Of a DNA stretch of 56,603 nucleotides, positions 1 through 56,603 are shown piece after piece. The notes under the pieces were generated by a model. It saw nothing but the letters and a program-made list of their open reading frames with translations, searched no databases and was not told where the DNA came from. Location of the stretch: positions 1 through 56,603 of the forward strand of contig CALGYB010000058.1 of the NCBI GenBank assembly GCA_937935075.1. Direction: 5' to 3'. How positions within the stretch are numbered: the stretch's first letter is position 1; each line of letters begins with the position of its first letter. This DNA is from an uncultured Roseiflexus sp. GTDB lineage: Bacteria; Chloroflexota; Chloroflexia; Chloroflexales; Roseiflexaceae. Both the position numbers and the translations under genes were made by a program.

Positions 1-29
1 TTTGGGCAAGCATCCACCTCGTATCAGTC

Positions 30-176
30 GTCTCATAGAGCGATCACCTGGATGTTGTCCAATACGTGCTCGTGTTGACCGTCTCGCGGCGAACGTCGGT
101 TGAGCCTGTCGAAGCCAACGTTCGCCGCTCCACGTCTTTGATGGTCCAGGTTGTGGTTGTGATTGTTCTATGAGAC
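30..176. mobile_element. MITE-like element with terminal inverted repeats and central hairpin
   Basis: The ends are imperfect inverted repeats: GTCTCATAGAGCGATCAC at the left and, read on the other strand, GTCTCATAGAACAATCAC at the right. The centre (86-128) folds into a long hairpin with arms GCGGCGAACGT and ACGTTCGCCGC around a TGAGCCTGTCGAAGCC core. No coding sequence is visible. Related copies, with the left end and core only, lie at 24705-24789 and 45833-45915. A non-autonomous element is inferred; no transposase or target-site duplication was identified. Confidence 0.55.
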
Positions 177-400
177 CCGCCACGCTCCTTACCGCGTCTG
201 CTGTGCCGACGAATCGCAGGGCAACGAGCATTCGAGACCGGCATGTGGTATCATAGTCGGCGGCGGTTGGGGCAGGTATCAGACCTGCCCTTCTCAAACC
301 GGCCCTGGCGTCGGTCAATCCCCGGCGAACACATGCACAACGCGAATGCGGGGGCGCCTTTTACAGACGTCCGCCGGATCGATACGAGGAAGAGAGATAG
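177..400. other. Non-coding stretch upstream of sppA, with one short palindrome
   Basis: No convincing gene is present; the one open frame here has no recognisable features. Positions 270-290 form a hairpin (GGGCAGGT, 5-nt loop, ACCTGCCC) related to the two palindromes at 21015-21064. A purine-rich GAGGAAGAGAG just before 401 serves as the sppA ribosome binding site. Confidence 0.5.
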
Positions 401-1447
401 ATGAGCAGTGAAACATTCAACCCGCCGGTTCCTCCGGCGCAGCCGGCGCCACGCAAGGACCGGACGTGGATTATCGTGATTTCAATCATTCTGGGCATTG
501 TCCTGGCGTGCGCCATTCTGCCGTTGGGCGGCATGGCGCTGCTGCTGGCGTTTGATGGCGGGAGCGGCGCAGCAGCAACGGTTCCCGGCAGCAGATGGCA
601 GGAGGAAGTCATCTCGGGGCGAGGAAACGATCGCATCGTGGTCATTACCGTCAGCGGCGCAATTGGCGCTGGCGCCAATGATGGACTGTTCAGCACGGGG
701 TTGAGTCACGAGCAGTTGCTGTCGCAGATCCGCACTGCCGCTAATGACCCGCGCGTAAAGGCGGTCGTGCTGCGGGTGGACAGCCCTGGCGGCAGCGTCG
801 TTGCGAGCAACGAGTTGTACGTCGAACTCAAAACGTTGCGGGAGAAGAACAAGCACCTGGTGGTCTCGATGGGTTCAGTTGCCGCCAGCGGCGGGTACTA
901 CATCTCGATGGCGGGCGAACGGATCTACGCCAACCCGGATACGCTGACCGGCAGTCTCGGAGTGATTGTCTCGTTGCTGAACTACGATGAAGCCTTCGAG
1001 CGGCTTGGCTTGCGCGAATATGTGTATAAAAGCGGTGATCTGAAAGACATCGGTTCGCCGTTGCGCCCGCCACAGCCGGAGGAGGAGGCGATCTGGAACG
1101 CGCTGGTCGATGAGGCGTACCAGGGATTTGTCGATGTCATCGTTGCAGGGCGCGGGATGGAACGTACCGAGGTGATCCGCCTCGCCGACGGACGAATCTA
1201 CACCGGACGACAGGCAAAAGCGCTCGGACTGATCGACGAATTGGGAAATCTCGACGATGCGATCAACGGCGCCAGGGAACTGGCAGGGCTGACCGATGCG
1301 CTGATCGTGCGGTATCGCTCGTTCAACACGCTGCGTGAGTTGTTGCAGGCAAATCTGGAGCGCAACCTGCAACCTGCTGATCCGCTGGGGTTGCGCGCCA
1401 TTGTGCAGCCGCACGCGCCACGCCTGGAGTATCGCTTCGTTCCCTGA
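401..1447 (+). CDS. sppA: Signal peptide peptidase SppA (36K type, family S49)
   Basis: This is a membrane-anchored serine protease that degrades leftover signal peptides. The 348 residues begin with a Pro-rich cytoplasmic stretch and one membrane helix (about 22-50), followed by the S49 fold. The nucleophile is probably Ser163 in SVAASGGYY, and the base Lys215 in LKDIGSP, as in the Bacillus short-form SppA. The oxyanion segment VDSPGGSV lies around 127-133. Length fits the single-domain 36K form rather than the 67K E. coli form. The start is set by GAGGAAGAGAG a few bases upstream. The next gene begins 16 bp downstream on the same strand, so co-transcription is likely, although the functions are not obviously linked. 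Confidence 0.93.
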   Translation: MSSETFNPPVPPAQPAPRKDRTWIIVISIILGIVLACAILPLGGMALLLAFDGGSGAAATVPGSRWQEEVISGRGNDRIVVITVSGAIGAGANDGLFSTGLSHEQLLSQIRTAANDPRVKAVVLRVDSPGGSVVASNELYVELKTLREKNKHLVVSMGSVAASGGYYISMAGERIYANPDTLTGSLGVIVSLLNYDEAFERLGLREYVYKSGDLKDIGSPLRPPQPEEEAIWNALVDEAYQGFVDVIVAGRGMERTEVIRLADGRIYTGRQAKALGLIDELGNLDDAINGARELAGLTDALIVRYRSFNTLRELLQANLERNLQPADPLGLRAIVQPHAPRLEYRFVP

Positions 1448-1463
1448 GCGTGAAGGACGATAT

Positions 1464-2408
1464 ATGGCTCGCGTTCTGGTAACCGGCGGCGCCGGTTTCA
1501 TTGGCTCGCATCTGGTCGAAGCGTTGCTGCAACGCGGTGATCAGGTGCGCGTCTTCGACAATTTCTCTACCGGTCGGTACGACAATCTTGCTCACGTTCG
1601 TCATGATGTAGAGATCATCGAAGGTGATTTACGTGATGAAGATGCCGTTCGTCGCGCTGTTGCCGGCGTTGAGGTCGTCTTTCACCAGGGAGCGCTGGCG
1701 TCCGTGCAGCGTTCGGTCGATGACCCTGTCACCACGAATGCAGTGAATGTCACCGGGACATTGCACGTGCTGACAGCGGCGCGTGATGCCGGTGTGCGGC
1801 GGGTGGTCTTCGCATCGTCATCGTCGGTCTATGGTGATACGCCGACGCTGCCGAAAGTCGAAACACAGGCGCCGCAACCGCTCTCGCCCTATGCCGTCTC
1901 GAAACTGGCGGGCGAACAGTACTGCATGGCGTTCAGTATCGTCTACGGTCTTCCTGCCATTGCACTGCGCTACTTCAATGTGTTTGGTCCCCGGCAGGAT
2001 CCGCATTCTGAATATGCCGCCGTTATTCCACGCTTTATCGACCGGATGGTGCGCGGTATTCCGCCGATCATCTACGGCGATGGCTTGCAGTCGCGCGATT
2101 TTACCTATATTGCGAACGTGGTGGATGCCAATCTGACAGCGGCGGATGCACCCGCCGATTGTTCAGCCGTGTTCAACGTCGGCGCGGGAGCGCGCACCTC
2201 GCTGCTCGAACTGGCGGCGCAGATCAACCATTTGCTTGGCACCAGTCTTGCGCCAGATCACCACCCGCCGCGCTCTGGCGATGTGCGGCATTCACAGGCA
2301 AGCATTGATGCGATCCGTGAGACGCTGGGGTACACGCCGCGCGTCTCGCTAACGGAAGGTCTGGCGCGGACACTTGCATGGTTCCGTCACGAGGGAGCAC
2401 GCACATGA
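1464..2408 (+). CDS. NAD-dependent sugar-nucleotide epimerase (WbpP/TviC-like)
   Basis: This extended SDR has 314 residues. The N-terminal Rossmann motif is GGAGFIGSH, the catalytic region is ASSSSVYGD followed by YAVSK (Tyr and Lys of YxxxK), and RYFNVFGPRQDP and SRDFTYI are typical of UDP-hexose and UDP-GlcNAc 4-epimerases. The SPYAVSKLAGEQYC stretch resembles the UDP-GlcNAc C4-epimerases WbpP and TviC. I chose the ATG at 1464 because the glycine-rich loop begins a few residues later; the open frame upstream overlaps sppA. Its stop overlaps the dehydrogenase start (ATGA), so the two are translationally coupled. Together they suggest conversion of UDP-GlcNAc toward UDP-GalNAc uronic acid for a surface polysaccharide. 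The exact substrate is inferred. Confidence 0.85.
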   Translation: MARVLVTGGAGFIGSHLVEALLQRGDQVRVFDNFSTGRYDNLAHVRHDVEIIEGDLRDEDAVRRAVAGVEVVFHQGALASVQRSVDDPVTTNAVNVTGTLHVLTAARDAGVRRVVFASSSSVYGDTPTLPKVETQAPQPLSPYAVSKLAGEQYCMAFSIVYGLPAIALRYFNVFGPRQDPHSEYAAVIPRFIDRMVRGIPPIIYGDGLQSRDFTYIANVVDANLTAADAPADCSAVFNVGAGARTSLLELAAQINHLLGTSLAPDHHPPRSGDVRHSQASIDAIRETLGYTPRVSLTEGLARTLAWFRHEGART

Positions 2409-3712
2409 CTGCATCATCATCCAGAGAACGGTTGCTGCGGCGCATTGCCGATCGTTCGGCGCGCGTTGGCATCGTGGGGGTCGGGTATGTCGGGTTGCCG
2501 CTGGCTGCGGTCTTTGGCGCCGCCGGCTTGCGCGTGACCGGCGTCGATGCCAGCGCCGAACGGGTTGCTGCCATCAATGCCGGACGCAGTTACATCGACG
2601 ATGTGCCAACCGACGTTGTGGCGCAGTTGCGCGCCGATGGCCTGCTCGATGCCACAACAGATTTCGATGTGCTCGCAGAACTTGATGCGATCAGCATCTG
2701 TGTTCCTACACCGCTGCGCAAAACCCGCGATCCCGACATCTCGGCAATTCTGGCGGTGACCGAACAGATTGCGCATCGTCTGCGTCCCGGTCAGTTGATC
2801 GTTCTGGAAAGCACTACCTACCCCGGCACTACTCGCGAGGTGATTTTGCCGCGCCTCGACGCAAGCGGCTTGAAGGTCGGCACGGATTACTTCCTGGCAT
2901 TCTCTCCCGAACGGGTCGATCCCGGTCGCACCGACTGGACGACACACAATACACCAAAGGTGATAGGCGGCGTTACCCCTGCCTGCCTGGACGTGGCGCG
3001 GGCGCTGTACGAAACGGCTATCGAACGGGTTGTGCCGGTGAGCAGCCCGGAGGTTGCGGAAATGGTCAAATTACTCGAAAACACCTTCCGCGCCGTCAAT
3101 ATCGGGCTGGTCAATGAAGTGTTGCTCATGTGCGATAAGCTCGGTCTGGATGTGTGGGAAGTGATCGACGCAGCCGCGACCAAGCCGTTTGGGTTTATGA
3201 AGTTTACGCCTGGACCGGGACTGGGTGGGCACTGTATTCCCATTGACCCGCTCTACCTGTCGTGGAAATTGAAGACGCTCAACTACACGGCGCGGTTTAT
3301 CGATCTGGCGAGCGAGGTCAACACCGATATGCCGCGCTACTGGGTGCAGAAGGTGCAGGACGCGCTGAACGATGCCGGGCGGGCGGTGCGGGGCAGTCGT
3401 GTGCTGGTGCTGGGGGTTGCCTACAAACGCGATGTCGATGATGTGCGCGAGTCGCCGGCGCTCGACATTATTCACCTGCTGGACGAGAAGGGCGCGCTGG
3501 TGACGTACCATGATCCGCACGTGCCCGAGGTGCAGGCTGAGGGTCTGCGCATGCGCTGTGAGCCGCATCTCGATGAGGCGCTCCAACAGGCGGATTGCGT
3601 CATCATCGTCACCGATCACTCGGCGTATGACTGGCAACGGGTCGCGCGCCATGCACAGCGCGTCGTCGATACGCGCGGTGTGCTGCGTCACGTGGCAAAT
3701 AGTGAGCGGTGA
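2405..3712 (+). CDS. UDP-N-acetylhexosamine / UDP-glucose 6-dehydrogenase family
   Basis: This NAD-dependent four-electron oxidoreductase turns a UDP-sugar into its uronic acid. The 435 residues have the N-terminal dinucleotide motif GVGYVGLPLA, a central helical domain with ESTTYPGTT and SPERVDPG, the catalytic Cys in GGHCIPIDPLYL, and a C-terminal UDP-binding domain starting near VLGVAYKRDVDD. The HCIPIDP form is more typical of UDP-GlcNAc/ManNAc dehydrogenases (WbpA, WbpO, WecC) than of UDP-glucose dehydrogenases. The ATG at 2405 overlaps the epimerase stop. The last 25 bp overlap the end of the convergent methylase gene. Family is certain; the acceptor sugar is inferred. Confidence 0.9.
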   Translation: MTASSSRERLLRRIADRSARVGIVGVGYVGLPLAAVFGAAGLRVTGVDASAERVAAINAGRSYIDDVPTDVVAQLRADGLLDATTDFDVLAELDAISICVPTPLRKTRDPDISAILAVTEQIAHRLRPGQLIVLESTTYPGTTREVILPRLDASGLKVGTDYFLAFSPERVDPGRTDWTTHNTPKVIGGVTPACLDVARALYETAIERVVPVSSPEVAEMVKLLENTFRAVNIGLVNEVLLMCDKLGLDVWEVIDAAATKPFGFMKFTPGPGLGGHCIPIDPLYLSWKLKTLNYTARFIDLASEVNTDMPRYWVQKVQDALNDAGRAVRGSRVLVLGVAYKRDVDDVRESPALDIIHLLDEKGALVTYHDPHVPEVQAEGLRMRCEPHLDEALQQADCVIIVTDHSAYDWQRVARHAQRVVDTRGVLRHVANSER

Positions 3713-5979
3713 GGCGCCTGTCGGGTTCCCAGGCGATACTTCAGGTCGTAATTGAGCACAAAGTCGAGTTCTTCGTCGTCGAACCCATAGCAATGCGCCA
3801 GCAGTCGGTCGATAGTGTCGATGACTGCATGCGCTCGTGCTGCGTCAATGTTCGTTTCGCTGGTCTGAATGCGCGCGCCGCGGCGCGCGCGCGTCGTGGC
3901 GCTCTCGCGGTAGAGCGCAATCAGGCGATCCACGGCGCTCGCAAAGGGTGCGGGATCGGCGTCTTCCAGACGAAACATTGGAAACTCCAGCACCTCGCGC
4001 GCAACCACGTCCATACAATTTGAGAAGGCGATCCAGTACCAGTAGAAGACCTGGCTGTTGAGCAGCGCGAGCACGATGGGAGTAACGGTCGGTTCAACCC
4101 GCAGCGGCTTATAGTGCGACGATAGTTTCTCCGGCAGCGCCTTGCGCCAGTAACGCCCCCCTGAGTGGTAGTAGATCGTAACGCCGTCTCGTGCGGTATA
4201 ATCCCGCAGACGACGGCCATGCGTCAGCATGCGCTGGAGCAACCGGATTTCCAGTGCCGAGCCAAGTTTGGGCAGCGCTCCGTTGATGGTTTCCGAAACA
4301 GGCAGGCGGGCGTAGCCAAGGGTATCGAACAGATGCCTGCGCTCACGGGAACGAAAGCGTCGATAGCCGCTCACATAGCGTTCTCCGGCGGTCGGCGTTT
4401 TGTGCAGCAGCGTGATTGTCAGGTTCATATCGACATCCGGGAAGAGTTTGCCCGGTCGCACGGCATAATGACTGTGCCACTGGCGCAACGGCGCGTAAAG
4501 ATGCTGCAACGGCGCCATGCTGTCGGTGGCGACTGACGCGACCGGTACGATGACGCCGAGCCACCCCTCTGGTCGGAGCAGGTTCAGTGCGCGCTCGATC
4601 ACCAATGCGTACACATTGCCGGTTGTCGCCGTCTGATACTGACGCAAAAGCGGATTCTCCCTTAATCCGTTTCGCACCACATATGGCGGGTTGCCGGTCA
4701 CGACATCGAACCCTCCCGCTGCCATAATGTCAGGAAATGTCACCCGCCAGTGCAACGGTCGCTGCCGTTCAGCGCCGTCGTTTTGGCGGATGTCGTCCAC
4801 GTGATCGAGTGAGCCGGTCAGTGCATCACCGGTGTGAATATTGAACCGCAGATCGCACAGGTGATCCTGATGATCGACACGCGCAGCAAGGCGTAGCCAG
4901 AGCCGCATCCGACAGATCTCCACCGCCTCCGGCATCAGATCGACGCCATACAGATTATGCTCGACAATCGCGCGCAAGCGTCGGGCGAGATTGACGGCGC
5001 TATTCCCGCCGGATATGCGGCGTTGGGCAATGATGCATGCAAGGTCTGCCAGCCGGTCGAACGCGGCGCAGAGAAACGCCCCCGCACCGCAGGTCGGATC
5101 GAGCACCGTCAGTTGCGCCAGTGCCGTATCGAGGTCATCCAGCCGGGAAGGAGGCCAGATCGTACAGAGGTCGCGCATCAGGCGTATCAGGTCGAGATTA
5201 TGGGTCACCAGGTCCGCCGGAATGACGATGCCGGTACGGAGTGCGGCGAGCGTTTCCGTTACACGGCGGCGGCGGGCAATCACTTCACGCCAGGTTTCCT
5301 CTGGCAGCGCAAAGGCAGCGGGCGCGGTAGCGTCCCACGAGCGGCGCAGCGCAACATCTGATAGACCTGCTGCAATCAAAGGCGGCAATTTCCGGTCGAT
5401 GCCATGGCGCAGCGCCGCAGGAACATAGCGCAGCGGGTCCTGGCGCAAGAGGTCGGTGATCAGATGTGCGGCTTGGGGTGACAGCGTCTCAAGTAGGCGC
5501 GGGAAAACCGTGCGACTGACAATATATGTGGTGACGTCATTGCCGGTGTAGTAGATGCCACTCTGTTTTCGCTCGACATAACGTTCGAAAACGAATCCCA
5601 TCGCTGCTGGCGTCAGGCAGCCGGGTTCGTTGTCGTCGAGACTCCAGGCAGTATCTCGGAGCAGTGTCAGCGCCTCACGCAGCGCAGCGTTGTCCGGGCG
5701 GGGAAGAGAACGCACCGTGATGATGCCGGGTGGCAGGCATTGCAGCATGGCATCGCCAGAACAGTCATCATATTCCAGAGATTGGGAGCAATCGTACTGA
5801 TCGAACCAGCCATGCACGCGGAGGAACGAGAGAAACATCAGTCGCGCCAGCGTGAGCGCGGCTGCGGAGCGCCGTTCATCGTCGGGCAACGCGCCGAGAC
5901 CGTGGGCAAGCGCGTCGCATGCGGCAAACAGGCGGGTGGGGATGTCGGATTTCCGTCGATGGTTCGCAGTGTGAGTCAT
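3688..5979 (-). CDS. Solitary Eco57I-like N6-adenine DNA methylase
   Basis: This 763-residue protein resembles type IIG (Eco57I/PglX-like) methylases. The order is an N-terminal helical region with ARLMFLSFLRVHGWF, motif X (GIYYTGNDVTTYIV), motif I (DPTCGAGAFL), motif IV (VVTGNPPYV, the NPPY adenine-methylase signature), and a C-terminal region likely to recognise the target. No PD-(D/E)xK nuclease motif is visible at the N terminus, and no separate nuclease, BREX or specificity gene is adjacent. It may be an orphan methylase or the surviving half of a restriction system. The 3' end overlaps the convergent dehydrogenase by 25 bp. A tandem repeat (6026-6198) lies just upstream of its start. 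Confidence 0.8.
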   Translation of the reverse strand: MTHTANHRRKSDIPTRLFAACDALAHGLGALPDDERRSAAALTLARLMFLSFLRVHGWFDQYDCSQSLEYDDCSGDAMLQCLPPGIITVRSLPRPDNAALREALTLLRDTAWSLDDNEPGCLTPAAMGFVFERYVERKQSGIYYTGNDVTTYIVSRTVFPRLLETLSPQAAHLITDLLRQDPLRYVPAALRHGIDRKLPPLIAAGLSDVALRRSWDATAPAAFALPEETWREVIARRRRVTETLAALRTGIVIPADLVTHNLDLIRLMRDLCTIWPPSRLDDLDTALAQLTVLDPTCGAGAFLCAAFDRLADLACIIAQRRISGGNSAVNLARRLRAIVEHNLYGVDLMPEAVEICRMRLWLRLAARVDHQDHLCDLRFNIHTGDALTGSLDHVDDIRQNDGAERQRPLHWRVTFPDIMAAGGFDVVTGNPPYVVRNGLRENPLLRQYQTATTGNVYALVIERALNLLRPEGWLGVIVPVASVATDSMAPLQHLYAPLRQWHSHYAVRPGKLFPDVDMNLTITLLHKTPTAGERYVSGYRRFRSRERRHLFDTLGYARLPVSETINGALPKLGSALEIRLLQRMLTHGRRLRDYTARDGVTIYYHSGGRYWRKALPEKLSSHYKPLRVEPTVTPIVLALLNSQVFYWYWIAFSNCMDVVAREVLEFPMFRLEDADPAPFASAVDRLIALYRESATTRARRGARIQTSETNIDAARAHAVIDTIDRLLAHCYGFDDEELDFVLNYDLKYRLGTRQAPHRSLFAT

Positions 5980-6025
5980 GGCGCACAGATCATAGCACCG
6001 ATGTGCCAGAACTCAAGTGGCGGAG

Positions 6026-6198
6026 GTCACCACGGGGGATGCGCCAGCAACGCGGTCATCAGCGCCAGGGGCGCGGGGGCGGCCGGGCAGCGCCCCGAGT
6101 GCAGATGACCGTCACCACGGGGGATGCGCCAGCCGCAACGCGGTCATCAGCGCCAGGGGCGCGGGGGCGGCCGGGCAGCGCCCCGAGTGCAGATGACC
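6026..6198. repeat. Two-copy tandem direct repeat (85 and 88 bp)
   Basis: Copy one (6026-6110) and copy two (6111-6198) both begin GTCACCACGGGGGATGCGCC and are near-identical. The difference is a 3-bp insertion after GCCAG in copy two. A third GTCACC follows at 6199. Each unit holds GGTCATC and GATGACC as inverted sites around a very GC-rich core. The array fills the gap between the divergent-facing methylase start (5979) and the sdhB stop (6206). Confidence 0.85.
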
Positions 6199-6205
6199 GT
6201 CACCT

Positions 6206-6952
6206 TCATACACCCTTGATCTTCGCCACGAGCAGGTCGCGGTTCATCCGGGCGATCACATCGAGCGGAATCACTTTCGGGCAGGCTGCGGCGCACTCGC
6301 CGATATTCGTGCACCCGCCGAACCCTTCTTTATCCATCTGTTCGACCATGCGCACCACGCGGGTATAGCGTTCGGGTTGACCCTGCGGCAACAGTCCGAG
6401 GTGCGCAATCTTGGCGGCAGTAAAGAGCATTGCCGAAGCGTTCGGACAGGCAGCCACACACGCGCCGCAACCGATGCACGCTGCTGCGTCCATCGCAGCA
6501 TCGGCATTCTGTTTTGGCACCAGAATGGCATTGGCATCCTGCGCCACGCCGGTATTTGCCGAGATAAAGCCGCCTGCCTGAATAATGCGGTCGAACGCCG
6601 AGCGATCCACAATCAGGTCTTTCATCACCGGGAAGGCGCGCGCGCGCCACGGTTCGATCGTGATCGTGTCACCGTCCTTGAAATGGCGCATATGCAACTG
6701 GCATGCCGTGGTTCCTCGATGACCGCCGTGCGGGTACCCGTTGATCACCATACCGCACGAGCCGCAGATGCCCTCGCGACAGTCGTGCTCGAATGCGATC
6801 GGTTCTTCACCCTTCATAATCAGTTCCTGGTTGACCACGTCGAGCATCTCCAGGAACGACATATCAGGGATGATATCCTTTGCCTGATACGTCACAAAGC
6901 GACCTTCCGACTGCGGGTTCTTCTGTCGCCAGACATGGAGCGTCAGGTTCAT
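6206..6952 (-). CDS. sdhB: Succinate dehydrogenase / fumarate reductase iron-sulfur subunit
   Basis: This is the electron-transfer subunit of complex II, carrying electrons from the flavoprotein to the quinone. In 248 residues it shows the plant-type [2Fe-2S] ligands Cys58, Cys63, Cys66 and Cys84 (CREGICGSC, then C). The C-terminal ferredoxin-like part has [12 protein letters not shown] (Cys159, 162, 165, 169), and [13 protein letters not shown] supplies the last ligands (Cys214, 220, 224). This pattern gives the usual 2Fe-2S, 4Fe-4S and 3Fe-4S set. It is last in the sdhCAB order, 95 bp after sdhA. The cluster spacing and gene order match the b558-type complexes with a single cytochrome subunit. 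Confidence 0.95.
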
Positions 6953-7047
6953 AGTGTGTTCTCTCTATTCCAGGGCGCTAGCGCACGGGAAAGATGCTGC
7001 GGCGGTCGTGGCGCGCAACTCGCCTTCCCCGACGCTACGCCAGACAA

Positions 7048-9018
7048 TTACTTGTAGCTGCGAACGGTTGGCTTGACATACTCAAAGATCAGCGGCTCCT
7101 TATGAAGTACCGGCTTTGTTCCCAAACCGGTGAATTCCCACGCGGCCACATACGAGAAGTTCTCGTCATCACGTTCGGCTTCGCCATCTTCCGTCTGATG
7201 CTCTTCACGGAAATGCCCGCCGCACGATTCGTCCCGATGGAGCGCATCGATGCACATCAGTTCGGCGAGTTCCATGAAGTCGGCCACGCGCCCGGCTTTC
7301 TCCAGTTCCTGATTGATGTCGTTGCCTTCACCGGGCACCTTGACCTCACGCCAGAAGCGCTCACGGAGTTCCGGGATCATTTCGAGCGCATGCTTCAGCC
7401 CGGCTTCATTCCGCGCCATACCGCAGTAGTCCCACATGATCTTGCCGAGTTCGCGGTGGAACATATCGACCGTGCGCGTCCCCTTTGTGTTGAGCAGGCG
7501 CTTAATGCGGTCGGCGGCTTCCGCCTCGGTTTCGCGAAAGGCGAGGTGGGTCGTATCAACCTTCGGCAGTTTGGTCGACGCCAGATAATCGGCGATGGTA
7601 TACGGCAAAATGAAGTAGCCGTCCGCCAGACCTTGCATCAATGCCGATGCTCCCAGGCGGTTTGCGCCGTGGTCCGAGAAGTTCGCTTCGCCGACAACGA
7701 ACAAACCGGGGATGGTGCTCATCAGATTGTAATCGACCCACAGTCCGCCCATCGTATAGTGTACTGCCGGGTAAATGCGCATCGGCGTCTCATATGGATT
7801 CTCGCCGGTAATGCGCTCATACATCTCGAAGAGGTTGCCGTAGCGATCCTCGATCACCTTCTTCCCCAGGCGTTTGATCGCATCAGAGAAGTCGAGGTAG
7901 ACGCCAAGACCGCCGGGACCGACGCCGCGTCCTTCGTCGCACACCTGCTTTGCCGCACGTGATGCAATATCGCGCGGCGCCAGGTTGCCATAGCTGGGAT
8001 AGCGACGCTCCAGGTAGTAGTCGCGCTCATCTTCGGGAATCGAACTGGGCGCTCGCTTATCGCCAGGCGTCTTTGGCACCCAAACGCGCCCATCATTGCG
8101 CAGCGACTCGGACATCAGCGTCAGTTTGCTCTGATGGTCGCCGCTCACCGGGATGCACGTCGGGTGGATCTGGGTATAGCATGGATTGCCGAAGAAAGCG
8201 CCGCGCCGATGAGCGCGCCAGATGGCGGTAGCATTGCACGCTTTGGCATTCGTGGAAAGGTAGAAAACATTCGAGTATCCTCCAGTTGCCAGCACGACTG
8301 CATCGGCAAAGTGGGACTCGATCTTGCCGGTGACCATATCGCGCGTCACGATGCCGCGCGCCCGACCATCGATGACCACGAGGTCGAGCATTTCGGTGCG
8401 TGAGTACATTTTGACCTGACCCAGCCCAATCTGGCGGCTGAGCGCCTGGTAGGCGCCGAGCAACAATTGCTGCCCCGTCTGCCCGCGAGCGTAGAAGGTG
8501 CGCGCCACCTGGGCGCCGCCGAACGAGCGGTTATCCAGATAACCGGAGTACTCACGCGCGAACGGCACCCCTTGCGCGACACACTGATCGATGATCGCCA
8601 TACTGACTTCTGCCAGGCGATACACGTTCGCCTCACGCGCGCGGAAGTCGCCGCCCTTGACCGTATCGTAAAACAGACGGAAGACGCTATCGCCGTCGTT
8701 GCGATAGTTCTTGGCGGCGTTGATGCCGCCCTGTGCCGCGATGCTGTGCGCGCGACGCGGGCTGTCGTGGTAGGTGTAGCACTTGACGTTGTACCCCGCT
8801 TCTCCCAGCGTTGCGGCTGCCGAAGCGCCCGCCAGCCCCGAACCGACGACGATAATCGTATAGCGCCGGCGGTTTGTCGGGCTGACGAGTTTCATTTCAA
8901 ACTTATGGCGCTCCCATTTACGCTCAATAGGCCCCTCCGGGATTCTCGAATTGAGTTTTGGGTCGAGATATTCCGTTGAGGGCCGGGTTGTTGTTGGCCT
9001 GGTATCCGTGGTGGTCAT
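7048..9018 (-). CDS. sdhA: Succinate dehydrogenase / fumarate reductase flavoprotein subunit
   Basis: This catalytic subunit oxidises succinate to fumarate using covalently bound FAD. The 656 residues contain the FAD dinucleotide motif [10 protein letters not shown], the His that usually bonds FAD in [16 protein letters not shown], the active-site segment [20 protein letters not shown], and a C-terminal capping region with HREL and [13 protein letters not shown]. Length and insertions match the longer SdhA of the b558/type-B group rather than the ~590-residue proteobacterial form. It lies 60 bp downstream of sdhC and 95 bp upstream of sdhB on the same strand. Whether it runs mainly forward or as a fumarate reductase cannot be told from sequence. 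Confidence 0.95.
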
Positions 9019-9078
9019 AGGTTTGTCTCTCTTCTAGTGTGCTTCACTGCGAAATGGCGCATTCATACGTTGCGCACA

Positions 9079-9759
9079 TCAGCGCACCAGTCCAGTAATA
9101 ACCGCAACCGGCACGGTCGAAAAACCAAGGAATAACAGAATCCCTGACAGAACCGCCAGACCGCGCCAGAGGCCATCAGTGCGCGGACCATTCAGCCCCA
9201 GAGTCTGGAACATACTCCAGACGCCGTGGTACAGGTGCATCCCCAGAGCGCCGACAGCAGCGATGTAGAGGACGACGTTGATTGGATTGGAGAAGCCCGC
9301 CACAACGTTCTGGTAGGCAGTCTCGTGCCCGCCAAAGTCGGGTATGCCAAGTCCAAAGGTGAAGTGTGCCAGGTGATAGACGATGAAGAGGAAAATTGCC
9401 AGGCCTCCCCAACGCAGGGTCAGCGAGGCGAACGTCGCCTGTTTCCGGCGCGTTTCGCGGTACCCCTTCGGACGGCTCGCCCAATCGAGCCGTGTCAACT
9501 GGATGGCGGCAGTGACGTGCAGAATCACCGCTGCCAGCAAAACCACGCGCAGGACCCAGAGCAACCCGCGCTCCGGGATCATCGGGTACCCCACCGTGCG
9601 CAGAAAGTGCGCATACTCGTTGAAACCTTCCGCGCCCTCGAAAATCTTCAGGTTGCCGATCATGTGCAAAATAACGAACCCGTAGCCGATAAAGCCGGTA
9701 ATCGCCATCACTGCTTTCTTGCCGATCGTTGTGCGGTAAAGCGTCAATGCTGCTGCCAT
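9079..9759 (-). CDS. sdhC: Succinate dehydrogenase cytochrome b558 subunit
   Basis: This is the membrane anchor of complex II. The 226 residues carry about five hydrophobic segments with His residues placed as haem ligands: HMIGNLKIF in helix one, VILHVTAAIQL, YHLAHFTFG and LGMHLYHGVWSMFQ. This is the single-polypeptide b558 family (two haems b, no SdhD), consistent with no separate sdhD being present. It is first in sdhCAB. AGAAGGAAGCG just upstream of the ATG is a good ribosome binding site. Confidence 0.92.
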   Translation of the reverse strand: MAAALTLYRTTIGKKAVMAITGFIGYGFVILHMIGNLKIFEGAEGFNEYAHFLRTVGYPMIPERGLLWVLRVVLLAAVILHVTAAIQLTRLDWASRPKGYRETRRKQATFASLTLRWGGLAIFLFIVYHLAHFTFGLGIPDFGGHETAYQNVVAGFSNPINVVLYIAAVGALGMHLYHGVWSMFQTLGLNGPRTDGLWRGLAVLSGILLFLGFSTVPVAVITGLVR

Positions 9760-9783
9760 ATCGCTTCCTTCTAGAGATTTCGA

Positions 9784-9927
9784 TTAGGTAGTACGGTCAA
9801 CAAACATAAACTGGATCTCGCTGATGCGAAACCGAAAGGTTCCAGGATAATGTGCAGAAACCGGGTTGTGCCGAAGGCGCCGCAGGAACGGTGGGTGACG
9901 ACCAAAGAGCCGGAACTTCATAGTCAT
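9784..9927 (-). CDS. Possible small basic protein in the sdh leader
   Basis: A 47-codon open frame lies between the sdh promoter and sdhC, ending 24 bp before the sdhC start. The product begins MTMKFRLFGRHPPF, is rich in Arg, Phe and Pro, and ends EIQFMFVDRTT. An AGAGAG stretch precedes the ATG; an alternative ATG is at 9921. It has no recognised domain. It is listed because it is in the right strand and position to be translated from the sdh transcript and has a compact, protein-like composition. It could equally be untranslated leader. Confidence 0.35.
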   Translation of the reverse strand: MTMKFRLFGRHPPFLRRLRHNPVSAHYPGTFRFRISEIQFMFVDRTT

Positions 9928-10030
9928 AGACTCTCTTGCTCTCACTGTATCGAGAGGTTGGTTGTCCAACCCCTGATATGGTGAAGCGTATCACCTGAAT
10001 CTCTGGGAAGAGTTTCACGAACTGTTTTGC

Positions 10031-10059
10031 ATTATAACGCAAGGAGTAACGAATGTGAA
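10031..10059 (-). promoter_or_regulatory. Strong sigma-70-type promoter for sdhCAB
   Basis: Read on the minus strand, -35 TTCACA (five of six consensus bases) is followed after exactly 17 bp by a perfect -10 TATAAT. Transcription would start near 10024, leaving a leader of about 265 nt before sdhC. The promoter sits just beyond the stop of the pseudo-phosphatase gene (10071), so sdhCAB is probably transcribed independently of it. Confidence 0.7.
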
Positions 10060-10070
10060 GGAAAGGTTGT

Positions 10071-10988
10071 TCAATGCAGCGATGTCCAATCGCCGAGACG
10101 CGCCGACAGAGCACTGATATCGCCCGCTCCAACCGGTTGCTCGAGCCGTGCAAGAGCGTCGCGCAGCGCCGCGACATGCGCCGCTCCCGGAGCGGCAGGC
10201 GTTAGCGCAAGCGCAGCGCGCAGCAGCGCGCAGTACGCTGCGATCTGATCCGTTGCGCCGGCAGGGTGCGCCTGTGCGACGGAAATGGCGACTTCTATCT
10301 GCTCGCGCGCTGCGGTCCATTCGACAATGCCGGGAATGCGCATCATCAGGTCGAGGATCTGTGCAGTCCGTTCAGCGGCGGCGCGCCGTTCTTCCGCCAC
10401 CGACGGCGATGGCGGCGAAACGATCTCGGATGACGGCGGAGGCGCTGATGGTTCGGGAAGGCGTGGCGTGAGGCGGGTCGGTTCCTGGTTCTCAGTTCCG
10501 GCTTCTACCGGGGGCGCTGATGGTTTGGGAAGGAACGTCATAATGCGAGGGAGCGCCTGTTGCAGCATCTGGTCGATTTCCCGGGCATAGACCAGCCAGG
10601 GACCAATCTGCATCTTGAAGGGGTCGGGAATGTCGCGATCACGTCCGGCAAGTTCGCCCAGGGTATGAATGCGCGCTGCCGCCGTCGGAAAGCGCAGGCG
10701 CGCCACACGCGCGGTTCCGCTGTCGATCGTCAGCAACAGTGTCGCTTCATCAACCAGGTGATCGCTCAGGCTGCGCGCCCGGTGCGCACTGAGATCGAGC
10801 GCCATGTGCTCTGCAACTGCCAGTGCATCCGGGCTGGCGGGATCGTTGTCGTGCCCGAGCACCCCGGCGGACTCAACCCGCGCAGTGATGCTGCGGTGCA
10901 TCAGGTGTCGGCGAAGCAGTGCGGCGGCGAGCGGCGCACGTCCGGTGTCGGCAGCGCCGACGATCAGGATCAGGATCTCATTTTTCAT
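10071..10988 (-). CDS. Low-molecular-weight protein tyrosine phosphatase homologue lacking the catalytic Cys
   Basis: The N-terminal ~150 residues have the LMW-PTP/arsenate reductase layout: a beta strand into the P-loop, then TARVESAGVLG, and the general-acid loop DIPDPF (Asp122-Pro123). The P-loop that should read VCxGNxCRSP reads VGAADTGRAP. The nucleophilic Cys is Gly11 and the second Cys is Gly16, while Arg17 is kept. Phosphatase activity by the standard mechanism is therefore not expected. A Pro-rich linker (about 155-195) leads to a C-terminal helical segment of about 105 residues with no family I recognise. ATG at 10988 was chosen; GTG at 10997 is possible. It may be a phospho-binding pseudoenzyme; this is inference. 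Confidence 0.75.
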   Translation of the reverse strand: MKNEILILIVGAADTGRAPLAAALLRRHLMHRSITARVESAGVLGHDNDPASPDALAVAEHMALDLSAHRARSLSDHLVDEATLLLTIDSGTARVARLRFPTAAARIHTLGELAGRDRDIPDPFKMQIGPWLVYAREIDQMLQQALPRIMTFLPKPSAPPVEAGTENQEPTRLTPRLPEPSAPPPSSEIVSPPSPSVAEERRAAAERTAQILDLMMRIPGIVEWTAAREQIEVAISVAQAHPAGATDQIAAYCALLRAALALTPAAPGAAHVAALRDALARLEQPVGAGDISALSARLGDWTSLH

Positions 10989-11072
10989 AGGTATCACGAG
11001 GGCATATAGTGTGCACTACAGAAATGAACAGAGCTTCATCTTCCTGGCAACGAATTGGATATGTAGTGAACG

Positions 11073-11078
11073 TATAAT
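11073..11078 (+). promoter_or_regulatory. Candidate -10 element upstream of the response regulator
   Basis: A perfect TATAAT lies 73 bp before the response regulator start. No convincing -35 box is seen at 16-18 bp, so this is only a weak prediction. The 160-bp gap to the divergent pseudo-phosphatase otherwise shows nothing clear. Confidence 0.3.
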
Positions 11079-11150
11079 ACTGCAAGGAAGAAGCATTGAC
11101 AGCATCGATGCATGCAAGCCGCTGTCTACACTACCGGGAAGTAGCATCTT

Positions 11151-11525
11151 ATGCACATTTTGATTGCTGAAGACGACGCCATGAACCGCGATATGATCGC
11201 GCGACGTATGCGCTGGGAAGGTTTCACGATCTCGCTCGCCGTTGATGGATCGGAGGCGCTTCATCTTGCCCGCACCAACATGCCCGATCTGATCCTGCTC
11301 GACATGGGGTTGCCAAAGCAGAACGGCTGGGACGTCGCCCGTCAGCTCAAAAGCGAAGAGGCGACGCGCCACATTCCCATCATCGCGTTGACCGCCTACG
11401 CATTGCCCGAAGACCGGATCCGAGGGCTGGCTTCCGGGTGTGACGCCTACGAACTCAAGCCGATTGATTTCGACCGTCTGATGCGACGTATTCATGCCCT
11501 GACCGACGGGTCTGCAACGAGGTGA
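11151..11525 (+). CDS. Single-domain response regulator (CheY-like receiver)
   Basis: The 124 residues form only a receiver domain. The acidic pocket is Glu7-Asp8-Asp9 (AEDDA), the phospho-acceptor is Asp51 in LILLDMGLP, the Thr switch lies in IIALTAYA, and the conserved Lys is in ELKPID. There is no output domain, so it should act by protein-protein contact or in a phosphorelay. The neighbouring hybrid-free histidine kinase 108 bp downstream is the obvious partner, inferred from position. The sequence style (AEDDAMNRDMIARRM) matches receivers of DivK/CheY-like relay proteins. Confidence 0.92.
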   Translation: MHILIAEDDAMNRDMIARRMRWEGFTISLAVDGSEALHLARTNMPDLILLDMGLPKQNGWDVARQLKSEEATRHIPIIALTAYALPEDRIRGLASGCDAYELKPIDFDRLMRRIHALTDGSATR

Positions 11526-11633
11526 GCATGGGAGCCATCATCGCGCGCGACCGACCCTTGTTACCATGTTGCAGGCAGTAGTCCCTGCTCTTGCATCTGA
11601 AAGCCATATTACAGGCGAAAATGTGAGACTTCT

Positions 11634-13484
11634 GTGGATCGACCACTCACGTTCTACACCAGCGTCCTACTCTTACTCAGTATCGTTGCCATATCCATCG
11701 CCGTCTATGCGTGGCGCAGGCGGGTTATGCCTGGCGCGTTGTCGCTTACTTTCCTTAGCATGAGCGTTGCAGTCTGGCTGATTGGTCAACATATGGAACT
11801 GACCGTTCAGACCTTCGCCTCAATGATCTGGTGGATTAGATTCGAGTTCATTGGCATAGTCGCTCTTCCAGTCATGTGGCTTTGGTTTGCCGCTGAGTAC
11901 ACCGGCTCGCTGCCCTGGCTCCACCGCCGCAACATATGGCTTCTGGCAATCATACCGGCGATAACGATGTTGATTTTGCTGACGAACGATTATCACTCGC
12001 TGTTCTGGACATCGATCACTCCGCGAGTTGAGCAACTTCGTCTCGGCATCGACACTCGATACGGACCCTGGTTCTGGGTGCATGTTGCCTATTCTTATAC
12101 GTGTGTGCTTATTGGCGCTTATGCCATCGTCCGTTTTGCTCGGCAAACGGTCAGGTTGTTTTTCTTCCAAACAGTGGCCATCCTGATTGCGGTTGCAGTG
12201 CCGTGGGCGGTGAATCTGCTGCGTTTGACAGGCGTCATTCCAAAGAGCATCCCTGATCTGACGGCGCTGGCATTTGCTGTATCGCTGGGGATTTTCGCGT
12301 GGAGTGCATTCCGGTGGCGTCTGCTCGATATTCGTCCGATTGCGCGCGATATGGTGTTGCAAAGCATGGTCGATGGCGTTATCGCAGTGGATGACCAGGG
12401 GCGGATCATCGAGGTAAACCGCGCGGCGCAAGAATTGATCGGGCTGCCCGTGTCGCAGATTCTCGGCAGACACGCGCGCGAGGCGCTGACGCGCTGGAAT
12501 GACGTCGTCGATCACTATCAGGATGTGACCGAGATAGCGGAAGAACTCGAAGTAGACGTCAACGAGTCGCGGCGCTGGTTCAATGTGCGTATCTCGCCGA
12601 TCTACGACACGCGGCGCGTCTGTCGTGGGCGGCTGTTCGTCTGGCGTGATGTCACCGAGGAGCGCCGGATCCGTGAGGAGCTGCAACGCAACAATGAGCA
12701 TCTCCTGGAAGCGCAGCGATCGTTGATCGCAGCACGGGACGCCGCCGAAGCGGGCAGCCGCGCCAGAGGCGCCTTTCTGGCGCATATGAGCCACGAAATC
12801 CGCACGCCGCTCACTGCGATCATCGGATATTGCCAGTTGTTGGAGGCGGGTCTCGAACGCCAGAGCCTGGCGCAAACGCGCAGCGATATTGAAGCGATCC
12901 ACCTTGCCGCCGGTCACCTCCTCTATCTGATGAACAACGTGCTGGAAATGGCGCAGATCGAAACCGGACGGTCCGATCTGCATGTGGTTCCATTCAATGT
13001 GGCGGATGTGGTGCATGATGTTGTAATGACGGTGCAGCCGTTGCTCAGACGCAACCGGAATCGCTTGCGGCTCGAGGGTGTCGAGGAGGCAGGGGAACTG
13101 TTGGGCGATCCGACCAGGGTGCGCCAGATTCTGTTCAATCTGGTGAGTAATGCTGCCAAGTTTACAACAGACGGCGAAGTGGTGGTGCGGATCGCGCACA
13201 CAGGTGATGATTCTCGGTCACGCATCCAGTTTCAGGTGTCCGATACGGGACCGGGAATTGCACCGGAACAGATGGTGCATTTGTTTGAGCCATTTGCGAT
13301 TGCCGAGCAGAATATCGGGCGGGAGCAACGTGGCGTGGGGCTGGGACTGGCGATCAGTCAGCATTACTGCCAGTTGATGGGTGGCGAGTTGACTGTTGAG
13401 AGCGCGCCAGGACGCGGTACGACGGCGACGTTCTGGCTTCCCATGCAGGCATCGCAGATTGCGCTGGCAGAGGTTAGGGGTTAG
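11634..13484 (+). CDS. 7TM-PAS sensor histidine kinase
   Basis: This 616-residue membrane sensor starts at a GTG. Residues 1-230 contain about seven hydrophobic helices in the 7TM histidine-kinase sensor arrangement. A PAS domain follows (about 238-340, DGVIAVDDQGRIIEVN), then a coiled coil, the HisKA dimerisation domain with His387 in MSHEIRTPLTAI, and the ATPase domain with N box NLVSNAAKF, G1 DTGPGI and G2 GVGLGLAIS. It lies 108 bp downstream of the single-domain response regulator. The signal sensed is unknown. No receiver or HPt domain is attached, so the upstream regulator is the likely phosphate acceptor. Confidence 0.9.
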   Translation: MDRPLTFYTSVLLLLSIVAISIAVYAWRRRVMPGALSLTFLSMSVAVWLIGQHMELTVQTFASMIWWIRFEFIGIVALPVMWLWFAAEYTGSLPWLHRRNIWLLAIIPAITMLILLTNDYHSLFWTSITPRVEQLRLGIDTRYGPWFWVHVAYSYTCVLIGAYAIVRFARQTVRLFFFQTVAILIAVAVPWAVNLLRLTGVIPKSIPDLTALAFAVSLGIFAWSAFRWRLLDIRPIARDMVLQSMVDGVIAVDDQGRIIEVNRAAQELIGLPVSQILGRHAREALTRWNDVVDHYQDVTEIAEELEVDVNESRRWFNVRISPIYDTRRVCRGRLFVWRDVTEERRIREELQRNNEHLLEAQRSLIAARDAAEAGSRARGAFLAHMSHEIRTPLTAIIGYCQLLEAGLERQSLAQTRSDIEAIHLAAGHLLYLMNNVLEMAQIETGRSDLHVVPFNVADVVHDVVMTVQPLLRRNRNRLRLEGVEEAGELLGDPTRVRQILFNLVSNAAKFTTDGEVVVRIAHTGDDSRSRIQFQVSDTGPGIAPEQMVHLFEPFAIAEQNIGREQRGVGLGLAISQHYCQLMGGELTVESAPGRGTTATFWLPMQASQIALAEVRG

Positions 13485-13485
13485 G

Positions 13486-13520
13486 AGAACCAAGAACCGA
13501 GAACTGAGAACCGAGAACTG
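13486..13520. repeat. GAGAACCGAGAACTGA-type low-complexity tract
   Basis: The tract is built from alternating GAGAACC and GAGAACT half-units. The same motif, in either orientation, occurs at 15366-15424, 34307-34337, 34460-34504 and 46970-47007, each time next to a GCGGTCA-ended element. Confidence 0.7.
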
Positions 13521-13530
13521 ATGCCGATGC

Positions 13531-13730
13531 GCGGTCATTCGTACAAATACTGCCGGGGCGCTGCGGGCGAAAGCCCTCGCTGAGGACGCGGTTCGACCAT
13601 GCTCACCGCAAGTGAAAGCCCCGCTGGGGCTACTGATGACGATGCGCGGTCATACCGCCCCGACTGATGCTGTGCGTTGACCGTTGCGCCTTGAACAATG
13701 AACACGCGAACATCTTGTCTGACTGACCGC
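13531..13730 (-). mobile_element. MITE-like element, body type A
   Basis: The element is about 200 bp and bounded by inverted ends: GCGGTCATTCGTACAA on the left and, read on the minus strand, GCGGTCAGTCAGACAA on the right. On the minus strand it starts with the head shared with type B elements (the AAGATGTTCG and GGCGCAACGGTCAACG blocks), then has a body with GCCCCAGCGGGGCTTTCAC and GGGCTTTCGCCCGCAGCGCC. An extra internal ATGCGCGGTCAT lies at 13642-13653. The same body occurs at 51123-51318 and from 56478 to the window end. No gene is present from 13485 to 13984. Confidence 0.6.
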
Positions 13731-13984
13731 AAGTTCGTATGAGAACCGACCGCCCACATTCAACACTTCACGTTCAACGGCTCTCTCTTCCACTGCACCC
13801 TTCAACCTTTGAACGTCACCTTTCCCGCCTTCTACCGGGAACCCTCTGCCTTCAACTCCTTTGCGGGCGCCGCGACGCAACCGGCGCCTGGCACATGTGT
13901 AACGTTCGATACGCAGCATTCAACGACCACCTGTAATCCGTACTGCTTCGAGACGTTGCACCGCAACGTCTCTGCTTTTCACGT
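13731..13984. other. Non-coding gap before argH
   Basis: No gene, promoter or terminator is convincing here. A sequence rich in CAACCTTTCAACCTTTGAACG-like pyrimidine/AAC runs resembles other degenerate intergenic repeats of this window, but I could not define a unit. Confidence 0.3.
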
Positions 13985-15352
13985 TCAATGTTCCTCGATG
14001 CAACGCCGCGCCTGGGTGATCTGTTGGCGCACGGCTTCTGGCGCCGTTGCGCCGGGCACACGGCGCTGCGCTACGGAACGATCAATGTCGAACACCTGAA
14101 GAATGTCGTTGCTGCAGGCGGGATGCGCTGCGAGAAAAACGTCGAGTGGCAGCGCCGAGAGCGGCGCCCCGCGCTGCTCCGCCTCACGCACCAGCCTGCC
14201 AACCACATGGTGCGCTTCGCGAAACGGGACGCCGCGCGCCACCAGGTAATCGGCGATGTCGGTGGCAAGCATCGTATCGTCGAGCGCTGCACGCATGCGG
14301 TCATAGCGGAAGCGGGCCGTTGCTACCGCCCCGGCGGCAACCGGCAGCGCCAGTTCGAGCGTGTCAGCGGCGTCGAACAGCGGCTCTTTGTCTTCTTGCA
14401 GGTCTTTGTCGTAGGCGGATGGCAACCCTTTGAGCACCGCCAACACGGTGACCAGATCGCCGGTGAGCCGGCCTGCTTTGCCGCGCAGCAGTTCGAATGA
14501 ATCGGGATTTTTTTTCTGCGGCATAAGACTCGAACCGGTGCTGTAGGCGTCGGCGAGAACGACGAAACCGAACTCGGCGCTGCTGTAGATGATCATGTCT
14601 TCCGCCAGGCGGCTGAGGTGCGTGCCGATCAACGCTGCACAGAATAGAAACTCGGCAATGAAATCACGGTCGCTGACGGCATCGATGCTATTGGGGGAAA
14701 TCGCTGCCATCCCCAGGTCAGCGGCGAGTGCCGTGCGGTCGATTGCCAGCGGCGTTCCGGCAATCGCGCCTGAGCCGAGCGGGAGCACTGCCGTTCGTTT
14801 CGCACAATCCGCCAGGCGCTCGCGGTCGCGTTGCAGGGGCCAGAAGTGGGAGAGCAACCAGTGCGCGAGAAGCACCGGTTGGGCGCGTTGCAGGTGGGTA
14901 TAGCCGGGTATCACGGCATCGCCTGCGCCTTCAGCCTGCGCCAGCAATGCCTGTTGCAGCGCGCGCACGCCGTCGTCGATGCGCCGAATCGCGCCCATCG
15001 TCCAGAGCCGCACGTCGGTCGCCACCTGATCGTTCCGGCTGCGTCCGGTGTGGAGTTTGCCCGCAACCGCGCCGACGAGTTCCCCCAGTCGCCGCTCGAC
15101 GGCGGTATGAATATCTTCATCAGCCGGAAGCGCTGCGAAGCGCCCTTCGTCGAACTCGGCGTAAACCGCCTCGAGTCCTGCCAGTAAGGCGTCTCGCTCT
15201 TCCGCCGATATGACTCCGGCCTGCGCGAGTTGACGCGCCCATGCCATGCTCCCGCGAATATCCTCACGCCACATTCGTTGATCGAACGGAAATGAGTTGT
15301 TGAACCGCGCCATCAGCGCGTCGATCCCCTCATCGAAGCGACCTCCCCACAT
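13985..15352 (-). CDS. argH: Argininosuccinate lyase
   Basis: This enzyme catalyses the last step of arginine synthesis, splitting argininosuccinate into arginine and fumarate. The 455 residues begin MWGGRFDEG, as in most ArgH, and contain HTGRSRNDQVATD, YTHLQRAQPV (catalytic-site His) and the superfamily signature GSSLMPQKKNPD, with the mobile-loop Ser in GSS. The ATG at 15352 is preceded by GAAGGAGAAAACC. Longer in-frame starts run into the GAGAACC repeat tract and are rejected. argF lies nearby on the other strand (16682), but the two are not in one operon. Confidence 0.96.
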   Translation of the reverse strand: MWGGRFDEGIDALMARFNNSFPFDQRMWREDIRGSMAWARQLAQAGVISAEERDALLAGLEAVYAEFDEGRFAALPADEDIHTAVERRLGELVGAVAGKLHTGRSRNDQVATDVRLWTMGAIRRIDDGVRALQQALLAQAEGAGDAVIPGYTHLQRAQPVLLAHWLLSHFWPLQRDRERLADCAKRTAVLPLGSGAIAGTPLAIDRTALAADLGMAAISPNSIDAVSDRDFIAEFLFCAALIGTHLSRLAEDMIIYSSAEFGFVVLADAYSTGSSLMPQKKNPDSFELLRGKAGRLTGDLVTVLAVLKGLPSAYDKDLQEDKEPLFDAADTLELALPVAAGAVATARFRYDRMRAALDDTMLATDIADYLVARGVPFREAHHVVGRLVREAEQRGAPLSALPLDVFLAAHPACSNDILQVFDIDRSVAQRRVPGATAPEAVRQQITQARRCIEEH

Positions 15353-15365
15353 GGTTTTCTCCTTC

Positions 15366-15424
15366 CGAGAACCGAGAACCGAGAACTGAGAACCGAGAAC
15401 CGAGAACCGAGAACTGAGAACTGA
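15366..15424. repeat. GAGAACCGAGAACTGA-type low-complexity tract upstream of argH
   Basis: About four alternating copies of GAGAACCGAGAAC(C/T) lie 14 bp beyond the argH start and end against the type B element at 15434. The tract sits where the argH promoter would be expected. Confidence 0.7.
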
Positions 15425-15433
15425 TACCAGGTG

Positions 15434-15857
15434 GCGTTCAGTCAGACAAGATGTTCGAGCGTTCGTTTTGCAAGGTGCAACGGTCAACGTGCCCCGGCAG
15501 GCATGCCGCGGACCGCCGTCCGCCCGGCGGCTGAAGCCGCGGGCTACGGTTGCCAGGCCCGCCAGCGCAGGCGGGAGCGGGGATGCGCCGCCGGGGTAGG
15601 GCGGGCTTCAACCCGCCAGCGCAGGCGGGAGCGGGGATGCGCCGCCGGGGTAGGGCGGGCTTCAGCCCGCCAGCGCGGGCTTGACGCATTCCTGCACAGT
15701 ACACGCCGCGCCTGCCCTGGCGCAGCCCGTTTGCGCCGGCTGGCTCTCGCCCAGCGGCTGAAGCCGCGGGCTATGGTTGCAAAGCCCGCCTGCGCGGGCT
15801 TCACCAGGCGATGCCGGATTCTTGTCTCAAAAACTAGCATTGTCCAAATGACCGCGC
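15434..15857 (+). mobile_element. MITE-like element, body type B, with an internal expansion
   Basis: The head GTCAGACAAGATGTTCG and tail CCAAATGACCGCGCAT match other type B copies at 24449, 34332 and 46749. Two copies of the GCGGCTGAAGCCGCGGGCTA block (about 15530 and 15753) show an internal duplication. Between them lies a 54-bp tandem repeat (15558-15680). Several open frames cross it but are repeat-derived and not called as genes. Confidence 0.6.
15558..15680 (+). repeat. 54-bp tandem repeat inside the type B element
   Basis: CCCGCCAGCGCAGGCGGGAG begins at 15558 and again at 15612. A third partial unit begins at 15666. The period is 54 bp, the units are almost identical, and each contains a GC-rich hairpin. 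Confidence 0.8.
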
Positions 15858-16060
15858 ATTATGAGAACCAGAGAGTCACTGGTTCTTGGTGAACGACGAG
15901 GTCATGGTACACGAAAAGGAAAAAGAGGTGAGCAGCAGGATGAGTAACACCCAATTGCCTTTTTCCAACGTGCTCAGTGATCTCCCCCTAACCCCGAACC
16001 CTGTGGTACAATGCGCATATCACAAACATACATTATCACATCCACATTCGAGAGCGCAGG
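15858..16060. other. Non-coding gap before the Uma2 gene
   Basis: No gene was found. A TACAAT at about 16010 could be a -10 element for the cluster starting at 16061, but there is no clear -35 box. Confidence 0.3.
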
Positions 16061-16681
16061 ATGATGTCTGTTTCCCGCCAGTCGATGATCACCGCGTCGC
16101 AGGAAGAACTCGAAGCCCTGGTACTCGACGCTGCGCCGCGTCAGGGGCAGTGGAGCGAAGAGGATTATCTGTGGTTGAGCGAACGTGTGAGCGTGCTGAT
16201 CGAATTGACTGACGGTTCTATCGAAGTTTTGCCGATGCCGACCGACCGTCATCAATCAATCCTTCTCTCTCTGTACCGTCTCTTCTTCGCGGCGGTTGAA
16301 TTAGCCGGCGGCAAAGTGCTGATTGCGCCATTGCGCCTTCGCATTCGTTCGGGAAAGTATCGTGAACCCGATCTGCTGCTGGTGCGTTCGGCGCGTGATA
16401 TGCGCCGGCAGGATCGCTTCTGGATCGGCGCCGATCTTGTGCTGGAAGTGGTCGGTCAGGACAAATCTGAGCGCGATGTGGTCGAAAAACGCCACGATTA
16501 CGCCGAAGGGGGCATCCCCGAATACTGGATCGTCGACCCGCGCGACGAGACCATTACAGTCTTGCGACTGGCGGACGATGCGTATGTGGAACATGGGACG
16601 TTCGGGCGCGGCACGCAGGCGACATCGGCGCTGCTCGCAGGTTTTACCGTCAGTGTTGACGCGGTCTTCGACACGGAATAG
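16061..16681 (+). CDS. Uma2 family (DUF820) putative PD-(D/E)xK endonuclease
   Basis: This 206-residue protein has the Uma2 fold signatures: WSEEDYLWLSE near the start, YREPDLLLV (the catalytic Asp of the PD motif), DLVLEVVGQDKSERDVVEKR (E-x-K equivalent with downstream Lys), and IPEYWIVDPRDETITV. The family is abundant in cyanobacteria and Chloroflexota, and its physiological role is not established. The stop codon TAG (16679-16681) is followed directly by the ATG of argF, so the two share a transcript. Start ATG at 16061 or 16064; both lie just after GCAGG. Confidence 0.85.
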   Translation: MMSVSRQSMITASQEELEALVLDAAPRQGQWSEEDYLWLSERVSVLIELTDGSIEVLPMPTDRHQSILLSLYRLFFAAVELAGGKVLIAPLRLRIRSGKYREPDLLLVRSARDMRRQDRFWIGADLVLEVVGQDKSERDVVEKRHDYAEGGIPEYWIVDPRDETITVLRLADDAYVEHGTFGRGTQATSALLAGFTVSVDAVFDTE

Positions 16682-17638
16682 ATGGCGAGAACAGGTATGG
16701 TCAGACACTTTCTTTCCGCTGCCGATCTGACGCGCGCCGATGCCGAGGCGTTGCTGGATCGGGCGCAAGCGTTGAAGGCGGAATGGCGCAATGGCGGGCA
16801 CGCGCGCGATGCGAGCGGTGTGTTGCCGCTCCAGGGCAAAACACTGGCGCTGGTGTTCGAGAAACCATCGCTGCGCACGCGCGTCGCCTTCGAAGCCGGT
16901 ATGACCCAACTCGGCGGGCATGGCAGTTACCTGTCGGCAAACGACATCGACATGGGCGGGCGCGAAAGCGTTCCCGATGTGGCACGCAACCTCAGTCGCT
17001 GGGTGCAGGCGATTGCAGCGCGCGTCTTTCGCCACGCAACCGTTGAGACCCTGGCGCGCTATGCCACTGTGCCGGTCATCAATGCGCTCTCCGACCGTGA
17101 GCATCCCTGTCAGGCGCTCGCGGATATGCTGACGTTGCGCGAACATTATGGCCGTCTCGAAGGGTTGACGCTGGCGTATGTCGGCGATGGCAACAACGTG
17201 GCGCACTCATTGATGCTCCTGGGAGCAACGCTGGGGGTGAACGTGCGTATCGGTTGTCCGCTCGATTATCGCCCCGACCCGGATATTCTGGCGCTCGCGG
17301 AGCAGCGCGCCGCTGAGAATGGCGCTTCGATCCGGGTGATGCCATCGCCATTGGAAGTGGTCGCCGGAGCGGATGCGGTCTACACGGATGTATGGGCGTC
17401 GATGGGACAGGAACACGAAGCAGCCCGGCGCCGGCCGGTGTTTCAACCGTACCAGGTTAATGCAGCATTGATGGCGCACGCCCGATCAGGATCGCTGTTT
17501 ATGCACTGTCTCCCGGCGCATCGCGGCGAAGAGGTGACGCCTGATGTCATCGATGGTCCGCAGTCGGTGGTCTTCGAGCAGGCGGAGAATCGGTTGCACG
17601 TTCAGAAAGCGCTGATCCTGACCCTGCTTGGATTGTAG
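16682..17638 (+). CDS. argF: Ornithine carbamoyltransferase
   Basis: This enzyme joins carbamoyl phosphate to ornithine, giving citrulline in arginine synthesis. The 318 residues have the carbamoyl-phosphate motif KPSLRTRVAFE (Ser63-Arg67; the family often reads STRTR), HPCQALADMLT, the ornithine-loop DVWASMGQE, and the catalytic HCLPAHRGEEV. The start is ATG 16682, directly after the Uma2 stop; ATG 16697 (MVRHFLSAADL) is an alternative and gives the more usual N terminus. It is followed after 9 bp by a TrkA-like gene, so arginine synthesis and ion transport genes appear to share an operon. Confidence 0.95.
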   Translation: MARTGMVRHFLSAADLTRADAEALLDRAQALKAEWRNGGHARDASGVLPLQGKTLALVFEKPSLRTRVAFEAGMTQLGGHGSYLSANDIDMGGRESVPDVARNLSRWVQAIAARVFRHATVETLARYATVPVINALSDREHPCQALADMLTLREHYGRLEGLTLAYVGDGNNVAHSLMLLGATLGVNVRIGCPLDYRPDPDILALAEQRAAENGASIRVMPSPLEVVAGADAVYTDVWASMGQEHEAARRRPVFQPYQVNAALMAHARSGSLFMHCLPAHRGEEVTPDVIDGPQSVVFEQAENRLHVQKALILTLLGL

Positions 17639-17647
17639 AGGAAGCCT

Positions 17648-18292
17648 ATGCATCTGATCGTCGTCGGATGCGGTCGCGTCGGATGTCTGCTGGCGCAGCA
17701 GATGGCTGCTGAGGGACATTCGGTTGCAGTGGTCGATAAGAATCCGCAGGCGTTCAAGCGTCTCGGGCGCGGATTTCACGGCCAGACGGTGCTTGGCGTC
17801 GGGTTCGACCGCGATACGCTGCGCGAGGCGGGCGTCGAACGCGCCGATGCGCTTGCAGCAGTGACGAACGGCGACAACTCGAATTACATTACCGCGACGG
17901 TCGCACGCGATGTTTTCCGCGTGCCGAATGTGGTGGCGCGCATTTATGACCCACAGCGTGAGGCGATCTACCGGGAACTCGGCATTCGCACGATCAGTTC
18001 GACCAGTTGGGCGGTTCATACAATCCGCCGGATTCTTCACGGTGATGAGACCGTCTCATCGGTCCAATTCGGCAGCGGCGAAGTGGAGATTGCAGAAGTC
18101 ACCATCAGTGGACGGCTCGTCGGTCACTTTGTGCGTGATCTGTCGGTGCCCGGCGAGATCATGCCGGTGGTTATCGTGCGGCGTGGGCGAGCATTTCTGC
18201 CAACCCCCGGCGTGCTGCTCGAAGATGGTGATGTGGTGCATGTTGCAGTGCTTGCAACCGCAACCGGATTGCTCGACTCGATGATCCAGTAA
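17648..18292 (+). CDS. TrkA-like potassium uptake regulatory protein (RCK), first copy
   Basis: The 214 residues form one RCK unit: a Rossmann TrkA-N domain (VVGCGRVGCLLA, with the acidic ribose ligand in VVDKN) and a TrkA-C domain from about residue 135. Classical TrkA has two such units in one chain of ~460 residues; here two single-unit genes lie side by side. They presumably assemble as a gating ring on a TrkH/KtrB-type channel, which is not in this window. The gene is 9 bp after argF and 14 bp before the second copy. Confidence 0.9.
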   Translation: MHLIVVGCGRVGCLLAQQMAAEGHSVAVVDKNPQAFKRLGRGFHGQTVLGVGFDRDTLREAGVERADALAAVTNGDNSNYITATVARDVFRVPNVVARIYDPQREAIYRELGIRTISSTSWAVHTIRRILHGDETVSSVQFGSGEVEIAEVTISGRLVGHFVRDLSVPGEIMPVVIVRRGRAFLPTPGVLLEDGDVVHVAVLATATGLLDSMIQ

Positions 18293-18306
18293 CCCTGCGG
18301 AATGCC

Positions 18307-18969
18307 ATGAATGTACTGATTGTCGGCGGCGGCAAAATTGGGCGTAATCTGGCAATGTTCCTGACGACCGAGGGGCGCCATTCGATCACTCTGGTGGAGA
18401 AGCAGGAGCAGGTGGCGTATTCGCTGATGCGGATGTTGCCGGATATTCGGGTGGTTGAGGGGGATGGCTGCGATCCTTCGGTGCTGCGCGATGCGGGCGC
18501 CGAGTTTGCTGATGCCGTCGCTGCGGTCACCGGCGACGATGAGGACAATCTGGTCATTGCGGTGCTGTGCAAACGCGAGTTTCGCGTCAATCGCGTTGCT
18601 GCGCGTATCAATAATCCGAAGAATGCCTGGCTGTTCACCCGTCGTATGGGGGTCGATCTGCCGATCGATACAGCGCAGACGATTGGGCGTGGGCTGGAAG
18701 CCGACATTAACCTCGGCGCGATTGTGCAACTGACTCGCCTGCGTGAGGGGCGAATCTCACTGATTGAATTCACGGTCTCAGCCGAGTCGAGCGCTGTGGA
18801 AAAGACTGTCGCTTCGTTGCGACTGCCGCCCGATTGTTTGCTGACGGCCATCCTGCGCGGCGATGATGTCATTCTTCCTTCGGGAGAGACGGTTATCCAG
18901 GCGGGTGATCAGGTGATTGCCCTGGCATATCGCGACCGTGAAGCGTCGCTCGCTGAGCGGTTTCAGTAG
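18307..18969 (+). CDS. TrkA-like potassium uptake regulatory protein (RCK), second copy
   Basis: This 220-residue RCK protein has TrkA-N motif IVGGGKIGRNLA. The position after the second strand is Glu (LVEKQEQ) where the first copy has Asp; both residues are acidic and can hold the adenosine ribose. The TrkA-C region lies after about residue 140. The two copies are paralogous but clearly diverged, so they probably form a heteromeric ring equivalent to one full TrkA. It ends only 1 bp before the corA start. Confidence 0.9.
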   Translation: MNVLIVGGGKIGRNLAMFLTTEGRHSITLVEKQEQVAYSLMRMLPDIRVVEGDGCDPSVLRDAGAEFADAVAAVTGDDEDNLVIAVLCKREFRVNRVAARINNPKNAWLFTRRMGVDLPIDTAQTIGRGLEADINLGAIVQLTRLREGRISLIEFTVSAESSAVEKTVASLRLPPDCLLTAILRGDDVILPSGETVIQAGDQVIALAYRDREASLAERFQ

Positions 18970-18970
18970 T

Positions 18971-19990
18971 ATGGCGCGTCTGATCCGCACCTCGCGACAG
19001 CGAACGACATCTCGCGCCCCCGTCCGCCATCTGGTTGTCTGCCAGCACGACGGGCGGTTCGATAGCACGGTCGAAGCCGCTGCGATCAGTGACTTGATTC
19101 AGCAGAAGGATCAGATTGTTTGGGTGGATCTGCTCGATCCGCGCCCAGAAGATCTTGCGCTGCTCTCCGAGGAGTTTGGGTTCCATCCTCTGGCAATCGA
19201 AGATGCGACCCACCCGCACGAACGTCCCAAGATCGATTCGTACAACGGATACTATTTTCTGCTCTTCTATGCCCTGCGCTATGATGAAACGCAGAAGCAG
19301 GCTTCTTCGCAGCAGGTCAGTCTGTTCATCGGATCGAACTATCTGGTGTGCATCCATCAGGACTCGATTACCGCAATTGACGAAACAATCCGGCGCTGGC
19401 AGCGGTATGACCATGATTTTGGCGAGGATGTCGCCGAACTGCTCTATCATCTGCTCGACACCATTGTTGATGAATACTTCCCTATTCTGGACGCCCTGAT
19501 CGAGCGAGTCGAGGAGGTCGAGGCGCAGATTTTCGATCATTTTCGTCCCGAAGCGCTCCAGGAGATCTTCGCACTCAAACGGGAACTGCTTTTGATGCGC
19601 AAAATTGTCGCTTCGGAACGCGATGTGCTGAATGTGCTCATCCGTCGCGAAGCGCCGATCTATCCGCGCGACATGGTCGCCTATTTTCAGGATGTGTACG
19701 ACCACCTGATTCGCATTACCGACAGCATCGACACCTACCGCGATCTGCTGTCAAGCGCCCTCGATGCGTTCCTGTCCCTTCAGTCGAATCAGTTGAACCA
19801 GGTTGTCAAAACATTGACGATCGCCTCGATCATTCTGATGTCGGCGGCCCTGATCGCTGGCGTGTATGGCATGAATTTCGACATTATGCCGGAGTTGCGC
19901 TGGCCCTGGGGCTATCCCTTCGCGCTCGGTCTGATGGCGGCGGTCAGTCTGCTGCTGATTGCGATCTTCAAGCGGCGCGGGTGGTTGTAG
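18971..19990 (+). CDS. corA: CorA-family magnesium/cobalt transporter
   Basis: This 339-residue divalent-cation channel has a large N-terminal cytoplasmic domain with long helices (VEEVEAQIFDHF and nearby), then two membrane helices. The family's selectivity motif YGMN lies between them in GVYGMNFDIMPE. The ATG at 18971 follows the second TrkA gene by one base, indicating coupled expression. The C terminus ends in basic residues (FKRRGWL) as expected for the cytoplasmic tail. The cluster joins potassium regulation and magnesium transport. Confidence 0.93.
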   Translation: MARLIRTSRQRTTSRAPVRHLVVCQHDGRFDSTVEAAAISDLIQQKDQIVWVDLLDPRPEDLALLSEEFGFHPLAIEDATHPHERPKIDSYNGYYFLLFYALRYDETQKQASSQQVSLFIGSNYLVCIHQDSITAIDETIRRWQRYDHDFGEDVAELLYHLLDTIVDEYFPILDALIERVEEVEAQIFDHFRPEALQEIFALKRELLLMRKIVASERDVLNVLIRREAPIYPRDMVAYFQDVYDHLIRITDSIDTYRDLLSSALDAFLSLQSNQLNQVVKTLTIASIILMSAALIAGVYGMNFDIMPELRWPWGYPFALGLMAAVSLLLIAIFKRRGWL

Positions 19991-20091
19991 CGGCACGTTG
20001 CACGTGGGCAGGCGCGAGGATGCAAAGGTGGGAAGGTTGCAGGTGACGGTCAGAGGGGTTAACCCCTAACCGCTCCCCGGAGGAGGTGATC

Positions 20092-20925
20092 ATGGATATC
20101 CGACCATCACCCATTGCCGGCAGCTGGTATCCCTCGAACCCGGCGCGGTTACGGCGCGAGGTCGAGCGCTATCTGGAACAGGCGACCCCTCCCGCATTGC
20201 CGGGCAGGGTGTGGGGGTTGCTGGCGCCGCATGCCGGCTTACGCTACTCTGGCCCGGTTGCAGCATGGGCTTTCGCCTGTGTGCGTGGCGGTACGCCGGA
20301 TATTGTCGTGATTGCGTCGCCGTGGCACCGTGGCGGTGAAACACCACTGATCACCGCCGGGCACGCGGCGTATGAGACGCCGCTGGGCATCGTCGAAGTC
20401 GATGCTGATGCGGTCGCACGGCTCGACCACGCATTGCGCGCGCGACTGGGGGTTGGTCTGACGCGGCGGCGCTACGACGATGAGCATGCCATCGAAATCG
20501 AATTGCCGTTTCTTCAGTGCGTCCTCGGACCATTCCGCCTGCTGCCGGTGATGCTGGCGGATCAGCGGGCAGCGACGGCTGCTGCGCTCGGCGCGGCGCT
20601 GGCAGAAGCCGTGCAAGGGCGGAACGCTCTGCTGATCGCCAGTTCGGATCTTTCGCACTATGAACCAGAAGCGGTTGCGCACCGGCTCGATGCGGAGTTA
20701 TTGCGGCGGGTCGCGGCGTTCGATCCCGCTGCCGTGATTGCCGCTGAGCCGGAAGGCGTTGGATATGCCTGCGGCAGCGGCGCGATCGCTGCCGTGTTGT
20801 GGGCTTGCCGTGCTCTTGGCGCCGATCAGGTCACCATTCTGCACTACGGAACCTCTGGCGATGTCGAACACAATGCGCCGTGGGTCGTCGGGTACGGAGC
20901 GGCGGCGATCTGGCAGACAGCGTGA
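20092..20925 (+). CDS. MEMO1 family protein (AmmeMemoRadiSam system protein B-like)
   Basis: This 277-residue protein has the MEMO fold signatures: SPIAGSWYPSNPARLRREVE at the start, LAPHAGLRYSGPVAAWAF (metal-binding His), HAIEIELPFLQ, and ASSDLSHYEP with a second His. The fold is related to extradiol dioxygenases; the bacterial role is unproven. AmmeMemo and RadiSam partners are not adjacent. AGGAGG at 20081-20086 puts the start at ATG 20092 rather than the GTG at 20086. A palindrome-rich gap separates it from the convergent hpf. Confidence 0.88.
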   Translation: MDIRPSPIAGSWYPSNPARLRREVERYLEQATPPALPGRVWGLLAPHAGLRYSGPVAAWAFACVRGGTPDIVVIASPWHRGGETPLITAGHAAYETPLGIVEVDADAVARLDHALRARLGVGLTRRRYDDEHAIEIELPFLQCVLGPFRLLPVMLADQRAATAAALGAALAEAVQGRNALLIASSDLSHYEPEAVAHRLDAELLRRVAAFDPAAVIAAEPEGVGYACGSGAIAAVLWACRALGADQVTILHYGTSGDVEHNAPWVVGYGAAAIWQTA

Positions 20926-21091
20926 GGAGTGTACAGGAAGAGACCTGTCAGGTCGGCGGGGCAGGCGGCAGCGCGGGGACTGGTCCGGGCAGGTCGGCGG
21001 GACTGGCAGCGTAAGGGCAGGTCTGAGACCTGCCCCTTTGGCTGGGCAGGTCTCAGACCTGCCCCTTCGGTTCTCCGTTGCCGCTGCGCGG
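20926..21091. terminator. Palindrome-rich intergenic region between convergent genes
   Basis: Two perfect palindromes with arms GGGCAGGTCT and AGACCTGCCC lie at 21015-21035 and 21044-21064, each followed by a CCCCTT run. A shorter relative lies at 270-290. Between convergent MEMO and hpf they could end transcription on both strands, but no long U tract is present. Function is inferred from position. Confidence 0.4.
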
Positions 21092-21673
21092 TCAGCCGGT
21101 CACTTCCGGCACGATCAGCCCGTAGTTACCGTCCTGGCGGCGATAGAGCACGTTCAGTTTCCCGGTTTCGGCATCCTGGAAGATGAAGAAACTGTGTCCA
21201 AGGAGTTCCATCTGCTCGACTGCTTCATCACTGTACATCGGCTTGATCTGGAACTCCTTCGTGCGGACGATGTGTGGTCGTTGCTCTTCCTCGACGCTTT
21301 CGGCGGGAGCGGCGGCGGTCGGTTCCGGCAGCGCCTCGACAATTTGACCTCCCTGACGGCGCAGCCGTCCACGCCGCCAGTGCTTATCCTTGTAACGCTC
21401 GATCTGGCGTTGGAGCGTGTCGTACACTTCATCGATCGCCGCATACAATTCCGGCGCGCGTCGCTCGGCGCGCACCAGAACCCCATGATCGCCGATAACC
21501 GTCACCTGCACGCGGTGGACATTCCCCTCGTTGCGCCGCATCTCTTCCATATGCTCGACCGTCACTTTGTCAATGCGATCGAGGTACCGATCAAGGCGCG
21601 AGAGTTTTTGCTCAATGTGCTGGCGCTGGCGATCCGAGAGTTTGCCATTGCGGCTGTTTACGATCAGGTTCAT
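21092..21673 (-). CDS. hpf: Ribosome hibernation promoting factor, long form
   Basis: This protein dimerises and silences 70S ribosomes in stress or stationary phase. The 193 residues have the N-terminal S30AE fold (MNLIVNSRNGKLSDRQRQHIEQKL, beta-alpha-beta-beta-beta-alpha) and a C-terminal dimerisation domain with IVRTKEFQIKPMYSDEAVEQMELLGHSFFIFQDAETGKLNVLYRR. This is the long HPF arrangement seen in most non-enteric bacteria. AGGAGG lies 5 bp before ATG 21673; in-frame codons upstream are not needed. A leader with its own promoter and an intervening terminator hairpin suggests control after initiation. Confidence 0.95.
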   Translation of the reverse strand: MNLIVNSRNGKLSDRQRQHIEQKLSRLDRYLDRIDKVTVEHMEEMRRNEGNVHRVQVTVIGDHGVLVRAERRAPELYAAIDEVYDTLQRQIERYKDKHWRRGRLRRQGGQIVEALPEPTAAAPAESVEEEQRPHIVRTKEFQIKPMYSDEAVEQMELLGHSFFIFQDAETGKLNVLYRRQDGNYGLIVPEVTG

Positions 21674-21755
21674 ACTGACCTCCTGCATCACTGCCCGTAC
21701 CTGTGACAGGTGGACGACAACGGTTGATGCGCAGCATCATTGCTGCGAAGGATGC

Positions 21756-21791
21756 AAAAAGCCCCCAACCGCCGTCAGGCGGGTGAGGGCT
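21756..21791 (-). terminator. Intrinsic terminator / candidate attenuator in the hpf leader
   Basis: On the minus strand AGCCCTCACCCGCC pairs with GGCGGTTGGGGGCT around a TGAC loop (14 positions, one G-U and one mismatch), followed by TTTT. It lies between the hpf promoter (21935-21963) and the hpf start (21673), so RNA polymerase must read through it to express hpf. It could be an attenuator or the end of a separate ~140-nt small RNA. Confidence 0.6.
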
Positions 21792-21934
21792 TCGTTTGTC
21801 GTCAACGAACAACAACAGCGGTATTCGCGTCTCCGTAACCGTGCGGGCCGCAAACGGTATGAACCACGTTTGTCGTCCTTTCCAGGCTACGAATGATGAT
21901 TCAGAGGCTTAACATCTTCGTATACTGTTGTTTC

Positions 21935-21963
21935 ATTGTACTACGTGAACTGATGCAGTGCAA
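21935..21963 (-). promoter_or_regulatory. Sigma-70-type promoter for the hpf leader
   Basis: On the minus strand -35 TTGCAC is followed after 17 bp by -10 TACAAT. Transcription would begin near 21928, giving a leader of about 255 nt before hpf. The upstream SDR gene ends at 21997, so the promoter falls cleanly in the gap. Confidence 0.65.
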
Positions 21964-21996
21964 GAGGGAAGTGTTAAGAATCGCTAACCCTTGGTC

Positions 21997-22818
21997 TTAT
22001 CGTCCCATCGCACGCCGCATGATGTTCCAGTACGAAACGGGCGCCAGGCGCACGAGCAGGTCGAGCATATGCGCGTCGCGCCCGACCAGAATGCGCGCTT
22101 TGCGCTGCTCGACCCCTTTGACGATGGTTTCGCCGGCGACTTCGGGAGGCAGTTTCAGCAATCGGCGTGATCGCGCCAATCCCTGTTCGATCGCTTCACG
22201 GGGCACTGCCGCTGGCCGACGTGCTCGCTCGGAAATGGCTGTGGCCACGCCGCCGGGAAAAACGACCGTCACGCCAATCGACGTGGGTTCGAGTTCGTGC
22301 CGGAGCGCCTCGGAGAATCCGCGCACTGCAAATTTGCTGGCGACGTATGCCGCCTGCCCCGATGGCGCCACAAGCCCGAAGACACTCGAGATGTTCACCA
22401 GACGCGCATCATCGCTCGCTTTCAACAGTGGCAGGAATGCGCGCGTCATGCGAACGAGACCATAGAAGTTGATGTTGAACAGCCATTCAAAGTCGGTGTC
22501 GCTGACCTGATCGAAGGCGCCCCACATCGCTACGCCGGCATTGTTGACCAGCAGATCGACGCCGTTGTGCACGCGATGCACAGCGTCCGGCAAGGCGGCA
22601 ACCTCTTCTGCGTCGCCAACGTCGAGGCGATGACAACTGACGCGTATTCCGTGCGACGCGATCATGGCTGCTGTGTGCGCCATGCCCGCTTCGTCGATGT
22701 CCGCCAGCGCAAGGTGACAGCGGCGGCGCGCCAGTGACATGGCAATTGCCCGACCAATGCCGCTCGCCGCACCGGTGACGACTGCCGTCCGGTTTGCCAG
22801 TTGCATCCGCCGTGTCAC
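21997..22818 (-). CDS. Short-chain dehydrogenase/reductase
   Basis: This 273-residue classical SDR oxidoreductase has the NAD(P) motif TGAASGIGRAIA, the structural motif NNAGVAMWG, catalytic Ser in NISSVFG and catalytic Tyr/Lys in YVASKFAVRGF. GTG at 22818 is favoured because GAGGAG lies 7 bp upstream, overlapping the end of the monooxygenase gene; ATG 22806 is an alternative. The stop of the monooxygenase overlaps this start by one base, so the two are co-translated. The pair could act on the same carbonyl or alcohol substrate, but this is not shown by sequence. Confidence 0.9.
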   Translation of the reverse strand: MTRRMQLANRTAVVTGAASGIGRAIAMSLARRRCHLALADIDEAGMAHTAAMIASHGIRVSCHRLDVGDAEEVAALPDAVHRVHNGVDLLVNNAGVAMWGAFDQVSDTDFEWLFNINFYGLVRMTRAFLPLLKASDDARLVNISSVFGLVAPSGQAAYVASKFAVRGFSEALRHELEPTSIGVTVVFPGGVATAISERARRPAAVPREAIEQGLARSRRLLKLPPEVAGETIVKGVEQRKARILVGRDAHMLDLLVRLAPVSYWNIMRRAMGR

Positions 22819-24317
22819 TATTGTGCTCCTCGTACCGCAGGCGCCGGTTGTTGACCTGGACGGATGAATTCCAGCGATCCGTCGTTCAGGCGACCGAGGC
22901 GCAGGCTCAGGACATCACGGAGATAGTTCTGATGCGCTTTCCAGGGAGCGTGCCTTCCCTGGCGCGGAATAGTTTCGAGGGCGCGCTTGATATAGCCGGA
23001 AGTCAGCGTCACTGCCGGTTGTACGGGCAAGAGCCTGTTTGGTCGCCGCGGGGTGCATTGAACGTAGCCATGTTTGTCCATGTAGTTCAGCAAGCGGCAG
23101 ACATACTGCGCGATCAGTTCACACTTCAGGGTCCACGATGCATTGGTGTAGCCGAATGCCAGCGCCAGGTTGGGCACATCGCTGAACATAGCGCCGCGAT
23201 AGGTCAGCGTTTTTCCGAGATCGACCGGAACGCCATCAACGACGATCTGTGCGCCGCCCATCGGTTTCAGCACAAGACCGGTGGCTGTGACAATGATGTC
23301 TGCATCGAGTTCGGCGCCGGAAGCAAGCCGGATGCCGGTTGTGGTAAAACGCTCGACCTGATCGGTCACGATTGATACTCTGCCGGCTTTGATTGCCCGA
23401 AAGAGGTCGCCGTCGGGCGCTACGCAGAGCCGCTGATCCCACGGGTTGTAGCGAGGATTGAAATGGGTCTCGACATCAAAATCAGGACCAAGATACGCCT
23501 GAGCTTGCTTGAGCAGATTTCGTCGTGTGGCGTCGGGCAGGCGGCGCGCCAGCGTATAGAAGTACATTCCAACCCCAATCGACCACCAGCGTGAGAGGCG
23601 ATAGGCGATGCCAGGCGGCAATCTTCGGTACAATCGACGCATGACGGGGTCTTCAGCAGGCAGGGCCGCCACATAGGTTGGCGAACGTTGAACGATGGTC
23701 ACGTGCGCCGCGTGCTCCGCCAGCGCCGGCGCCAGCGTCACTGCCGTGGCGCCGCTGCCGATGATAATCATGCGCTTCCCGGCGTAGTCGAGATCGTCGG
23801 GCCATTGCTGGGGATGAACGACGAGTCCGCTGAAACGATCAATATCAGGCCAGTCGGGTGTGTATCCACGCGCATAGTCGTAGTACCCTGTGCACATGAA
23901 GAGAAAGGAGCAGGTGAACTGCGTCGGTGAGCCATCCGACATTCGCATGGCTTCTACCGTCCAACGCGCCTCAACCGATGACCATACCGCACGCTGGACG
24001 CGATAGCCGAAGCGAATCTGGCGGTCGATGCCATACTCTTGCGCTGTTTCTTTGATATATTGCAGGATCGATGGCCCGTCCGCCATTGATTTCAACCCGC
24101 GCCACGGGCGAAAACTATACCCCAGCGTATGCATGTCCGAATCCGAACGGACCCCCGGATAGCGGAAGAGGTCCCAGGTGCCGCCAATCGTGTCGCGGCT
24201 TTCCAGGATGGCGTACCTTTTCGTCGGGCAGCGCGTTTGCAGGTAGTACGCGGCGCAGATGCCGGAAAGCCCGGCGCCGACAATTAGAACATCTGCGTGA
24301 GATGATAATGCTGGCAT
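22818..24317 (-). CDS. Flavin-containing monooxygenase, Baeyer-Villiger type
   Basis: This 499-residue enzyme has two Rossmann motifs: FAD-binding VGAGLSGICAAY near the N terminus and NADPH-binding IIGSGATAVTLAPALA. Between them is FSGLVVHPQQWPDD, close to the Baeyer-Villiger fingerprint FxGxxxHxxxWP. ATG 24317 gives a short N terminus before the FAD motif; a GTG 18 codons upstream (24371) is possible. Neither start has a strong ribosome binding site. Next to the SDR, a pathway for ketone or steroid-like compounds is plausible but inferred. Confidence 0.85.
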   Translation of the reverse strand: MPALSSHADVLIVGAGLSGICAAYYLQTRCPTKRYAILESRDTIGGTWDLFRYPGVRSDSDMHTLGYSFRPWRGLKSMADGPSILQYIKETAQEYGIDRQIRFGYRVQRAVWSSVEARWTVEAMRMSDGSPTQFTCSFLFMCTGYYDYARGYTPDWPDIDRFSGLVVHPQQWPDDLDYAGKRMIIIGSGATAVTLAPALAEHAAHVTIVQRSPTYVAALPAEDPVMRRLYRRLPPGIAYRLSRWWSIGVGMYFYTLARRLPDATRRNLLKQAQAYLGPDFDVETHFNPRYNPWDQRLCVAPDGDLFRAIKAGRVSIVTDQVERFTTTGIRLASGAELDADIIVTATGLVLKPMGGAQIVVDGVPVDLGKTLTYRGAMFSDVPNLALAFGYTNASWTLKCELIAQYVCRLLNYMDKHGYVQCTPRRPNRLLPVQPAVTLTSGYIKRALETIPRQGRHAPWKAHQNYLRDVLSLRLGRLNDGSLEFIRPGQQPAPAVRGAQ

Positions 24318-24448
24318 TGCTTCACCCGGTGTTGCGTCAGTGTGCGGAGTGTTGACCGCAGAGCCAAACACGCGGTCGGTATCAGAGATGATTTCAGTAT
24401 ACCACGAGAAGCATGAGGCGTGTGGGGGATCTGATACTCCATCACGTT
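24318..24448. other. Upstream region of the monooxygenase gene
   Basis: The region probably holds the promoter of the monooxygenase-SDR pair. I could not identify a convincing -35/-10 pair. Confidence 0.3.
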
Positions 24449-24632
24449 CGGTCAGACCAGATGTTCACGCGTTGGGCGAGGCGCAACGGTCAACGCGCCC
24501 CGGCAGGCGTATCGTGGACCGCAGTCCGCCCGGCTGAAGCCGCAGGCTACGGTTGTCAAGCCCGCCTGCGCGGGCTGCACCGGGCGATGCCGGATTATTT
24601 GCTCAAAAACCAGTATCGTCCAGATGACCGCG
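24449..24632 (+). mobile_element. MITE-like element, body type B
   Basis: The head GGTCAGACCAGATGTTCACG, the GGCGCAACGGTCAACGCG block, the body GGCTGAAGCCGCAGGCTACG with GCCCGCCTGCGCGGGC hairpin, and the tail CGTCCAGATGACCGCGCAT are all present. This is the most complete, uninterrupted type B copy in the window. No gene lies within it. Confidence 0.6.
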
Positions 24633-24704
24633 CATGAGTATGAGCGTGAGGTGCTATCATAATGGGTCACGAAACGCCGTATTGCTCGGGTGAAGCCCTC
24701 GCCA

Positions 24705-24789
24705 ATAGAGCGATTAACCAAAACCTGGACAATCAAGGGACGGAGAGCAGCGGGCGTTGGCTGAGCCTGTCGAAGCCAGCGTCTGCCGC
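24705..24789 (+). repeat. Partial copy of the TGAGCCTGTCGAAGCC element
   Basis: ATAGAGCGATTAACC at the left end and the hairpin core GGCTGAGCCTGTCGAAGCC match the element at 30-176. The right terminal repeat is missing. Confidence 0.5.
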
Positions 24790-24875
24790 AAGGCGGTCAA
24801 TACGGGCCATCGTGCCGTCTGACAGCATGTCGCAAGGAGGTGTCGATTGACTGTATCCAGGGGAATGATGAAGAA

Positions 24876-24905
24876 TTGTTCAGTGTCATACTCTTCCGGT
24901 ATGAT
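24876..24905 (+). promoter_or_regulatory. Candidate promoter with an operator-like inverted repeat
   Basis: TTGTTC and TATGAT are spaced by 18 bp. The spacer end and -10 contain an inverted repeat TCATAC-N7-GTATGA (24886-24904). A dimeric regulator could bind between and over the promoter boxes. It lies about 90 bp upstream of the histidine kinase/E1 operon. Confidence 0.45.
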
Positions 24906-24992
24906 GTATGATATACGCAACACCGGCGTTGCGTTGACAGAGGGCAGGCAATGCCGTACAGTACGTGCAATTCTACCGTTGTGAGGTTCGCC

Positions 24993-26627
24993 ATGGCGCC
25001 ACTGCTCGTCGATCAGCGTCAGTTACAAACCCTGGGTCAGCTTATTTCGGCTGGCGGATATCAGGATGTGCACGAATTGCTTCAGGCGTCGCTGGAGCGA
25101 CTGGTCGCTTTCTGGCCCGCGCAGGGAGGCGCGTTGCTCTACCACGCGCCGCACGGCGAAGTCATTCGGCTGCACTACGGGGTGATCGACAACGAGGCTG
25201 GCGCCCTGATTGCCGAGGCGCGCGAAACGTTCGCCCGTCGTGAAGAGGGGCGTGAACCAACCATCGGATACTACACGCTCGACGATGAACGGAAACTACT
25301 CGAACTTCCGCTGTCAACCAGTTCACAGACGGTGGGTCTCTTGCACCTGGTGGTGCTCGACGCCGAGACGGAACGTCCATCTCCTGCGCCTGATGAGGAC
25401 CTCGCCATGCTGCTGGTGCGCGCGATTGGCGGAGAAGCCGATAAGCTGGCGCGCCTGCGCCGCGCCGAACAGGACCTGCGCGAACTCCATTTGCTCTACC
25501 AGGTGGGACAGGCGCTGGCAAGCAACCTCGATCTCTCCAGCCTGCTGAACGATATTCGCAGCCGGGTGCCGGAGGCGATGGGCGCCGAGCGTTGCTCGAT
25601 TATGCTGCTCGATGAGCAAACCCGCGAACTGGTGCTGGAGTTGCCCGACCCGCACACCGGTGAGCGGCGCGAGTTTCACATTCCGCTTGATCGCGGCATT
25701 GCCGGCTGGGTAGCAACCAATGGCATTGGTCAGATTGTTAATGATGTTGAACAGGACCCGCGCTGGTTCGATGGCATTGCGCGCGATGTTGATTTTGAGA
25801 CGCGCCAGATCCTCTGTGCGCCGATGCGCATCGGTGATCGCGTGGTTGGGGTGATGCAGGTGCTCAACAAACGTGATGGAACCCCGTTTGATGATCAGGA
25901 CCTGCGTCTGTTGACAACGCTGGCGACGCAGGCGGCGATTGCGGTCGAGAATGCGCGTCTGGTGCGCAGCCTGAAAGAGGAGCGCGACCGGTTGCTCGCC
26001 AAAGAGGCGGAGGTGCGGGCAGCGATTGCGCGTGACCTGCACGACGGACCGACTCAGAGCATCGCGGCAATCGCAATGAATATCGAGTTTATCAAGAAGC
26101 TGCTGCGTGCCATGCCGGAGCGGGTCGAAAGCGAATTGGACGTGCTTGCCGATCTGGTCCACAAAACCGCTTACGATATTCGTACACTCCTTTTTGAACT
26201 GCGGCCGCTTGGGTTGGAAACCCAGGGGTTGCTGGCGACCTTGCAGCAGTATGTGGCCCGCTTTCGCGATCCTGCCGGCGTTATGAAACTGCGCCTTGAG
26301 GCGCCGTCCAGCATTCCACGGTTGCCGGTTGAAGTCGAAGCCGCTATTTTCATCATCATTCAGGAAGCGGTCAATAATGCACGCAAACACGCGCGCACCG
26401 ATGAAGTGGTTATCTACCTGTATCTGGAAGAAGGTCATCTGGTTGCCAGTGTGCGGGATCGCGGGCGCGGGTTCAACCTGGCGGCGGTCGAATCGAGTTA
26501 CAATACCCGTGGATCGTTGGGTTTGCTGAATATGCGTGAGCGCGCACGCTTGATCGGCGGTGAGTGCCGCATCCGCTCGGCGGAAGGCGAGGGCACAACG
26601 GTCGAATTGCGTGTGCCGCTCGCCTGA
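24993..26627 (+). CDS. GAF-domain sensor histidine kinase, NarL-partner (HisKA_3) type
   Basis: This soluble 544-residue kinase has an N-terminal region of about 150 residues with no family I recognise. A GAF domain follows (about 165-325, AERCSIMLLDE... to ...AAIAVENA), then a short coiled coil, the HisKA_3 segment AIARDLHDGPTQS with His350, and an ATPase domain ending GSLGLLNMRERARLIGG. Such kinases normally pair with LuxR/NarL-type regulators; none is adjacent. The start at 24993 has GAGG six bases upstream; ATG 24951 is also possible. It lies 28 bp upstream of the E1 alpha gene, so a kinase and a central-metabolism enzyme appear co-transcribed. Confidence 0.88.
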   Translation: MAPLLVDQRQLQTLGQLISAGGYQDVHELLQASLERLVAFWPAQGGALLYHAPHGEVIRLHYGVIDNEAGALIAEARETFARREEGREPTIGYYTLDDERKLLELPLSTSSQTVGLLHLVVLDAETERPSPAPDEDLAMLLVRAIGGEADKLARLRRAEQDLRELHLLYQVGQALASNLDLSSLLNDIRSRVPEAMGAERCSIMLLDEQTRELVLELPDPHTGERREFHIPLDRGIAGWVATNGIGQIVNDVEQDPRWFDGIARDVDFETRQILCAPMRIGDRVVGVMQVLNKRDGTPFDDQDLRLLTTLATQAAIAVENARLVRSLKEERDRLLAKEAEVRAAIARDLHDGPTQSIAAIAMNIEFIKKLLRAMPERVESELDVLADLVHKTAYDIRTLLFELRPLGLETQGLLATLQQYVARFRDPAGVMKLRLEAPSSIPRLPVEVEAAIFIIIQEAVNNARKHARTDEVVIYLYLEEGHLVASVRDRGRGFNLAAVESSYNTRGSLGLLNMRERARLIGGECRIRSAEGEGTTVELRVPLA

Positions 26628-26655
26628 TGTCGTTGGAGATTTCGGTGGCAGGTGT

Positions 26656-27657
26656 ATGGAAACGAACGATACTCCTCCGCATGTTCGTCTGGGTCTGAGT
26701 CGCCAGCGGTTAGTCGCCGGTCTGCGCACCATGATCGCCTCGCGTGAGACCGATGATCGGCTCTGGCTGCTGAACCGCCAGGGGCGCGCTCATTTCGTAG
26801 TGACCGCCGCCGGTCACGAAGCGACGCAACTCGGATGCGCCTGGGCGATCCGCGTCGGTCACGATTATGTGATACCGTATTACCGCGATATGACGCTGGT
26901 CATGGCGCTCGGTCAGTCGGTGCTCGATGTCCTGCTGCACGCCATGGCGCGGCGTGATGATCCATCCAGCGGCGGGCGGCAGATGTTCGGGCACTATAGC
27001 AGTCGCCGTCTGCGTATCGTCAGCGGCTCGAGTTCGGTGGGAAGCCACCTGGTGCATGCCGCCGGTCTCGGGCTGGCATTTCGCGCGCGGGGCGAACAGG
27101 ACATCGCCGTGATGGGGTTGTTCGGCGAGGGGGCCACGGCTGAGGGCGCCTGGCATGAGGGAATGACCATCGCCGGCATCCATCAACTGCCGGTAGTCTT
27201 CGTCTGCCAGAACAATCAGTACTCGATTTCGATCCCTGTTCATCGGGAAGTGCCGGTGCCCGATGTGGCCATGAAAGCGGCAGGATATGGTATGCAGGGC
27301 GTCGTTGTCGATGGCAACGATGTTTTTGCCGTTTACGAAGCGGCGCATCAGGCGATGGAGCGCGCGCGCAACGGCGGTGGACCAACACTGCTCGAGTGTA
27401 AGACATACCGCCTGCGTCCGCATTCAAGCGCCGACGATGACCGCAAGTATCGTTCCGCAGAGGAGGTTGAGTCCTGGCGGGCGCGCGACCCGATCAAACG
27501 CTTTGAGCACTACCTGGTGGAGCACGGAATCATCACGAGTGAGGAAATCGAAGCGTTGCGACGCGAGGTGCGCGCCGAAGTCGATGCGGCGACCGATGCC
27601 GCCGTTGCCGCGCCCTATCCCTCTGTCGAAAGCATTGCCGATCATCTGTATGGATGA
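26656..27657 (+). CDS. pdhA: 2-oxoacid (probably pyruvate) dehydrogenase E1 alpha subunit
   Basis: This thiamine-diphosphate enzyme half decarboxylates a 2-oxoacid and passes the acyl group to E2 lipoamide. The 333 residues have GHEATQLGCAWAI, YYRDMTLVMALG, the ThDP motif GEGATAEGAWHEGMTIAG ending in NN (QNNQYS; the usual GDG is GEG here), and the C-terminal TYRLRPHSSADD loop. Sequence does not separate pyruvate from branched-chain substrates with confidence. E1 beta follows after 85 bp. E2 and E3 are not in the window. Start ATG 26656 follows GGCAGGTGT. Confidence 0.9.
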   Translation: METNDTPPHVRLGLSRQRLVAGLRTMIASRETDDRLWLLNRQGRAHFVVTAAGHEATQLGCAWAIRVGHDYVIPYYRDMTLVMALGQSVLDVLLHAMARRDDPSSGGRQMFGHYSSRRLRIVSGSSSVGSHLVHAAGLGLAFRARGEQDIAVMGLFGEGATAEGAWHEGMTIAGIHQLPVVFVCQNNQYSISIPVHREVPVPDVAMKAAGYGMQGVVVDGNDVFAVYEAAHQAMERARNGGGPTLLECKTYRLRPHSSADDDRKYRSAEEVESWRARDPIKRFEHYLVEHGIITSEEIEALRREVRAEVDAATDAAVAAPYPSVESIADHLYG

Positions 27658-27742
27658 TGCGCCGGAACGCCTTTTGCGGGCGACCGGTCAGACGACTCCA
27701 CAACGTTGTGGGTGCTGGCTGAGAGAAGAGATACCAACGCCT

Positions 27743-28726
27743 ATGCCTGCTATGACCTTTATCGAAGCGATCCGGTCGGCGTTGCACGATTCCATGGCGG
27801 CTGATGATCGGATCATGGTGCTCGGCGAAGATGTCGCGGTTAAGGGCGGCGTCTTTCTGGCAACCGAAGGGCTGCTGGCGCGCTTTGGCGAACATCGCGT
27901 GATCGATATGCCGATTGCTGAGTGTGGCATCGTCGGCGCGGCCATCGGCGCGTCGCTGCACGGCCTCCTGCCGGTCGCCGAGATTCAGTTTGCCGACTAC
28001 ATCTATCCGGCGATTGATCAGATCCTCAACGAAGCCGCGCGGTTTCGCTATCGCTCGAACGGCGATTGGAGCTGCCCGATTGTCGTGCGTGCGCCATGCG
28101 GCGCCGGCATCCATGGCGCGCTCTACCATTCGCAGAGCGTCGAACGCCTGTTCACCAGCACGCCGGGCATTAAGGTGGTTATTCCGTCAACGCCATTCGA
28201 CGCCAAGGGGTTGCTGATCGCCGCGATTCACGATCCGGACCCGGTGATTTTCTTCGAGCACAAGCAACTGTACCGTTCGGTGCGTGGCGACGTTCCCGAA
28301 GGAGTCTACCACGAGCCGATCGGGAAAGCCGTGATACGGCGCAGCGGCAGCGATATGAGCGTGTTCACGTATGGATTGATGGCGCATTATTCCCTGACAG
28401 CCGCCGGGCAATTGGCTGCCGAGGGAATCGACGCCGAAGTCATCGATCTGCGCACCCTGGCGCCGCTCGACCGCGATGCGATTCTGTCGTCGGTCAAGAA
28501 GACCGGTCGCGCGCTGATTGTCCATGAGGATGTGCTGACCGGCGGGATTGGCGGGGAAATCGCGGCGCTGATCGCCGAGTATGCGTTCGAGTATCTGGAT
28601 GCGCCGGTGCGTCGCCTTGCATCGCCCGATCTGTTTGCCACGCCGTTCGCCGATCCGCTCGAAGAGCATTTCATGCTCAATCCCCAAAAAATCGCGGCAG
28701 CAATGCGCGATCTGGCGCGCTACTGA
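27743..28726 (+). CDS. pdhB: 2-oxoacid (probably pyruvate) dehydrogenase E1 beta subunit
   Basis: This is the partner of E1 alpha and forms the other half of the ThDP site. The 327 residues contain LGEDVAVKGGVFLATEGL, DMPIAECGIVGAAIGAS, EIQFADYIYPAIDQ and, near the C terminus, LIVHEDVLTGGIGGEIAA, all typical of E1 beta. ATG 27743 was chosen because MTFIEAIRSALHD is the usual start; the frame is open upstream only by chance overlap with E1 alpha. The 85-bp gap before it carries a partial thi-box-like sequence. It ends 24 bp before the next gene. Confidence 0.92.
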   Translation: MPAMTFIEAIRSALHDSMAADDRIMVLGEDVAVKGGVFLATEGLLARFGEHRVIDMPIAECGIVGAAIGASLHGLLPVAEIQFADYIYPAIDQILNEAARFRYRSNGDWSCPIVVRAPCGAGIHGALYHSQSVERLFTSTPGIKVVIPSTPFDAKGLLIAAIHDPDPVIFFEHKQLYRSVRGDVPEGVYHEPIGKAVIRRSGSDMSVFTYGLMAHYSLTAAGQLAAEGIDAEVIDLRTLAPLDRDAILSSVKKTGRALIVHEDVLTGGIGGEIAALIAEYAFEYLDAPVRRLASPDLFATPFADPLEEHFMLNPQKIAAAMRDLARY

Positions 28727-28739
28727 CCATTTCGCATTC

Positions 28740-28744
28740 GGAGG
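28740..28744 (+). promoter_or_regulatory. Ribosome binding site implying an ATC start at 28751
   Basis: GGAGG lies exactly 6 bp upstream of ATC at 28751. The next ordinary start codon in frame is GTG at 28856, which would remove a whole membrane helix. This site is the main evidence for the unusual start. Confidence 0.6.
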
Positions 28745-28750
28745 TGGCAT

Positions 28751-29773
28751 ATCAGTACCAAGACAGCGCAGCTTCGACGCACTCCCTGGGGCGCCATCAT
28801 CGGGCTGCTCCTGCTTGCAGCCATCATTGCGGTCGCGTACCTCAACCGCGAAGAGGTGATCAAAGCCTTTATCCTGCTGCGCAACGCTCGTCTGGAGTAT
28901 CTGCTGCTGGCGTTTGGCGCCGTCGTGACAGGATTTGTGTGCGCCGGGCAGATTTATGGTCGGGTGCTGGCGATTCTGGGGCATCGCGCGCAGTTCTGGT
29001 GGTTGACCGCTGCTGCAATGGTGACGATTCTGATCAACCAGGCGATTCCGGCTGGAAGCGTCGGCGCTTATGCGTTTCTGGTCGCCAGCCTGCGACGACG
29101 CGGTTTTCCCGTCGGCAGCGTTGCCATGGTTGCAGGGATGGAACTGTTGAGCTGGAATGGCGCGGTGCTGGTGGCGTTCAGTTATGGCCTCATGTATCTG
29201 CTGGTCACGACCGGTTTGAGCGGTGCGTCGGTCAGTTACGGGGCGCTGGCGGCTGCGTTGGGGGTCATGAGCGGCGCGATCTACGTCGCATCGCGCCCGG
29301 ATGCCACGCTGCAGGAGTGGGCGCTTCGCCTGAAGCGCCTGGTAAATCGCCTGTTTGGACCGGTATTGACGGCGGCTCAGGTCTCGCAGGTGGTCGATGA
29401 AATCATTGCCAGTCGCCGCCTGATTCTCGAACAACCGCGCCGGATTGTGATGCTGGTCGGGTTGCAGTTGCTGATCTTTTGCTGCCACAGCCTGGCATTG
29501 CTGGCAATCCTCCACAGCCTGGGCGCCGATCCGCCGATTGCTGCTATGTTCGCCGCGTATGGCCTGGCGCTGATCGTCAGCGTCTTCACGCTGCTTCCTG
29601 GCGGCGGGGGGACGGTTGAAGCCGCCTTGACCGTTGCGCTCCATGCTCAGGGTGTGCCGCTCGAAGCTGCACTTGGCGGCGCTCTTCTGTTTCGCCTGAT
29701 CAGTTTCTGGATGATGCTCCCCGTCGGAATGCTTTGCTACCGCCTACTCACCCGGTCTCCAGGCACATCGTGA
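28751..29773 (+). CDS. UPF0104 / lysylphosphatidylglycerol synthase TM-region-like flippase
   Basis: This polytopic protein of 340 residues, if started at ATC 28751, has a first helix GAIIGLLLLAAIIAVAYL followed by EEVIKAFILLRNARLEYLLLAF, matching the usual first two helices of this family. About eight hydrophobic segments follow, with LLPGGGGTVEAALTVAL near the C terminus. No ATG, GTG or TTG occurs in frame between the E1 beta stop and GTG 28856; starting there would delete helix one. ATC with GGAGG six bases upstream, giving MSTKTAQLRR, is the best reading. A sequence error is the alternative. Function is probably lipid-linked substrate or lipid flipping, by family resemblance. Confidence 0.75.
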   Translation: MSTKTAQLRRTPWGAIIGLLLLAAIIAVAYLNREEVIKAFILLRNARLEYLLLAFGAVVTGFVCAGQIYGRVLAILGHRAQFWWLTAAAMVTILINQAIPAGSVGAYAFLVASLRRRGFPVGSVAMVAGMELLSWNGAVLVAFSYGLMYLLVTTGLSGASVSYGALAAALGVMSGAIYVASRPDATLQEWALRLKRLVNRLFGPVLTAAQVSQVVDEIIASRRLILEQPRRIVMLVGLQLLIFCCHSLALLAILHSLGADPPIAAMFAAYGLALIVSVFTLLPGGGGTVEAALTVALHAQGVPLEAALGGALLFRLISFWMMLPVGMLCYRLLTRSPGTS

Positions 29774-29777
29774 GCCT

Positions 29778-30683
29778 TCAACGCTTCTTCACTGCGCGTG
29801 TTTTGCGATCAGCGCCTGTTCGCATGGGTTGAACGAGTCGCACGCTTGCCGCCAGCAGCGCAGCGGAGAAGAAGATCGATAACGCGCTATAGAGCACCCA
29901 CGGGCTTGGCACAACGACCTGGGTAGCGCCCGTCCGAACCACCTCGAAAAAAATCTCGCCTCCGCTCGAAAGCTGCGATGCCGTGGTTCCGAGTGCAATA
30001 AAGGGATGCAGCGCAATAACAAACCGGCTGAGATAGATGAACCAGATCGAGTCTAGCAGAGCCGACGGTGCGCTTGATCCTATGATCAGGCTGAAAATGA
30101 CAACCAGGAAAGGAATGCCCAACAGGAGCGCAATGACCGTGCCGATGGCGAAACTGGTCGCCCCCAGGGAGCTTTGCAGCATGGCAGACCAGAACAGCCC
30201 GATCGTTGCGTAGAGGAGCGCCGTGACAACCAATCCGACGATGGCGATGAGCACTTCGGTCAACCCGATGCCGCCAAACAGGAATGCCAGGCTCATCACC
30301 GGCACAATGGCGACGATCAAGAGCAGGGCGAATGCCAGCGCCGACACCAGTTTGCCCCACACAATCTGCCACGGCGTGAGCAGGGATGCCACGAGCAGAT
30401 CATACGTCTGGCGCTCTTTCTCGCCAGCAATGCTCCCTGAGGTCAGCACTGGCGTGATCAGACAGACTTCGATCAACGCAACCGTTGAAATGGTGAAAAA
30501 AAGCGCCCGGCCAATCTGCCGTCCGGCGTTGAGTTCGTTGCCGATATCCCGGGCGATTGCCACGTACAGCAGGAGTGCGACACCCGCCAGAATCAGCAGA
30601 TAGATGGTGAGCAAAATATAGGCGCGCGCGCCACGCATGCGGCTGCGCAGATCCTTAACCAGGATGGGGTTGAGTTCCAGCAT
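29778..30683 (-). CDS. ABC-2 type transporter permease
   Basis: This 301-residue membrane protein has about six hydrophobic helices, starting RGARAYILLTIYLLILAGVALLL. An extracytoplasmic segment leads to GSIAGEKERQTYDLLVASLLTPWQIVWGK, the cytoplasmic loop typical of ABC-2/NatB-like permeases. ATG 30683 is favoured because AAGGA lies six bases upstream; ATG 30689 is also possible. It starts 11 bp after the ATPase gene ends. The pair is an exporter; its cargo is unknown. It ends convergently 4 bp from the UPF0104 stop. Confidence 0.88.
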   Translation of the reverse strand: MLELNPILVKDLRSRMRGARAYILLTIYLLILAGVALLLYVAIARDIGNELNAGRQIGRALFFTISTVALIEVCLITPVLTSGSIAGEKERQTYDLLVASLLTPWQIVWGKLVSALAFALLLIVAIVPVMSLAFLFGGIGLTEVLIAIVGLVVTALLYATIGLFWSAMLQSSLGATSFAIGTVIALLLGIPFLVVIFSLIIGSSAPSALLDSIWFIYLSRFVIALHPFIALGTTASQLSSGGEIFFEVVRTGATQVVVPSPWVLYSALSIFFSAALLAASVRLVQPMRTGADRKTRAVKKR

Positions 30684-30693
30684 ACGCATTCCT

Positions 30694-31680
30694 TCAGACA
30701 ATGCCCTTCGTGACGTGCAGAAAAATATCTTCGAGGTCGCCAGACTGTTCGGCAAAATGCGAGATGCGCACCCCTTCCGCAATGAGCATCGCCAGCAGAT
30801 CGCCAAGGGCATGCTCATCGCCGTCAAAATCGGCCAGAAGGGTATGCGGTCCGGTCTCGTCATTAAGCGGCGCTTCCTGACCGTCGGACTCGGCGCGTGC
30901 GCCTTCCCGACGGAGTTCCAGCACATCGGGGTGCGCGCGCAGCAGCGCTTCTGCGTGCGCTGCTCCCGCAACAACCCGAATTTCGACGATGCGGTGCGGC
31001 CGCAGGGTGCGCAGAATCTCTTGCACCTCGCCCGCAGCAAGCAATTTGCCCCGCTCGATGATGCCGATGTGCGTGCACATTTCTGCAAGTTCGCTCAGGA
31101 TGTGCGAACTGATCATGATCGTCTTCCCCATTACCCGCAGTTCCTTGAGCAGCTCGCGCAATTCGATGCGCGCCCGCGGGTCGAGTCCGCTCGCCGGTTC
31201 GTCCAGGATGAGCAGGCGGGGATCATGCATCATGGAACGCGCCAGGCTCAGCCGCTGTTTCATGCCGCGCGACAGCGACATCACCGGCTCATCACGCTTG
31301 TGCGCCAGATCGACGAGTTCCAGCAGTTCGCCGATCAACTGCTGGCGCCGCTGCGCCGGTATGCCGTAGGAACGCCCGAAAAAATCGAGGTACTCCCATG
31401 ACTTCATATTGTCGTAGACGCCGAAGAAGTCGGGCATGAAGCCAACGAGCCGCCGCACGGCGCGTGGTTCGCGGGTGACGGACACGCCAGCGATGAGCGC
31501 TTCACCCGACGTTGGCGGTAGCAGCGTCGTCAGGATGCGCATGGTTGTCGTTTTGCCGGCGCCGTTTGGCCCGATAAAGCCGAAGATGGCGCCTTCGGGA
31601 ATGGTGAGGTTCAGATGATCCAGCGCAAGATTCGAGCCATACCTGCGCGTGAGGTTGTGCGTTTCGACAAGAGAGGTCAT
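30694..31680 (-). CDS. ABC-2 exporter ATP-binding protein
   Basis: This 328-residue ATPase has Walker A GPNGAGKTT, Q-loop region GFMPDFFGVYD, signature LSRGMKQRLSLARS, Walker B LLILDEPASGLD and the switch His in ISSHIL. A C-terminal extension of about 100 residues follows, rich in acidic residues around 265-290, as in CcmA/NatA-like ATPases. It is the first gene of the exporter pair. The short gap to the divergent gene at 31756 must contain both promoters. Confidence 0.93.
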   Translation of the reverse strand: MTSLVETHNLTRRYGSNLALDHLNLTIPEGAIFGFIGPNGAGKTTTMRILTTLLPPTSGEALIAGVSVTREPRAVRRLVGFMPDFFGVYDNMKSWEYLDFFGRSYGIPAQRRQQLIGELLELVDLAHKRDEPVMSLSRGMKQRLSLARSMMHDPRLLILDEPASGLDPRARIELRELLKELRVMGKTIMISSHILSELAEMCTHIGIIERGKLLAAGEVQEILRTLRPHRIVEIRVVAGAAHAEALLRAHPDVLELRREGARAESDGQEAPLNDETGPHTLLADFDGDEHALGDLLAMLIAEGVRISHFAEQSGDLEDIFLHVTKGIV

Positions 31681-31755
31681 ACCACTGCTTTCAGAGATAA
31701 AAACCGCCTATCACTATGATACCAGTTTTGCAAGCCATGCTACAATGATCCGCCT

Positions 31756-32829
31756 ATGATTTCGACGCCACACGAAGAGCCGCAACTCTTTTTCTTCTGT
31801 GAATTGAGCGGAACGGATCTCCTGCGTTTGCTGGATTACCCGGATGTGCTGAACCTGCTGGCGACGCGCGCGTATGGCATCGCCCTCGCCTTGCCCGTCT
31901 TCGACGATGGGTATGCCGCAGCAACGCGTGTGCTCAACACACATGGCATTCCGGTGGTCGCCTGGCTGGCCTTGCCTGCCGACGAAGGGCTGGCGTTCAA
32001 TCTTCAGAACTATCCGCGTGCTGCGGCATGCTATCAGGCGTTCCATGCATGGGCGCAGGCGAACACTCTGCGGTTTGCCGGCGTCGGTTTCGATATGGAG
32101 CCGCCATTGAGCGATGCGCTCTTTGTCGGATGGAGCAGCGCGCGCGAGATTACACGGCGTCTCTGGCTGGCGCGGGATAATGCGCTCTTCCCGGCGGCGC
32201 GCGCGGCGTACCTCGAATTGATGGCGGCGGCGCGGCGTGATGGCTATGAGGTGCACGCCTATCAGATCCCTCTGATTGCCGATGATCGCCGTATCGGGAC
32301 GACCCTGCTCCAGCGCGCGCTCGACATTGTCGATCTGCCCGCTGATGTCGAGGTCTTGATGTGTCTGAGCGAAACCGCGCCTGAATGGTTCGGCAGCGCG
32401 CTGATCGCCGTCTACGGACCGTCCGCCGATGCGCTGGCGGTTGGGAGTTCGGACGGCAGCGGCGCGATCCTGCACTGGGAGGATCTGCGGCGTGATCTGC
32501 TTCTGGCTGCTACGTACACCGATATCATTTATGTTGCCACATTGGAACAGTGTGTCGCCAATGGGCATCTTGCGCGAATTGCCGCGCTCGATTGGGGAAC
32601 GCCGGTTCGGATTGCTGTATTGCCCTATGCTGTGCTTTGGAGCATGCGTCTGCTGGTGCTCATAGGGCTGATCATCGCCCGGTATGGAAAAACAGTATTC
32701 GCTTGGCTGGGGTGGCTTGTTGCGCTGATCCTCTGGTTACGCAGCAGGCGGACGACGGCTCAGCCAGCGTCCGGCAATTGCCATGGCGCCAACGAGCAGC
32801 GCCACCAGGCCAAACGCGAGCAGTGGTGA
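31756..32829 (+). CDS. Uncharacterised TIM-barrel-like protein with membrane tail
   Basis: This 357-residue protein has no family name I can assign. Residues 1-280 have an alternating strand/helix pattern with GIPVVAWLALP and GVGFDMEPP. The latter is a strand ending in Asp-x-Glu, as in catalytic strands of GH18-like and related barrels, so a glycosidase-like function is possible but unproven. The C terminus has one or two hydrophobic helices (LLVLIGLIIARYG, FAWLGWLVALILWL) and a basic tail. No signal peptide is evident, so the barrel would stay cytoplasmic. The last 93 bp overlap the convergent VTT gene. Confidence 0.65.
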   Translation: MISTPHEEPQLFFFCELSGTDLLRLLDYPDVLNLLATRAYGIALALPVFDDGYAAATRVLNTHGIPVVAWLALPADEGLAFNLQNYPRAAACYQAFHAWAQANTLRFAGVGFDMEPPLSDALFVGWSSAREITRRLWLARDNALFPAARAAYLELMAAARRDGYEVHAYQIPLIADDRRIGTTLLQRALDIVDLPADVEVLMCLSETAPEWFGSALIAVYGPSADALAVGSSDGSGAILHWEDLRRDLLLAATYTDIIYVATLEQCVANGHLARIAALDWGTPVRIAVLPYAVLWSMRLLVLIGLIIARYGKTVFAWLGWLVALILWLRSRRTTAQPASGNCHGANEQRHQAKREQW

Positions 32830-33414
32830 GGAAGTCACCAGATCGCCAGCACATGCCAGCAATGCCAGCGCCGGAGCGACCCCGGCAAGGGACGCCAGCG
32901 TATAGGCGCCAAACCCCAGGCGCGAGTAACCCGCAGCAAAGGATACCAGCGGATAGGCAGGTCCTGGCAGCAGGCGTAACAGCAGGACACTGCGCCAGGT
33001 TACCCGCTGCGCCAGACGTTCGACCTGCTCACGCATCGCGGGCGACAGTCGCGGCTCGATCAGTGATCGCCCCCAACGCCTGGCAAGCCAGAAACCGGCG
33101 CTGGCGCCGATCAGATCGGCTATCAGAGCATACAGGAAACCTGCGATCGGTCCGAATGCCAGCCCGGCGCCAATCTGCAGCACGGCGGCTGGCGCGATCG
33201 GCGCCACCAGGAGGAACGCCAGCGCACCGATCAATGTCAGCGGACCGAAGAGACCCAGGGAGAGGACTGTATCACGGATAAGAGCAGGACTCAGCAACGC
33301 GCTGGACGTGCGGAACAGCCAGAATGCCGCGCCAGCAGCGAGCAGCAGCAGCACACCGGTCATCAGGCGGCGGGGACTCAGGAATATCTGAAAGCGGGTC
33401 GGGAAACGTTCCAC
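32737..33414 (-). CDS. TVP38/TMEM64 family (VTT/DedA-like) membrane protein
   Basis: This 225-residue polytopic protein has the VTT core: IAPAAVLQIGAGLAFGPIAGFLYALIADLIGASAGFWLARRWG, then RLLPGPAYPLVSFAAGYSRLGFGAY. The family is linked to phospholipid scrambling and membrane homeostasis. The reading frame ends inside the convergent TIM-barrel gene (93-bp overlap). It starts two bases after the stop of the methyltransferase gene, so the two are probably co-transcribed. Confidence 0.88.
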   Translation of the reverse strand: MERFPTRFQIFLSPRRLMTGVLLLLAAGAAFWLFRTSSALLSPALIRDTVLSLGLFGPLTLIGALAFLLVAPIAPAAVLQIGAGLAFGPIAGFLYALIADLIGASAGFWLARRWGRSLIEPRLSPAMREQVERLAQRVTWRSVLLLRLLPGPAYPLVSFAAGYSRLGFGAYTLASLAGVAPALALLACAGDLVTSSPLLAFGLVALLVGAMAIAGRWLSRRPPAA

Positions 33415-33415
33415 G

Positions 33416-34087
33416 CTATGCTCCGGCGTTGAGTTGACGGGCTGCGAGTTCTTCCTGGCTTATCATCTGCGAATCATCTGCGCGACTCAGCACATAGACT
33501 GCCAGATCACAGATGCCGCTCTTGATATGATAGTGGCGGCGCAGGAAAAAGTATGGTTGCAGCAACACGCGGTAGGCTTCGTCCTTGCGAATATAATCGC
33601 CGCGGTCCAGCCAGTGCATGAGGCGCCCCAGCACATTCCACGGACGCGGCGAAGGAATGTCCTCCATGACGAGCAGCGTCGCTCCAGGGCGAAGCACGCG
33701 GTGCAGGTCGGCGATGGCGGTGTGTACCAGGTCGTCGGGAAGGTGGTGGAACACGCCAAGGACGAGACCGCCATCGAAACTGCCGGATGCGAAGCCAAGC
33801 CCGGCGCCGCTCATCACGGCATAGCGGCCCGGACGGCGACGACTGGCATAGTGGATGTAGTGCCGGGCAATATCGACGCCGACATACGATTCTGGCGGAA
33901 AACAGGTCGAGAATTCACCGGTGCCGCAGCCAAAATCGATGAATCGGCGCTGCCCCGCGTCGCGCCAGGGCTGGAGTTCGCGGGTAATCACGTCTTTTTC
34001 GGCATCGAACCCATCCTCGACAACACGGCGCAGAAAACCCCAGAGTCCTGGGTGAGTGGAAAGTTTGTTGAGCAATGTTTGAAGCAT
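33416..34087 (-). CDS. SAM-dependent methyltransferase (class I)
   Basis: This 223-residue Rossmann methyltransferase has motif [10 protein letters not shown], the acidic loop [22 protein letters not shown] and [13 protein letters not shown], which places it in the Methyltransf_11-like group. ATG 34087 ([13 protein letters not shown]) was chosen. The frame stays open upstream only because the 7-bp repeat array has no stops, giving PIAYCLL repeats. No clear ribosome binding site precedes ATG 34087, so promoter and translation signals may lie in the repeat DNA. Substrate unknown. Confidence 0.82.
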
Positions 34088-34113
34088 GGCAGGCGGTGAG
34101 GAATAGGGATCGG

Positions 34114-34288
34114 GCAATAGGCAATAGGCAATAGGCAATAGGCAATAGGCAATAGGCAATAGGCAGTAGGCAATAGGCAATAGGCAATAGGCAATAGGCA
34201 GTAGGCAATAGGCAGTAGGCAATAGGCAATAGGCAATAGGCAATAGGCAATAGGCAATAGGCAATAGGCAATAGGCAATAGGCAATAG
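34114..34288. repeat. Heptanucleotide array (GCAATAG)25
   Basis: Exactly 25 uninterrupted 7-bp units run over 175 bp. Units 8, 13 and 15 read GCAGTAG and the others GCAATAG. Both flanks carry AGGGATCGGGC. Because 7 is not a multiple of 3, all three minus-strand frames read through as PIAYCLL. It begins 27 bp upstream of the methyltransferase ATG. Confidence 0.95.
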
Positions 34289-34306
34289 GGATCGGGCGCT
34301 AGGTGG

Positions 34307-34337
34307 TGCTCTCGTTCTCAGTTCTCGGTTCTCGGTC
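34307..34337. repeat. TTCTCAGTTCTCGG low-complexity tract (short)
   Basis: Three TTCTC units of the same family as 13486-13520 lie in reverse orientation, directly at the head of the type B element. Confidence 0.6.
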
Positions 34338-34452
34338 AGTCTGCCCCTGGCGACTGAATCTGCGGGCTACGGCTGTCAAGCCCGCCTGCGCGGGCTGCAT
34401 CGGGCGATACCAGATGATCTTCTCAAAAACCATTCTTGTTCAAATGACCGCG
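34332..34452 (+). mobile_element. MITE-like element, body type B, shortened head
   Basis: GGTCAGTCTG begins the copy. The head block with GGCGCAACGGTCAACG is missing, but the GCGGGCTACGGCTGTCAAGC body, the GCCCGCCTGCGCGGGC hairpin and the tail TTCAAATGACCGCGTATGAG are present. Confidence 0.55.
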
Positions 34453-34459
34453 TATGAGT

Positions 34460-34504
34460 ATCAGTTCTCGGTTCTCAGTTCTCAGTTCTCGGTTCTCGGT
34501 TCTC
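34460..34504. repeat. TTCTCGGTTCTCAG tract at the end of the methyltransferase gene
   Basis: Repeated AGTTCTC/GGTTCTC units run into the last codon of the next gene. They could contribute to its 3' end, but no terminator hairpin is visible. Confidence 0.6.
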
Positions 34505-35246
34505 ACACCTTCCGTGCCCGACAGATCACCGACAGCCCCACCGGAAACGAACCGCCGCGCGCAATCCAGGCGGCTTCGGCGGCGAGCGGCCAGCGCAGCG
34601 CCTCGTTCAGAATCGCCGGCGGCAATTGGAGATCTGAGCCGTTGCGATCAATGGCGGGCAGCACGCGCTCGATAAACCGTTGCGTCAACGGCAGCGGCAG
34701 CAGGAGCGTATTGACATACGACATGCGCTCGACCTCAAACCCCTGCTCCTGAAGCAATGCACGCACCTCACTCGCTGTGTAGCGCCGTCGTCCATGGACA
34801 GCGCAATCGTGTCTGCCGCGCAGCCACTCGAATGCCGGGAGCCGGAGCGCCACGCGACCGCCAGGACGAAGGACGCGCCATGTTTCGCGCAGCGCAGCGG
34901 CTTCGTCGGGGACGCCACGGTGGTACAGCACCTCGAATGATGTCACCAGATCGAAACACTCATCAACAAACGGCAATGCCAGCACACTTGCCCGCGCCAG
35001 GGCGCCGCGCAGCCGTTCAGCGCCGAAGAGCGCCGCCTCCGGCGCCAGATCGACAGCGGCGACTGAGCCGTACCGCCGCAAAAAGACCACGTTCCCGCCG
35101 GTGCCGCATCCGGCGTCGAGAATGCGCAAATCGCGTCGCCCAGCATAGACCTCATCGAGCAGCGCCGCCGCGATCGCGCGCATGCCGCCGTACCACCAGT
35201 GGCGGCTCTCGACTGCCGCCATTACCTCGTATTCTGTGCGCTCCAT
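34503..35246 (-). CDS. SAM-dependent methyltransferase (class I), second
   Basis: This 247-residue methyltransferase begins MERTEYEVMAAVESRHWWYGGMR, a head common in Methyltransf_11/23-like proteins of Chloroflexota. Motif I is LDAGCGTGG, followed by AAVDLAPEA, LVTSFEVLYHRG and VLRPGGRVALRLPAFEWLRGRHD. It starts at ATG 35246 after GAGAGG; a TTG ten codons upstream is unlikely. It is a different subfamily from the methyltransferase at 33416. Substrate unknown, possibly a glycan or lipid. Confidence 0.85.
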   Translation of the reverse strand: MERTEYEVMAAVESRHWWYGGMRAIAAALLDEVYAGRRDLRILDAGCGTGGNVVFLRRYGSVAAVDLAPEAALFGAERLRGALARASVLALPFVDECFDLVTSFEVLYHRGVPDEAAALRETWRVLRPGGRVALRLPAFEWLRGRHDCAVHGRRRYTASEVRALLQEQGFEVERMSYVNTLLLPLPLTQRFIERVLPAIDRNGSDLQLPPAILNEALRWPLAAEAAWIARGGSFPVGLSVICRARKV

Positions 35247-35317
35247 GCCTCTCGCTCGCCTGCCGAGCAAAGTCAAGACAGTTTACCAGAAGAGGTGTAG
35301 GTGCGCAAGCAGGTCGA

Positions 35318-35704
35318 TCAATACGGAACAACGATCGTCTTCACCATTGGAAAATGCTTTTTATTAAGCGTCACAAGGGTGAGTTGGCGGGTCATCGCAG
35401 TTGCCGCGATCAATGCATCCGCCAGCCCCGTTCCGTGGCTTTTGCCGTAATCGCGCCGATACAGTCCGCCTGTAATAGCAATGGTGTCATCGAGAGGGAT
35501 GATGCCAAAGGCGTTGATGAACGAATCCAGTTGCTTTCGTTCTTGCCCATTGCGAACACCTGCATACAGCTCGGCGACTGTGATGACCGAGAGGAAAAGA
35601 GGAGCGCTCAGATTGTCGAGGTAGTTGACAGCTTCGCTTCGTCCCCGCAGATAATCGACAAGAACATCTGTGTCGATCAATAAAGGATCGCTGACGGTTG
35701 TCAT
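35318..35704 (-). CDS. PIN-domain toxin (VapC-like)
   Basis: This 128-residue PIN ribonuclease has the first catalytic Asp in LLIDTDVLVDYL, the second acidic residue in VAELYAG, and the third cluster in HGTGLADALIAATA. The expected activity is Mg-dependent RNA cleavage, held inactive by the antitoxin. ATG 35704 overlaps the antitoxin stop (ATGA), as in most vapBC pairs. Its longer in-frame start (35719) would sit inside the antitoxin. Whether the module is active cannot be told. Confidence 0.88.
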   Translation of the reverse strand: MTTVSDPLLIDTDVLVDYLRGRSEAVNYLDNLSAPLFLSVITVAELYAGVRNGQERKQLDSFINAFGIIPLDDTIAITGGLYRRDYGKSHGTGLADALIAATAMTRQLTLVTLNKKHFPMVKTIVVPY

Positions 35705-35946
35705 TGTTGGAGTTCCCAACGGTCCATTTCACGCCGAAGATCGGCGAATGATGGCAAATCGGTGCGATCCTGCCACATACCACGCGCTTGTTGGAGTAAT
35801 GCCCGGCGGTGAGCCGCCTGATATTGTGCCAGGAACTGTATTACTGCGTCGTGCGCCAGTTCCTCGGGAGTTTTTCCCGTTTGTTGTGCGATGATGCGCA
35901 GAGAGTTCAGTTCCTGTTCTGTTAGTGTAATCGTCGTTGCCCCCAT
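35701..35946 (-). CDS. VapB-like antitoxin
   Basis: This 81-residue protein has an N-terminal ribbon-helix-helix-like segment (TTITLTEQELNSLRIIAQQTGKTPEELAHDAV) for DNA binding. An acidic/aromatic C terminus (ADLRREMDRWELQQ) would wrap the toxin. It is upstream of and overlaps the PIN gene, so it should bind both the toxin and its own promoter. The antitoxin function is inferred from size, order and overlap. Confidence 0.75.
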   Translation of the reverse strand: MGATTITLTEQELNSLRIIAQQTGKTPEELAHDAVIQFLAQYQAAHRRALLQQARGMWQDRTDLPSFADLRREMDRWELQQ

Positions 35947-36124
35947 AGCGCTGCCCTTCTAGCGTTTTTCTGCCAAACGCACTCCGCTTCGCAAGCAAAA
36001 ATGAGTCGAACTTCGCTGCAAGCATAGAACAAGACCATCTCATCCGTCAACATCCCGGCGACAGGCGCCGGCTTCATGGTACACTGAACATGAACCATTT
36101 GGTGATCGCACATAGGAGGCGTCT

Positions 36125-36592
36125 GTGAAACAATACACGAAACCATCGGACGATGAACTGCGGCGGCGGTTGACGCCTGAGCAGTATGAAGTAACCCAGC
36201 ACGAAGGCACCGAGCCGCCGTTCCAGAATGCCTACTGGAACAATAAGGCGCATGGCATTTATGTGGATGTCGTTTCGGGGGAGCCGTTGTTCAGTTCGCT
36301 CGACAAATACGACTCGGGCACTGGCTGGCCCAGTTTTACGAAGCCGCTCGAGCCAGGCAATATTGTCACCCGCGAAGATCGGAAACTCTGGATGGTGCGT
36401 ACCGAGGTTCGTTCAAGACATGGCAACTCGCATCTGGGGCATGTGTTCGATGATGGTCCTGCACCGACCGGTCTGCGCTACTGCATGAACTCAGCAGCGC
36501 TGCGTTTCATTCCGGTCGAAAAACTGGAGGAAGAAGGGTATGGGGAATATCTGCCGCTCTTCGAGGGCGTCATCAATAAGGACAGCAAGTAG
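36125..36592 (+). CDS. msrB: Peptide-methionine (R)-S-oxide reductase
   Basis: This enzyme repairs the R form of oxidised methionine. The 155 residues have the catalytic Cys120 in [11 protein letters not shown], the substrate-loop [11 protein letters not shown] and [10 protein letters not shown]. The zinc-binding CxxC pairs of many MsrB are absent. The usual resolving Cys position (SGCGW) is Thr66, so a different reductant or a one-Cys cycle is likely; other MsrBs also show this. GTG start at 36125 follows AGGAGGC with good spacing. The stop abuts the convergent ruvB stop with no gap. Confidence 0.95.
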
Positions 36593-37636
36593 TCAGGTCC
36601 ACAGGCGTCCCTGCTCAGCGCCATTATCGACAATGCGCTCAGCGTAGGGAATGCCAAGATGTTCATAGGCGCGCCGCGTGGCGATTCGACCGCGCGGCGT
36701 GCGCTGCAAGAATCCGAGTTGCAGCAGGAATGGCTCGTACACGTCCTCGATGGCATCGACTTCTTCGGCAAGTGACGCCGCCAGCGTCGAAAGCCCGACC
36801 GGTCCACCACCGAACAGATCGATAATGGCGCGCAATAATCGGCGGTCATTCTCGTCAAGCCCGAGATGGTCAACTTCCAGTTTCGCCAGCGCGTCGCGCG
36901 CCACCTCGAGCGTAATCACCCCATCGCCGATGACCTGGGCATAGTCGCGCACACGGCGCAGCAACCGGTTGACGATGCGTGGCGTACCACGCGCCCGCGC
37001 CGCAATTTCGCGCGCTCCTTCCGGCGTGCATTCCACTCCCAGAATGCGCGCCGAACGCATTACAATCTCGTAGAGTGCGTCAATCGAGTAAAACTCGAGT
37101 CGGTGCACCGACCCAAAACGATCGCGCAGCGGCGAGGTCAGCAGCGCCAGGCGCGTGGTGGCGCCGACCACCGTGAAGCGCGGCAGTTTCAGGCGCAGGC
37201 TGCGCGCCCCCGGTCCCTTGCCGACCATGAGGTCGAGCGCAAAATCTTCCATCGCAGGGTAGAGCACTTCTTCGATAGCCCGGTTCAGGCGGTGGATCTC
37301 GTCGATGAACAGGATGTCATCTTTCTGAAGATTGGTCAGCAGCGCGGCAAGATCGCCAGCACGCTCAATGGCGGGTCCTGATGTCAGTTTGATGTTGACC
37401 CCCATCTCATTGGCGAGCACGCCGGCCAGACTCGTCTTTCCCAGACCTGGCGGACCATAGAGCAGGGTATGATCGAGCGGTTCGCCGCGCCCTTTGGCGG
37501 CGGCTATCGCAATGCGCAACTGCTCGACAACCTTGTCCTGACCGATGAATTCGGCGAGACGACGTGGACGCAGACTCTTTTCGATCTGCTGATCTTCTTC
37601 GCCTGCCCTGGGGGTGATCACCCGCTCGTCGCTCAT
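36593..37636 (-). CDS. ruvB: Holliday junction branch-migration helicase RuvB
   Basis: This AAA+ motor drives branch migration with RuvA. The 347 residues have Walker [10 protein letters not shown] (about 61-69), Walker [14 protein letters not shown], the sensor region [19 protein letters not shown] with the Arg finger, and the C-terminal winged-helix ending [22 protein letters not shown]. It is full length and highly typical. ruvA and ruvC are not adjacent, so it is transcribed alone here. A TATAAT and a perfect palindrome lie just upstream (37645-37668). Confidence 0.97.
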
Positions 37637-37644
37637 AGGCGCCT

Positions 37645-37668
37645 CCGCACACGTGTGCGGTCATTATA
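37645..37668 (-). promoter_or_regulatory. ruvB promoter region with a perfect 16-bp palindrome
   Basis: On the minus strand a perfect -10 TATAAT (37663-37668) is followed two bases later by the palindrome CCGCACACGTGTGCGG (37645-37660), which would cover the transcription start. It ends eight bases before the ruvB ATG. No consensus -35 was found. The palindrome is a candidate operator. Confidence 0.5.
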
Positions 37669-37747
37669 CCATATCACTTTTTGCCGGAAGGGGTGTGCTA
37701 TAATATCCCGCGCCTGTCTTGCACCCGCGTTGATCTGGAGGACAACG

Positions 37748-39388
37748 ATGCCCACCCTGCGCGCGCGCGATCTTGCGCCCGACCTGATCCTGTTTAATGG
37801 CGCTATCACGACGTTCGATCACGAATTGTCCCGTTGTTCTGCGATTGCCTGCAAGGATGGCAGGGTTGTGGCGATTGGCGCTGACGTCGATGTGCGGGCG
37901 CTTGCCGGTCCGCGCACAGAACAGATCGACCTTGGCGGGCGCACGGTGGTTCCCGGCTTCAACGACGCACATAACCATATGCTCGAACTGGGGATCAAGT
38001 TTTCTCGCCTGCAACTCGAACATTGCACCTCGATCGCGGAAATGGCGGCGATGGTGCGCGCGGCGGCGGCGCAAACGCCGCGCGGCGAGTGGATCATCGG
38101 CGAGGGGTGGAATGAGTCGCTCTTCGCCGAGGGACGTCTGCCCAACCGCCTCGATCTCGATGGCGCGACGACCGATCATCCGGTGCTGTTGAAACGCTTT
38201 TTCAACATGGATGTCGTGAACAGCCGGGCGCTCGACCTGGCGGGCGTCCATGCCGCAACCCCCGATCCGCAGGGAGGCAGGATCGAGCGGTTTGCCGACG
38301 GTTCGCCAAGCGGCATCCTGCGCGCTTCCGCCAAACTCTTCTGCCGGCGCCTGATCGCCGACCCGACTCCCGACCAGGCGGTTGATGCGTTGGAGGCTGC
38401 CGGTCGCGCCTATCTGGCGGTTGGCATCACCAGCATTCTCGATCCGGGGTTGCGTCCCTGGGAGATGCGCGCCTACCTCGATGCCCGGCGTGCGGGTCGG
38501 CTGCCGGTGCGTGTCAATCTCATGCCGTCGTGGCACGGCTTTCGCGAGGACGAAACCGTTGCGCAACTCGACGCACGCGCAGCGGAATTGGGCGTGTTCA
38601 GCGGATTGGGCGATCACTGGCTCAGCCTGGGCGGGTTGAAAATGGCGGTCGATGGCGGCACGACCAGTCGCACCGCCTGGATGTTTCAGCCGTTTGTCGG
38701 TGAAGAGAAGGTGCACGATTACAACCGGCTCGACCCGGAAGACCTGCGTGAGTTCTTTGCCCGCGGGCACGCGCTGGGGTGGGACATCGGCATCCATGCG
38801 ATTGGCGACCGGGCGCATCATGAAGCGGCATGCGCCTTCGCTGACGTCATCGAAGCCTCGCCGCGCAAGGATCATCGTCACAACCTGATCCACGCCTACT
38901 TTGCGACCGAAGAAAGCCTGCGCCATATGGCAGCGCATCAGATTGCTGCGGTCATCCAGCCGACCTTCATTTACTACGAAGGCGACGATCTCTTCCGCGA
39001 TGTCGGTGAGCGCCTGGCGCACCAGTACAAGCCGGCGCGCACCTACCTCAATCGCGGCATTCCGCTGATTGCCACAAGCGACATTCCCAGCACGGTGCAC
39101 TACAACCCGATGATCAGCCTTTACAGCCTGGTGACGCGCAAAACCTGGAAAGGAACGCTGATCGCGCCGCACGAAGCCATCACCCGTGAGGAAGCGCTGT
39201 ACGCCTGCACCGCAGCCGGCGCGTGGCTGACCCGTGAGGAGCAGATCAAAGGGCGACTGGCGCCTGGTTTTCTGGCGGATCTGGCAGTGCTCGACCGTGA
39301 TTATTTCACCTGCCCGGAGGAGGAGATCAAGGAGATTCAAGTTGAGATGACGGTCATTGACGGACGTGTGGCCTACCAGCGCGCCTGA
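37748..39388 (+). CDS. Amidohydrolase family protein (YtcJ-like, amidohydrolase_3)
   Basis: This 546-residue metal-dependent hydrolase has the beta-sandwich start LILFNGAITTFD, the metal motif GFNDAHNHMLELG (the usual HxH is H-N-H), IGIHAIGDRAHHEAACAF, and ATSDIPSTVHYNPMISLYSLVTRK with the catalytic Asp. It ends with VIDGRVAYQ, as usual. The YtcJ-like family includes N-substituted formamide deformylases, but the substrate cannot be read. GGAGGACAACG precedes ATG 37748. The following GNAT gene begins 18 bp later, so the two are likely co-transcribed. Confidence 0.88.
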   Translation: MPTLRARDLAPDLILFNGAITTFDHELSRCSAIACKDGRVVAIGADVDVRALAGPRTEQIDLGGRTVVPGFNDAHNHMLELGIKFSRLQLEHCTSIAEMAAMVRAAAAQTPRGEWIIGEGWNESLFAEGRLPNRLDLDGATTDHPVLLKRFFNMDVVNSRALDLAGVHAATPDPQGGRIERFADGSPSGILRASAKLFCRRLIADPTPDQAVDALEAAGRAYLAVGITSILDPGLRPWEMRAYLDARRAGRLPVRVNLMPSWHGFREDETVAQLDARAAELGVFSGLGDHWLSLGGLKMAVDGGTTSRTAWMFQPFVGEEKVHDYNRLDPEDLREFFARGHALGWDIGIHAIGDRAHHEAACAFADVIEASPRKDHRHNLIHAYFATEESLRHMAAHQIAAVIQPTFIYYEGDDLFRDVGERLAHQYKPARTYLNRGIPLIATSDIPSTVHYNPMISLYSLVTRKTWKGTLIAPHEAITREEALYACTAAGAWLTREEQIKGRLAPGFLADLAVLDRDYFTCPEEEIKEIQVEMTVIDGRVAYQRA

Positions 39389-39406
39389 TGGCGTCGGGAG
39401 ACGGCA

Positions 39407-40285
39407 GTGTTGCGACCATCCTCGTCTTCCGTGGTGCTGACGACGCGCCCGGCGTCGCTCGACGATCAGCAGACCGTCCTGCGTCTGATGGACGACGCCG
39501 ACCGCTGGTTTACGACTGTCAGCGTCGATGAGGCGATAGGATTGCTTGCCGGTGCGCCAGCGCTGCTGCTGCTCGCCAACAGCAGACCGTGCGGCATGCT
39601 GATCGCCGATTGGGTGGGCGATGCCGTGACGTGGGTGCGTCTGCTGGTGTTGAGCGGCGGAGTGTCAACGGCGCCGGCGCTCAATACGTTGCTGCCGCCA
39701 TTCCACGACATACTGCGCGCCAGAGGCGCGGCGCGAGTCTATGTCGCCTGTCACGAACCCGCCGATGCATGGCTGACCCTGGCGCTGCGTCGTGCAGGAT
39801 ATGCCCACGATACCGATGTCATCGTCTACGAAAAGACGCGGATGAGCGTTCCGACGCAGGGCAACCCGGCGGTGCGGGTGCGTACAGCGACGATGGGCGA
39901 CATACCGGCAATCCTGGGGGTGGATGCGCAGTGTTTCAGCGCCGAGTGGCGCAAGGACGATGTTCAGATTGGGCTGGCGCTGCGCGAAACGCCCTGCTTT
40001 CTGGTTGTTGAGGATGATGCCGGCGTTATTGGATATGCCTTCGTGACCACGCACTTCGATAGGCGACTGGCGCATCTGGTGCGCATCGCCGTCCTGCCTG
40101 ATCGTCAACGGCAGGGCATTGGGGCACGGTTGCTGTACGAGGTCATTGCCTATGCCACGGCGATTGGCGCTGAGACAATCACCCTGAACACACAGGCATA
40201 CAACCGGGCTGCGCGGCGTTTGTACGAATGGTTTGGCTTCCGGCGCACCGGCGAGCGACAGACTATTCTGCGGTGCGATCTCTAA
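39407..40285 (+). CDS. Tandem-domain GNAT N-acetyltransferase
   Basis: This 292-residue protein has an N-terminal half resembling a degenerate GNAT (TTRPASLDDQQTVLRLMDDA, no clear acetyl-CoA loop) and a C-terminal half with a good GNAT fold. The acetyl-CoA pyrophosphate loop is PDRQRQGIGARLL, followed by TITLNTQAYNRAARRLYEWFGF. It starts at GTG 39407, with GGGAG six bases upstream. The last 23 bp overlap the convergent C26 peptidase gene. The substrate is unknown; linkage to the amidohydrolase suggests an amine, by inference only. Confidence 0.85.
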   Translation: MLRPSSSSVVLTTRPASLDDQQTVLRLMDDADRWFTTVSVDEAIGLLAGAPALLLLANSRPCGMLIADWVGDAVTWVRLLVLSGGVSTAPALNTLLPPFHDILRARGAARVYVACHEPADAWLTLALRRAGYAHDTDVIVYEKTRMSVPTQGNPAVRVRTATMGDIPAILGVDAQCFSAEWRKDDVQIGLALRETPCFLVVEDDAGVIGYAFVTTHFDRRLAHLVRIAVLPDRQRQGIGARLLYEVIAYATAIGAETITLNTQAYNRAARRLYEWFGFRRTGERQTILRCDL

Positions 40286-41015
40286 AGCGCACGCATGCCT
40301 CGACGAAGCGGCGAAACAGCGTCTGCCAGCGCGGATCGGTCGTGCTCTGCAGCGCCTCGGGATGGCACTGCACCCCGATCAGAAAATGACCATTCGCGCT
40401 CTCGATGGCTTCAATCACGCCATCTGGCGCCCAACCGACAGCCATCAGTCCTGGGGCAACGGTTTTGATCGACTGGTGGTGCAGCGAGTTGATCGACAGC
40501 TCATCACTCCCCAGCATCCGGTGCAACCGTGAATCGGGCGCCAGGCGCAGCGTGTGCGCGAGATACGTCCAGTCCTGGCGGGCGTAGGAGTCGGAATGAT
40601 TGAGTTTTGTCTCAAGTTGTGAGGGAATATCCTGGTAGAGCGTCCCGCCGAGCGCCACGTTGACCATCTGCGCACCGCGGCAGATGCCGAGAACCGGTTT
40701 CCCATCGGCGGCCGCCCAGCGCACCAGCGGAAGTTCGGTGCGGTCGCGCAGCACGTCGACGACGCCGAGTGCGGGCAGCGGCTGCTCGCCATAGTGTCGC
40801 GGTTCGATGTCACCGCCGCCGGCCAGCAACACGCCGTCGATCCGTTCGTACAATGCACGCAACGCGGCGTCATCATCGATGGAAGGGAGCAGGAATGGCG
40901 CGCCGCCAGCGGCGACCACCGCATCGATGTAGGTTTTCCGATGCCCGATTGAAGGCGGGCACCAGTCATGGTCGTAGAAGGTTCCACACGTAATGCCGAT
41001 ACACGCCCGGTTCAT
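40263..41015 (-). CDS. Gamma-glutamyl-gamma-aminobutyrate hydrolase-like (peptidase C26)
   Basis: This class I glutamine-amidotransferase-like hydrolase has 250 residues. The nucleophile is the Cys in GKPVLGICRGAQMVNVALGG, and the catalytic His/Glu pair is in GVQCHPEAL. DGVLLAGGGDIEPRHYG is typical of the PuuD family, which cleaves gamma-glutamyl conjugates. ATG 41015 was chosen because MNRACIGITCGT is the natural start. The family is clear, but whether it acts in putrescine breakdown is not shown by neighbours. It shares the gap 41016-41098 with the divergent Nudix gene. Confidence 0.9.
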   Translation of the reverse strand: MNRACIGITCGTFYDHDWCPPSIGHRKTYIDAVVAAGGAPFLLPSIDDDAALRALYERIDGVLLAGGGDIEPRHYGEQPLPALGVVDVLRDRTELPLVRWAAADGKPVLGICRGAQMVNVALGGTLYQDIPSQLETKLNHSDSYARQDWTYLAHTLRLAPDSRLHRMLGSDELSINSLHHQSIKTVAPGLMAVGWAPDGVIEAIESANGHFLIGVQCHPEALQSTTDPRWQTLFRRFVEACVRFRDRTAE

Positions 41016-41098
41016 ACGATGACCCTGTTGATGTTGCCTTTCGCCGCAAAAAATATGGACGGCATTATACCATGTTCGTGCAACGAGAAGGAGCAAGT

Positions 41099-41647
41099 AT
41101 GTCGCCTCACCCATGGCGCACGCGCGCAAGCCGCGAAATCTACCGCAACAAATGGATGCGCCTGCGCGAAGACATTGCGGAATTGCCTGATGGTCGCACA
41201 ACCATCTATGGGGTCGTGACGCCGGGCATTGGTCAGTGCGTCGGCATCCTGCCATTTCTGGCCGATGGACGGGTCGTGATGATTCGCCAATACCGCTACA
41301 TCTACGGTGAAGGGCATCGCTGGGAAATGCCGACTGGCGGGATGTACGAAGGTGAAACGCCCGAAGAGGCTGCACAGCGCGAATTGCAGGAGGAGATCGG
41401 TTACCGTGCCGGACGCTTCGAATGGATCAGCACGTACTACACCTCTAAGAGCGTGGTGGAAGAAACTGCGCACCTGTTTCTTGGCTTCGATCTGACGCCA
41501 TCGAGCCTGCCGCCGGATGATACCGAATTTCTCGAAATCGAACCCATGCGCTTTGATCGCGTCCTCGACATGGTGCTGCGCAGCGAGATTCGCGACAGTA
41601 TGACGGTGACGGCGGTGCTGCTCGCCGCGCGCCATCTGGGACTGTAG
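41099..41647 (+). CDS. Nudix hydrolase (ADP-ribose pyrophosphatase-like)
   Basis: This 182-residue protein has a complete Nudix box, G-x5-E-x7-REUXEEXGU, in GGMYEGETPEEAAQRELQEE ending EIGY. An N-terminal strand domain with VTPGIGQCVGILPFL precedes it, and TYYTSKSVVEETAHLFLGFDL follows. This layout fits the ADP-ribose/nucleoside-diphosphate-sugar hydrolases. ATG 41099 has AGGAG six bases upstream. A long hairpin lies just after the stop. Confidence 0.9.
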   Translation: MSPHPWRTRASREIYRNKWMRLREDIAELPDGRTTIYGVVTPGIGQCVGILPFLADGRVVMIRQYRYIYGEGHRWEMPTGGMYEGETPEEAAQRELQEEIGYRAGRFEWISTYYTSKSVVEETAHLFLGFDLTPSSLPPDDTEFLEIEPMRFDRVLDMVLRSEIRDSMTVTAVLLAARHLGL

Positions 41648-41657
41648 CGCTCAAGAG

Positions 41658-41706
41658 CACACCCTTATGGATATGCGAGTACGTCCCGCACGTCCATAAG
41701 GGTGTG
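41658..41706 (+). terminator. Long hairpin after the Nudix gene
   Basis: CACACCCTTATGGA (41658-41671) and TCCATAAGGGTGTG (41693-41706) form a perfect 14-bp inverted repeat with a 21-nt loop, 10 bp after the stop. There is no T tract, so it may be a Rho-linked end, a processing site or a protein site. The remaining ~150 bp to the phasin gene shows nothing clear. Confidence 0.4.
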
Positions 41707-41857
41707 AAGCGCACACACCTCCCTGCTCCCTCACGTCACGACGCCAGGGTTCGAGTGGCATTGTTGCGGCATTGCATCGTGCTGTTCACCGCTTGGGTCG
41801 GCGCACGCGGAGACGCTGCCACGGCGGTGAGCGTGAGGAGAGCGTGTCTTGAAGGAA

Positions 41858-42346
41858 TTACTCCTTCTTTTCGCCAGCGCCGGACATCCAGCTATCCATC
41901 ATCTTGCGCTGCGCCTCGATGGCGCTGTTGACCGTCTCGCGCCAGGCGTCGAACGCTTTGCGCGTGCCTTCGTCCCAGTTCTGGGTCATCGCAGCGGCGT
42001 CAGCCTTCGCAACCGCGTCGAGCCAGTTGCTCCAGATCTCACTCTGCACGTGCGTCCAGCGCTGGGTGGTGTCGACGATCAGCGACGACATCTCCTCCAT
42101 CTGCTTGCCCATCAGCGGCATGGCGGTCATGCTTTCCGACCAGAACTTGACGAAATCGGCCTGAGCGTTGAGTGAGCGCTGCATGACGTCTTTCCACGCC
42201 GATACCGCCTGCTTCCATTCCTCACTGGCGGGCTGTGCGCTCATTGCCGGCATCAGCGAACGCCAGTTCTCCCAAAGCGATTGCTGCGCCTTCGTCCAGG
42301 TCTGCAGCAGTTCCTGGGTCTGGGTGAGCCAGTCGTTGTTTGCCAT
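41858..42346 (-). CDS. Phasin-like polyhydroxyalkanoate granule-associated protein
   Basis: This 162-residue protein is almost all amphipathic helix and rich in Trp, Met and Gln, e.g. SWSEWL-like repeats such as QSLWENWRSLM, WKDVMQRSL, VQSEIWSNWLDAVAK and KMMDSWMSG. It resembles phasins and the N-terminal part of PhaE. AGGAGA lies six bases before ATG 42346, fixing the start. It ends GEKKE. No PHA synthase, thiolase or reductase lies nearby, so the role on granules is inferred from composition alone. Confidence 0.65.
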   Translation of the reverse strand: MANNDWLTQTQELLQTWTKAQQSLWENWRSLMPAMSAQPASEEWKQAVSAWKDVMQRSLNAQADFVKFWSESMTAMPLMGKQMEEMSSLIVDTTQRWTHVQSEIWSNWLDAVAKADAAAMTQNWDEGTRKAFDAWRETVNSAIEAQRKMMDSWMSGAGEKKE

Positions 42347-42518
42347 GAACTTCTCCTTTTGTGTCAGCCTGTATGCTGGTACGCTCCGGTATGATACGAT
42401 CCGTTCGAGTGCACCATCAGTATACACGCGCGAAGATTGCTCACAGTTACGCAATGTTCGCTTGAGATGGTATACTTACCGCAAATGAACGGGTTACAAC
42501 CCTCAGAGGAGCCTGGTT

Positions 42519-43319
42519 ATGCCGTTCTGTCCTCAGTGTGGCGTCGATAATCCCGCAGGTGCGCGCTATTGCGATCAGTGCGGCGCGATGTTGATACCGG
42601 CGCCTGCCCGGCCGGCGCCGCCAACTGCTGCTCCTGCGTCGGCTGTTCCTGCTATTGGTCCTACCGTGTGCCCGCAGTGTGGTCACGCTGCAATTCCCGG
42701 AGAAGCGTTCTGTGACAATTGTGGCGCGCCGTTGAGCGCGCCGGCGCGCCCGGTTGCTCCGGTTCCCTCTCCATCGCAGAGCGCCGCGCCGCCGCAACCG
42801 GTCTATCCATCGCCGACGCCGGTGACAGCGCCGCCAACGATGCCCGTTGTTCCGCCGGTCACTGCGCCACCAACCGTGCCGGCAGCGCCGGCGGCGCCGC
42901 CATCCTATCAGGCGCCGGCGCCGCCCCCGGTCGCAGTGCCGTCTGCGCCGCCTGCTTCACCGATCACACCGGCGCCGGTCGGCGGGCGCACCTCACTGGC
43001 ATCGTGCGCTCTGGTCGTTGTGGGAACCGGCGCCGTGCTGCCGTTGCCTGCCGCATCGCAGGCGCTCGTCGGGCGCAGCGATCCGGTAAGCAAGTTTTAT
43101 CCCGATGTTGACCTTGGTCCGCATGGCGCGCTCGATCAGGGGGTCGGGCGGCGGCACGCGCGGATCTTCGTGCAGGGCGGGCAGGTGATGATCGAAGACC
43201 TCGATAGCGTCAATGGCACGCTGGTGAATGGGCAAAAAGTGCTTCCGCATCAGTCGCGCGCGCTGTCTGACGGCGATCAGATTACGCTGGGACGTATGCT
43301 CTTGCGCTTTCAGGGGTGA
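42519..43319 (+). CDS. Double zinc-ribbon, proline-rich and FHA-domain protein
   Basis: The 266 residues have two CxxC...CxxC ribbons: FCPQCGVDNPAGARYCDQCG (near 4-22) and CPQCGHAAIPGEAFCDNCG. A Pro/Ala-rich disordered linker follows (about 75-155). The C-terminal FHA domain has LVGRSDP at its start, GVGRRHARIFVQ and SVNGTLVNGQKV, which bind phospho-Thr. No membrane segment is apparent. GAGGAG lies upstream of the ATG. Its stop overlaps the GTG start of the next gene (GTGA), so they are coupled. It could be a target or partner of a Ser/Thr kinase, for example the one at 52045. Confidence 0.88.
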   Translation: MPFCPQCGVDNPAGARYCDQCGAMLIPAPARPAPPTAAPASAVPAIGPTVCPQCGHAAIPGEAFCDNCGAPLSAPARPVAPVPSPSQSAAPPQPVYPSPTPVTAPPTMPVVPPVTAPPTVPAAPAAPPSYQAPAPPPVAVPSAPPASPITPAPVGGRTSLASCALVVVGTGAVLPLPAASQALVGRSDPVSKFYPDVDLGPHGALDQGVGRRHARIFVQGGQVMIEDLDSVNGTLVNGQKVLPHQSRALSDGDQITLGRMLLRFQG

Positions 43320-44845
43320 CAGTGCTGACCGATTCGACATGTCCATCGTGTGGTGCGCTGCTGGGCAGCGATGGAATCTGCCCGACCTGCGGTTCGCTGG
43401 CGCGCGGCTTTTTTCGCGGGCTTGACCTGGGTGCGCCACAGGTCGCAACCGCAGTGACGCGCGGTCTCGACCTCTACCGGTTGCTTGGCGTTGACCCGCG
43501 TACCGATGCGGTCACTATTGCACGACAGTATCGTCGGTTGCGGTCGCTCTTTCCCGATGATCCGTCGGCGCTGGCGCCGGAACCACGGCGCAAGTTCGAA
43601 CTGCTTCAGGTTGCCGGACGCATCCTGACCGATCCGTCTCTCCGGGCGCTCTATGACGAATTGCGCGCATCTGCCGCCTCTGGCATTCAGACGAGCGTTG
43701 TGCGCTGCGCGTCCTGCGGCGCCCCGCTGCGGGCGGATGAGCCACGCTGCCAGTACTGCGGATCGCTGCGTCCGGTGGCGCCGATGCCGCCTGCTCTGCC
43801 GCCTGATGTCGGTCCGCCGGTCGCCGAACCGGTTGATTTCTATGCGCTTTTGGGATTGACCCCGGCGCGCTCGATTCGTCTGCCGGCGCCACAGCAATCG
43901 GTTGACGAAGAGGACGACTCACCCGCCTATTCGTCAGCGTCGCTGCATGCTGCGGAGGCGCTGCACCTTTCACGTCCGCCGACGCCGGAAGAGGTCGATG
44001 CTGCTGCTTACGATCTCCAGCGACAGACGTTGCTTCGTCCTGGCCTGTCTCCGGAAGAGCGCGAGGCACGGGTGGAGGAACTGGAGCATGCCCGGCTCAT
44101 CCTGCGCAATGAGCGACTCCGCAGTCGCTACGACGCCTTCTGGCAGGCAGTGCGCCAGGGGCGCCTCGATCAAGGACAGCTTGAGGGGTTGCGGGCGTTG
44201 ATCGACGAGGTGCGCGCTGAAGCGACGACGACATCCGGCGCCACTCCCTCGGCGGAAGAAGCAGAGGCGCTGATCCAGCAGGGTCGGGGACTGATCGCTG
44301 CCGGGTTGCCGCGCGAGGCGCTCGATCCGCTGCGTCAGGCGTGTCAGGCGCTGCCGCAGTCGGCGGAGGCGCACGCGCTGTATGCCCGCACAATCCTCGC
44401 GTCTGCCGACCCGCTCGATCTCGGCGGACACGCGCTGCGCCAGGCGCTGGCAGCCATTGAAACCGCAGCTCGCCTCGGCGCTCCGCTTCCCGATAGTGAC
44501 GCGCTGCTTGCTCTGTGTCGCGGGTTGCTGGCGCGCGACGCGGGCAATGTGCGGCAGGCGGAGATCGAGTTATCGCTTGCGGCGCAGCAGAACCCGGCGC
44601 TGGCGCATGCATGGCGCGGACTGGCGGCGCTGGTATTGGGGCGCAGGGCGCATGGTGAAGCCATTGACCTTTGCCGTCGGGCGCTGGCAATCGACCCGCG
44701 CGACGAACGCGCCTGGTTGATGCTGGCAGTCGCCTGTCTGCGCACCCGCCGCCGCGCCGAGGCATATGCGGCAGCAGAGCGGGTTGCCGCATTGCGCGGC
44801 GGCGGTGTGCGCGCCGACGACGTATTGGCGGAACTCGGAAACTGA
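43316..44845 (+). CDS. Zinc-ribbon, double J-like and TPR protein
   Basis: This 509-residue protein reads in order: a zinc ribbon (CPSCGALLGSDGICPTCG), a J-like domain (DLYRLLGVDPRTDAVTIARQ to AGRILTDPSLRALYDEL), a second ribbon (CASCGAPLRADEPRCQYCG), a second J-like part (DFYALLGL..., then DAAAYDLQRQ... to ARLILRNERLRSRYDAFW), and a C-terminal TPR region from about 310. Neither J part has the HPD needed to stimulate Hsp70; the first has FPDD at that place. It is thus probably a scaffold rather than a co-chaperone. Its start overlaps the FHA gene stop. The combination is unusual and unfamiliar to me. Confidence 0.8.
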   Translation: MTVLTDSTCPSCGALLGSDGICPTCGSLARGFFRGLDLGAPQVATAVTRGLDLYRLLGVDPRTDAVTIARQYRRLRSLFPDDPSALAPEPRRKFELLQVAGRILTDPSLRALYDELRASAASGIQTSVVRCASCGAPLRADEPRCQYCGSLRPVAPMPPALPPDVGPPVAEPVDFYALLGLTPARSIRLPAPQQSVDEEDDSPAYSSASLHAAEALHLSRPPTPEEVDAAAYDLQRQTLLRPGLSPEEREARVEELEHARLILRNERLRSRYDAFWQAVRQGRLDQGQLEGLRALIDEVRAEATTTSGATPSAEEAEALIQQGRGLIAAGLPREALDPLRQACQALPQSAEAHALYARTILASADPLDLGGHALRQALAAIETAARLGAPLPDSDALLALCRGLLARDAGNVRQAEIELSLAAQQNPALAHAWRGLAALVLGRRAHGEAIDLCRRALAIDPRDERAWLMLAVACLRTRRRAEAYAAAERVAALRGGGVRADDVLAELGN

Positions 44846-44848
44846 CCG

Positions 44849-44876
44849 TTGCACGAATGTCATCCTGTGATATACT
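44849..44876 (+). promoter_or_regulatory. Candidate promoter with a structured leader for the Yip1 gene
   Basis: -35 TTGCAC and -10 TATACT are spaced by 16 bp, just after the J-like gene stop. The ~230-nt leader that follows has CCTGGTG and CACCAGG arms and outer CCTGG/CCAGG pairs (about 44891-44938), forming a hairpin with bulges. The leader has no gene. Confidence 0.45.
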
Positions 44877-45113
44877 CGATAGCGGGATGGACCCTGGCGT
44901 TACGCCTGGTGCGACCTCCGCTCATCACCAGGCCAGGCTTTGCAATGACGCTCCAACGCGCAACAATTCACGCAAAGAAGCGTATATGTATCTGAGCGAT
45001 GCTTGATCAGCGTGCAGCGCGCTATGGCGCTCGCAGCATCTGGTGAAGCGATGGTTGGTACGTGATGGGTCGGTCTATCGTTCGATCTTGCAACAATTGA
45101 GGAGGAACCGACG

Positions 45114-45722
45114 ATGATGGTTCAAGGCGTCTCCATCGGCGAAATGCTCAACCAGAGCATGCAGGTGCTGACGAAGCCAGGCGTTGAAACGTTCGAGCGC
45201 TTCGAGCGGCATGGCGGTCAGCGCGAAGCGACAGTCTACATTATGGTGGCAGCGGCGATCAGCGCGGCAGTTTCGCTGGTCTTTGGCCTGTTGAATGGTA
45301 TCGTTGCGGCGCTGCTGGCTGGAGTTTTGGGTTTCATCCTGCCGATCGCAAGTTTCTACCTGTTTGTCTTCCTGGTCTACTTCATTGGGAAACAGCAGGG
45401 CGGAACCGGCACGCAGGACGAGGTGTTCTATACCATGGCGCTGTTCGTCGCGCCGATTCAGGCAGTGAGCGGCGCTGTGAGCGCGATTCCGATCCTTGGT
45501 TGTTTGGCTGCGCCGTTTACGCTTGTGCTGGGCCTCTACCAGATTTACCTGGGGTACCTGGGTGTGCGTTCCAGCATGAACCTGCAACAGAATCCGGCGA
45601 TTATCACAATGGTGCTGGCGTTCATTGCGCAGTTCATCATCGTTGCGATCATCAGCGCAATATTTGCGGCTATCGCCGTCGCTCTGGGCGTGGCAAGCGG
45701 CAGCGTCAATTTCGGTCAGTAA
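45114..45722 (+). CDS. Yip1-domain-like membrane protein
   Basis: This 202-residue protein has a short cytoplasmic start with FERFERHGGQREATVYIMVAAAISAAVS leading into about five membrane helices. The pattern fits the bacterial Yip1/DUF1282 family, of unknown function. GGAGGA lies seven bases before ATG 45114. A strong bidirectional terminator follows 16 bp after the stop. It is last in the run from 42519, though it has its own promoter. Confidence 0.75.
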   Translation: MMVQGVSIGEMLNQSMQVLTKPGVETFERFERHGGQREATVYIMVAAAISAAVSLVFGLLNGIVAALLAGVLGFILPIASFYLFVFLVYFIGKQQGGTGTQDEVFYTMALFVAPIQAVSGAVSAIPILGCLAAPFTLVLGLYQIYLGYLGVRSSMNLQQNPAIITMVLAFIAQFIIVAIISAIFAAIAVALGVASGSVNFGQ

Positions 45723-45738
45723 CGAAACACGTTTTGCA

Positions 45739-45783
45739 CGGCATGCAAAAAGGAGCGCCTGATGCGCTCCTTTTTGCATGCCG
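45739..45783. terminator. Strong bidirectional intrinsic terminator
   Basis: A perfect 20-bp inverted repeat, with a 5-nt CTGAT loop, contains AAAAAGGAGCGC on one side and GCGCTCCTTTTT on the other. In both strands a stem of GGAGCGC is followed by a T run, so it can end transcription in both directions. The outer arms CGGCATGC/GCATGCCG extend the pairing. Confidence 0.85.
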
Positions 45784-45832
45784 CAACGCATCCATGGGCG
45801 GGGGCAGGACGTACCAGATAAAAGCGTGTCTG

Positions 45833-45915
45833 ATAGAGCGATCAACCAACCTGAACAATCGATGGAGCGGCGGATGTTAGCTGAGCCTGTCGAAGCCAAC
45901 GTCCGCTGCTCCACG
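45833..45915 (+). repeat. Partial copy of the TGAGCCTGTCGAAGCC element
   Basis: ATAGAGCGATCAACC and the TGAGCCTGTCGAAGCC core match the element at 30-176. Flanking arms GGAGCGGCGGA and TCCGCTGCTCC make a hairpin. No right terminal repeat was found. Confidence 0.55.
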
Positions 45916-45986
45916 TTCCACTCGAGACGAGTTTTCAGCCGCGTTCTTATTCGTCGCTGCATTCGCTGAACCATTTACATATTCTT

Positions 45987-46706
45987 ATGTCGTGGCACGT
46001 TTCTGTCCATAACGATGAACCGCTCATCGTCCTCGATCATGTCTCGAAGAGTTACGAAGAGGCTGGACGTGAGCGTGTGGTGCTGCACGATGTCAGTGCA
46101 TCATTTGCGCGCGGTGAATTTGTCGTCCTCGTCGGCAAAAGCGGATCGGGCAAGAGCACGTTGCTGAACCTGGTGAGCGGCATTGACCTGCCGACGTCGG
46201 GGGAAATCGTTGTTGCGGGCCAATCGCTGACTCGTCTGTCGGAAAGTGAGCGCACCCTGTTCCGGCGCAGGTCGGTCGGCTTCATCTTTCAGTTCTACAA
46301 TCTCGTGCCAACGCTCACGGTGCTTGAAAATCTGCTGTTGCCGCTCGAACTGAATGGGCGGGCAACGGCGCGTGACCGCAATGCCGCGCTCGACCTGCTG
46401 GCGCAGGTGGGTCTCGCTGACCGCCGGAATGCCTATCCCGACCGGCTTTCCGGCGGTGAGCAGCAGCGGGTTGCGGTGGCGCGCGCGTTGGTGCACGACC
46501 CGTTACTGGTGCTGGCTGATGAGCCAACCGGCAACCTCGACAGCGACACCAGCCAGCAGGTGCTCGATCTGCTCGACACCCTTACCCGTCGCGCTGGCAA
46601 AAACCTTCTCATGGTCACGCACAGCCCCGAAGTCGTCGGTCTGGCGGATCGCCTCTTTCGCATTGTTGAAGGGCGCCTGGTGGAAGAAGACGTGCCGGTC
46701 CGGTAA
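45987..46706 (+). CDS. ABC transporter ATP-binding protein (MacB/LolD-like)
   Basis: This 239-residue ATPase has Walker [31 protein letters not shown], signature [15 protein letters not shown], Walker [13 protein letters not shown] and the switch His in MVTHSPE. The FYNLVPTLT and DEPTGNLD forms are those of the MacB/LolD/FtsE group, which work with FtsX-like permeases. No permease lies before or after: upstream is a repeat element and downstream another repeat and a divergently oriented gene. It may serve a permease elsewhere, or the pair may have been split by repeat DNA. Confidence 0.92.
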
Positions 46707-46748
46707 TCGTGCGAAGGCGGGCGAGGTTGCAGGTTATAATACTAACTT

Positions 46749-46959
46749 GCGGTCAGTCAGACACGATGTTCGAGCGCCCGGTGCGCAAGGCGTAACGATC
46801 CACAACGCGCCTTGGCAGTCGTGCACGCATGACTATGCATCGGCATCAGTCCGCCCGGCGGCTGAAGCCGCGGGCTATGGTCGCTACGCCCGCCTGCGCG
46901 GGCTGCACCGGGCGAAGCCGGATTCTGTTCTCAAAAACCATGATGGTTCACATGACCGC
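46749..46959 (+). mobile_element. MITE-like element, body type B
   Basis: GCGGTCAGTCAGACACGATG begins the copy. The head blocks (GTTCGAGCGCCCGGTGCGCA), the body GGCGGCTGAAGCCGCGGGCT, the GCCCGCCTGCGCGGGC hairpin and the tail GGTTCACATGACCGCG are all present. It fills most of the gap between the orphan ATPase and the membrane protein. Confidence 0.6.
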
Positions 46960-46969
46960 GTATGAGTAT

Positions 46970-47007
46970 CAGTTCTCAGTTCTCGGTTCTCAGTTCTTGG
47001 TTCTCGT
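46970..47007. repeat. AGTTCTCGGTTCTC tract
   Basis: Same family as 13486-13520, here ending just before the stop of the large membrane protein gene. Confidence 0.65.
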
Positions 47008-47012
47008 CCCCC

Positions 47013-49799
47013 CTACCCCCCGACTATTCGCAACGGCAGCGGCGCCGGTCGGGGATTGCTGATGACGCCGTTGCGGACGGAGAAGGTTGCGATGGGTATT
47101 CCGGGCGCTCCAGGACGTGCGGCTGATTTGACATAAACGATATAGCGTCCATCTTCCACCTCCCCTCGGTTGGTCTTCCACGGTTCGTCCGGCATCAGCA
47201 GATCGACGCTGAATGCCAGTGTGTCGCTATCGGATGGAACCGGCAGGACGCCTTCGAGCAGATGGATCGGTCGGTCGTCACGTGTTGCCGCACCGCGCAC
47301 ATCGACCATCAGCGCGCCCGTGCCGCCGACGCGCATTCTGACCGATAACCGTGATCCGTCGAAGCGACTGTCGGCGCTCAACGCTAGCGCGCCCTCCGGC
47401 GGCACGGGCGCGCGCGGTGCTGAAAGGACGCGGATCCGCTGAATGGCTGTGGCGTCCGGCGCTCCGGCAATGAATACCGCTTGACGCAGCGGAATGGGAG
47501 CGGCGACGGTGACAGCGCCGGGCGAAAGGGCGTAGGCTGTGTTGCCGATGACGATAGCCTGTTCCGACAAACTGGCGATGTCCAGCTCGATGTACGCATG
47601 AGTGAGCGGCGTCTGTAACGGAATGAGCGTGTCGGCGATGCGCATGCGCTCCGCATCGATGGTCACGCTCAGGTTCGATGGATATGCCGGGTGAAACTGT
47701 CCGGCGACCGGCTGCGCCAGATCGAGCGCCGCAATCAGGCGCGGGTCGCGTGCGTACAGCGCCAGACCGTTCGAGCGCCAGCGCAGCCTTTCGATGTCGT
47801 ATCCCGCAGCAACCGGGTCCTCATCGACGGACAGCAATCCATAATCACAGACTTGACCGGGGAGGATCGGCTTCAGGTTCGGGTAGTAGCGGGTGCGTCC
47901 GGCGCCGTGCAAGACGACCCCCCCTGCTTCCCAGCGTCGGATCAGTCCAAGCGCCAGCACCCCCGGTACGCGCTCGTCCGACGAAATAAAGACCGACACG
48001 CCTGCGGTTAGCGGCGATGGCATATCCGCTTCCGGCGTGATAGTGTAAACCAGCGCGTCACCTACCTCAGCGCGGCGACGCAGCAGCGGAGTTACGTCAG
48101 CCCACGCCAGCAGACGCGCCAGTTTCTCTGCATCGTATTCGTTCCGATGAATAACCAGCGTATCGATGCCTGCCAGCGCCAGGTAGCGCAGCGTGTCGTC
48201 ATCGGGCAGGCGCTGCACCCGGCGTAGCAGATCGGTTGTGCCAAACGGAATGATGCCGCTGTACCCGGTTGCAAGCGGCTTCCAATGCTGCGCCTGATGG
48301 AATTGCCGGATGGTGATGCGTTCAAGTTCAGCGCCGCGCGGCGTCGGACCGACCGGCAACTCCAGGACTGCCTGGATATCCGGTTGTGCGCCGAGCCAGG
48401 CATAGACCGGCGGCGGGGAAGGAGGCGTTGCCAGTGGTACAGGCGTCGCAACATGCTCAGCCAGCGCAGCGGTTCCTGTAAGTGCCAGCGCCACGACTGC
48501 CAGGAGGTTGTGCTGCCGGTTCGATACCAGCCAGCGCCCCAGATGAACAAGCGTCATCCCGGCGAGCAACGTCAGCGCCAGGTGCGTCAGCATCGCCCAG
48601 CGCGCCGGAACGCGCAACGCGCCAAAGCCAGGGACCCGCTCGTAGAGCAGCGGATATGGCAGTGGGATCGGCAAGACATCACTGCCGCGCTCCAGACGGA
48701 CGCCTGTTCCCAGCGATAGCACGAATGCGCTAATGCCCAGCAGCACAAGGAAGAGACCATCGCGTACTGGCGATCCGCCTTCCGCCGCACTCTTCCGGTT
48801 GGTAATCGGTTTCCAGAGGGTCAATGCCATGCCTGCCGTCGCCAGTCCAATTGTCACGAAGCCGGGAAAGAGGGCGAATTCGCCGCCGCTAGCGGCAGAC
48901 CAGTTACGAGCGCCGTATAGCCGGTTGATCGGCGGAACCGCCAGGTACGCCTGGAGCGGCGCCGACCAGTTATCGAGTTCACGTGGCGAGCGCACAATCC
49001 CCAGATACTCGTAAATGCGGAGATACGGCAGAGTCAGCGGCGCCGTGATGATCGTCGCCACCCCTGCGCCGAGCGCCAGGCCGCCGATTTGTCGCCAGAA
49101 GCCAGCGCGCAATGGCGGGCGGATCGCTTCTCCCAACCAAATCGTTGCATACAATCCAAGCGCCAGAGCCGTAAAGGAAGCGTAGTAGAGCGCAGTCACG
49201 CATTGGATGCCTGCAAATGCGCCAAAGAGCGCCGCGTCGCGCCAGCCGCCGCCGCCGTCTTCAGGAGCGCGCAACAGCCTTCGCAGAAACAGCAGCGCCA
49301 GCGGCAGCCACGCGGTCTGCAACAGTTGCAGGTGGACAAAATGGGTCATCCGATATGTGCCAAATGCGAACACCGCTCCGGACACAAACGCGCCGGTTGC
49401 CCGGATCCATGGAGGGCAGGAGTCGGTGGACATCTCGTGCGCCAGCAGATAGACGGCCCATCCCGTAAGCGCATAACTTGTCAGCACAAGCAGGTTATAC
49501 GCCAGCACCGGACCGCCAGCAGCGATGAGCGGCAGCGCCAGGAGTGTCAGGAGCAGGTGGTGATCGCTATACGCCAGTGTGTCGGGGTATGGAAAGAAGA
49601 TCGGCGCCTGCCAGACCGCGCGCGGATCGGTTGTGAGCGCATGCGCATTCCAGGCAATCACCCACGTCTGCAACAACGGATCGAGACCACTGCCAAGCGC
49701 AGTCGTCAAATGAGCGACCAGGGGCCATGTGAACACAACCGCGAGCGACAGATATGCCAGCGGTGGAAGCAGGGGTGAGATGCGGCGATTCTTCCACAT
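47013..49799 (-). CDS. Large GT-C-like polytopic membrane protein, uncharacterised
   Basis: This 928-residue protein has about 11-12 membrane helices in the first 480 residues and a long C-terminal soluble part. The start MWKNRRISPLLPPLAYLSLAVVFTWPL leads into GLDPLLQTWVIAWN and FPYPDTLAYSDHHL, with acidic residues in the first outer loop as in GT-C glycosyltransferases (ArnT, Pmt-like). The C-terminal part has beta-rich segments and no domain I can name. ATG 49799 was chosen over a 46-codon in-frame extension upstream. Polyprenyl-linked glycosyl transfer is a guess. Confidence 0.7.
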   Translation of the reverse strand: MWKNRRISPLLPPLAYLSLAVVFTWPLVAHLTTALGSGLDPLLQTWVIAWNAHALTTDPRAVWQAPIFFPYPDTLAYSDHHLLLTLLALPLIAAGGPVLAYNLLVLTSYALTGWAVYLLAHEMSTDSCPPWIRATGAFVSGAVFAFGTYRMTHFVHLQLLQTAWLPLALLFLRRLLRAPEDGGGGWRDAALFGAFAGIQCVTALYYASFTALALGLYATIWLGEAIRPPLRAGFWRQIGGLALGAGVATIITAPLTLPYLRIYEYLGIVRSPRELDNWSAPLQAYLAVPPINRLYGARNWSAASGGEFALFPGFVTIGLATAGMALTLWKPITNRKSAAEGGSPVRDGLFLVLLGISAFVLSLGTGVRLERGSDVLPIPLPYPLLYERVPGFGALRVPARWAMLTHLALTLLAGMTLVHLGRWLVSNRQHNLLAVVALALTGTAALAEHVATPVPLATPPSPPPVYAWLGAQPDIQAVLELPVGPTPRGAELERITIRQFHQAQHWKPLATGYSGIIPFGTTDLLRRVQRLPDDDTLRYLALAGIDTLVIHRNEYDAEKLARLLAWADVTPLLRRRAEVGDALVYTITPEADMPSPLTAGVSVFISSDERVPGVLALGLIRRWEAGGVVLHGAGRTRYYPNLKPILPGQVCDYGLLSVDEDPVAAGYDIERLRWRSNGLALYARDPRLIAALDLAQPVAGQFHPAYPSNLSVTIDAERMRIADTLIPLQTPLTHAYIELDIASLSEQAIVIGNTAYALSPGAVTVAAPIPLRQAVFIAGAPDATAIQRIRVLSAPRAPVPPEGALALSADSRFDGSRLSVRMRVGGTGALMVDVRGAATRDDRPIHLLEGVLPVPSDSDTLAFSVDLLMPDEPWKTNRGEVEDGRYIVYVKSAARPGAPGIPIATFSVRNGVISNPRPAPLPLRIVGG

Positions 49800-49899
49800 C
49801 ACGATGTCCAACGTGAACCTGAACACTGCGTGGTGTGTGATGGAAAATAGATATACGCGGATTGAGACGGACTTACAGCCTATCCAGAACAGATCGCGG

Positions 49900-49962
49900 G
49901 ACAGGCGAAGGCATTGCCTTCGCCTCCCCAGACGCACGTCACGTGGCGACTTTTCGGACGAC
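49900..49962. repeat. Hairpin repeat, GGCGAAGGCATTGCCTTCGCC type
   Basis: A perfect 10-bp stem (49903-49912 with 49916-49925, 3-nt loop) is followed by CACGTGGCGACTTTTCGGAC. A variant with the same order and tail lies at 53920-53983. The rest of this gap shows no gene. Confidence 0.55.
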
Positions 49963-49988
49963 GCTGATTTTAATCCTTTGCCTCCCTG

Positions 49989-51035
49989 CTATGAGTTCCG
50001 GTGTTGAGGCGTCTCGTTCACGGTTCGCGCCAGCGCCTCCATCCGTTCGATGAAGAGGTTGATAAAGCGTTGCGTATCGAAATCCACAACGGCGCGCACA
50101 TTCGGGGCTGGACGAAAAGCGTGTCGCCATCGCGGGGGCCACCTGAGCGTATCGTAGCCGGTCAGATCGTGCACATCCGGCTCACGGGTCGCCGGACCAA
50201 TATAACTGATCACGCTCTTCCCAACAGTCAATTCACTTGTATACTCAACCGCCACGTGCATCGGCACGGTACGCGCCAGATCGGGCATGAACGCCAGCGC
50301 CAGCGCCGCCGGATCGTTGATCGAGCACCCGGCGAACCCGAATGCCGCCAGGTGAAACTCGATATAAAAACGGGTAGCGTCGGCAATGAAGCGCGTGATC
50401 GGCGATGGAATGCGACTCAGACGGTCAATATCCGCCTGCGTGAGAATGATATGCTGAGAGATGTCCCATGGCAGCAGCGTAATCGGCATGCCGCTTTCGA
50501 GAACGATATGCGCCGCGTGCGGGTCAACATAGAAGTTGAACTCCGCCAGCGACGTGGTGTTGCCATCGGAGCGCAACGCGCCGCCCATAATAATGACCTC
50601 GCGCACGGCGCTTATGATGCGCGGCTCCTTGCGCAGCGCGATTGCAACATTCGTGAGCGGCGCAACCGCCACCAGGGTGACTTCGCCAGGATGCGCCAGG
50701 ATTTCACGGATCATCAGGTCAACACCATTCTCCGGGCAGACGGGCGCCGACGATTCGGGCAGATGGGCGAAGCCGATGCCGGTTTCGCCGTGGGTTTCGG
50801 GAGCTGTGTAGAGTGGACGAATGAGTGGCAACGCGATGCCGCCGGATGCCGGGATGTCAGAGCGACCGGCGAGCGCCAGGACGTTGCGCGCATTGCGCAC
50901 GCCGTCGGCGAGCGGGCAGTTGCCGCTGGTTACTGTCACGCCTGCGAGTTCGATTTCGGGGGAAGCAACCGCCAGCAGAATGGCCAGGGAGTCATCGATG
51001 CCGGGATCGGTGTCGAGAATGACGCGCGTGGTCAT
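49989..51035 (-). CDS. Nucleoside hydrolase (inosine-uridine preferring family)
   Basis: This 348-residue enzyme splits ribonucleosides into base and ribose. The calcium-binding signature is LDTDPGIDDSLAIL (Asp cluster, residues 8-15). VREVIIMGGAL, EFNFYVDPHAAHIV and GYDTLRWPPRW occur in order as in the family, including the late Asp. The substrate range (purine or pyrimidine) cannot be predicted from this. The gene stands alone between repeat-filled gaps. Confidence 0.93.
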   Translation of the reverse strand: MTTRVILDTDPGIDDSLAILLAVASPEIELAGVTVTSGNCPLADGVRNARNVLALAGRSDIPASGGIALPLIRPLYTAPETHGETGIGFAHLPESSAPVCPENGVDLMIREILAHPGEVTLVAVAPLTNVAIALRKEPRIISAVREVIIMGGALRSDGNTTSLAEFNFYVDPHAAHIVLESGMPITLLPWDISQHIILTQADIDRLSRIPSPITRFIADATRFYIEFHLAAFGFAGCSINDPAALALAFMPDLARTVPMHVAVEYTSELTVGKSVISYIGPATREPDVHDLTGYDTLRWPPRWRHAFRPAPNVRAVVDFDTQRFINLFIERMEALARTVNETPQHRNS

Positions 51036-51122
51036 ACTATCGTCTTTCGTTCAAGGCTGGATTGGAAGACCTATTATACCATGCGCTGTCCAGTAGACAG
51101 AAGCCCTTGCTGATGCCACGTG

Positions 51123-51318
51123 GCGGTCATTCGTACAAGATATTCGCGCACCCGGTTCGCAAGGCGTAACGACTACCACGCGCGTTGGCGGTCGTGGACG
51201 CAGACGGCGCAGTGGCATCAGCAGCCCCAGCGGGGCTTTCACGTGCTCAGCGAGAGCGTTCGCCCGCAGCGCCCTGGCGTCTCGCTGCGCGCCCCGGCAG
51301 TATTATACAAATGACCGC
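51123..51318 (+). mobile_element. MITE-like element, body type A
   Basis: The ends GCGGTCATTCGTACAA and (minus strand) GCGGTCATTTGTATAA match in 14 of 16 positions. The head GATATTCGCGCACCCGGTTC with CAAGGCGTAACGAC is like that of type B. The body GCCCCAGCGGGGCTTTCACG is type A. Same structure as 13531-13730 in opposite orientation. A second tail TTGTCCAAATGACCGC (51341-51356) directly follows. The rest of 51036-51531 holds no gene. Confidence 0.65.
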
Positions 51319-51531
51319 GCACTGGTATCAGAAACCATGGTTGTCCAAATGACCGCGCATGAGTATGAGCGAGGGCGTTTGCCTGATCGTCAGGATGCGT
51401 GATGTGGCATTGCAGGGCTACTGTCCTCATTTCTCGATATTTATCAGTCCGAAGCGGCATTCGTGCTCGAACCCGGCGTGCTATAATGGCGCAGGGATGT
51501 GTTTCGATTGTGATAAAGGATTCATATCAGC

Positions 51532-52038
51532 GTGCGCGCCTACCTGGATATTGAGACTGCATTCGACGGCGCGATCAGCGTGATTGGCATCTACCGTTCG
51601 GATGTCGGCGCTATTCAGTTGGTCGGCGGCGGAGTGCGCGATATTGCGTTGTACGATGCGCTGGAAGGCGTAGACACATTGGTGACCTTCAACGGTTCTT
51701 CCTTTGATCTGCCGGTCATCCGCAAGCGCCTCTTTGTCGATCTCAAGCAAGATTTCGATCATTGTGATCTGATGCATATCTGCCGCAAGCGCGGTTTGCG
51801 CGGCGGTCTCAAAGTTGTCGAGGAACGCCTGGGCATCTGCCGCATGACCCATGGTCTCAACGGACGGGATGCTCTCTACCTTTGGGATCGTTACGAAAAG
51901 CAGGGTGATCGGTCGGCGCTGCGCACCCTGCTCACCTACAACTACGAGGATGTCATCAACCTGGCGATACTCGATGAACGTCTCGGTCTGGCGCCGCCTG
52001 GCGATCTATGCCGGGTGGTGCGCCATATCTTCGTTTGA
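51532..52038 (+). CDS. RNase H-fold exonuclease-like protein (YprB type)
   Basis: This 168-residue protein has DEDD-type exonuclease motifs: YLDIETAF (first Asp-Glu), TFNGSSFDLPVI (second Asp), then DLMHIC and a late YNYEDVINLAIL (fourth Asp). It matches the RNase_H_2/YprB group, which acts on DNA or RNA. The GTG start at 51532 lacks a close ribosome binding site. It is 6 bp from the kinase gene, suggesting co-transcription. A TATAAT (about 51482) lies upstream, with no clear -35. Confidence 0.82.
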   Translation: MRAYLDIETAFDGAISVIGIYRSDVGAIQLVGGGVRDIALYDALEGVDTLVTFNGSSFDLPVIRKRLFVDLKQDFDHCDLMHICRKRGLRGGLKVVEERLGICRMTHGLNGRDALYLWDRYEKQGDRSALRTLLTYNYEDVINLAILDERLGLAPPGDLCRVVRHIFV

Positions 52039-52044
52039 TGTGTT

Positions 52045-53823
52045 ATGCAGAAGAAGATTCTCAATAATCGCTACGAACTCGAGCAAAAGATCGGCGAAGG
52101 CGGCATGGCGCGCGTCTACCGCGGTCGCGATCTGCGCCTCAATCGGCAGGTGGCGATCAAGACGCTGCACGAGCACTACGCAGCGGATCTGACCTTTCTT
52201 CAGCGGTTTCATCACGAAGCGCAGGCTGCCGCCGGTCTGCGCCATCCATGCATTGTCAATGTGTATGATGTCGGGCAGGACGGCGATATTCACTATATCG
52301 TGATGGAGTACATCGAGGGCAGCGACCTGAAAAGCCTGATTTTGCGCAATGGTCCGCTGCCCATCGATCATGCCGTTGCCATCGCCGAAGATGTCGCCGA
52401 GGGGCTGGAAGCGGCGCATCGGATGGGCATGGTCCACCGTGATGTCAAGCCGCAGAATATTCTGGTCAGCCCTTCTGGCGAAGTGAAAATTACCGATTTT
52501 GGCATTGCCAAAAGTTCGCTCTCGACGGCATTGACCGAAACCGGCGTGACGTTTGGAACGGCGGATTACCTTTCGCCGGAACAGGCGCGCGGGTTTTCTG
52601 CAACGCCGCGCTCCGACATCTATGCGCTCGGGGTGACGCTGTACGAAATGCTGACCGGTCGCCTGCCGTTCACCGGCGAAAATGCGGTTGCTGTGGCGAT
52701 GCAGCACGTCAGCGCCGAACCGCCGCCGCCGCGCATGTTCAATGCACAGATTCCGCCGCGCCTGGAGGAGTTGGTGCTTGCCGCGCTGAGCAAGAACCCC
52801 GACGAACGCCCCGCGTCGGCGCGCGAGTTCGCTCAGATGCTGCGCGCCTACCGCACGGCAAGCCAGGAAGCGACGATTGTGCGCCCGGCAATGCCCCGTC
52901 CGCTGCAACCGCGATCGGCGCCGGGTCCTGTGGCGGCTGTGCCGGCCGGGAATGTTTCCGGTCGCACGTCGTTGCCGCTGCCGCGCTCGCCGGTGATGAC
53001 GCAGACGCCGCCGACAAGCGGCGGTCGTGAACTTGGCGTCTTTCTGCTCGGCATGATGTTCATCGGCCTGATCCTTGGCGTGGTCTATCTGGCTGCCACC
53101 GGCGCCTTCGATAACCTGTTCCATTTCAGCGGCGGACCCCGCCCGCCAGTGATCGTTCTTCCCGAACCAACTGCCGAACCAACAGCCACTCCTGCGCCGG
53201 AGATGGCGATCGTGCCGAATGTCATCGGTCTGGATGAGCGTGCGGCGATTGCGGCAATCGAAGGCGCCGGCTTGCTGCCGTTTGCCGAACTGCCCCGCGC
53301 CTCCGATGTCGTTTCAGCCGGGCTGGTGTTCGACCAGTTTCCACCGGCGACGACGGTTGTCACTGCTTCGACGGTTGTCACCTATGTGGTCAGCACCGGT
53401 CCAGAGACAATCCCGTTGCCTGAAGTCGTTACGATGCGCGGCGTTGATGCTGAGTTTCTGTTGCGCAGCCTGGGATTCGAGGTGCAGGTGGTCAGCGCGC
53501 CAGATCGCCTCAGTGCCGGGTTCGTCTTCCGCACCGAACCGGCAGCCGGAACGCCGCTGCGCCGCGGTGATCCGGTGACGATCTTCGTCAGCATTGGCGA
53601 CAAGGTGCGCATGCCGGATGTCACCGGGTTGCCAGAGGAAGAGGCGATTCGCCGGATTGATGCCGCCGGGCTGACCTGGTCGTATTCGGATTACCAGGGG
53701 TGCGACAAACTCGGCGATCTGTGCGACCGGTACGCTCCTGGCGTGGTCGTCAGCTCCATCCCGCGCGGCGGTGAACTGGTTGATCGCGGGTCGCCGGTGA
53801 CGTTGGGGGTGCGCGCTCCATGA
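52045..53823 (+). CDS. Ser/Thr protein kinase with C-terminal PASTA domains
   Basis: This 592-residue membrane kinase has glycine loop IGEGGMARVYRG, ATP Lys39 (VAIKTL), catalytic HRDVKPQN with Asp133, and DFG at Asp151. The activation loop GVTFGTADYLSPEQA carries Thr for autophosphorylation. A Pro-rich juxtamembrane segment and one membrane helix (about 332-355) precede three PASTA repeats (IVPNVIGLDE, LPEVVTMRGV, MPDVTGLPEE), which bind muropeptides in related PknB kinases. The role in cell-wall or growth control is inferred from the family. It is 6 bp after the nuclease gene. Confidence 0.95.
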   Translation: MQKKILNNRYELEQKIGEGGMARVYRGRDLRLNRQVAIKTLHEHYAADLTFLQRFHHEAQAAAGLRHPCIVNVYDVGQDGDIHYIVMEYIEGSDLKSLILRNGPLPIDHAVAIAEDVAEGLEAAHRMGMVHRDVKPQNILVSPSGEVKITDFGIAKSSLSTALTETGVTFGTADYLSPEQARGFSATPRSDIYALGVTLYEMLTGRLPFTGENAVAVAMQHVSAEPPPPRMFNAQIPPRLEELVLAALSKNPDERPASAREFAQMLRAYRTASQEATIVRPAMPRPLQPRSAPGPVAAVPAGNVSGRTSLPLPRSPVMTQTPPTSGGRELGVFLLGMMFIGLILGVVYLAATGAFDNLFHFSGGPRPPVIVLPEPTAEPTATPAPEMAIVPNVIGLDERAAIAAIEGAGLLPFAELPRASDVVSAGLVFDQFPPATTVVTASTVVTYVVSTGPETIPLPEVVTMRGVDAEFLLRSLGFEVQVVSAPDRLSAGFVFRTEPAAGTPLRRGDPVTIFVSIGDKVRMPDVTGLPEEEAIRRIDAAGLTWSYSDYQGCDKLGDLCDRYAPGVVVSSIPRGGELVDRGSPVTLGVRAP

Positions 53824-53867
53824 CTCGATTGTGATCAAATCGTCATCATATTGCACGCTGAAGCAGA

Positions 53868-53896
53868 TTGCGCGTCCGCGCAAACGTTGCTAGACT
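53868..53896 (+). promoter_or_regulatory. Weak candidate promoter for the glycoside hydrolase gene
   Basis: TTGCGC and TAGACT are spaced by 17 bp, about 100 bp before the start codon. Match to consensus is moderate (four of six at each box). Confidence 0.3.
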
Positions 53897-53919
53897 CCTC
53901 AGCGCCTGTCTGGGAAATG

Positions 53920-53983
53920 GGCGGGCGAAGATATTCCCTTCGTCTGCCCGGTTGTATTCCACATGGCGATTTTTGTTGGACGA
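53920..53983. repeat. Hairpin repeat related to 49900-49962
   Basis: GGGCGAAGATATTCCCTTCG is a degenerate form of the hairpin at 49903-49925, followed by CACATGGCGATTTTTGTTGG where the first copy has CACGTGGCGACTTTTCGG. It lies immediately upstream of the next gene. Confidence 0.5.
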
Positions 53984-53999
53984 GATGAGGAGCCATCGT

Positions 54000-56408
54000 A
54001 TGCATCATCGTCTGCTTTCTCCGTTTCTGGCGCTGGCTCTCCTGGTTGCCTGGCTGTCTCCCGTGCCGGCAGGAGCACAGGCGCCGCCGGGACGATCCGA
54101 TTTCGGCGTCAATACGCATCTTGCGTCGCGCTATCCGGTGCAGGCCGGGTTCGATGGTCCGGTCGATCTGGTTGCCGGAACGTCCGCTGGCTGGGCGCGC
54201 GAGGATTTCCACTGGTACTGGCTCGAACCGGAGCAGGGACGCTTCGACTGGGCGATCTACGACCGCGCCATTTCGCGTCTGGCAGGGAGCGGCGTCAACA
54301 TCATCGGCGTGCTCAACACGGCGCCGGCCTGGGCAACGCCGTTTCCCGGCGATGCGCCTGGCCGGCCGTCCTATTACGCGCCCGATCCGGCGGCATTCGC
54401 CCGTTTCGCGTCGGCGGTCGTGACGCGCTACCGCGACCGGGTGCGCTTCTGGCAGGTCTGGAATGAACCGGAGAATGTGCGCTATTGGCAACCGCAGCCC
54501 GATCCTGCCGCCTACGCCGCGCTGCTGCGCGCCGCCTATCCCGCCATTAAAGCCGCCGATCCAAATGCCGTTGTGTTGAGCGGGGGGATCGTTCCAACGC
54601 ACATCGACTTCATCCGCGCTATTGCTGAGAATGGCGCGTGGGGTTCGTTCGATGCGCTTGCCGTCCATCCCTACGTCGATCCGTTCAGCCCGGAGAACGG
54701 CCAGATCGGCGCCGGCGACGTCAGCGCGGTGAAAACGCTGGTCGAGAGCCTGGGGCGCAAGCCGATCTGGGCGACCGAGTTCGGCTGGTCCACCGGTCCC
54801 GCCGATCGCGATCCGCGCGGCGTGGACGAGGAGACGCAGGCAAACTTTCTGGTGCGCGCTTCGACATTGCTGCGCGCAGCAGGGATCGAAAAGATTATCT
54901 GGTACAGCCTGAAGGATACCGAGCCGCGCAATCTGTACGGTTTGCTGCGCAGAGCAGGCGGTCCCGCCGATCTGAGTCAGCCAAAACCGTCGCTGGCGGC
55001 GTTCCGCACGCTGAACCAGCAACTCGCGGGCGCATCCCCCGTCGGGTTGATCGATCTGGGGACGCGGCAGGTAGTGGTCGATTTCGAGCAGTTCGGCACA
55101 TGGCGACGCGGCGATCAACCGAACGGCTCGTTCTCCGCCGATGGTTCCCAACGCTACAGCGGCAACGTCGCCGGTCGTCTCGACTACTCCTTCCCCGGCG
55201 GCGGCAATGATTTTGTGGTCTTCACGCCGCGTCCGGCAATCGCGATCCCCGGTTCACCAGGACAACTGGGCATCTGGGTCTACGGCGACGGCAGCGGCCA
55301 CGCGCTCAAGGTCTGGCTCCGCGATGCAGAAGGAGAAACGCTCCAGTTCCGCCTGGGTTTTGTCGGCGGCGCGGGGTGGTCGTTCCTCGCCACGCCGATC
55401 AACGGGCAGGTCGAGCCATACAACCGCATTAGCGGCGGCGGCAACCTGCGCCTCGATTTTCCGGCGACGCTGGTTGCTATCGTGCTCGACGACGAACCGG
55501 ACAGTCGCAGCGGGTCTGGCACGATCTGGCTCGACGATCTGACGGCGATCAGCGGTCCCGAAGCGTATGGCGTGCGCTTTGTGCGCGGCAGCGATACGAT
55601 TGACGCGCTCTGGTCGCCAGGAGGCGCATTTGTGAATCTGCCGACGGCGGCGCCGCTGGGCGCACTGGTTGACCGGTGGGGCAACGCCTCGCAGATCGAT
55701 GCCGCGAACGGCGCCTTCGGGTTGAGCCTGGGTCCATCACCGATCTTCCTGATCCATCGTGCCACGCAGGCCCCGGCGCCGCAACCGGCGCCTGCGCCGC
55801 CGGAACGATCGGCGCCGCAACCGGCGACGGGGGCGTGCCGTCAGTTCCCTGAGACCGGTTTTGCAGTGTGCGGCCGACTGCTCGAATACTGGGAGCGGAA
55901 CGGCGGGTTGCCCGTGTTCGGATTTCCCATCGGTCCCGAAGAAGACATGGTGATCGAGGGGAAGACAGTGCGGGCGCAATGGTTCGAGCGCAACCGGCTC
56001 GAACTGCACCCGCAGAATGCGCCGCCCTACGACGTGCTGCTCGGACGATTGGGCGCCGAACGGCTGGAGACGAGCGGGCGCAACTGGTTCGACTTCCCGA
56101 AGAGTGATCCGCGCGCACCGTTCTACTTCCCGCAAACCGGGCAGGCGATTGCGCCAGAGTTCCGCCAGTACTGGTCGTCCCACGGATTGAACCTGGATGG
56201 GCGACCGGGGTATACCCTGGAAGAAAGCCTGGCGCTCTTCGGTCTGCCGCTTTCGCCGCCGCTGATGGAAGTCAACCCGACCGACGGCAACATGTACCTA
56301 ACGCAGCACTTCGAGCGCGCGCGTTTCGAGTACCACCCGGAGAACCGCGGGACGCCGTATGTGGTGCTGCTAGGGTTGCTGGGGCGCGAGACGACGGGGA
56401 GGAAGTAG
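54000..56408 (+). CDS. Secreted glycoside hydrolase (GH-A clan) with CBM-like and C-terminal LGFP-like modules
   Basis: The 802 residues begin with a signal peptide (LLSPFLALALLVAWLSPVPA, cleavage near AGA/QA). The TIM barrel has acid/base Glu156 in WNEPEN and nucleophile Glu260 in WATEFGW, the clan-A pattern seen in GH5, GH39 and relatives. A beta-sandwich follows (about 365-530), like a carbohydrate-binding module (GIWVYGDGSG to SGTIWLDDL). After a Pro/Ala/Gln-rich linker (about 580-610) comes a repeat-rich C-terminal part with GLPVFGFPI and FERNRLELHP, then HFERARFEYHPENRGTPYVVLLG. ATG 54000 has GAGGAG seven bases upstream. The substrate is unknown. Confidence 0.85.
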   Translation: MHHRLLSPFLALALLVAWLSPVPAGAQAPPGRSDFGVNTHLASRYPVQAGFDGPVDLVAGTSAGWAREDFHWYWLEPEQGRFDWAIYDRAISRLAGSGVNIIGVLNTAPAWATPFPGDAPGRPSYYAPDPAAFARFASAVVTRYRDRVRFWQVWNEPENVRYWQPQPDPAAYAALLRAAYPAIKAADPNAVVLSGGIVPTHIDFIRAIAENGAWGSFDALAVHPYVDPFSPENGQIGAGDVSAVKTLVESLGRKPIWATEFGWSTGPADRDPRGVDEETQANFLVRASTLLRAAGIEKIIWYSLKDTEPRNLYGLLRRAGGPADLSQPKPSLAAFRTLNQQLAGASPVGLIDLGTRQVVVDFEQFGTWRRGDQPNGSFSADGSQRYSGNVAGRLDYSFPGGGNDFVVFTPRPAIAIPGSPGQLGIWVYGDGSGHALKVWLRDAEGETLQFRLGFVGGAGWSFLATPINGQVEPYNRISGGGNLRLDFPATLVAIVLDDEPDSRSGSGTIWLDDLTAISGPEAYGVRFVRGSDTIDALWSPGGAFVNLPTAAPLGALVDRWGNASQIDAANGAFGLSLGPSPIFLIHRATQAPAPQPAPAPPERSAPQPATGACRQFPETGFAVCGRLLEYWERNGGLPVFGFPIGPEEDMVIEGKTVRAQWFERNRLELHPQNAPPYDVLLGRLGAERLETSGRNWFDFPKSDPRAPFYFPQTGQAIAPEFRQYWSSHGLNLDGRPGYTLEESLALFGLPLSPPLMEVNPTDGNMYLTQHFERARFEYHPENRGTPYVVLLGLLGRETTGRK

Positions 56409-56477
56409 GGCCGCCCGCGTCTGGTATGGTGAAATAGACGCGGCTTATGCGCTAATCCGAACAATCGCATACTCAAT

Positions 56478-56603
56478 GCGCGGTCATTTGTCCACTGCTG
56501 CCAGTGCGCATGGCGGGACGCCGGGGCGCTGCGGGCGAACGCCCGCGCTGAGGACGCGGTTCGACAGCGCTCACCGCAAGTGGAAGCCCCATTGGGGGCT
56601 GCT
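56478..56603 (+). mobile_element. MITE-like element, body type A (cut by window end)
   Basis: GCGGTCATTTGTCCACTGCT starts the copy. GGCGCTGCGGGCGAACGCCC, TGAGGACGCGGTTCGAC and CTCACCGCAAGTGGAAGCCC follow as at 13531-13653. Its other end lies beyond the window. Confidence 0.55.

Follow-up and report, generated by a model that had tools for sequence, protein, structure and literature searches.

What controls the production of a ribosome hibernation factor? Outside a few models this is poorly understood, and the locus described here raises the question in a specific form, with a long leader that appears to contain a terminator. The gene is hpf, encoding a long ribosome hibernation promoting factor (HPF; Pfam PF02482 and PF16321). 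It lies at 21092–21673 of the window (the whole stretch of Roseiflexus DNA analysed, 56,603 nucleotides), with its ATG at 21673 and a ribosome-binding site, AGGAGG, at 21684–21679. The gene and all leader elements are on the minus strand, and a short-chain dehydrogenase gene lies upstream, ending at 21997, ahead of the promoter. A first-pass annotation of the sequence had read the leader as an attenuator that senses translation or a metabolite, or alternatively as a small RNA ending ahead of hpf.

The promoter it proposed, TTGCAC-17-TACAAT (21935–21963, minus strand; -35 at 21963–21958, a 17-nt spacer, -10 at 21940–21935), is borne out by the relatives. As a single sequence it scores poorly (8/12) and is not listed by a simple scan. 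In most relatives it is kept as TTG(C/A)nn-17-TA(C/G)AAT, and the pattern TTGnnn-N17-TAnnAT is found upstream of the leader in 51/55 curated leaders. Transcription would start near 21928, giving a leader of about 255 nt, as the annotation had estimated. It had also placed a GC-rich hairpin with a T run ~85 nt ahead of hpf, and this intrinsic terminator-like structure is indeed there (21756–21792, minus strand): the hairpin AAGCCCTCACCCGCC-TGAC-GGCGGTTGGGGGCTT spans 21792–21759, followed by the T run to 21756, all about 82–85 nt upstream of the hpf ATG, and it folds with -25.3 kcal/mol (shuffle z -5.3). A separate promoter between hairpin and gene, which had been named as evidence that would speak against attenuation, was looked for as TTGnnn-16..18-TAnnAT and found in 0/55 leaders; in the window, the spacer (21674–21755, minus strand) likewise contains no promoter-like site. 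It is therefore most likely, judging by these leaders, that transcription of hpf depends on readthrough of the hairpin. A terminated RNA is then expected as the attenuated product. Its predicted length is about 170 nt, not the ~140 nt of the small RNA suggested earlier.

The hpf upstream regions were gathered from 68 genomes of the order Chloroflexales, and a hairpin at the matching position is present in 59 of them: the 55 that were curated in detail, plus four Herpetosiphon regions near-identical to curated ones. It is absent in genera g3 and g8 and in genome G079. (The name Roseiflexus is given in the record; the labels Chloroflexus and Herpetosiphon were assigned to relatives by gene similarity.) The genomes sampled outside Chloroflexales lack the arrangement, with the exception of one other Chloroflexota order that has a different geometry. 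Here, three genomes (G161, G266 and G267; loci L148, L147 and L145) have a promoter, a small ORF and a hairpin before hpf, the hairpin being CUCUGCUG....CAGGAGAG-U6 (also given as CTCTGCTG....CAGGAGAGTTTTTT). It sits within or at the start of the small ORF, which has a Shine-Dalgarno sequence in at least G161 and G266. These leaders would follow the same principle in another geometry, with the ribosome sitting on the terminator.

The main part of the element had been overlooked, namely a small ORF inside the leader. In the window it runs from GTG to TGA over 21 codons (21802–21867, minus strand; MVHTVCGPHGYGDANTAVVVR), with a Shine-Dalgarno sequence AAGGA at 21876–21880 (minus strand), 8 nt ahead of the GTG and invariant in all Roseiflexus and in G009; the stem of the hairpin begins 9 nt after its stop codon. 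Throughout Roseiflexus, AAGGA and GTG open an ORF of 20–22 codons whose stop lies 6–9 nt ahead of the stem. In Chloroflexus there are 14–15 codons and a stop 2 nt ahead of the stem, and in genus g17 there are 14 codons and a stop 6–8 nt ahead. In order to avoid the bias of hand-picking, all 55 leaders were scanned for a Shine-Dalgarno sequence, ATG or GTG, at least 11 sense codons, and a stop between -3 and +13 nt from the stem, the start codons and Shine-Dalgarno criteria being assumed. Such an ORF is found in 36/55 leaders, compared with 2.0 expected from dinucleotide shuffles; shifting the anchor by 20–120 nt leaves 0–7, and the opposite strand gives 0. Since leaders from the same genus cannot be treated as independent, the count by genus (14/27 positive) is the fairer figure. 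In several other genomes the ORF enters or crosses the hairpin (three of g12, g14, g10, G062, G066 and Herpetosiphon), and translation running through the stem would also interfere with it. In G067 and G068 the hairpin is kept and the small ORF is apparently lost.

The peptide itself does not appear to be what is conserved. Indels in the Roseiflexus ORFs are multiples of 3, and counting variable columns by codon position (first, second, third) gives 8, 6 and 9 of 21 in Roseiflexus, and 11, 11 and 9 of 15 in Chloroflexus. In neither genus is there an excess at third positions, and the peptides are divergent. This flat variability means that the peptide is without detectable selection and that conservation falls on the frame, the length class and the position of the stop, a pattern that argues against a specific amino-acid sensor. 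A conserved leader peptide acting as the sensor was rejected for the same reason, as the codon positions vary equally. The V-C residues of the Roseiflexaceae ORF coincide with the hairpin 3' strand CGUUUGC.

The start of the small ORF is also structured. RNAalifold predicts, in three clades, a hairpin around its Shine-Dalgarno sequence and start codon, followed by the terminator. In the window this initiation hairpin is UCGUAGCC...GGUUACGG (21832–21893, minus strand), with a fold of its own of -22.9 kcal/mol and a z of only -2.0. It is near-invariant in Roseiflexus, making covariation uninformative in that genus. The covariation analysis that the annotation had called for could be done in Chloroflexaceae: among 13 sequences, compensatory changes occur in 14/32 pairs of the equivalent structure, 91.7% of cells pair (36–47% when the structure is slid), and 0/500 shuffles reach the observed covariation; both the initiation and the terminator hairpin covary. 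Covariance models built for the clades give one strong match per genome, ahead of hpf, and no convincing further genomic copies. The Chloroflexaceae model also recovers hpf leaders outside its training set (G077, G081, G080, G076 and G009). A search of Rfam 15, also suggested at the outset, gave no gathering-level match in the window and, for the leader and 20 relatives, only sub-threshold, chance-like matches; the covarying RNA element is new to Rfam. The initiation hairpin may control ribosome loading or serve as a pause hairpin, both of which are speculation.

That this leader is an attenuator of some kind is well supported by the comparison of genomes, with promoter, leader and hairpin conserved across the order and no second promoter. 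Of the two signals first suggested for it, translation gains support from the conserved ORF ending at the terminator, and a metabolite gains none. Our preferred explanation, which we consider probable but far from secure, is that translation of the ORF gates transcription of hpf by letting the polymerase through, a logic like that of pyrBI with a generic ORF. The sequences show that both hairpins, the promoter, the leader ORF and the place of its stop are conserved; from this layout we infer that the hairpin really terminates, that ribosomes drive readthrough, the sign of this effect, and the physiological signal. RNA polymerase would start at the conserved promoter, make a hairpin carrying the ribosome-binding site of the 12–22 codon ORF, and soon meet the intrinsic terminator. 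Unless a ribosome has loaded and come to the end of the ORF early enough, the terminator would fold and the RNA of about 170 nt would be released. A ribosome at the stop codon would cover the foot of the terminator stem and so allow the polymerase to continue into hpf; in some relatives, the ribosome would instead translate on through the hairpin. The peptide would be irrelevant, and the quantity read would be ribosome loading and arrival relative to the speed of the polymerase. The signal would most likely be a rise in idle ribosomes and/or a slowing of the polymerase upon a nutrient or energy downshift, leading to induction of HPF. As a hypothesis, HPF would then take away free ribosomes and thereby shut the switch again.

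Folding with a ribosome footprint (of assumed size) at the stop codon brings the pairing of the terminator base to ~0 in Chloroflexus, G006, G064 and G061. In Roseiflexus it goes from 0.90 to 0.78, and with the 9-nt gap found there the ribosome at the stop barely reaches the stem under the assumed footprint. Earlier ribosome positions have no effect in most of the leaders tested, an exception being G031 from genus g12. In E. coli, moving a terminator to 5 bp past a stop codon reduces its efficiency from about 90% to under 10%, an effect caused by the ribosome, and maximal termination needs >27 nt beyond the stop codon (PMC4824070). Terminators less than 100 bp into a coding region still function well there, as the ribosome lags behind, unless the polymerase is held back (PMC4824070); a pause or a slow polymerase must therefore be assumed for the hpf leader. 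Taken together, the E. coli data, the closeness of the stop to the stem, and the lack of excess complementarity to the 5' arm favour termination by default and ribosome-dependent readthrough. Several points speak against the translation gate: the 9-nt gap in Roseiflexus, the need to assume a pause or a slow polymerase, the apparent loss of the ORF in G067 and G068, weak U tracts in many Chloroflexaceae, and the complementarity found in g12.

The E. coli pyrBI leader has a 44-codon ORF that runs through the terminator, with UTP-sensitive pauses, ahead of pyrimidine genes. The hpf leader as proposed here would have a ribosome-suppressed terminator in common with it, but its ORF has only 12–22 codons and mostly ends a little ahead of the stem, and hpf is the gene downstream. 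The growth-rate dependent ampC attenuator of E. coli reads ribosome supply, as ribosome loading on its leader counteracts a terminator. This interplay resembles what we propose for hpf, although the gene differs, and we know of no structured initiation hairpin in ampC. For pyrBI, a ribosome on the leader ORF suppresses the intrinsic terminator, and the progress of ribosome relative to polymerase is what is read (PMC4824070). The 312-nt 5' leader that controls an hpf homologue, lrtA of Synechocystis, is similarly long; this leader acts on transcript stability and translation, and is not reported to contain a uORF or a terminator (PMC4956104). The open-access literature searched yielded no earlier description of an attenuator or a leader ORF for hpf.

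The opposite sign has to be considered as well. In an attenuator of the trp/whiB7 type, a ribosome stalled under starvation or antibiotics would allow an antiterminator to form, completed translation would lead to termination, and hpf would be induced by translation stress. This is physiologically attractive for a hibernation factor, and the whiB7/wblC uORFs of actinobacteria, which like the hpf leader have a uORF and then a Rho-independent terminator ahead of a stress-response gene, operate in this way, with an antiterminator and termination on completed translation, and respond to amino-acid starvation (PMC11550727). Also in its favour is genus g12 (G028, G031, G037, G055 and G059), where the last part of the ORF (GGAGCUUUG) looks like the 3' arm of the terminator and pairs with the 5' arm, with z of about -2 to -3 in three of the five genomes, so that it could form an antiterminator; in this genus the reading frame is broken between species and the RNA hairpin is kept. 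In the other clades no antiterminator is detectable, as upstream complementarity to the 5' arm of the terminator is at chance level (mean z 0.03, 45 leaders), and a general antiterminator was rejected on this basis. Regulatory codons or a peptide are not conserved, the stop lies 0–13 nt ahead of the stem with no room after it for an antiterminator segment, and some of the g12 ORFs cross the terminator. We consider a stalled-ribosome mechanism unlikely. The first-pass annotation had suggested an alternative pairing of its own, through a repeat in the leader. This repeat, GACGACAAACG, does exist (21877–21867 and 21803–21793). Of its two copies only the first, which forms the ribosome-binding and start region of the small ORF, is invariant among the relatives. 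Pairing mediated by the repeat was rejected, as the second copy lacks conservation and complementarity to the 5' arm of the terminator is at chance level.

Rather improbable, too, is that the hairpin is a constitutive partial terminator that simply fixes a low level of hpf relative to its promoter, with the ORF tuning the ratio and no regulatory signal involved. The weak U tracts of many Chloroflexaceae and the apparent ORF loss in G067 and G068 would fit this, but a covarying hairpin at the ribosome-binding site of the ORF and the strict placement of the stop suggest more than a fixed leak. Slightly less credible again is that the leader is mainly a trans-acting small RNA (about 170 nt) similar to raiA/ModT, with hpf as its readthrough product only. 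Its own promoter, structured body and terminator would suit such an RNA. The raiA motif RNA (ModT, RF03072), also a structured RNA with an intrinsic terminator, shares its name with raiA, a homologue of hpf, and its C. difficile version also exists in a longer form, made when transcription reads through to an intrinsic terminator further downstream (PMC11706538). However, raiA/ModT is known from Bacillota and Actinomycetota and differs from the hpf leader in sequence and structure. Its covariance model gave no hit above the cut-off in 13 genomes, none at the hpf locus and none in the leaders; membership of that family was rejected, and no other Rfam family matches. The element also occurs once per genome, only ahead of hpf, and holds an ORF that looks translated. 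A structured leader with a terminator would suit a metabolite-binding riboswitch with the hairpin as its expression platform, but this reading is very improbable: apart from the ORF start region, the clades have no invariant sequence in common that resembles a ligand pocket, and structures vary between clades while the geometry of ORF stop and terminator is kept.

More tentatively, the leader might be a generic device that senses free ribosomes, or the coupling between polymerase and ribosome. Idle ribosomes would load the ORF and block the terminator, and the HPF made as a result would remove the same ribosomes, in a homeostatic loop conserved over the order and matched, in another order of the Chloroflexota, by a counterpart of different geometry whose ORF passes through the terminator. 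If ribosomes gate the transcription of their own silencing protein, the feedback would be unusually direct, and for the thermophilic phototrophs Roseiflexus and Chloroflexus the model makes predictions that are clear and cheap to test.

Some further features of these loci were observed. The stretch where ribosomes would bind for the small ORF (GGACGACAA, 21879–21871, minus strand) is complementary to TTGTCGTCC (21720–21712, minus strand) just ahead of hpf, and similar complementarity is present in most Roseiflexus and missing in G009; the readthrough RNA might thus mask the small ORF. An inverted GC-rich repeat, GGGCAGGTCTGAGACCTGCCCC, occurs twice at 21016–21072, in the interval that separates the hpf 3' end from the Memo-family gene, and yields spurious microRNA matches in Rfam. 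A tRNA gene stands immediately upstream of hpf, on its strand, in other orders of the class, as though the two were transcribed together (loci L105–L111, L115 and L117–L121, in G103, G104, G105, G107, G108, G109, G112, G121, G123, G125, G145 and G151), and these loci have no leader ORF or terminator. The tRNA reads like tRNA-Arg(CCU), with the anticodon judged by eye.
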